Assembly (NCBI GenBank): GCA_947466965.1
Contig: CANIFU010000028.1
Span: forward strand, 1 to 32,304
Length of the DNA stretch: 32,304 nucleotides
Reading direction: 5' to 3'
Origin: Bacteroidota bacterium
Lineage (GTDB): Bacteria > Bacteroidota > Bacteroidia > 2-12-FULL-35-15
The translations under genes were made by a program, and so were the position numbers. The notes beneath the pieces are model-generated. The model was not told the DNA's origin. It ran no database searches and saw only the letters and a program-made list of their open reading frames with translations. This document shows, one piece after another, positions 1 through 32,304 of this stretch (its first letter is position 1; the number at the start of each line of letters is the position of its first letter).

Positions 1-1
1 C

Positions 2-47
2 AAATCTGCAAGATTTATGAATATCTTTATTCATTTCTTGCAGATTT
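2..47 (+). terminator. Long two-part hairpin, terminator-like, at the window edge
   Basis: AAATCTGCAAGA (2-13) is perfectly complementary to TCTTGCAGATTT (36-47). Inside it ATGAATA (17-23) pairs with TATTCAT (28-34) around a TCTT loop. On the plus strand the right arm runs into five T (45-49), so it could end a gene lying left of the window. The end of an inserted element or a structured RNA cannot be excluded because the left flank is missing. Confidence 0.45.
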
Positions 48-248
48 TTATAACATCTTTTAAACCTTTTTTGTTGATATCGTTATGATAGCAGACTTTT
101 TGATAGTCGACTATTTATACGAAAGGAAAGTGCAAAAGAATAATAAATTGAAAATGAATTTCTTATTTAAAGTCAGAACTTGTTGGAAAAATTGAGGGTA
201 TGAATAAAAAAAAATCAGGATTTGATTATTATCATACAAAAAAGAGCA
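48..248. other. Intergenic region, no gene seen
   Basis: This AT-rich stretch has no convincing reading frame. It contains a 12-base perfect palindrome, ATAGTCGACTAT (103-114). Near its right end is the weak terminator described separately. I see no RNA gene in it. Confidence 0.5.
205..227 (-). terminator. Weak rho-independent terminator after the M48 protease gene
   Basis: On the minus strand AATCA (227-223) pairs with TGATT (217-213), and an unbroken T tract follows (complement of the A run at 206-214). It starts about 20 bases after the M48 stop codon, where a terminator is expected. The five-pair stem is short and AT-rich, so the call is tentative. Confidence 0.35.
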
Positions 249-1049
249 TTACTTCTTCTTAAAATACTTCATTGCTTCAGGCAAAAACGCTTTAATATCT
301 GCAATACGTGTTGCATCATTTGGGTGAGTACTTAAAATTTGTGGCGGTTTATTTCCAGACTTTTTTTCCATACGTTCCCAAAAACGAATCGCTTCAGAAG
401 GATCGTAACCTGCAATTGCCATAAACACCAAGCCCATTTTATCCGCTTCACTTTCGTGTGTTCTAGAATAGTTTAACATTCCAAGTTGAGATGTAATACC
501 ATATGATTGTAAAAAAAGATCCTGAGTCATTTGTGGCTTTTGAGAAAGTGCTACCGACAATGCTATTCCTCCCGCTTGAACTAAAAGCCCCTGACTCATG
601 CGTTCGTTTCCATGACGCGCAACTGCATGGGCAATCTCATGCCCCATTACACAAGCCAATGCGCCTTCCGTTTGAGTCACCGGAAGTAATCCTGAATAAA
701 CAACAACTTTTCCGCCTGGCATACACCATGCGTTTATTGTATTTTCATTTACCATATGAAATTCCCATTGATAACCAACCAATCGACTAGCTAATCCCTG
801 CTCTTTCATAAATATTTCAACCGCTTGTTGTATCTCTTTCCCAATTCTGGAAACCATCTTCGCATTGGCATCTGCTTCAGAAACAGCAGGATTTTTCGAT
901 AAAAAATCAGAGTACGTTGTAAGACTCATCCCAATCATTTCTGATTCCGAAATCAAACTAATTTGTTTTCGATTGGTGATTGGTACTTTCTGACATGCAG
1001 TAAAAAGTAAACTATTAATTAAAACTGAATAGAAAAATTTCCTTTTCAT
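249..1049 (-). CDS. M48 family zinc metalloprotease, predicted lipoprotein
   Basis: The 266-residue protein is a Zn-dependent M48 peptidase. The zinc motif HEIAH lies at residues 137-141 and the third-ligand region HESEAD at 199-204, both typical of the family. The N-terminus is a hydrophobic segment ending in a lipobox-like FTAC with Cys19, so it is probably lipid-anchored facing the periplasm, with about 245 residues of mature protein. Relatives (BepA/LoiP type) act in outer-membrane protein quality control, so a role in envelope protein turnover is an inference. The gene lies 22 bases after clpS on the same strand and is probably co-transcribed with it and with the giant SPOR protein upstream. 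No multi-pass membrane region is seen, so it is not an HtpX type. The family call is firm; substrate and partner are unknown. Confidence 0.88.
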   Translation of the reverse strand: MKRKFFYSVLINSLLFTACQKVPITNRKQISLISESEMIGMSLTTYSDFLSKNPAVSEADANAKMVSRIGKEIQQAVEIFMKEQGLASRLVGYQWEFHMVNENTINAWCMPGGKVVVYSGLLPVTQTEGALACVMGHEIAHAVARHGNERMSQGLLVQAGGIALSVALSQKPQMTQDLFLQSYGITSQLGMLNYSRTHESEADKMGLVFMAIAGYDPSEAIRFWERMEKKSGNKPPQILSTHPNDATRIADIKAFLPEAMKYFKKK

Positions 1050-1071
1050 ACAAAATAATTATTGTAAGTGC

Positions 1072-1278
1072 TTATTCTATTTCTGCAGTAATTCCTCTTT
1101 GTAAAAGTGCGGTACAAAATGGCTCCAACTCTTCATAAGCTCCTTTTTTTACTGAACATTTTCCTTTATAATGAATTAAGAATGTACACTGTTCTGCTTG
1201 TATAGGATCGTGTTTGCAAACTTTAATCAATGAATCAATGACATGATTGAATGTATTAAAATCATCATTATAAACCAC
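1072..1278 (-). CDS. clpS: ClpS-like Clp protease adaptor, core frame from a GTG start
   Basis: ClpS delivers N-degron substrates to the Clp chaperone-protease. The frame keeps the NDD substrate-pocket motif (residues 4-6 here) and the histidine of the IHYKGKC segment (His36), which correspond to the known ligand-binding Asn/Asp and His of E. coli ClpS. The intact frame is 68 residues from a GTG codon, shorter than the usual 90-110. In the same frame the natural ATG lies at 1371-1369, but a TAG at 1308-1306 (codon 22) interrupts it. Starting at the GTG removes the disordered N-terminal extension and most of the first beta strand before NDD. The gene may therefore be a recent pseudogene, carry a sequencing error, or be made by internal initiation. 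It lies between the SPOR protein gene and the M48 gene, same strand. Confidence 0.8.
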   Translation of the reverse strand: MVYNDDFNTFNHVIDSLIKVCKHDPIQAEQCTFLIHYKGKCSVKKGAYEELEPFCTALLQRGITAEIE

Positions 1279-1305
1279 GATCTGTTTATCTTCAAGAGCA
1301 ATTTC

Positions 1306-1371
1306 CTATGGAGCAGTTAGTATGTCTGTATCTATTTCGTGAAGCTGTTTATCAAAATTCTTCAAATCCAT
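1306..1371 (-). pseudogene. clpS: N-terminal part of clpS, ended by an in-frame TAG
   Basis: An ATG at 1371-1369 opens 21 codons of acidic, polar sequence in frame with the ClpS core, then meets TAG at 1308-1306. Ten codons later the core frame continues from GTG (1278). Without the TAG the protein would be 99 residues, the normal ClpS length. TAG works as a stop elsewhere in this window (the YigZ gene ends in TAG at 25425-25427), so general recoding is unlikely. Confidence 0.65.
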
Positions 1372-1403
1372 AATTTTAAAATACTTTTTTCTTTTAACTC
1401 TTT

Positions 1404-4400
1404 TTATTTCCCTATCATTTTTTTTGCTTCATCCACAGTAATTTTAATTCCATCTTTATAAGAAACAATAAATGCATCCGAGATGGCAGCAATGGTAATT
1501 ATTTCAGTCTTTACTGCTATGGCTTCTTCATAAGAACGATATATGCCAACAGTATAAATCGTTAACCCATTTACATCTTTATAGTTTTTAACTCCTTTGT
1601 TCGCAACTTTCAAAAACTTATTTGCAATTTCTAAAGGTACTTCATCTTTAAATGCGCCAATCTGAACTTTAAATACAAGTCCCGAATCAATTTGAAAAAG
1701 ATTACTTGCCCCTGCTACTTTCAACTGTTCACTTAAATTAGGCATTGTAACTTCAACTTCTTTCGATAAAGGTTGAATAACATTTGAAGGAGTTGTTAAT
1801 TGCGTTGATACTTCTTTTGCGATTGTTTCAGGATTATTTTCATTTGTTAATTTCGTTATGTTGATATCTGTTTTTAAAACATCTGCTGCCACAGTTTTTC
1901 CTTTGTTCAAATCTGTTACGATAACTTTTTCAGAAAAAGTTGGCAAAACATTCATATTTTGAGCGCTTGGGAATATGGCAGAACCCTGTTTAATCAATTG
2001 ATCTGCTTCAATCATAGAAACACGTTTACCATTATTGTAGGCAACAATAAAGGCATCCTTAATTCCTAAATCTACTACCATATTTTTAGCCTCTGAGGCT
2101 CTTCCTAAATTATTATAAATTCCTGTGTTATACCTTAAATTGCCATTCGGTGCAACTTCGGTATATAGGGGCTGCACATTAAATAATTTTGAAGCTGGTA
2201 CCGGTTGTGAATAAACACCAATCTGAACAGTATAGAATAAACCCGTAACTACTGTTACGCTTTCTGATACTATTGAAGCATCTATCTGTGTGTTTATCGA
2301 AGAGGGAGTTTTTGTTTCTGAAGATGCTGTGAAATTATTTCCGGTAGTCAAATTTGATGAAGAAGCAATGTTTGATGTATTTATCGTATTATTAGTAATA
2401 GAAGTTGCTTTATTTATGGAAGGTGCCAATCCACCTGTCATTTCCATTGCTTCTGTCATTGATACTCGCTTTCCATTATAAAAACCTACAACAAAAGCAT
2501 CTTTATATCCCATTGCCTGGATTTCTTCTTTCACCTTATCAGCTGATGCAAACGTAGTAAACAAGCCTGCTGTATAACGGATAAAACCTAGTGGAGTTGT
2601 TTCACCTGTTATTGGAGACATTCCTTTAAAAAGATCCTGAGGAATAGGATTTCTAAAAGCTCCTATCTGAACTTTAAAAATCAAGCCTTCAGGTAATTTT
2701 TCATTTACAGGAATTGGCTTAGAATTAGAATAAACAGGTGTCGATTTTTTTATAAATATGTTATTGGTAAGCGCAGACGTTTTTATGTTTACGTCTGCGT
2801 TATCTATTTTTGAGGTAGTATCAGATACATTTATTGTTTTAGTTTTTGTTGAAATTCCAACAATAGAAGGAACATTTACCTGAGTCGAATTTGATATATT
2901 ATTTTCACCTGCATTGTCTGTTTTTTTTAATTCATTGTCAACATTAGTTGTATCCGCAGACTTATCCGTTAAACTACTATTTTCATTTGAAGCATTCTTA
3001 ATACTTTCATTATCAGCTTTTTTAGATAAATTAAGAGCTACAGAATTATCTTTAGATTTAGAGGAAGCTGATGTTTTTAGACTAGCAAAATCTGTATTAT
3101 CAAAGGTAACATCTGGCGTATATTTTATATAAATATCCTTTGCTTTTTGTTGTTTTTCTAAAGCAATCAATTCATTTTTAAAAGCATCAGCCATAGCAGA
3201 TTCTTTTTCATAAAAGGAAGTTGTAGTATTCGCTACTTCATAGAATTTGATAGCACGGTTAAAATAGATCGCTGCTTCATCTTTCATCATTTCAGCCATT
3301 AAAATATCGTCAGCAGTATTTCCTTGAGTGGCTTTTATAAATTTTTCTAACTTAAATTGATTATAACTGTATTCGGTCTTATTAGCATCTGCTGCAACTT
3401 GCGCTGCTTCAATTACTTTTTGTTCTGATTGTTTTGAAAAATCTTCTGCTTCAGCATAAATTGCATTTTTTGTTGTGCTATTTTTTTCTGCTGCTGCTTT
3501 AGTTTTTAAATTATTAGACTGAACGGAAAGGTATTCAGCTTCTTTCGTTAATATTTTCGCTTTTATTGCTTGTTGAGAAGCCGAAGAGCTTGTATAAACA
3601 AATCCATTATCAGCAGTATTACTTTCTAACTCCGAAGATTTATTTGACGAAGAAACATTTGTCTTATTCTCTGTTTTTGAAACAGCTGATAAAATTAATG
3701 AACTATCTACTATTGAAATATCATTTATTTTTGAAACTGTATTTGTATTAAGATTGTCAGCTTCCATTGTTTTTGAAAATGTTTCAGCTGTTGTTTTATT
3801 TGTTGTCGCCTTTGCAGTAGTATCTGCAATAATATTTCCATTGTTTTTTGTGACTTCAGCATCAGATATTATCGTTGAATTAGCTGCCAATAAATTGTTT
3901 CCAGAGTTTGAATTTATCTCGGATGCATTCGTATTGAACGCTATTTTCGGATCTGTTTTACCTGCCAATTTTGCTAAACGCTGTTCCGCTTCTTTCTTTT
4001 TTTCTAAAGATAATACTTCTCCTTGTTTGACCTTAAGCGATAGCATGGCTTTCATTTCCGGATTAGAGCTGGCATCCATATATTTTACTTGCTTTTCAAC
4101 ATAGTTATCGATGGCCTTGCTCCAATTGATTAGCGTTTCTGCTTTTGCTTTTTCACGGTCCGACATGTTTTTTATGCCATTTGTTGCATCAATTTCTTCT
4201 GAATATTTAGTATTGATGGCTGCCAAATTTGAATCTGTTACAGTTGTATTATCTGCAGATAAATTGTTTAAACTAGTATTTTTTGTTGTTTCTTTTCTTT
4301 TATCAGCAATAAGAGCGTCTTCTTGTTTTAATTTTTCTTGTGTTGCTATAATTGTTGTTATAGTTTTTTGCTTGTCTTTTAATTCTGTCTCTAATGATGC

Positions 4401-7124
4401 TATTTCTATGCTTAACTCTTTTTTCTTTGACTTATTTTTTTCGGTTTTTGAAGCTGCTTTTTTAGTCGAGAGGTCAACTGAAATCGATGAAGACCAATCT
4501 TTATATAACGCTAGTTTTATGTTTTCGCGTTCCAATGCATTCTCAATTTTATCTGCGGCAACAATATCATCTTCATATTTTTGTGCATAATCCATTTTTG
4601 CTTCGGAGAAGGTTTGAGTTGCTGAATTATCAGCTACAACTGAATTTGTTACTGTATTATTATTCAATATCGACTCGGTTGTACTTGTCTTATTTAAGGC
4701 AAGAGCATTTTCCGAATTTGAATTTTTAATTGTATTTACTTGAGCCTCCAATTTAGCTTTATTAACCATTGCAACTTCTGCAGTAGCTTTTTCACTTGTT
4801 CCTATTTTTGCTTTGTCGTATACATTGCTCACCAATGCAGTTTCATTTAAAAGACCGATATATTCTTTTTGTAATTGAGCAACTTTTTGTTCGTTCAATA
4901 CAAGATCTTTCTTACTTTCTTCGGTGTCCATCTTAAGACCTGTCATCTGATCGATCAATCCTTGTTTTACTTTCTCGTTTCTTTCTTTATCAACATCAGC
5001 TTTGGTAGTAACGATTAATGCTTCATTATCAAATATTTCTTGTTTAATATCGGCTCCTGTTTTCAAAGCTTTATCCAATGCACGTTTTATGTTATCCACA
5101 TCCATCTTCAAACTATTTGCTAAAGTCGGATTGTTATTTTGTTCAGAAAGTGCGTCTAATTTCTTTTGTTGCTCTTCGAGTTTAGTGAATAAAGCGGGAT
5201 CAGATTTTTTAGATTTCACAGCAGCTTCCAAATCTTTTGCATACTGCAACGACAAATCAGCTTCTTGATCTTTTGCTATCGCACGAAATTCAATTTTTTT
5301 TGCAAGATTAAATGCAGCAACCGTTTCCTGACTTAACTCTTCCGCTTCTTTAGTTACACCATTCGCTTCCTCAATCGCTGCCTGCTTTTTAACATTATCA
5401 TCCATCACAGAAGCATCCTCCAAAAGCTGTGTTGCTTGTCTGGATTTGTTGGCAGATAATTCATTCTTTTGATTTGCCAAAACCAAAGCCACATCGGCTT
5501 GTTCGTGAAGATCTTTTGCCTCTTTTGAAACATATTCAGCATCTGCGTATCCAATTTTCACAATATCATTATTGCTTAACTTTGTATTTGTTGATGTCGC
5601 AATTGCATTATTGGTTTTTACAGTGGCATTCGTTTCTAATGAAGTATCTTTTAAATTGGAAGCAGAAGTATTTGCCGATGCAATTATATCACGCACATCC
5701 ATTTTAGATTTTTCCTTAATAAAATTTAGAGCAAGCAAGTAATTGGCATCATCTATTACATCATCAATTAGGTTTTTAATTATAAGTTTATCTGTCCCTA
5801 ATTCGTAACTGATTTCTTGTTTAATTGGGCGAAAAACATCTTGAACAGGAACTTCTACTACATCTGACTGAGTTTCAAAACCTGGTGTTTCGACAGTAAA
5901 TAGAAATTTTCCGCTATTCGGAATATTGATCAAATACCCACCATTTGCTGCTGTAGATGTATAGATTCCGACGATCACATTTTCATTCAAATCCTTCACA
6001 GTAATCTTCACATCTAAAGGCTGATTATCGCGATTCTTCAAAACTGATCCTTTAATAATCGCGATGTCGATAGGCTTACGTTCTATATTTATATGATAAA
6101 CAGCAGTCATTCCGGTTTTACTAGCTCTGGCTGATGAGAAGTATGCTTCACTTTCTGATTCATTGGTGATGTATAAAATATCATCGTCAGGTGTATTTAT
6201 AGGAAAATCAAGGTTTTCAGGTTTATTCCATGTATTCGTTTCTTCATTCAATTTTGTTTTGAATACATCAAAACCACCCATTGAATTATGTCCTTTGGAA
6301 CAGAAATAAAGTACTTTACCATTCGGATGAAGAAAAGGAAAGTCTTCGTCATATTCGGTGTTAACAGGATAACCTAAAGTTTGCGGCTTGCTCCACTCTC
6401 CTGAGGGAAGTTTACGGATGACATAAATATCCTTTCCTCTTTCTGGATCATTTCCATAGCTGGAGAAAAAAATTTGATTATTGTTGGATGCAAGATAAAT
6501 GATCGATTTCTCTTTTTTCTTTTTATCCATAGCGGATTTAAATACATCTTCATCTGGCTTTACCAAAAGCTTTCCGCCAATACCGGTAATGTCGTAGGAA
6601 CGAAAAAAATCAGCACGACTCATTTCTTTCTTTTCAATTACTTCCAAATCTGTTAAATTACGCAATAGTTTTTTTCCGTTTTTACACATTTCAATCTGCC
6701 GATTCACCATCAATTTCTCTGTTTTTGAAGCGGAAGCAACATTTTTATAACGCAAGTATTGTTTGATGGCATCATCAAAACGATAATTCAAGTGATAAGC
6801 GCGCGCCAAATAAAAAAACACCTCTTTTTCTACTTCCGGTTTATTGGCTGCAAATTCTAAAAAGGCAATTGGTTTTTCTTTATCATCGCTCGCATAAAGC
6901 ATACATACACCTAAACGATAATTATAAGTAGGATCTTTGGGGTAAATACTGGTGAGTTGAGTATAGAGCGGAAATGCTTCCTCAAACATTTCATCATTAA
7001 ATAATTTGGAAGCCTGTGATTTCAATTCTTCTTCTGATCCAAAATTGGTTTGAGCAGAAGCTACGCGCATGCTAAGGGCAAACGTAATTAGCAATAAGTA
7101 AATCAACCTTAAATGCTTGTTCAT
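1404..7124 (-). CDS. Giant secreted TPR / PD40 / CRD / coiled-coil protein with three SPOR-like repeats (PorE-like layout)
   Basis: The start is the ATG at 7124, because it gives a clean signal peptide (residues 1-24, ending ASA-QT) and about 1,906 residues. The frame stays open to an ATG at 7235, but that start would put 37 odd residues before the signal. Domain order: TPR-like helices about 30-130; PD40/WD40-like repeats about 210-340, with two phrases of the type FPFLHPNGKVLYF and YFSSAR; a carboxypeptidase-regulatory-like beta domain about 355-440; then roughly 1,000 residues rich in Lys, Glu, Ala, Asn, Ser and Thr, largely coiled coil. Three SPOR-like repeats follow, at about 1477-1561, 1626-1711 and 1813-1906, each opening with VQIG(A/V)(F/Y). 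TPR-propeller-CRD is the front of T9SS PorE, which ends in an OmpA domain; here SPOR repeats, known to bind denuded peptidoglycan, take its place. The homology to PorE is inferred from architecture only. It is probably the first gene of a unit with clpS and the M48 gene. Confidence 0.8.
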   Translation of the reverse strand: MNKHLRLIYLLLITFALSMRVASAQTNFGSEEELKSQASKLFNDEMFEEAFPLYTQLTSIYPKDPTYNYRLGVCMLYASDDKEKPIAFLEFAANKPEVEKEVFFYLARAYHLNYRFDDAIKQYLRYKNVASASKTEKLMVNRQIEMCKNGKKLLRNLTDLEVIEKKEMSRADFFRSYDITGIGGKLLVKPDEDVFKSAMDKKKKEKSIIYLASNNNQIFFSSYGNDPERGKDIYVIRKLPSGEWSKPQTLGYPVNTEYDEDFPFLHPNGKVLYFCSKGHNSMGGFDVFKTKLNEETNTWNKPENLDFPINTPDDDILYITNESESEAYFSSARASKTGMTAVYHINIERKPIDIAIIKGSVLKNRDNQPLDVKITVKDLNENVIVGIYTSTAANGGYLINIPNSGKFLFTVETPGFETQSDVVEVPVQDVFRPIKQEISYELGTDKLIIKNLIDDVIDDANYLLALNFIKEKSKMDVRDIIASANTSASNLKDTSLETNATVKTNNAIATSTNTKLSNNDIVKIGYADAEYVSKEAKDLHEQADVALVLANQKNELSANKSRQATQLLEDASVMDDNVKKQAAIEEANGVTKEAEELSQETVAAFNLAKKIEFRAIAKDQEADLSLQYAKDLEAAVKSKKSDPALFTKLEEQQKKLDALSEQNNNPTLANSLKMDVDNIKRALDKALKTGADIKQEIFDNEALIVTTKADVDKERNEKVKQGLIDQMTGLKMDTEESKKDLVLNEQKVAQLQKEYIGLLNETALVSNVYDKAKIGTSEKATAEVAMVNKAKLEAQVNTIKNSNSENALALNKTSTTESILNNNTVTNSVVADNSATQTFSEAKMDYAQKYEDDIVAADKIENALERENIKLALYKDWSSSISVDLSTKKAASKTEKNKSKKKELSIEIASLETELKDKQKTITTIIATQEKLKQEDALIADKRKETTKNTSLNNLSADNTTVTDSNLAAINTKYSEEIDATNGIKNMSDREKAKAETLINWSKAIDNYVEKQVKYMDASSNPEMKAMLSLKVKQGEVLSLEKKKEAEQRLAKLAGKTDPKIAFNTNASEINSNSGNNLLAANSTIISDAEVTKNNGNIIADTTAKATTNKTTAETFSKTMEADNLNTNTVSKINDISIVDSSLILSAVSKTENKTNVSSSNKSSELESNTADNGFVYTSSSASQQAIKAKILTKEAEYLSVQSNNLKTKAAAEKNSTTKNAIYAEAEDFSKQSEQKVIEAAQVAADANKTEYSYNQFKLEKFIKATQGNTADDILMAEMMKDEAAIYFNRAIKFYEVANTTTSFYEKESAMADAFKNELIALEKQQKAKDIYIKYTPDVTFDNTDFASLKTSASSKSKDNSVALNLSKKADNESIKNASNENSSLTDKSADTTNVDNELKKTDNAGENNISNSTQVNVPSIVGISTKTKTINVSDTTSKIDNADVNIKTSALTNNIFIKKSTPVYSNSKPIPVNEKLPEGLIFKVQIGAFRNPIPQDLFKGMSPITGETTPLGFIRYTAGLFTTFASADKVKEEIQAMGYKDAFVVGFYNGKRVSMTEAMEMTGGLAPSINKATSITNNTINTSNIASSSNLTTGNNFTASSETKTPSSINTQIDASIVSESVTVVTGLFYTVQIGVYSQPVPASKLFNVQPLYTEVAPNGNLRYNTGIYNNLGRASEAKNMVVDLGIKDAFIVAYNNGKRVSMIEADQLIKQGSAIFPSAQNMNVLPTFSEKVIVTDLNKGKTVAADVLKTDINITKLTNENNPETIAKEVSTQLTTPSNVIQPLSKEVEVTMPNLSEQLKVAGASNLFQIDSGLVFKVQIGAFKDEVPLEIANKFLKVANKGVKNYKDVNGLTIYTVGIYRSYEEAIAVKTEIITIAAISDAFIVSYKDGIKITVDEAKKMIGK

Positions 7125-7236
7125 ATAGCGAATTCCGAATATCTCGGAAAAAAATGACTTTAACTTAAAATTAATTAAAAAGTAATTTACAGTTCCTTGT
7201 ATAAAAAATAGCGATCGTGTAAAATACCTTAACATA

Positions 7237-7244
7237 CAAATTTA
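7237..7244 (-). promoter_or_regulatory. Candidate -7 promoter box for the giant SPOR protein gene
   Basis: TAAATTTG on the minus strand matches the Bacteroidota -7 consensus TAnnTTTG exactly. It would give a leader of roughly 100 bases before the ATG at 7124 and would leave the upstream ATG at 7235 at or before the transcript start, supporting the later start. I see no clear -33 TTTG. Confidence 0.4.
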
Positions 7245-7353
7245 AGTTTTTTTATTGATTGATGCTATACTTTAAAAAATTCCATAGAATTATCTATTTT
7301 TCAATGGTTTTAAAATATTTACAGGCAAATTCCGTTTCTTGAATCGCTTACTT

Positions 7354-7361
7354 TATATTTG
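7354..7361 (+). promoter_or_regulatory. -7 promoter box four bases before the lipoprotein start
   Basis: TATATTTG matches TAnnTTTG exactly and is followed by TATC and then the ATG at 7366. Transcription would begin at or within a few bases of the start codon, giving little or no leader. Confidence 0.5.
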
Positions 7362-7365
7362 TATC

Positions 7366-8805
7366 ATGAAAATATCACGGATTATTCCTTTTTGTCTCTT
7401 TTTGATTGCTATTGTGTCTTCCTGTAAAAAGGATGAACTAATCACCGACACCAGTGCTAAGCTTTTATTTTCAACTGATTCGGTTTTATTCGATACTGTT
7501 TTTCATTTTGCCGGCTCTACTACAAAAGTTTTCCGCATTTATAATCCCCACGATCAGCCAATGAACATTTCAAAAGCCTATTTGGCTGGAGGAACAGGCT
7601 CAGCATTCAAACTAAATATTGATGGTGTTTCCACTACTGCAAGTGCACCTGTATTAACGGATATTGAAATTTTAGGTGGGGACAGTTTATATGTATTTGT
7701 TCAGGTTTTTGTAAATCCATCGGGAATCCTTCCCGTTCTTGTAAAAGATTCTATCATCTTTGAAACGAATGGTAATATTCAGGATGTGAAGCTTCTTGCG
7801 ATCGGACAAGATGTGTATTTACATAAACCTTTACCAGGAAAATTTTATTCTATAATTGGAAAAGAAGGCAAAACAACGATTTTACCGAATGATAAACCAC
7901 ATCTAATTTTTGGTTATGCAGTTATTGATTCTCTAGGCAAATTAATTATTCAGGCAGGAACAAAAATATACATGCACAACAATGCTGTACTTTGGGTATA
8001 TAAAGAAGGTACACTTGAGATCCTGGGGACTCAAGGCAATGAAGTCACTTTTCAAGGCGATCGGCTAGAACCCGAATACAAGGATGTTCCCGGACAATGG
8101 GGTAAAATCTGGCTTTCTCGATTGAGCAAAAATAATATCATTGATTGGGCAATCATTAAAAACGGACAAATTGGAATACAAGTCGATACGGTTGCATCTT
8201 TTACAAATCCGACACTACGACTCTCTAATACGATTGTAAAAAACATGTCGGCTGCGGCTTTATTCGGACAAGGCGCTCACATCAGAGCGGTGAATTGTGT
8301 TTTTGCTAATTGCGGACAATACGTTGCAGCTCTCACTATTGGCGGGAAATACCGCTTTGAACATTGTACGTTTGCAAATTTCTGGGACAGAGATGAAAGA
8401 ACAACTCCAATAATTGCTTTGAATAATTATTATGTATCTGGTAGTTCTTACGTCTTAAGACCATTAGACAGTGCATATTTTGGAAATTGTATTATCTATG
8501 GAGATACTGATGAAGAGATAGGAATAGATTCATTGAGTATTGCCGGACCCGGTTATTTTTCATACAAATTTGATCATTGTATTTTAAAAACTTTAAGAAA
8601 CACATCGAATGTTCATTACTCTACAATATACTCTAATAATCCCGGATACAGGGATATTAGTGTCAACGATTATCGTTTAACATCCACATCTTTTGCTATT
8701 GATAAAGGTGATACAGGGATTTTTATTCCATTTGATCTTAACAATGCAGCGCGTCCTAATCCAAGCACTTCACTCCCTGATCTTGGTGCATATGAATTTT
8801 ATTGA
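7366..8805 (+). CDS. Predicted lipoprotein with right-handed beta-helix region
   Basis: The ATG at 7366 gives 479 residues with a lipoprotein signal ending VSSC (Cys20) followed by KKDEL, so it is probably an outer-membrane lipoprotein. An upstream TTG at 7339 is in frame but would precede the signal and overlap the -7 box. The first ~145 mature residues look like a beta-sandwich: they cover how a structure departs from a reference and include DSLYVFVQVFVNP, resembling ASPM/SPD-2-type Ig folds. The middle (about 165-420) has repeating short strands and Asn/Cys-rich turns typical of parallel beta-helices. The C-terminus ends PDLGAYEFY, the closing motif of choice-of-anchor-Q/beta-helix proteins. 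No catalytic residues are recognisable. It is divergent from the giant SPOR protein gene. Function unknown; surface carbohydrate binding or cleavage is possible. Confidence 0.75.
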   Translation: MKISRIIPFCLFLIAIVSSCKKDELITDTSAKLLFSTDSVLFDTVFHFAGSTTKVFRIYNPHDQPMNISKAYLAGGTGSAFKLNIDGVSTTASAPVLTDIEILGGDSLYVFVQVFVNPSGILPVLVKDSIIFETNGNIQDVKLLAIGQDVYLHKPLPGKFYSIIGKEGKTTILPNDKPHLIFGYAVIDSLGKLIIQAGTKIYMHNNAVLWVYKEGTLEILGTQGNEVTFQGDRLEPEYKDVPGQWGKIWLSRLSKNNIIDWAIIKNGQIGIQVDTVASFTNPTLRLSNTIVKNMSAAALFGQGAHIRAVNCVFANCGQYVAALTIGGKYRFEHCTFANFWDRDERTTPIIALNNYYVSGSSYVLRPLDSAYFGNCIIYGDTDEEIGIDSLSIAGPGYFSYKFDHCILKTLRNTSNVHYSTIYSNNPGYRDISVNDYRLTSTSFAIDKGDTGIFIPFDLNNAARPNPSTSLPDLGAYEFY

Positions 8806-8811
8806 TGAATT

Positions 8812-8864
8812 AAAAAATCTAATCAAAAAAAATCCTCTACTGCATTTTCAGAACGAGATTTTTT
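8812..8864. terminator. Possible terminator between convergent genes
   Basis: AAAAAATCT (8812-8820) is complementary to AGATTTTTT (8856-8864), with a 35-base loop. It sits between the stops of two convergent genes (8805 and 8886) and has T tracts in both directions. The long loop makes it a weak candidate. Confidence 0.3.
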
Positions 8865-8885
8865 ATAACTAAATGCGTTATTACT

Positions 8886-9920
8886 TTATAAAAATCTAAC
8901 ACTGGTTGTTTTCGATAATTTATTTTTGAAAATGCCTTTATACTGTAAGAATATCTCAAATCCGCCAACTGTTTTTGTTGCCTCAATTAATTTTGATGCA
9001 TTGATATCGTATGCTGCACCGAAAGAAAATTCTTTGTAATCGTATCGAAAAGTAACATATACAGCATCTCTAAAGCGATAAAATACTCCAATATAAAAAG
9101 CTTTATCTGTTTGATTATCCGTATAACGGGATGCCTCTTCCAATACATACTTCACATTTAATCCGCCATTCAATAATAAAGATGTACCCTGTTGGTATGC
9201 AATTAAACTAGGTAATAATGTTGTGTTGCTAGTCTCACTTAATTTATAAGCAAAATTCCATTGTACACCAAATTTAGGAATCAATCTTTCTGGTCCTCCA
9301 ATAATACTTACAAGTGGTGCCGTAAAATGATGGAACGAAAAACCCAAAGCACTTCTGAATAAATGATTTGTTCTGAAATTCCAAACGATACCTGTTGACA
9401 TATCTAGATAGGCTACTCCTCCTCCACCTTCTGCTGTTCCATAAGCGGGGTTATAACTTCCAGCATTAGGGTCATATTGACTATCCCATTTCACTCCGCC
9501 CAATGCAACAGATTTTATATTATATCCAATGGTGTATCCAAGAGTAATGTTATGTTTCTGACGCCCTCCAATAAATTTAGTATATGACACCAAAGCATTG
9601 TAGGATTGTATTTTTAAATTAACAGGACCGGCATTATCATTTGTAATATTAATTCCTGCAGCAAAAAAATCATCACTCAACATTCTTTTTTTGAAGATAG
9701 GACCATCTGCAGCTATGTTAAATGTTTTATAAGGGTTGGTTACTGTAAACCATTGCATTCTATAAAGTGAATACACTCGAATATCTGAGTTGATCGCTCC
9801 GGTATTACCAGGATTCGCATTTAAGGGAGCAGCATAAAACTGCGAGAAATGCAGATCCTGTGCGATTCCTGAAAAACAAAATGTAAATATAAATGCTATT
9901 ATCAGAGTAGTTTTTTTCAT
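8886..9920 (-). CDS. PorP/SprF family T9SS outer-membrane protein
   Basis: The 344-residue protein has a signal peptide (residues 1-20, ending GIAQ) and the family's opening signature QDLHFSQFYAAPLNANPGNTG, followed by alternating beta-rich segments that fit an outer-membrane barrel. PorP and SprF proteins work with T9SS; SprF is needed for secretion and attachment of the type B CTD adhesin SprB, and PorP forms the complex with PorE, PorK and PorN in P. gingivalis. The gene follows the type B CTD protein by 51 bases on the same strand, so it is probably the dedicated partner of that cargo. Which role (PorP-like motor complex, or SprF-like cargo factor) cannot be told from sequence alone, but the cargo pairing favours SprF. 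Confidence 0.9.
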   Translation of the reverse strand: MKKTTLIIAFIFTFCFSGIAQDLHFSQFYAAPLNANPGNTGAINSDIRVYSLYRMQWFTVTNPYKTFNIAADGPIFKKRMLSDDFFAAGINITNDNAGPVNLKIQSYNALVSYTKFIGGRQKHNITLGYTIGYNIKSVALGGVKWDSQYDPNAGSYNPAYGTAEGGGGVAYLDMSTGIVWNFRTNHLFRSALGFSFHHFTAPLVSIIGGPERLIPKFGVQWNFAYKLSETSNTTLLPSLIAYQQGTSLLLNGGLNVKYVLEEASRYTDNQTDKAFYIGVFYRFRDAVYVTFRYDYKEFSFGAAYDINASKLIEATKTVGGFEIFLQYKGIFKNKLSKTTSVRFL

Positions 9921-9971
9921 TTGTATTAAGTTTAATTCTTTAAAGAAAAATATTTTTTAATAGGTTTGTTC

Positions 9972-12839
9972 TTATCGTGCAAGCATAATACTTCCGTTTT
10001 CTTTAGCTGTATCACCATTACAGAAAGTAACTTCCAGTGTGTATACAAATACATTATCATTCATCCTGAATCCGAATAATTTTCCATCCCAAGCCGTTTC
10101 CAAATCTGAAGTTTCAAAAACTTTTTCGCCAATTCTATCAAATATTCTTAAATTAATATAATCTATTCCGCGACCATGTACTTGAATCACATCATTTATT
10201 CCATCTCCGTTTGGAGAAAAACCGGTAGGCATATAATATGAGTAAATATTTTGTACTATTACCGTAACTGTATCCGAATCGGTACATCCGTCAGGACTGG
10301 TGTACGTTACATAGTAATCAGTTGTAACTGAAGGAGAAACTGTCGTCTGAGCTCCGGAAGAATTTCCTCCTGGCCCCCAGACGTATGAACCATCTGCTGG
10401 ACTTGCAAACAAAGTTGTTTCTTCGCAAGCATTAATCAGCAAATTACCACTTATAGTAACAGGTATTGGAGCACCTACAGTAATATATGCTACTTGTGTA
10501 AGTGTATCAGAACCATCGCCATTTGCAGCAATTAAGGTAACATTATAAGTTCCATCAACAGAATAACAAATACTGGTTGGATTCTGCGAAGAAGATGTTG
10601 CAGGTGTTGCTCCAGGGAATGACCAAGACCAAGAAGTTGGAGTATTCGTACTTAAATCTGTAAAATTAACACAAGCGGGTGTAGTACAGAAGATTGTTTG
10701 ATTAGCAGAAAAATTCGCCACTGGAGGAGTGCAGGTGTTTACTGCAATCGCAACACTATTTGAAGTTGCAGGCGAACCTGTTGCACAAGGTGAAGATGAA
10801 GTCATTATGACTGTTACAACATCACCATTAGATAAAGTAGTTGAAGTAAATGAAGGTGAATTTGTCCCGGCATTTACTCCATTCACTTGCCATTGATACG
10901 CTGGTGTGCCACCATTGTTAGGTGTTGCAGTAAATGATACAGGATCTCCTACACATATTGAAGTTGCTGTACTAACAATTGTTACCGATACAGTAACACT
11001 TGTATTCACAATCATTGAAATTGTATTTGACGTTGCAGGGGAACCAGTAGCACAACTTAAAGAGGAGGACATGATAACTGACACAACATCACCATTGGAA
11101 AGTGTGTTGGTAGCAAACGTTGAAGCTGTTGCACCCGCCTCATTCGTTCCATTTATTTGCCATTGAAAGGTTGGTGTTGTACCGCCATTCGTTGGGGTTG
11201 CTGTGAATGTTGCAAGATCACCTAAACAAATTGTTGCTCCCGGACTTACTGCAATATTTACTGATGCAGGAACAGTAGCAGAAATAATAATTGTAATCGC
11301 ATTGGATGATGCAGGAGAACCGGTGACACAACTTAAACTAGAAGTCATTATTACTGTTACTTGATCACCATCAAGCAAACTTGAAGAAGAGAATGTTGAA
11401 GATGTTGCTCCACCAATATCTAGTCCGTTCACTTGCCATTGATAGGTTGGAGCTGCTCCTCCATTAGAAGGAGCAGCGGTAAACGTAACAGCATCACCAG
11501 CGCAAATTGTTGAAGCTGTTGATGTAATAGCTACAGAAGCAGTAACCGAAGAAGACACTATCATTGTAATTGTATCTGAGCTTACTGTTATTGGTGTTGC
11601 ACAAGAAGCATTGGAAGTCATAGTAACATTTACAATATCTCCATTACTTAAAGAAGTTGTTGAAAAAATTGATGAAGTAGCACCTCCAACATTTAATCCA
11701 TTAATCTGCCATTGGTAAGTTGGAGTTGTTCCACCATTAGTTGGGGTAGCAGCAAAAGTAACAACATCGCCTGCACAAATTGGTCCGGACGGAAGCGCAT
11801 TAATAGAAACGGATGGAACTGTTACAGCATTTATTATTATATCCACACCGTTATCCGTTCCAATAACTGCAGGAGTTGAACTGATTACTCTGATTCTAAA
11901 GGCTGTTCCTGATACAGTAGAACAAGGAATAGTGCAAGCAATAGTTCCAGTATTCGCAACGCTTACAAGTGTTCCAATTGTTGTGGGTGCTGCAAAACTA
12001 CCAAGGGCATCAGATAATTGAGCTGTATATGTATTTCCTGCAGTAAATGTTCCTGTACTTGTAAACGGAAGATTTACAATGCTGCAAGCACAAAGTGGAC
12101 TACTGGAAATAGAACCAGTAGTAATTGTATTTGAAGAGGAAACGGTTGATAAGGTAATATCATCAACAGCGAATGAAGGATCTGTGCCAATTCCATCATC
12201 ATTGTTCACCCAACTGAAAGCTATTTTTACAAGTGGATTATTATCAGCAGAAACGGGTAAAGCCAATGTCCTCGAAGCCCATAAACCTTGTCCACCGCAA
12301 CCCGTAAACGTCTTAGGCATATTATCTAACATTGCCCAAACAGCACCATCAAAATAATAAAAACTTGCATCGTCAAAAGTGGTTTCACCACCTTCTATAT
12401 AATTAAAATTAACAGTGATGGTTGATTTCCCTGTGCAATTAATTGTTGGCGATTCTGACCTTCTATTGGTCTCTGGACAAAATAAAATTCCGCATAAACC
12501 ACCTGCATCATAAGCCGCACCAGCTGTTGGAAAAAAAACACTCGTTATATGTAACGTATTGTTTCCATTTAATGCCACTCCACAACTTGTTGGAGCACCT
12601 AAATTTGGAGTAATTCCTCCTCCTTCGTTATCTGAAACTTTAAAAAAATTAGGATCAATACCTTCTGCTCCGGTGGAAACATTAAATGTCCAACCAGTCC
12701 CAGCGCTTGTCCAAGTTTCTGTCCAAAACACCTGAGCACTTACCTTAATAGAAAAAAGCAATAAAATAAGTGCAACCATTGCTACTGATTTTAACACTTG
12801 ACTTTTCATAGAAAGTCTGCAAAAAGTATAATCTTTCAT
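9972..12839 (-). CDS. Secreted multidomain adhesin-like protein with Ig-like repeats, PKD domain and T9SS type B C-terminal domain
   Basis: A T9SS cargo of 955 residues. The N-terminus offers two starts, ATG 12839 and ATG 12809; the second leads directly into a standard signal peptide, but the first is kept because a promoter fits upstream. A cysteine-containing beta domain (about 36-230) resembles a MAM/jelly-roll fold, with a statement-like segment IDPNFFKVSDNEGGG. Four tandem ~91-residue Ig-like repeats span 344-706, a PKD-like domain 707-789 (SWSWSFPG, GTYNVTL), and a further beta domain 790-864. The gliding-motility-associated C-terminal domain is at 865-955: PTGFSPNGDGINDV, IFDRIGEKVF, AWDGK and a final IMLAR. 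This domain is the secretion signal for T9SS, and the PorP/SprF gene follows at once. It is likely a surface adhesin. No enzymatic motif is seen. Confidence 0.85.
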   Translation of the reverse strand: MKDYTFCRLSMKSQVLKSVAMVALILLLFSIKVSAQVFWTETWTSAGTGWTFNVSTGAEGIDPNFFKVSDNEGGGITPNLGAPTSCGVALNGNNTLHITSVFFPTAGAAYDAGGLCGILFCPETNRRSESPTINCTGKSTITVNFNYIEGGETTFDDASFYYFDGAVWAMLDNMPKTFTGCGGQGLWASRTLALPVSADNNPLVKIAFSWVNNDDGIGTDPSFAVDDITLSTVSSSNTITTGSISSSPLCACSIVNLPFTSTGTFTAGNTYTAQLSDALGSFAAPTTIGTLVSVANTGTIACTIPCSTVSGTAFRIRVISSTPAVIGTDNGVDIIINAVTVPSVSINALPSGPICAGDVVTFAATPTNGGTTPTYQWQINGLNVGGATSSIFSTTSLSNGDIVNVTMTSNASCATPITVSSDTITMIVSSSVTASVAITSTASTICAGDAVTFTAAPSNGGAAPTYQWQVNGLDIGGATSSTFSSSSLLDGDQVTVIMTSSLSCVTGSPASSNAITIIISATVPASVNIAVSPGATICLGDLATFTATPTNGGTTPTFQWQINGTNEAGATASTFATNTLSNGDVVSVIMSSSLSCATGSPATSNTISMIVNTSVTVSVTIVSTATSICVGDPVSFTATPNNGGTPAYQWQVNGVNAGTNSPSFTSTTLSNGDVVTVIMTSSSPCATGSPATSNSVAIAVNTCTPPVANFSANQTIFCTTPACVNFTDLSTNTPTSWSWSFPGATPATSSSQNPTSICYSVDGTYNVTLIAANGDGSDTLTQVAYITVGAPIPVTISGNLLINACEETTLFASPADGSYVWGPGGNSSGAQTTVSPSVTTDYYVTYTSPDGCTDSDTVTVIVQNIYSYYMPTGFSPNGDGINDVIQVHGRGIDYINLRIFDRIGEKVFETSDLETAWDGKLFGFRMNDNVFVYTLEVTFCNGDTAKENGSIMLAR
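10722..11810 (-). repeat. Four tandem ~91-codon Ig-like repeats in the adhesin-like gene
   Basis: Repeats at residues 344-435, 436-526, 527-618 and 619-706 share the pattern IC-x-GD, TFTA-P-NGG, Y/FQWQ-NG, LSNGD-V-V-MTS and SCATG-P-x-SN. Each keeps one Cys in ICxGD and one in the SC segment, so a disulfide per repeat is plausible. Divergence between copies is moderate, so they are older duplications, and length variation between strains is expected. Confidence 0.85.
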
Positions 12840-12883
12840 AGTTAATATTATTGTGATTGAGTAGTCTTGTAATGATTTTAATA

Positions 12884-12914
12884 CAAAGATTATAAATAAT
12901 TTAATGGCTGCAAA
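12884..12914 (-). promoter_or_regulatory. Promoter candidate for the adhesin-like gene and its PorP partner
   Basis: On the minus strand TTTG (12914-12911) is followed after 19 bases by AATCTTTG (12891-12884). This is the -33/-7 layout of Bacteroidota promoters, with one mismatch at the first base of TAnnTTTG. The leader to the ATG at 12839 would be roughly 35-45 bases. Confidence 0.45.
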
Positions 12915-12963
12915 TTCCTTTAAGAAATGTAAAGAAAATTAAATTAAATTAAACAAAAAAATA

Positions 12964-13662
12964 TTAATCTGAAGTTAATAAGGTAAGATCAGAAATTAAT
13001 TTCAAAACAAATTCCAATTGTTGCTCGCGTGTTAGTTCAGAATTATCAAGAACAATAGCATCAGCGGCTTGTGTAAGAGGATTTTCTTTGCGGTTGGTAT
13101 CTTCGTGATCACGATAAATCAGATTTGCTTTTATATCACTAAATGCAATGAATTGCCCTTTCGACGATAATTCATCAAATCTACGTTGTGTTCGGATATC
13201 GCTATCTGCTGTCATAAATAGCTTTAGCTCGGCCTGGGGAAATACATTCGTTCCAATATCTCTTCCATCCATTACGATGCCTTTGTTTTTTCCGAGTTCA
13301 CGCTGTATCGCGATCATTTTAACTCGAACATCATGTATCGCACTAACCTTACTAACATTTTCAGAAACGACCATCTGACGAATCTCCTTTTCTACATTTT
13401 CTCCATTTAAAATTGTTTCAGAAGACTTGGATGTTGGATTGAAATGAAAAGAAAGTAAAATTTCATCTAATAATTTTACAATATCATTTTCTTGAAAACT
13501 ATGATCTTTGATTACTCCTTTTCTAATTGCAAACAGTGTAACACAGCGGTACATGGCACCAGAATCAACATATGCATAACCTAATTTTGAAGCCAAGGCT
13601 TTTGCCAACGTGCTTTTTCCACATGAAGAATATCCGTCAATGGCGATAGTAATTTTGGTCAT
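12964..13662 (-). CDS. cmk: Cytidylate kinase
   Basis: The 232-residue protein transfers phosphate from ATP to CMP and dCMP. The P-loop GYSSCGKS is at residues 10-17, the substrate loop YVDSGAMYR follows at 31-39, and GRDIGTNVFP lies at 133-142. The segment RRFDELSSKG and the RDHEDTNRKENPL region complete the family's lid and Arg motifs. Length is normal. It lies 52 bases after porQ on the same strand, and lon is just upstream of porQ. I believe this porQ-cmk order recurs in Bacteroidota, but that is from memory. Nothing odd in the sequence. Confidence 0.96.
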   Translation of the reverse strand: MTKITIAIDGYSSCGKSTLAKALASKLGYAYVDSGAMYRCVTLFAIRKGVIKDHSFQENDIVKLLDEILLSFHFNPTSKSSETILNGENVEKEIRQMVVSENVSKVSAIHDVRVKMIAIQRELGKNKGIVMDGRDIGTNVFPQAELKLFMTADSDIRTQRRFDELSSKGQFIAFSDIKANLIYRDHEDTNRKENPLTQAADAIVLDNSELTREQQLEFVLKLISDLTLLTSD

Positions 13663-13714
13663 AAAGCGATGATTTCTTTAGGACAATATTACTCATTTTT
13701 TTGTTCAATAAAAA

Positions 13715-14794
13715 TTATTGAGTCGCAGTAGATTTAAACTTTTTTCCGTAAAAGCTATTTAAGTCGCAGCTGATTGAGAAATTATTAGATGGTCCGGCAA
13801 GATGGTATACTGCTCTTCCATAACTGAAATGAAATTTATAAATTCGGAAGCCAAAGCCAAAAGAGAAGCCTGCCATACCTTTTTTCTCAGGAATCTTTAA
13901 TTCTTCTCTTCGTTGATAGTTGTAACCTAAACGCAAAAATAAATTCTTTGTAATGATAAATTCGCCTCCTAAAACAATATGAAGCATGAATTTATCGGCC
14001 AAAATCTTTGTTTTATTCTGTTTAATGGGTTCGCCAGTCAATGGATCTTCAGTAAGCGGAGGATTTGCTGGATCAACATATGTTAGGTCCCATTGCTCTA
14101 AATTTTCGTATATAATTGAAAATCGGAATGGAACATGCTTCGGCTTTTTGGAGATCCCGATTTGTACTTCGAATGGTAATTTTTCTCTATTACCTACCAC
14201 ATATGGCTTCCATTGACGGCCCATATTTTTAATCACAACAGCCGCAGCAAAACCGTTCGAAGGACGAACATACGTTGCCGCAATATCAAGCGCAGAGCCC
14301 CAAGAAGTAAAAGACTCCAACTGTGAGTAAATCGTTTTTAATGTTGCACCTATTGTTAAATTTGTATCGATGATGGAACGTGCATACGCCAGATTAAAAC
14401 TCATTTCACTTGCACCGAAAGTTCCATCGGTATTTCCGATATCGTCGGCACGAATGAACTTTCCATAATCCAAATAATGAATACCTGCACTAAAATTACC
14501 AATCTTATCAAAATGTTTTGCGAAGGCCACATAGCCATAATTGATGTCCGCAAAATAATTAATATAGCTCAACGCGATATTATTGTTCATAGAATCTGAA
14601 AGCAAAGAAGGGTTAATCAGAGATACATTAAGGTCATTATCCTTAACAGAAATAAGATTTCCACCCAAAGCAGAAACTCTGGCGGAGATTGGTAAATTCA
14701 GAAACTCATAGGTATTGTTTCCACCCACCTGAGCTAAAGCCGAAGCAGAGAAAATGATAGATACTAAAAGATAGCGTAATTTTCTGATGTTCAT
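13715..14794 (-). CDS. porQ: Type IX secretion protein PorQ
   Basis: The start at 14794 gives MNIRKLRYLL, a signal peptide ending SALAQVGG, and 359 residues. The frame stays open to 14869, but the promoter box at 14800-14807 and the signal peptide argue against that. The protein opens with GNNTYEFLNLPISARVSALGG, followed by NPSLLSDSMNNNI and YFADINYGYV, which match the PorQ family well. The rest is alternating strands of an outer-membrane barrel ending with Phe-Ser-Tyr-rich strands. PorQ sits in the T9SS attachment complex (with PorU, PorV and PorZ) that cleaves the CTD of type A cargo and attaches it to lipopolysaccharide. No other member of that complex is in the window. It is probably co-transcribed with cmk. 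Confidence 0.93.
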   Translation of the reverse strand: MNIRKLRYLLVSIIFSASALAQVGGNNTYEFLNLPISARVSALGGNLISVKDNDLNVSLINPSLLSDSMNNNIALSYINYFADINYGYVAFAKHFDKIGNFSAGIHYLDYGKFIRADDIGNTDGTFGASEMSFNLAYARSIIDTNLTIGATLKTIYSQLESFTSWGSALDIAATYVRPSNGFAAAVVIKNMGRQWKPYVVGNREKLPFEVQIGISKKPKHVPFRFSIIYENLEQWDLTYVDPANPPLTEDPLTGEPIKQNKTKILADKFMLHIVLGGEFIITKNLFLRLGYNYQRREELKIPEKKGMAGFSFGFGFRIYKFHFSYGRAVYHLAGPSNNFSISCDLNSFYGKKFKSTATQ

Positions 14795-14799
14795 CAACA

Positions 14800-14807
14800 C
14801 AAATATA
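14800..14807 (-). promoter_or_regulatory. -7 promoter box five bases before porQ
   Basis: TATATTTG on the minus strand matches TAnnTTTG exactly and is followed by TGTTG and the ATG at 14794. It fits a transcript beginning at, or within a few bases of, the porQ start codon, and supports this start over the frame opening at 14869. Confidence 0.5.
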
Positions 14808-14870
14808 AATAAAATTATCCGGGTTATAAACGAGAATACGAGGGTTTTATTGTTCTTTTTAAAAATCAAT

Positions 14871-14920
14871 AAAAAAAGAAGTATAAAACATCGACGATGA
14901 CGCTTTTTACTTCTTTTTTT
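14871..14920. terminator. Hairpin terminator between lon and porQ
   Basis: Left arm AAAAAAAGAAGTA (14871-14883) pairs perfectly with TACTTCTTTTTTT (14908-14920). Inside, AAAACATCG and CGATG plus TTTT add further pairing with a small bulge. The structure starts about 20 bases past the lon stop codon, ends in T tracts on both strands, and separates the lon and porQ transcripts. Confidence 0.7.
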
Positions 14921-14939
14921 CTTTTAAAACTTGAGTGCA

Positions 14940-17420
14940 TTACTTTTTTTTCGCCTCAACTTCCAATGTCAGATCGATCGGAGATGCTACTTTTTCTTTC
15001 AATAATGCCAACTTTACTACATCGATCATTGCTTCCACATAATGAAATTTCAGGTCCTTGATATAATCTTTTTTTATGTCTTCAATATCCTTTTTATTAT
15101 CGATACTCATAATAATCTCTTTAATACCTGCACGTTTGGCTGCTAATATTTTTTCTTTAATACCGCCAACAGCTAATACTCTTCCGCGTAAAGTAATTTC
15201 TCCGGTCATTGCTAATTTACTTCTCACTTTCCGTTGTGTAAATACGGAAGCAATGGCTGTTAACATGGTAATACCAGCACTGGGACCATCTTTTGGGGTT
15301 GCTCCTTCCGGAACATGAATGTGGATATTCCATTTATCAAACACTTCGGGTTTTAATCCCAAAATTGCACTGTGTGATTTCAAGTATTCAAGCGCAATAA
15401 TAGCTGACTCTTTCATTACTTCACCTAGATTTCCGGTGAGTGTTAACTTTCCTGTTCCTTTGGTGATGCTTGTTTCAATAAATAAAATATCTCCGCCAAC
15501 ACTTGTCCAGGCTAAACCGGTAACAACACCGGCCACATCATTTCCTTGGTAGCGGTCTTTTGCATGTGCCGGTCCCAGAATCTTCGTTAATTCCTTATCA
15601 GTAACATTCACACTGTATTTCTGTCCCATTGCAATGGATTTAGCCGCATTGCGCACCACTTTAGCAATCACTTTTTCCATTCCACGAACGCCACTTTCAC
15701 GTGTGTAATTTTCAATGATGTGCTCCACTACTTCCTTAGTCAGATGTAGTTGATCTTTTTTCAATCCTTGTTCGTCTAATTGTTTCGGAATCAAATGACG
15801 TTTAGCAATTTCCATTTTCTCTTCAATGGTATAACCGGTAATTTCAATAATTTCCATTCTATCGCGCAAAGCGGGTTGAATTGAGCTCAACGAATTTGCT
15901 GTAGCGATAAACATTACGTTTGAAAGATCATAATCCAATTCTACATAATTATCATAGAAAGAATTGTTTTGTTCAGGATCCAAAACTTCCAAAAGCGCAG
16001 AAGAAGGATCGCCATGAAAATCGTTTCCGACTTTATCTATTTCATCTAATATAAAAACAGGATTAGAGGAGCCTGCTTTTTTAATATTTTGCAATACTCT
16101 TCCGGGCATTGCGCCAATATATGTTTTGCGGTGACCACGTATTTCAGCTTCATCACGCAATCCACCTAAACTCATACGAATATATTTTCTACCAAGACTT
16201 TCGGCAATACTCTTCCCTAGTGATGTTTTACCAACTCCTGGAGGTCCGTATAAGCATAAGATTGGGGATTTCATATTTCCTTTTAATTTCAAAACAGCTA
16301 GATGTTCAAGAATGCGTTCTTTAACTTTTTCCATTCCAAAATGATCATTATTCAACACCTTTTCAGCACGTTTTAAGTCGAAATTATCTGTTGTGTTATC
16401 ATCCCAAGGAAGATCCAATAGTACTTCCAGGTAATTTGTCTGAATAGAATATTCAGCAGCATTGGGGTTCATACGTTCCAATTTACCAATTGCTTTTTCA
16501 AATGCCAAAGAAACTTCTTTACTCCACTTCTTTTTAGCAGCACGCAATTTCATTTCCTGAATATCCTGTGTAAAATTATTTTCACCCAATTCTTCTTGGA
16601 TGGTTTTCATCTGTTGATGTAAAAAATAATCGCGTTGTTGCTTATCAAGATCCACTTTTACTTTCGATTGAATTTGATTTTTTAATTCGAGCATCTGAAG
16701 TTCTTTGGTAAGGTTAGAGAGAACCATCGTTGCGCGTTCTTTTAAATCGATCACTTCCAGCATTTTTTGTTTTTCTTGCACAGGTGCATTCATGTTAGAA
16801 GAAATGAAGTTGATCAGAAAGGAAGGACTTTCAATATTTTTGAGAGCGAAGCCCGCTTCACTAGGAATGTGTGGACTGTGTTTCACAATTTGAAGTGCCA
16901 GATCTTTCAATGAAGAAACAAGCGCATCAAATTCTTTATCATCTTGTTTAGGACGCGTTTCTGCGAAAGCCGTTATTGCAGCCTTTAAATAAGGTTCTGT
17001 TTGTTTAATTTCTTTCAGCTCAAATCGTTTTTTTCCTTGAATGATAACCGTTGTATTACCATCTGGCATACGGAGCATTTTAATGATTTGAGCCACCGTA
17101 CCAATTGTATTCAGATCCTCCACATTGGGATCTTCTACCGAATCGTTTTTTTGAGCCACAACACCAATAATCTTATCTCCTTTATAGGCATCTTTGATCA
17201 GGTTAATCGACTTATCTCTGCCAACCGTTATTGGAATAACAACACCAGGAAATAAAACAGTATTACGGAGAGGCAAAATTGACAGCTCCTCTGGTACTTT
17301 TTCTGAATTCATCTGATCCTCATCTTCCGTTGAAAGAAGAGGTATAAACTCCGTATCTTCATCCATCAAATTATCGTGAAGCATTGGTACAAAGTCATTT
17401 AAGTCGAAATTATCTATCAT
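14940..17420 (-). CDS. lon: ATP-dependent protease Lon (endopeptidase La)
   Basis: The 826-residue cytoplasmic AAA+ serine protease degrades misfolded and regulatory proteins. An N-terminal substrate domain (about 45-250) is followed by a coiled-coil linker, then an AAA+ domain with Walker A GPPGVGKT (392-399) and Walker B FILDEID (456-462). The protease domain has catalytic Ser714 in KDGPSAG and Lys757 in GGIKEK, the expected Ser-Lys dyad with the usual 43-residue spacing. The first 40 residues are an acidic extension ([10 protein letters not shown] onward). A TATATTTA box (17448-17455) could be its promoter. It is separated from porQ by a strong hairpin. Length and all key residues are normal, so it should be active. 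Confidence 0.98.
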
Positions 17421-17447
17421 ATTTTGAGAACTATTTTATCTTTTTTA

Positions 17448-17455
17448 TAAATATA
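17448..17455 (-). promoter_or_regulatory. Possible lon -7 box
   Basis: TATATTTA on the minus strand differs from TAnnTTTG only in the last base. It lies 27 bases before the lon ATG. The rest of 17421-17549 shows no gene and no convincing hairpin after the small membrane protein gene. Confidence 0.25.
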
Positions 17456-17549
17456 CGATGTTTATTTTCAATTGCTATGCCATCCGGGGAAAAGGGACAA
17501 ATTGGCACTATTGAATAGGAAAGGAAAGCATTAAAAGAATAGAAAATTA

Positions 17550-17777
17550 TCAGACATTTTTTTTTGCACGAAGCAAAAAATAGGTGTTTATTCCTACAAT
17601 AGCGGTATTTGTAAAAATAATAGGGATGGAATTATTTAAAAGAATACCATAAATCACAAAGCACAAACAACCGATTGTATTTATTATTCGGAGCAGTTTG
17701 ATACGTTTCATTAAAAAAGAAAGCAGTACAACAAAAGATGCTATATAGCCAATTATTTCAGTTATTGAAAAGTCCAT
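17550..17777 (-). CDS. Small integral membrane protein (YgjV-like)
   Basis: The 75-residue protein has three hydrophobic segments: about 6-23, 28-47 and 50-69, with basic residues (MKRIKLLR) in the first loop and a basic tail (RAKKNV). The pattern resembles the first half of Imp-YgjV-type membrane proteins common in Bacteroidota, whose function is unknown. Related entries are sometimes mislabelled as uroporphyrinogen decarboxylase, but no such domain is present. It starts six bases after the GlmU-like gene stops, so they are likely co-transcribed. The family call is from the hydrophobic pattern and is uncertain. Confidence 0.65.
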   Translation of the reverse strand: MDFSITEIIGYIASFVVLLSFLMKRIKLLRIINTIGCLCFVIYGILLNNSIPIIFTNTAIVGINTYFLLRAKKNV

Positions 17778-17783
17778 AATGAT

Positions 17784-18971
17784 TTACTGTTTTCTATATT
17801 TCTCAGTTAATTCAAAAACATGTGAAAGAATATCTTCTTCGATTTGATTAAAAAACAATCCTCTTCGCTCCATCACCCGTGTAGCAACTTCAAATGCATC
17901 TTTGGTTTTGTAAGTCGTAAATCCGGCTGCACCGCCCCAAGAGAAGGAAGGCACAAAATTACGCGGGTAACCAGATCCAAAAATATTTGCATTCACTCCT
18001 ACAACTGTTCCCGTATTAAACATTGTATTAATACCACATTTGCTATGATCGCCCATAATCAAACCGCAAAAAGTAAGTCCGGTATTTACAAAACGTTCTT
18101 TTTTGTAATTCCATAATTTAACTTCAGCATAATTATTTTTAAGATTCGAATTGTTACTATCGGCACCAATGTTACACCATTCACCCAAAACAGCATTCCC
18201 TAAAAAGCCATCATGCCCTTTGTTTGAAAAACCAAATATCACTGCATTGTTTACTTCTCCTCCTACTTTGCTATGCGGTCCTATGGTAGTTGGTCCGTAT
18301 ATTTTCGCACCCATTTTTAAAGCTGCGTGCTCACATAAAGCAAGTGGGCCTCTCACAATAGAACCTTCCATAATTTCTGCATCTTTTCCAATGTAGATCG
18401 GTCCGGAAGAAGCGTTTAAAATCGCACATTCCACTTTTGCTCCATCTTCCACAAAAATATTTTCAGACCTTATTACCTGATTTGTTTTGCTTAATGCCAA
18501 TGATTTACGCCCTTTGGTCAACAATTCAAAATCAGCGGCAATGGCTTCTCCATTTTTTGAAAAGATATCCCAGGGATGCGCAACGCGCATTGCTAGGGCA
18601 TGCGATTCATATTTTACAAACGAAACATTCGTTTCGGGTTCAAAAGTTTTTTCATTTCCAGTGTTTGCAGCAATCACTGTTTCGGAATCCATCAGCAACT
18701 CATTCGGCTTTAGTGTTTTAATTTCCTCGATTAATTTTTCGTTCGGACAAAAAGAGCCGTTGATCCAGATATTGTTTGTATCGATGGCAAATACCAGAGG
18801 AAATTTTTTACTCAGATAAGGTTCTGTTTTGGAAGATATTTTCGCATCCAGCATTTTCTCCCATTTTTCTCTAATGGTTAAAATTCCGATCCGGATATCT
18901 GCTACAGGACGCGTGAAAGTTAAAGGAAGCAGGTTAATGCGGGCATTGTCGTCAAATAGAATATAGTTCAT
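17784..18971 (-). CDS. GlmU-like putative sugar nucleotidyltransferase/acetyltransferase
   Basis: The 395-residue protein opens with NYILFDDNARINLLPLTFTR and PVADIRIGI, the signature of the alternative bacterial GlmU family found in Bacteroidota. The C-terminal half (about 185-340) has hexapeptide-type repeats (IYIGKDAEIMEGS, IYGPTTIGPHSKVGGEV, NTGTVVGVNANIFGSG) forming a left-handed beta-helix. By family, it would make activated amino sugar, UDP-GlcNAc, for peptidoglycan and lipopolysaccharide. The N-terminal half lacks the classical GlmU GxGTRM signature, so the catalytic arrangement is not the standard one and the exact reaction is inferred. It follows the DUF6913 gene and is followed by the small membrane protein after six bases. 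Confidence 0.85.
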   Translation of the reverse strand: MNYILFDDNARINLLPLTFTRPVADIRIGILTIREKWEKMLDAKISSKTEPYLSKKFPLVFAIDTNNIWINGSFCPNEKLIEEIKTLKPNELLMDSETVIAANTGNEKTFEPETNVSFVKYESHALAMRVAHPWDIFSKNGEAIAADFELLTKGRKSLALSKTNQVIRSENIFVEDGAKVECAILNASSGPIYIGKDAEIMEGSIVRGPLALCEHAALKMGAKIYGPTTIGPHSKVGGEVNNAVIFGFSNKGHDGFLGNAVLGEWCNIGADSNNSNLKNNYAEVKLWNYKKERFVNTGLTFCGLIMGDHSKCGINTMFNTGTVVGVNANIFGSGYPRNFVPSFSWGGAAGFTTYKTKDAFEVATRVMERRGLFFNQIEEDILSHVFELTEKYRKQ

Positions 18972-19074
18972 AAATCAACTCTTAATTTACATTTAGAAAA
19001 AATAATTAAATATTTCAGAAATTCATTCGTATCCCATAAGGTAATTTTTATTTTAAATAAGATAACAAAATTAT

Positions 19075-19635
19075 TTAATGGACTTTTTTATTAAGAATTG
19101 TAATATACGTATCAATTTGCCCTAAAAAATATTTTACTGTTTTGGTATTATCGGCATCAATCATCATGTCGAAAATTTCAATATCATTCTCATTGTACTT
19201 TCCAACTTTAAAAGCCGCTTTGGAAAGGGCCGAAATGTATTTTAAAGAAAAATGATCATGAACATTTAAATCGATTAGCAAATCATATTCTTCATCCATA
19301 AAATTTTTAGCAACCACTGAATTTGGAATACCCATCCAATTTAAATCCTTAATAGAAAAAAAATCATATTCGAGTTTAAAATAGGTTAATACTGGAATTT
19401 CTTTCGTGCTGAAAAAACCAATCCCTTTAACTTTTTTTGAATGCTCACGAAGGTAAACGACATAGCGCTTAACTATTTCGTAATCGTCCACATTAGTAGC
19501 ATCAAATACAATTCCAACAGATTTTATCTGATCGAAGTTGAATTTAATAGGCTTACGAATAGTTGTTACTGCTTTCAATTCCTGCTTTAAAGCACGATTT
19601 GCAAAGGAAAGTTTTATATTTTTTAAAAAGCTCAA
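19075..19635 (-). CDS. DUF6913 family protein
   Basis: The 186-residue protein has no transmembrane segment. It matches a conserved Bacteroidota family: SVGIVFDATNVDDYEIVKRYV, KKVKGIGFF, DLLIDLNVHDHFSLKYISALSKAAFKVG. The segment DLLIDLN with a nearby Lys/His-rich turn resembles a Rossmann-like fold, but no catalytic motif is clear. It begins with TTG: a TGA stop lies a few codons upstream in frame and no ATG precedes the conserved region, so TTG is the only reasonable start. It lies 85 bases after ligA, a linkage I remember as frequent in Flavobacteriales. Function unknown. Confidence 0.8.
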   Translation of the reverse strand: MSFLKNIKLSFANRALKQELKAVTTIRKPIKFNFDQIKSVGIVFDATNVDDYEIVKRYVVYLREHSKKVKGIGFFSTKEIPVLTYFKLEYDFFSIKDLNWMGIPNSVVAKNFMDEEYDLLIDLNVHDHFSLKYISALSKAAFKVGKYNENDIEIFDMMIDADNTKTVKYFLGQIDTYITILNKKVH

Positions 19636-19720
19636 TATTTTAGTTCAAAAATTAATTGGTTCATATTTCTCAACATTGGTTGAAAAAACAAAAAATACTT
19701 CTGTTAAATTAATAAACCTG

Positions 19721-22578
<2,858 letters not shown>

Positions 22579-22590
22579 TAGAAACTCCTC

Positions 22591-23460
22591 TTAACTATTA
22601 CTTCGCAATATACGATAATTATTACTAAGATCTTTTATCAATTCAACATTTTTAAAACCTTTACTTTCAAGCAGATCCTTAGTTTCAGAAGCTAATGACT
22701 GGTTGATCTCAAAATAAAGTTTCCCATTTGTTTTCAACATTTTTAAAGCGAAATCACAAATAACATTATAAAAAAGTAATGGATCATTGTCGTTAACAAA
22801 CAAGGCAAGGTGAGGTTCATAATCCAACACGTTTTTATCCATCTTATTTTTTTCAGCATTACAGATATAAGGAGGATTACTCACAATAATATCATATTTT
22901 AATAATTGCTGATCGAGGATTGCGAGTGGATCTAAAATATCTCTCAATATAAAAAGTATTTCTACATCATTTTTTTTTGCATTTCGATTTGCTACATTTA
23001 AGGCTTTTTCAGAAACATCTATAGAAGAAACAACTGCCGAAGGAATATTTTTTTTTAGTGCAATAGGAATGCACCCACTTCCTGTTCCAATGTCCAATAT
23101 AGCAGGAGCATTCATTTTGTTATCATGAATGATGAAATGAACAAGCTCTTCCGTTTCGGGACGGGGAATCAAGACATGTTCATTTACATAAAATTTCAAA
23201 CCGTAAAAATTAGCTTCACCTAAAATATATTGAAGAGGTTTAAATTTTTTGAGTTCTTTAATTGCATCATTAAATTTCAGTAATTCCGATTCACTGACTG
23301 TGGTTTCCTGATTCGTCGAAATTGCGGAACGCTTTAAGTGAAGATAGTCCTCAAAACAATATGTTATGATTGAATCGAGTTCTTCAGGTGGGTAAGCATC
23401 TTTTAATTCATCTCGAAAGAAACGGAGAATGTCTTTGATTTTATTTGAAGCAATTTTCAT
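22591..23460 (-). CDS. prmC: Release factor glutamine methyltransferase PrmC
   Basis: The 289-residue enzyme methylates the GGQ glutamine of peptide chain release factors using S-adenosylmethionine. The AdoMet site is DIGTGSGC (123-130) and the substrate motif NPPY is at 195-198. The N-terminal helical domain, LIPRPETEELV, and YFEINQ complete the family pattern. It is the first gene of the minus-strand run with the TonB_C-like gene and ligA, and is divergent from ribD. A TATCTTTG box lies seven bases before its ATG, so the transcript may have almost no leader. Intact and normal in length. Confidence 0.96.
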   Translation of the reverse strand: MKIASNKIKDILRFFRDELKDAYPPEELDSIITYCFEDYLHLKRSAISTNQETTVSESELLKFNDAIKELKKFKPLQYILGEANFYGLKFYVNEHVLIPRPETEELVHFIIHDNKMNAPAILDIGTGSGCIPIALKKNIPSAVVSSIDVSEKALNVANRNAKKNDVEILFILRDILDPLAILDQQLLKYDIIVSNPPYICNAEKNKMDKNVLDYEPHLALFVNDNDPLLFYNVICDFALKMLKTNGKLYFEINQSLASETKDLLESKGFKNVELIKDLSNNYRILRSNS

Positions 23461-23467
23461 ACCTTAG

Positions 23468-23475
23468 CAAAGATA
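23468..23475 (-). promoter_or_regulatory. -7 promoter box seven bases before prmC
   Basis: TATCTTTG on the minus strand matches TAnnTTTG exactly, and the prmC ATG follows after seven bases. It fits a transcript starting at or next to the start codon. No clear -33 TTTG lies at the usual distance. Confidence 0.45.
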
Positions 23476-23516
23476 ATAATACTTAATATGCTCCCGATAG
23501 CGATTCTTAGAAAATA

Positions 23517-24563
23517 ATGAGCACAGACGAAAAATATATGAAATACTGCCTTGATTTGGCGGTAAAGGGCTTAGGACATGCAGCACCCAATCCAATGGTA
23601 GGCAGCGTTGTTGTTTATGAAGGAGAAATAATAGGAGAAGGATACCACGAACAATTCGGACAAGCGCATGCTGAAGTAAATGCAATCCTTTCAGTAAAAG
23701 ATAAAGAGCGCTTAAAAAAATCGACTTTGTATGTCAATTTGGAGCCCTGCTCCCACTTTGGCAAAACACCACCTTGTGCTGATTTAATAATAGAACACAA
23801 AATCCCATTTGTTGTTATCGGAAGTATCGATACCAATTCACTAGTATCTGGGCAGGGAATATCTAAACTTGCTAAAGCAGGAATAGATGTAAAAGTTGGG
23901 ATACTTGAAGAATCGTGTAAAAAATTAAATAAACGATTTTATACTTTTCATGAAAAAAAACGACCCTACATTATTCTGAAATGGGCACAATCTGCTGACG
24001 GCTTTATTGATGTGAAGCGTCATGAAGAAAGTACAGCAAAGCCAATTCAGATAAGTAATTCCGATTCAAAAAAACTATTGCATTTATGGAGAAGTCAGGA
24101 ACAAGCGATTGTGATTGGAACAAATACAGCTCTTCTTGATAATCCACAATTAACTGTACGAGAAGTGGAAGGGAAAAACCCGCTGCGCATTTCGGTTGAC
24201 AAATGGTTAAGGATACCGCGACATTTCCATTTATTTGATCAAAGTACACCCTCTCTTATCTTTACTTCAATAGATGAGCCTTCGAAAAATAATTTAGAGT
24301 TTATAAAAATTAATTTCGAAAAGGCCGTTATACCTCAACTATTGGAAGAATTATACAAGCGAAATATTCAATCGCTCTTAGTTGAAGGAGGGGAATTATT
24401 TCTGAATAGCTTTATTGAAGAAGGCCTTTGGGATGCAGCACGCGTATTTATTTCTGAAAAGGAATTAGGAAAAGGTGTCAATGCTCCAGTATTAAAGCAA
24501 AAACCTGTTGTGCGTGAAAATATAAGCGGTGATAAATTACTTTACTATCTGAAAGAAGAATAA
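23517..24563 (+). CDS. ribD: Bifunctional riboflavin biosynthesis deaminase/reductase RibD
   Basis: The 348-residue enzyme carries out two consecutive steps of riboflavin synthesis: deamination of diaminohydroxyphosphoribosylaminopyrimidine and reduction of its ribosyl side chain. The N-terminal deaminase has the Zn motif HAE (51-53) with PCSH..GKTPPC (Cys78 and Cys87). The reductase begins about residue 147 (RPYIILKWAQSADGFI), with NPLRISVDKWLRIP and the LLVEGG motif of the NADPH-binding fold. It is divergent from prmC; the 56-base gap holds the prmC promoter but no clear ribD promoter. No riboswitch is seen upstream. Other rib genes are not in the window. Confidence 0.96.
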   Translation: MSTDEKYMKYCLDLAVKGLGHAAPNPMVGSVVVYEGEIIGEGYHEQFGQAHAEVNAILSVKDKERLKKSTLYVNLEPCSHFGKTPPCADLIIEHKIPFVVIGSIDTNSLVSGQGISKLAKAGIDVKVGILEESCKKLNKRFYTFHEKKRPYIILKWAQSADGFIDVKRHEESTAKPIQISNSDSKKLLHLWRSQEQAIVIGTNTALLDNPQLTVREVEGKNPLRISVDKWLRIPRHFHLFDQSTPSLIFTSIDEPSKNNLEFIKINFEKAVIPQLLEELYKRNIQSLLVEGGELFLNSFIEEGLWDAARVFISEKELGKGVNAPVLKQKPVVRENISGDKLLYYLKEE

Positions 24564-24636
24564 TTTTTGTAAAGGTCAAAACCTGTTTATAGACCGGTTA
24601 CATTTTTAGAATAAATCAGAAAATCAGCTAATTTTT

Positions 24637-24741
24637 TCAATCAGAAAAAAAGCCGCTTCCATTAGGTTCAGTAATGCCTTTAGAAGAAGTAAATTTATTT
24701 CTTTGCTTCATGGCATTTGAAACAGCTTTATTTAGAGTCAT
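24637..24741 (-). CDS. Possible 34-codon small protein
   Basis: The 34-codon frame opens with ATG at 24741-24739, has a second in-frame ATG at codon 11, and ends with TGA at 24637-24639. It is basic and polar, beginning MTLNKAVSNAMKQRNKF and ending with a GSGFFSD tail. I do not recognise the protein. It lies in the 240-base gap between ribD and the YigZ gene, antisense to both. No clear promoter or ribosome binding site precedes it, and a frame this short can arise by chance. The rest of the gap (24564-24636 and 24742-24803) shows nothing convincing. Confidence 0.25.
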   Translation of the reverse strand: MTLNKAVSNAMKQRNKFTSSKGITEPNGSGFFSD

Positions 24742-24803
24742 CTAGATATAATTCTAATTCTCTTGCGTATTAGCAATAAACAACAAAAAATCCTTTATAT
24801 TAG

Positions 24804-25427
24804 ATGTCGAGTATGCTTTTTGAAGACACCTATTTAACAATAAAAGAGCCATCTTTAGGCTTATTCAAAGACCGGAGGAGCAAGTTTTCGGGCTATGCAT
24901 TTCCTGTTTTTAACGAAGAAGAAATAAAGGTTTGCATTGCTAATCTAAAAAAGCAGCACCTGAGTGCGACACACCATTGTTATGCATTCCGATTAGGAGC
25001 AAATAAGCTGGTTTATAGAGCCAATGACGATGGCGAGCCATCAAACACTGCAGGGAAACCAATATTAGGACAAATACAATCTAAGGATCTTACAAACATA
25101 TTGATTGTTGTTGTCCGCTATTTCGGAGGTACCCTTTTAGGTGTTGGTGGACTGATTAATGCTTATAGACTTGCAGCAGCAGCTGCTATTCAAAATGCTG
25201 AAATAATTGAATTGAAAGTATACGATGTTTATAAGATCAACTTCGATTATCTTCAAATAAACAATGTGATGAAAATTATAAAAGATGAAGCATTAAAAAT
25301 TGTTTCACAAGATTTTGAACTCAGTTGCTGCCTCTCCTTCTCCGTAAGAAAAAGCAATTCAAATAAGGTATATGATGCAATGAGCAAAATAAACGGGATG
25401 GAAATAAAATATATAAAAACAATATAG
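24804..25427 (+). CDS. YigZ/IMPACT family protein
   Basis: The 207-residue protein belongs to the UPF0029/IMPACT family. KFSGYAFPV, ATHHCYAFRLG, RANDDGEPSNTAGKPILGQI, VVRYFGGTLLGVGGLINAYRLAA are the family's core motifs (IMPACT domain), followed by a C-terminal alpha-beta domain (about 140-207). In bacteria the function is not settled; a link to translation has been proposed. Starts are ambiguous: ATG 24804 or ATG 24813. A near-match -7 box TATATTAG (24796-24803) touches the first ATG, so if it is the promoter the second start (MLFEDTYL) is the real one. The gene ends in TAG and stands between ribD and the M42 gene. Confidence 0.9.
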   Translation: MSSMLFEDTYLTIKEPSLGLFKDRRSKFSGYAFPVFNEEEIKVCIANLKKQHLSATHHCYAFRLGANKLVYRANDDGEPSNTAGKPILGQIQSKDLTNILIVVVRYFGGTLLGVGGLINAYRLAAAAAIQNAEIIELKVYDVYKINFDYLQINNVMKIIKDEALKIVSQDFELSCCLSFSVRKSNSNKVYDAMSKINGMEIKYIKTI

Positions 25428-25432
25428 ATTCG

Positions 25433-25440
25433 TAAATTTA
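25433..25440 (+). promoter_or_regulatory. Possible -7 box before the M42 gene
   Basis: TAAATTTA differs from TAnnTTTG in the last base and lies 22 bases before the ATG at 25463. It would give a leader of about 15 bases. Read-through from the YigZ gene, which stops 35 bases before the M42 start, is an alternative. Confidence 0.3.
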
Positions 25441-25462
25441 CAATCTCATTAAACTATAACAT

Positions 25463-26374
25463 ATGAAATTATTAAAGGAAATGTGCGCCATACATGCGCC
25501 ATCTGGAAATGAAGCAGGAATGACATCTTTCTTGTTGAAATACATAGAAAAAAATAAAAAGAACTGGAAAGTACAACCTAAAATATATTCTGGCGATGGC
25601 TTTCAGGATACTATTGTTCTTATTTTCGGAAAACCCAAAACAGCTATTTTTGCTCACATCGATAGCATCGGTTTTACAGTAAGATATGGTAAACAGCTCG
25701 TTAAAATTGGCGGTCCGCGATTAATTGAGGGAATGGACTTAGTTGGAGAAGACAGTCAAGGGAAAATAGAATGCAAATTAGCTATAAATAAAGAAGGTGC
25801 TATTTCATACAAATACAAACGTGAAATTGAAAGAGGTACCGAACTTACGTTCAAGCCAAACTGGCGCGAAACAAAAGAATATGTGCAATGTTGTTATATG
25901 GATAATCGTTTGGGTGTTTGGAATGCACTTCAGGTTGCAGAAACATTAAAAAACGGTGCCATTGCGTTTTCATGCTATGAAGAACATGGTGGAGGGACAG
26001 TTTCCTTTATTCAAAAATTTCTTTTCGAAAAATTCAAAATCAAACAATCATTGATCTCCGATATTACTTGGGTAACAGAAGGGGTTCCGCATGGAAAAGG
26101 TGTTGCTATTTCTTTGCGCGATAGTTTGATCCCTCGAAGAAGTTATGTCAATAAAATAATTGATATTGCAAAAAAATCAAAAGTTCACTTTCAATTAGAA
26201 GTGGAAGGAACAGGAGGAAGCGATGCAAAAGAATTACAGATGGCTGAATTCCCTTGGGATTGGTGTTTCATAGGCGCACCGGAAGACAATGTTCATACTC
26301 CCGATGAAAAAGTATACAAGAGTGACATCAAAGCAATGGTGAGTTTGTATAAAGTATTAATGGAAAAAATGTAA
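25463..26374 (+). CDS. M42 family-like zinc aminopeptidase, short form
   Basis: The 303-residue protein matches the co-catalytic zinc peptidase layout. AHIDSIGF gives His65 and Asp67; YMDNRLG gives Asp146; YEEHGGGT gives Glu172-Glu173 (general base and ligand); SDITWVTEG includes Asp199; and VHTPDE gives His277. Together these fit an M42/glutamyl aminopeptidase, and no signal peptide is seen, so it is cytoplasmic. The usual M42 chain is near 350 residues. The missing part appears to lie in the central beta-barrel (about 75-135), which in relatives organises the oligomer, so assembly may differ. It ends 16 bases before a bidirectional terminator. Substrate unknown. Confidence 0.82.
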   Translation: MKLLKEMCAIHAPSGNEAGMTSFLLKYIEKNKKNWKVQPKIYSGDGFQDTIVLIFGKPKTAIFAHIDSIGFTVRYGKQLVKIGGPRLIEGMDLVGEDSQGKIECKLAINKEGAISYKYKREIERGTELTFKPNWRETKEYVQCCYMDNRLGVWNALQVAETLKNGAIAFSCYEEHGGGTVSFIQKFLFEKFKIKQSLISDITWVTEGVPHGKGVAISLRDSLIPRRSYVNKIIDIAKKSKVHFQLEVEGTGGSDAKELQMAEFPWDWCFIGAPEDNVHTPDEKVYKSDIKAMVSLYKVLMEKM

Positions 26375-26389
26375 TACCATTTTATTCGT

Positions 26390-26428
26390 AACTAAAAAAG
26401 GGAATCATTGTGATTCCCTTTTTTAGTT
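26390..26428. terminator. Perfect bidirectional terminator
   Basis: AACTAAAAAAGGGAATCA (26390-26407) pairs without mismatch with 26411-26428 around a TTG loop, an 18-pair stem with six-A/T tracts at its base. It separates two convergent genes, and the TAA stop of the minus-strand PorP/SprF gene (26427-26429) overlaps its right edge. Confidence 0.9.
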
Positions 26429-27464
26429 ATATCACATTCTTTTGCTTGAATAATGCACCTTTCAGAATATTATATTTCAAAAAAACTTCTACTCCCCCGT
26501 TGTATTTAGTCGTTTCCCTGTATGAAGAAATATTCACATCATATGAAACGCCAAAAGAAAAATCAGCGAGCGTCAAGAAAACAGAAGGGATAATAGCATC
26601 TTTATAACGGTAATATACTCCAATACCAAAAGCAGACTCTGTCAATAACCCGGTGATCTTTGTATCATTTTTATATCTGTAACGAATGGCGCAGCCGCCT
26701 GTAATTTCGATTGCTTTGCCTTGCTGAAAGAAGATGGCAGAAGGAAGAAATGAAATTTTACTTCCCGACTTGTCAAAAAAACCATTCACATTCACAACCA
26801 ATTTTCCATATAATTTTTCGGTAATTGACAAATATTTTTGCGTAGGTTGGTTGAGATGATAATAGGCAACTCCAACATCAAATTTTCTTTTTTCGTTTCG
26901 TGCAAATTTCACTTTACCATTTGAATATTCATAGTATATACCTGCAGCTAGGTCAAAATAAAAAAAGGTTGTTGTCGGAGTCGTTTCGTTTGAACTTATA
27001 GCTGTATTAAAAACTTGTCCATCAAATTGATTTCCCCAATTAAGATTAGATAAATTAATTTTATGCTGAGCACCGCCAAATGATAAGCCCATAGAAAATT
27101 TACTTTCTTTGCTTACTGGAAGAATAGCCGCAACGCATAAGTTAGCCTGGGTAAGGCCGAATTGAGAATCACCTGCTTTATCACTAAAAAAATTAATGCC
27201 TGCGCCAATATGTGCTTTTTTTTCATTTTTGTCAAAAAAAGGCATATCCGCAGAGGCTGCAACCGTATTGAATGCATTTCCCATTGCCATCCATTGGTTT
27301 TTATAATTTACCATCGCACGAACATATCCACTATAAACACCTGTAGCACCAGGATTTAAAAGCTGAGGCGTTTCATTGTATTGAGAAAAATGAACGTCTT
27401 GCGACATTGAAAACAAAGCCGTAAACGAAAATAAAAAAGTAAAGGAATTTCGAATTAATTTCAT
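26427..27464 (-). CDS. PorP/SprF family T9SS outer-membrane protein
   Basis: The 345-residue protein has a signal peptide (ending SMSQ) and the family's opening QDVHFSQYNETPQLLNPGATGVYSG, then alternating strands of an outer-membrane barrel. It is the second such gene in the window and is clearly divergent from the first. It starts nine bases after the CotH-type cargo stops, so the two must be one transcript. By family, SprF-type proteins are needed for secretion or attachment of the neighbouring type B CTD cargo. The gene ends within the bidirectional terminator. Confidence 0.9.
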   Translation of the reverse strand: MKLIRNSFTFLFSFTALFSMSQDVHFSQYNETPQLLNPGATGVYSGYVRAMVNYKNQWMAMGNAFNTVAASADMPFFDKNEKKAHIGAGINFFSDKAGDSQFGLTQANLCVAAILPVSKESKFSMGLSFGGAQHKINLSNLNWGNQFDGQVFNTAISSNETTPTTTFFYFDLAAGIYYEYSNGKVKFARNEKRKFDVGVAYYHLNQPTQKYLSITEKLYGKLVVNVNGFFDKSGSKISFLPSAIFFQQGKAIEITGGCAIRYRYKNDTKITGLLTESAFGIGVYYRYKDAIIPSVFLTLADFSFGVSYDVNISSYRETTKYNGGVEVFLKYNILKGALFKQKNVI

Positions 27465-27473
27465 ACTGACAGA

Positions 27474-29960
27474 TTATCGAACCAACGTAATATTTCCTTT
27501 TTTCTCAACCGGAGTTCCATCGGGCATAATACCGGAAACGCGATATGCAAAAACACCCGGATTACATGGTTGTCCCATAAATGTACCATCCCAACCAATA
27601 GATCTATTGTTGGTTTTAAAAACCTGTTGTCCCCAACGGTTATAAATTTGAAAATCCAAATGATCAATACTTCCTAATACAAATAATAAATCATTGTTAT
27701 TATCACCATTGGGAGAAAACACGTTCGGAATACCAACTTCTGCCCCACCCTGAGGTTCTGATTCCAAACGAAAAACAGCAATTACATTTTCTGTTTGATT
27801 AAATGTCACTTCAGCAGAGTCGCTCACAGTGCTTGGCGTTGGAGTATGGTTCGTCATTTCCCAATGATCAAAAATATAAATTCCATTAGGAGTAGCTTTT
27901 AATTTGGTAACGATCCCACCAAAATAGCTACCCGAATAAATATAAGAAGCAGGAGTTATACTATTAACTTTAATATTTCCTGCACCAGGAGGAAACACAT
28001 CGAATGTTACGTCGTAGGGACCTGTTAGAGTATAACAATCAATCAAGCCTTGGGTCAAAGCAGTGCAACGCTGATTCACTTGTGCTCTAAAAGTAGCAGC
28101 ATTTGCTTTCCATGTAGTATAGTTCCCACCCCATTTGGCACACTGAGCAGTCATTTCAGGATCAATAATGTTTATCATACTATCCAATAGAGGAAGAGCG
28201 TATGAACAATTTAATTTCGTATTCATCAAATCAATATAGCGTGCCTGATAGTATTGTTTAAAATCAGGGTTTGCCATTAATGCATTTAAAATTTGTGTAT
28301 GACCTTGTCCACCCGGATCATCTAAGCCTTCTACGTTACAAGGATCAGCATTCGGAGAAGGATCAGGTATTCCTGTATAATTAATATAATGTCCGAGAAT
28401 GGCATCCAAATCCCAAAGCGTATAGCGCCATTTCTTTTTATCACCTAAAGTATCTAATCCACGCCACCAGGCAGTGTTCCAATCCAACCAATCTGAAGTC
28501 GCCAACCAAGAGTTAAAAACAAAATAATCTACAAAACTTTTAATATTGAAAAGGCTGTCGACATAGGCATAATTGGAAGCAACGGCCATACTATTTGAAG
28601 TGATGTATGAACGAAGAGAATTCCAATCTGTTTGAGCCTGGGCTCCACCGTATGCGCTCCATGTACCACCCCATGTTTGCAGAAATTGTACATTCGGATC
28701 ATCTTGTTTATAATAATGATCTGTAAAATCGAGGTCATCGACTTTTTCACGCACATCATATACGCCCCAATATTGTCCGTTTAAATAAACAATTGCGGGA
28801 GCCCATGTTCGTTCATCCATATATAATTGCGCACGTTGTGAAAGCGTATGAGCGTATGCATCACGAATATGAGCAGGAGCGCCTGGAGCAAAAGGATAAT
28901 TGTCGTTTGCCGCCGCTTTAAAAATCAAACGTTGATAAGAATCGCGGTCTTTATTTGTAAAAACAGGAGCGTTTACAGCATAGTTATAACCCATTTCATC
29001 TTTGGAAACATAATCAAATCCGCGCTGACTATAAGCCCACGAATCGTTTCCATGTTCATTGGTTTCACCAGCTGTTTCAGCAATTAATATTTTTGCTTCA
29101 TTAAAATATTCTAGTCCTGTTTCAGCAGTAAGTTGAGTACCATTTAAAAGATCATCTGTTTGATCGCCAAAAACAGAAACAACAGGAATGGTATGTGTTG
29201 AATTAATAAAGTAAGTATTGCTTTCAATAAAACTTGCGGGAACAAGCGGATTAGAACTAAATGCTTTTGCTCTGAGAACTGTAGTTGATGAGATACTAAT
29301 CGGTGAAGTATAAGTTGTTGATCCAATTGTAGGAATTGTTCCGTCGGTAGTATAATGAATCGTTAATCCAACACCTGCAGCGGTGATTGCAACTGTTTGT
29401 GCACCTGCATAAAATCCTGCAACAACACTCATTGAAGGACGGGTAGCGTATTCCTGCATTGCTCCGGCATTAGATGTTCCGGAAGTAGGACTTGTAAAAA
29501 CGCCCCAGGTTGTTCCACCATTTGTTGTTCTGCCTCGCGAGTGACCGGCTTGAGTCGGAACGAGGGTCATAGCATCGATAATCGTTCCTGAAGGATTTGC
29601 AAAAACAATAGCTTCAGGTTTTGTCTGCGTAAATTTAATACCTGCATGAATATTTGTACCCACGACTGTATTTTTTCCGGAGGCCCACACTCTGAGAAAT
29701 CCATTGGCAGGAATTGTTACACCTGCTGGTATTGGCCATTTTGTAGGATTAGAAATTTTATCACTGAAATAATAACCTGCTAAAGCAACGGATGATCCTC
29801 CTGCATTATATAATTCTATCCAGTCGGGAGTTTCACCAAAGTTATCGGTAATACTAATATTAGAACAAGAAAACTCATTGATCATTACCTGACTTTTTGC
29901 TGATGATGAAAAGAAAAGGAATAAAACAATAAAGGGTAAAAAGCGAAAGTAATTTTTCAT
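27474..29960 (-). CDS. CotH-kinase-like secreted protein with lamin-tail domain and T9SS type B C-terminal domain
   Basis: An 828-residue T9SS cargo. Signal peptide 1-23 (AKSQ); lamin-tail-like domain 24-160 (VMINEFSCSN, DWIELYN, PANGFLRVW); chitobiase/HEX C-terminal-like domain about 172-252 (IHYTTDGTIPT); CotH kinase-like domain about 260-640. The kinase-like part has YLNGQYWGVYDVREKVDD, a SDWLDWNT segment and LWDLDAILG (Asp517, Asp519), which correspond to the CotH motif set for nucleotide and metal binding. CotH of Bacillus phosphorylates spore-coat proteins. A beta repeat region (about 650-732) precedes the type B CTD at 743-828 (NVFSPNGDNNNDLLF, IYNRWGQQVF, GWDG). Catalytic residues appear intact. 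The target is unknown and secretion by T9SS is inferred. PorP/SprF follows directly. Confidence 0.87.
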   Translation of the reverse strand: MKNYFRFLPFIVLFLFFSSSAKSQVMINEFSCSNISITDNFGETPDWIELYNAGGSSVALAGYYFSDKISNPTKWPIPAGVTIPANGFLRVWASGKNTVVGTNIHAGIKFTQTKPEAIVFANPSGTIIDAMTLVPTQAGHSRGRTTNGGTTWGVFTSPTSGTSNAGAMQEYATRPSMSVVAGFYAGAQTVAITAAGVGLTIHYTTDGTIPTIGSTTYTSPISISSTTVLRAKAFSSNPLVPASFIESNTYFINSTHTIPVVSVFGDQTDDLLNGTQLTAETGLEYFNEAKILIAETAGETNEHGNDSWAYSQRGFDYVSKDEMGYNYAVNAPVFTNKDRDSYQRLIFKAAANDNYPFAPGAPAHIRDAYAHTLSQRAQLYMDERTWAPAIVYLNGQYWGVYDVREKVDDLDFTDHYYKQDDPNVQFLQTWGGTWSAYGGAQAQTDWNSLRSYITSNSMAVASNYAYVDSLFNIKSFVDYFVFNSWLATSDWLDWNTAWWRGLDTLGDKKKWRYTLWDLDAILGHYINYTGIPDPSPNADPCNVEGLDDPGGQGHTQILNALMANPDFKQYYQARYIDLMNTKLNCSYALPLLDSMINIIDPEMTAQCAKWGGNYTTWKANAATFRAQVNQRCTALTQGLIDCYTLTGPYDVTFDVFPPGAGNIKVNSITPASYIYSGSYFGGIVTKLKATPNGIYIFDHWEMTNHTPTPSTVSDSAEVTFNQTENVIAVFRLESEPQGGAEVGIPNVFSPNGDNNNDLLFVLGSIDHLDFQIYNRWGQQVFKTNNRSIGWDGTFMGQPCNPGVFAYRVSGIMPDGTPVEKKGNITLVR

Positions 29961-30057
29961 ATTTATGAAAAAAATGAATTTGAGTGAATGTTAAAGGAAC
30001 TAATTTACATAATTTATATGGTATTATAAATGATTTAGTTTAAAACATTGAAAATAA
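29961..30057. other. Upstream region of the CotH-type gene
   Basis: ATTTATA (30012-30018) and TATAAAT (30025-30031) form a 7-base inverted repeat with a 6-base spacer about 50 bases before the ATG at 29960. It could be an operator or simple AT-rich chance. No exact TAnnTTTG box was seen. Confidence 0.2.
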
Positions 30058-30089
30058 AAAAGGCATTGAAAATAAATTCAATGCCTTTT
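30058..30089 (-). terminator. Terminator of the outer-membrane protein gene
   Basis: AAAAGGCATTGAA (30058-30070) pairs perfectly with TTCAATGCCTTTT (30077-30089), loop AATAAA. On the minus strand the stem closes into TTTTTTATTTTC. It begins about 17 bases past the stop codon of the minus-strand gene at 30106. Confidence 0.8.
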
Positions 30090-30105
30090 AAAAAAATATT
30101 TTCAC

Positions 30106-30855
30106 TTAGAATTTTATGCTTAGACCAATTCCCATATTAAATCCATTGCCTTTTAACTTAAATAAAGCCTTACTATTATCATTAAGATTAGAATCGGAAT
30201 TATTAGAAGTAGTAATGCTAGGATAATTAGATCCTAAATAACCAATATGAAATGCTAGTCCAACATGTTGCGCTTCACCAAAATAAATTTTAGGCATTAA
30301 TAAAATACCATAATTCATTCCGTTATCTTTTGCTACTGCATTTCCATTATCATTCGATGATAAATCATCATCAGGATTATTTTCAGAATATTTAAAATTT
30401 GAATAGCCAATTGTCAAACATATCGGCATATCAAAGCGTTTGCCTCTAACCAAGTGAAAATTTACATTCAAACCAAAATCAATTGATCTAGCCTCGGGTT
30501 TATAAGAATAATAATCATATTTAAATGTATTAAAATTAAAAGCAGAATCTTTTTTTGTTTCTTCAAAATAATTTGAATATCCAAAACGAAAACCTAAACC
30601 CAACCAATCTGCTACTCCATATTCAGCAGTAAGCGAATAAATTGTCGCTGCCGCTCCATCTTCATCATCTTTTGTAGAGCGAACAGTGACATTGTTATAG
30701 ATGGAATCCTGCTCAAAATGTGACTTTGTTTTATAAACAACAATACCAATACTAGGATCAATTGTAATTGAGCCTTTGTGAAATGCCTTATCCTGCGCAT
30801 AAGTAGCAGAAATTGATGTACAAATCACAAGTGCAATCAGCGTAATTTTTTTCAT
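30106..30855 (-). CDS. Outer-membrane beta-barrel protein, unknown function
   Basis: The 249-residue protein has a signal peptide (residues 1-20, ATYAQ) and alternating hydrophobic/polar strands with aromatic residues: YSLTAEYGVADWLGLGFRFGYSNYF, SIDFGLNVNFHLV, GMNYGILLMPKIYFG, HVGLAFHIGYLGSN. It ends in FNMGIGLSIKF, with the terminal Phe of barrel insertion signals. It contains two Asn/Asp/Ser-rich loops (about 166-180 and 218-230). It fits an outer-membrane barrel of about eight to ten strands; no known porin signature is seen. The box TATTATTG (30860-30867), one mismatch from TAnnTTTG, precedes the ATG by four bases with the spacer TATC, like the lipoprotein gene at 7366. Confidence 0.75.
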   Translation of the reverse strand: MKKITLIALVICTSISATYAQDKAFHKGSITIDPSIGIVVYKTKSHFEQDSIYNNVTVRSTKDDEDGAAATIYSLTAEYGVADWLGLGFRFGYSNYFEETKKDSAFNFNTFKYDYYSYKPEARSIDFGLNVNFHLVRGKRFDMPICLTIGYSNFKYSENNPDDDLSSNDNGNAVAKDNGMNYGILLMPKIYFGEAQHVGLAFHIGYLGSNYPSITTSNNSDSNLNDNSKALFKLKGNGFNMGIGLSIKF

Positions 30856-30932
30856 GATACAATAATAATAATTAAGATTTAAAAATAAATAGTAAAATAA
30901 AATTTACATAAACATACACTATTTTTTTAAAA

Positions 30933-32304
30933 TCAAAACAAAACTGATATAAAGTAAACAGATAATGTTATTAACACAACGCCAATAATGTTAAGAAAGA
31001 AACCAGCTTTTAACATATCGTTAACACGAAGGCGATTACTACCAAAAACAATAGTATTGGGCGCAGTGGCAACAGGTAGCATAAAACCCAAGGAGGCTGC
31101 CAAGGTTGCAGGTATCATTAATATTAATGGGTGAATATCCATTGTTTGTTGCAGCGCAATCAATATTGGAAGCATCAACTGAATGGATGCAACATTGGAT
31201 GCAAATTCGCTAATAAAAGTGATAACAATACATAAACCGAAAACGAGTATATAGATATTTGATCCAGAAGCAAAATTCAATTGAGATGCCAGCCATGAAC
31301 TCAAACCTGATAGTTCGAATCCTTTTGCTAGTGCAAAACCACCACCAAACAAAAGAATGATATCAAATGGTAATTTTGATGATTCCTCCCACGTAATCAG
31401 GGCTCTCCCTTTTTCAGTTTTTGAAGGAATCAAAAACAAAGATACAGCCATAAAAACCGCAACTGTACTATCCTGCAAATATGTTTTATAGGGAAACAAA
31501 TTGCTCCAACCCTTCATATTAAAAAAACCGAAATCGATATCTGCACGGGTAAACCAAAGCAAAGTTGTAATCAAAAAAATGACAGAAACACGTTTTTCAT
31601 CTGTTGAAATTTTACCAAGCTGTTTGTATGCTTTTACAAAATAGGCGTTATCGATAATCAAAACAGCTTCTTTTTTAATAAACATTTTTTTTAGCACAAA
31701 AAAAGCACTGAATAAAAAAACGATAGAAATAGGAAAACCAATTCTGAACCAAGCAAAAAAGTTCATATCTGCATTTTGAGGATATTTTTCAGAATACTCT
31801 CTTAAAAATATCATATTTGTGGGTGTACCCACCAACGTTGCCATTCCTCCTATTGTTGCAGAATAAGCTAATCCAATTAATAAAGCCGAAGCCATTTTAT
31901 GAGAATGGTGCTCTTCTTTAAAATGCTTTTCTATCTGAACAATTACCGCTAATACGGCCGAAAGCAGCATCATAACAGTTGCAGTATTAGAAATCCACAT
32001 GGAGATGAGGTAGGATGTTAACATCACTCCAAATAAAATCCGAGAGGGACTTGTGCCAACAAGCAAGAGAATTTTAAGAGCAATCCGTTGATGCAGATTC
32101 CATCGCTCGATGGCGAAGGCGATAATAAATCCACCTATAAAAAGAAAAATAATAGGATCCATGTATTGAAATGCGGTTGTTTTAGAATCGGCAATACCAA
32201 GAATAGGGAAAAAAATCATCGGTAGTAAGGCAGTTACTGCTAAGGGAACAACTTCTGTTAACCACCAAAAAGCCATCCAGATTGTGACTGCAGCCATTTT
32301 TGTA
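30933..32304 (-). CDS. DASS/SLC13 family anion transporter, 5' end beyond the window
   Basis: At least 454 residues of a multi-pass inner-membrane Na+/dicarboxylate-type symporter. Signature motifs are WWLTEVVPLAVTALLP near the start, SMWISNTATVMMLL (first SNT-type hairpin), GGMATLVGTPTNMIF and EFASNVASIQLMLPI (second hairpin). These are the substrate and sodium sites of the DASS fold. The frame is open to the right edge with no stop; the ATG at 32297 lies inside the first hydrophobic segment, so the true start is most likely outside the window. A short loop at about 205-230 separates the two halves. Substrate, di- or tricarboxylate or sulfate, cannot be told. No T9SS link. Confidence 0.92.
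   Translation of the reverse strand, partial: TKMAAVTIWMAFWWLTEVVPLAVTALLPMIFFPILGIADSKTTAFQYMDPIIFLFIGGFIIAFAIERWNLHQRIALKILLLVGTSPSRILFGVMLTSYLISMWISNTATVMMLLSAVLAVIVQIEKHFKEEHHSHKMASALLIGLAYSATIGGMATLVGTPTNMIFLREYSEKYPQNADMNFFAWFRIGFPISIVFLFSAFFVLKKMFIKKEAVLIIDNAYFVKAYKQLGKISTDEKRVSVIFLITTLLWFTRADIDFGFFNMKGWSNLFPYKTYLQDSTVAVFMAVSLFLIPSKTEKGRALITWEESSKLPFDIILLFGGGFALAKGFELSGLSSWLASQLNFASGSNIYILVFGLCIVITFISEFASNVASIQLMLPILIALQQTMDIHPLILMIPATLAASLGFMLPVATAPNTIVFGSNRLRVNDMLKAGFFLNIIGVVLITLSVYFISVLF

Follow-up and report, generated by a model that had tools for sequence, protein, structure and literature searches.

A minus-strand gene in a Bacteroidota genome of 3.1 Mb encodes a giant protein with the front of the T9SS component PorE and a tail of SPOR-like repeats, which raises the question of whether this is PorE itself with an altered end or a protein with another role. 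The first-pass annotation took the former view, proposing that the OmpA end of PorE had been replaced by three SPOR-like repeats that tether the T9SS to peptidoglycan in a different way. We analyzed this proposal in the window (the 32,304 nucleotides of one entire contig), in the rest of the genome and in public genomes.

Domain architecture of the giant protein

The mechanical open reading frame extends from 7235 to 1404 on the minus strand and comprises 1,943 codons. The start conserved among relatives is M38, at position 7124, so that the span first assigned to the gene fits, with the strand now specified as minus. Residue numbers given here follow the 1,943-aa mechanical frame rather than the conserved-start protein. 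The encoded protein consists, in order, of a signal peptide, TPR, a short PD40 propeller, a carboxypeptidase-regulatory-like domain (CRD), a long-helix block, variable linkers and three SPOR domains (Table 1). The signal peptide ends in ASA-Q. A lipobox is absent from the giant, and the pattern occurs in 1 of 65 aligned orthologues, there within the hydrophobic core; attachment of the giant to the outer membrane would therefore need a partner.

Table 1. Coordinates of the giant gene, its encoded domains and its neighbors in the window.
Feature	Position	Strand	Remarks
Giant gene	1404..7124	-	1,906 aa from conserved start; mechanical ORF reaches 7235
Signal peptide MNKHLRLIYLLLITFALSMRVASA	7053..7124	-	No lipobox Cys; sequence reading
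TPR-like helical repeat domain	6657..7034	-	ORF residues 68-193; AlphaFold helices, TPR chain matches
Short beta-propeller region with PD40 repeat	6057..6653	-	Residues ~195-393
Carboxypeptidase-regulatory-like domain	5838..6056	-	Residues 394-466; PF13620 E 2.5e-4, under curated cut-off; strands in model
Conserved long-helix block	4704..5573	-	Residues ~555-844; conservation 0.64-0.75 in family; helices pLDDT mostly >80
Variable N/T/S/A/K-rich region with further, less conserved helical segments	2688..4685	-	Conservation, length comparison
SPOR repeat 1	2424..2687	-	Residues 1517-1604; glycan-contact Q and R positions present
SPOR repeat 2	1980..2243	-	Residues 1665-1752; glycan-contact Q and R positions present
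SPOR repeat 3	1407..1682	-	Residues 1852-1943; Q present, basic position = Ile/Val
M48 metalloprotease, lipoprotein, BepA/LoiP-like	249..1049	-	PF01435 E 7.6e-35; downstream of giant
Divergent beta-helix lipoprotein	7339..8805	+	Neighbor kept in close relatives
PorP/SprF-family protein	8886..9920	-	PF11751 E 1e-29; neighbor only in subclade
Type B CTD (CHU_C) surface protein	9972..12839	-	Adjoins PorP; PF13585 E 2.9e-13; TIGR04131 over cut-off

The PD40 repeat, the CRD-like stretch and the TPR-like helices together span residues ~68-466, and the best NCBIfam match of this front is PorE (NF052230), whose profile aligns to residues 249-411. PD40 (PF07676) was detected in the giant by Pfam at E 2.6e-6 and in 46/46 relatives scanned. 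The propeller region measures ~200 aa, versus 269 in PorE, whose propeller has five blades. TPR chains are matched by the N-terminal part in both sequence and fold, and Pfam TPR models match in part of the relatives scanned. The CRD-like domain sits where the order of PorE places it; its Pfam matches fall below cut-off, and the AlphaFold model is beta-rich there. That model, covering residues 38-869 with a mean pLDDT of 78.5, contains TPR-like helices, a strand-rich region, a second beta domain and long helices. The top Foldseek matches of this N-terminal model were Tc toxins, which we disregarded, as they had TM scores of 0.05-0.10 and arose from the long helices. Profile searches detected no OmpA domain in the giant or at its locus.

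Between front and tail lie ~1,050 residues, described in the first-pass annotation as about 1,000 residues of coiled coil or low complexity. The length of this middle holds, but residues ~553-850 are well conserved and predicted to form long helices. Across 65 sequences the length of the helical block has a CV of 0.033, whereas 592 to 1,203 residues separate position 850 from the first SPOR domain, and the spacing of the SPOR domains from one another is more variable still. Because linker lengths vary much more than those of the folded parts, we favor flexible spacing over a fixed ruler, and the earlier suggestion that the protein's length sets the distance to the outer membrane is unlikely.

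Profile, fold and PDB sequence match all identify the three tail repeats as true SPOR domains, in line with what the first-pass annotation had anticipated. Pfam SPOR was found in 55/57 relatives, and the best PDB match of the repeat profile is the SPOR domain of CwlC (E 3.8e-4). AlphaFold predicts three confident tail domains, mostly at pLDDT >90, joined by linkers below 50. Foldseek places two SPOR domains as the best PDB matches of this model, with DamX and FtsN lower down, and the model's fold matches overall include CwlC, RlpA, DamX, DedD and FtsN. VIA-align ranks CwlC (Z 7.5) and, in complex with denuded glycan, RlpA (Z 7.1) near the top, mainly over repeat 3. The tool itself rates Z values of 7-8 as middling, and we accepted these matches only because SPOR domains make up four of the five top rows. 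RlpA touches the glycan through Q270 and a basic patch to which R309 belongs (PMC6895207). By motif alignment, Gln occupies the Q270 position of repeats 1 and 2 in 57/57 relatives and that of repeat 3 in 46/57. The position of R309, assigned by motif reading (four residues ahead of a conserved Gly) and not by structural superposition, is Arg in 56/57 relatives in repeat 1 and 57/57 in repeat 2, and is Ile/Val-like in repeat 3.

PorE-type proteins elsewhere in the genome

The first-pass annotation had named beforehand a canonical PorE elsewhere in the genome as a finding that would weaken its claim, and we found such a protein. In C6 of the same genome, directly after a QueE gene, lies a 673-codon protein with TPR, PD40, an OmpA end and a lipobox-like FSSC; porE is known to co-occur with queEC (PMC12204202). 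It scores 313.5 bits against the PorE model, whose cut-off of 600 bits was reached by no protein scanned in the genome, and we hence call it a PorE-architecture protein. Its presence rules out that OmpA was replaced in PorE: the joining of the TPR/PD40/CRD order to three SPOR domains stands, but the giant is an extra PorE relative beside a normal PorE and not PorE itself. With PorE (P. gingivalis PG1058) and the PorE-like family it shares the order of TPR, PD40 propeller and CRD-like domain. It differs from PorE in lacking both lipobox and OmpA, in carrying ~1,050 additional residues and three SPOR domains, and in scoring 85.8 bits against the 600-bit cut-off.

Additional OmpA-ended PorE-like proteins are encoded in the same genome. 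At least four times a PorP gene adjoins a PorE-like gene, with a spacing of 2-39 bp; for the C17 member, the OmpA match did not reach cut-off. A tree built on the propeller-CRD region groups the giants as a single clade (100/99) among the genome's PorE-like paralogues. Two shorter PorE-like proteins in C9 also end in SPOR-like domains (L045:3122-5215 and L045:7715-9661; 697 and at least 648 aa). They have a PorE-like front and C-terminal SPOR-like domain(s) in common with the giant but are short and lack its helical middle, and the tree does not establish them as its sisters.

Distribution and gene neighborhood

SPOR-tail matches were present in 36/36 genomes searched from the same family, and 80 further loci in public genomes, from Vicingus, Vicingaceae, Crocinitomicaceae and other Bacteroidota, share the plan of the giant, with 1,751-2,393 aa when complete. 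Exactly three SPOR repeats occur in each of the 21 within-family orthologues aligned, and nearly every complete distant orthologue likewise has three; L170 and L187 have four, and in L164 the profile detects only two. This conservation of repeat number is far from chance. In an even draw of Bacteroidia, related tails occurred in 113/296 genomes, usually in frames of 1,700-2,600 codons, and in a phylum-wide draw in 4/148, the genomes sampled being largely MAGs and the cut-off used (E<=1e-30) one that may miss divergent members. By hand tally, every genome was positive in families f9 (12/12), f12 (8/8), f32 (12/12), f35 (7/7) and f16 (6/6), and f11 and f27 had no match. The giant is largely a one-locus-per-genome protein, conserved clade-wide. 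A literature search for PD40 with SPOR returned nothing relevant among open-licence papers, and an earlier description elsewhere is possible.

This distribution bears on the proposed T9SS role. SprA_N was found in 288 of the 296 sampled Bacteroidia genomes, so that a genome's T9SS is no predictor of the giant, and co-occurrence of the two is uninformative as evidence; at least 175 of the 288 lack a giant-type SPOR tail at E<=1e-30. PorP was a neighbor in 9 of 71 loci with flanks, against ~4.4 expected at the PorP density of this genome (16 genes), and five of the nine belong to one close subclade. A conserved PorP linkage, on which the first-pass annotation would have the T9SS role judged, was thus not borne out, and of the different-kind peptidoglycan tether for the T9SS, the tether is plausible from the sequence and the T9SS role is not upheld. 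The giant also separates PorE-type architecture from T9SS function.

The T9SS could still be served in a static manner, if the front bound a PorP that holds a type B CTD protein and the tail's SPOR domains fastened this complex to the wall. The second and third genes upstream of the giant encode PorP and a CHU_C protein. A PorE-PorP-PG1035 arrangement has been proposed for P. gingivalis, where a PorE-PorP-type B complex is experimentally described (PMC9143113), and for F. johnsoniae a PorE homologue has been put forward as the anchor of a type B protein (PMC12618676). However, an opposite-strand gene intervenes between the giant and PorP, the genome's closely spaced PorP/PorE-like pairs have OmpA-type ends, and the PorP counts and the many SprA-positive genomes without a giant argue the same way, which leaves such a surface anchor unlikely. 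The window also contains, at 26427-29960, a second PorP with an adjoining CotH/CHU_C type B protein.

The commonest neighbor is the M48 protease, located directly downstream on the same strand in 36/71 loci. Its best NCBIfam match is the beta-barrel assembly-enhancing protease BepA (117.6 bits), followed by LoiP (62.2 bits), both under cut-off. This pairing, steady across distant loci, is what would be seen if the giant were an outer-membrane assembly accessory that acts with the BepA/LoiP-like protease and uses its SPOR tail only for localization. As the median gap between the two genes is 350 bp and the argument comes from gene neighborhood, we regard this role as doubtful. Upstream of the giant, many distant loci carry plsY, a name that reflects a reading of the sequence rather than a profile match, and a ~1,400-aa protein without Pfam matches. 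Overall, the gene neighbors of the giant do not point to a partner.

Two neighboring proteins deserve separate description. The lipoprotein at 7339-8805 contains a right-handed beta-helix and a choice-of-anchor Q end. The protein of ~1,350-1,500 aa lies upstream of the giant in 19 related loci and, in many relatives, beside the plsY-like gene and the giant; the copy of the present genome is located elsewhere (G000:C2:31076-35506; L191); this copy had no NCBIfam match, and that of a relative (L130) no Pfam match.

A proposed tether to denuded glycan

SPOR domains bind glycan that has been stripped of stem peptides, which amidases produce at the septum (PMC6895207). By profile search, the genome contains two Amidase_3 genes, and the product of one of them, an N-acetylmuramoyl-L-alanine amidase (G000:C3:13810-14901; L054, L192), ends in a SPOR domain of the giant's subfamily. 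The TPR, propeller and CRD of PorE have been compared to CpoB-TolB-Pal, and for Bacteroidetes, in which no tol-pal loci were found, PorE is proposed as a possibly septal outer-membrane tether (PMC12204202). Because SPOR domains bind denuded glycan, an amidase here carries a related SPOR end and the front of PorE has been likened to CpoB and TolB, we propose, with a probability of about one half, that the giant is a PorE-superfamily scaffold that tethers an envelope complex to denuded glycan at sites of division or turnover.

As such a tether, the giant would be secreted and non-lipidated, and its TPR/propeller/CRD front would engage a partner that probably sits at the outer membrane. Its long helices and flexible linkers would span the periplasm, and the three SPOR domains would bind stem-free peptidoglycan glycan, which would enrich the giant where amidases act, at the septum or elsewhere. 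Its most likely role would be to link the wall with the outer membrane or with an envelope assembly complex in the course of division and envelope maintenance, rather than to act as the PorE of the T9SS. We infer this glycan binding, septal position, partner and function from the SPOR fold matches, the nearly invariant glycan-contact residues of repeats 1 and 2, the SPOR-ended amidase, clade-wide conservation, the M48 neighbor and the proposal of PorE as a Tol-Pal counterpart. Counting against the tether are the missing lipobox, the third repeat without its basic residue, and the nearby PorP/type B pair in the window and close relatives.

The tail might instead serve protein contacts in a structural filament or scaffold, as the RNP-type SPOR fold is shared with unrelated proteins (PMC6895207; lower VIA-align rows) and repeat 3 has no basic position, but in repeats 1 and 2 the residues at the glycan-contact positions hardly vary even among divergent relatives, which makes this improbable.

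The giant can be compared with several known systems. With FtsN, DamX, DedD, RlpA and CwlC the giant shares the SPOR fold and the Gln/Arg glycan-contact positions; it differs from them in having three or, in some relatives, four spaced repeats and a PorE-type front, and no transmembrane anchor or enzyme was found in it. With Tol-Pal (CpoB, TolB and Pal) and with PorE as its proposed equivalent (PMC12204202), it shares TPR, a propeller and a wall-binding end, yet its predicted wall-binding end is SPOR instead of OmpA/Pal, and no Tol motor is linked to it. For holding and constricting the outer membrane at division, Bacteroidota would need a substitute for the tol-pal loci that published analysis does not find in them, and PorE-type proteins, possibly septal, have been suggested (PMC12204202). 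With its PorE-type front, its three SPOR domains and its conservation in many families, the giant is a direct candidate for a division-linked tether, and its localization is testable. We consider it a speculative extension, with the odds against it, that the giant stands in for Tol-Pal in many Bacteroidia, as a PorE-derived tether that would follow denuded glycan to the septum and draw the outer membrane in.

Another protein of this genome, of 757 aa (L048:3960-6233; G000:C3, minus strand), combines a PorG-like front (NF052316, 50.8 bits, below cut-off) with three SPOR repeats; it adjoins a 474-aa SPOR protein, and similar proteins recur in relatives.
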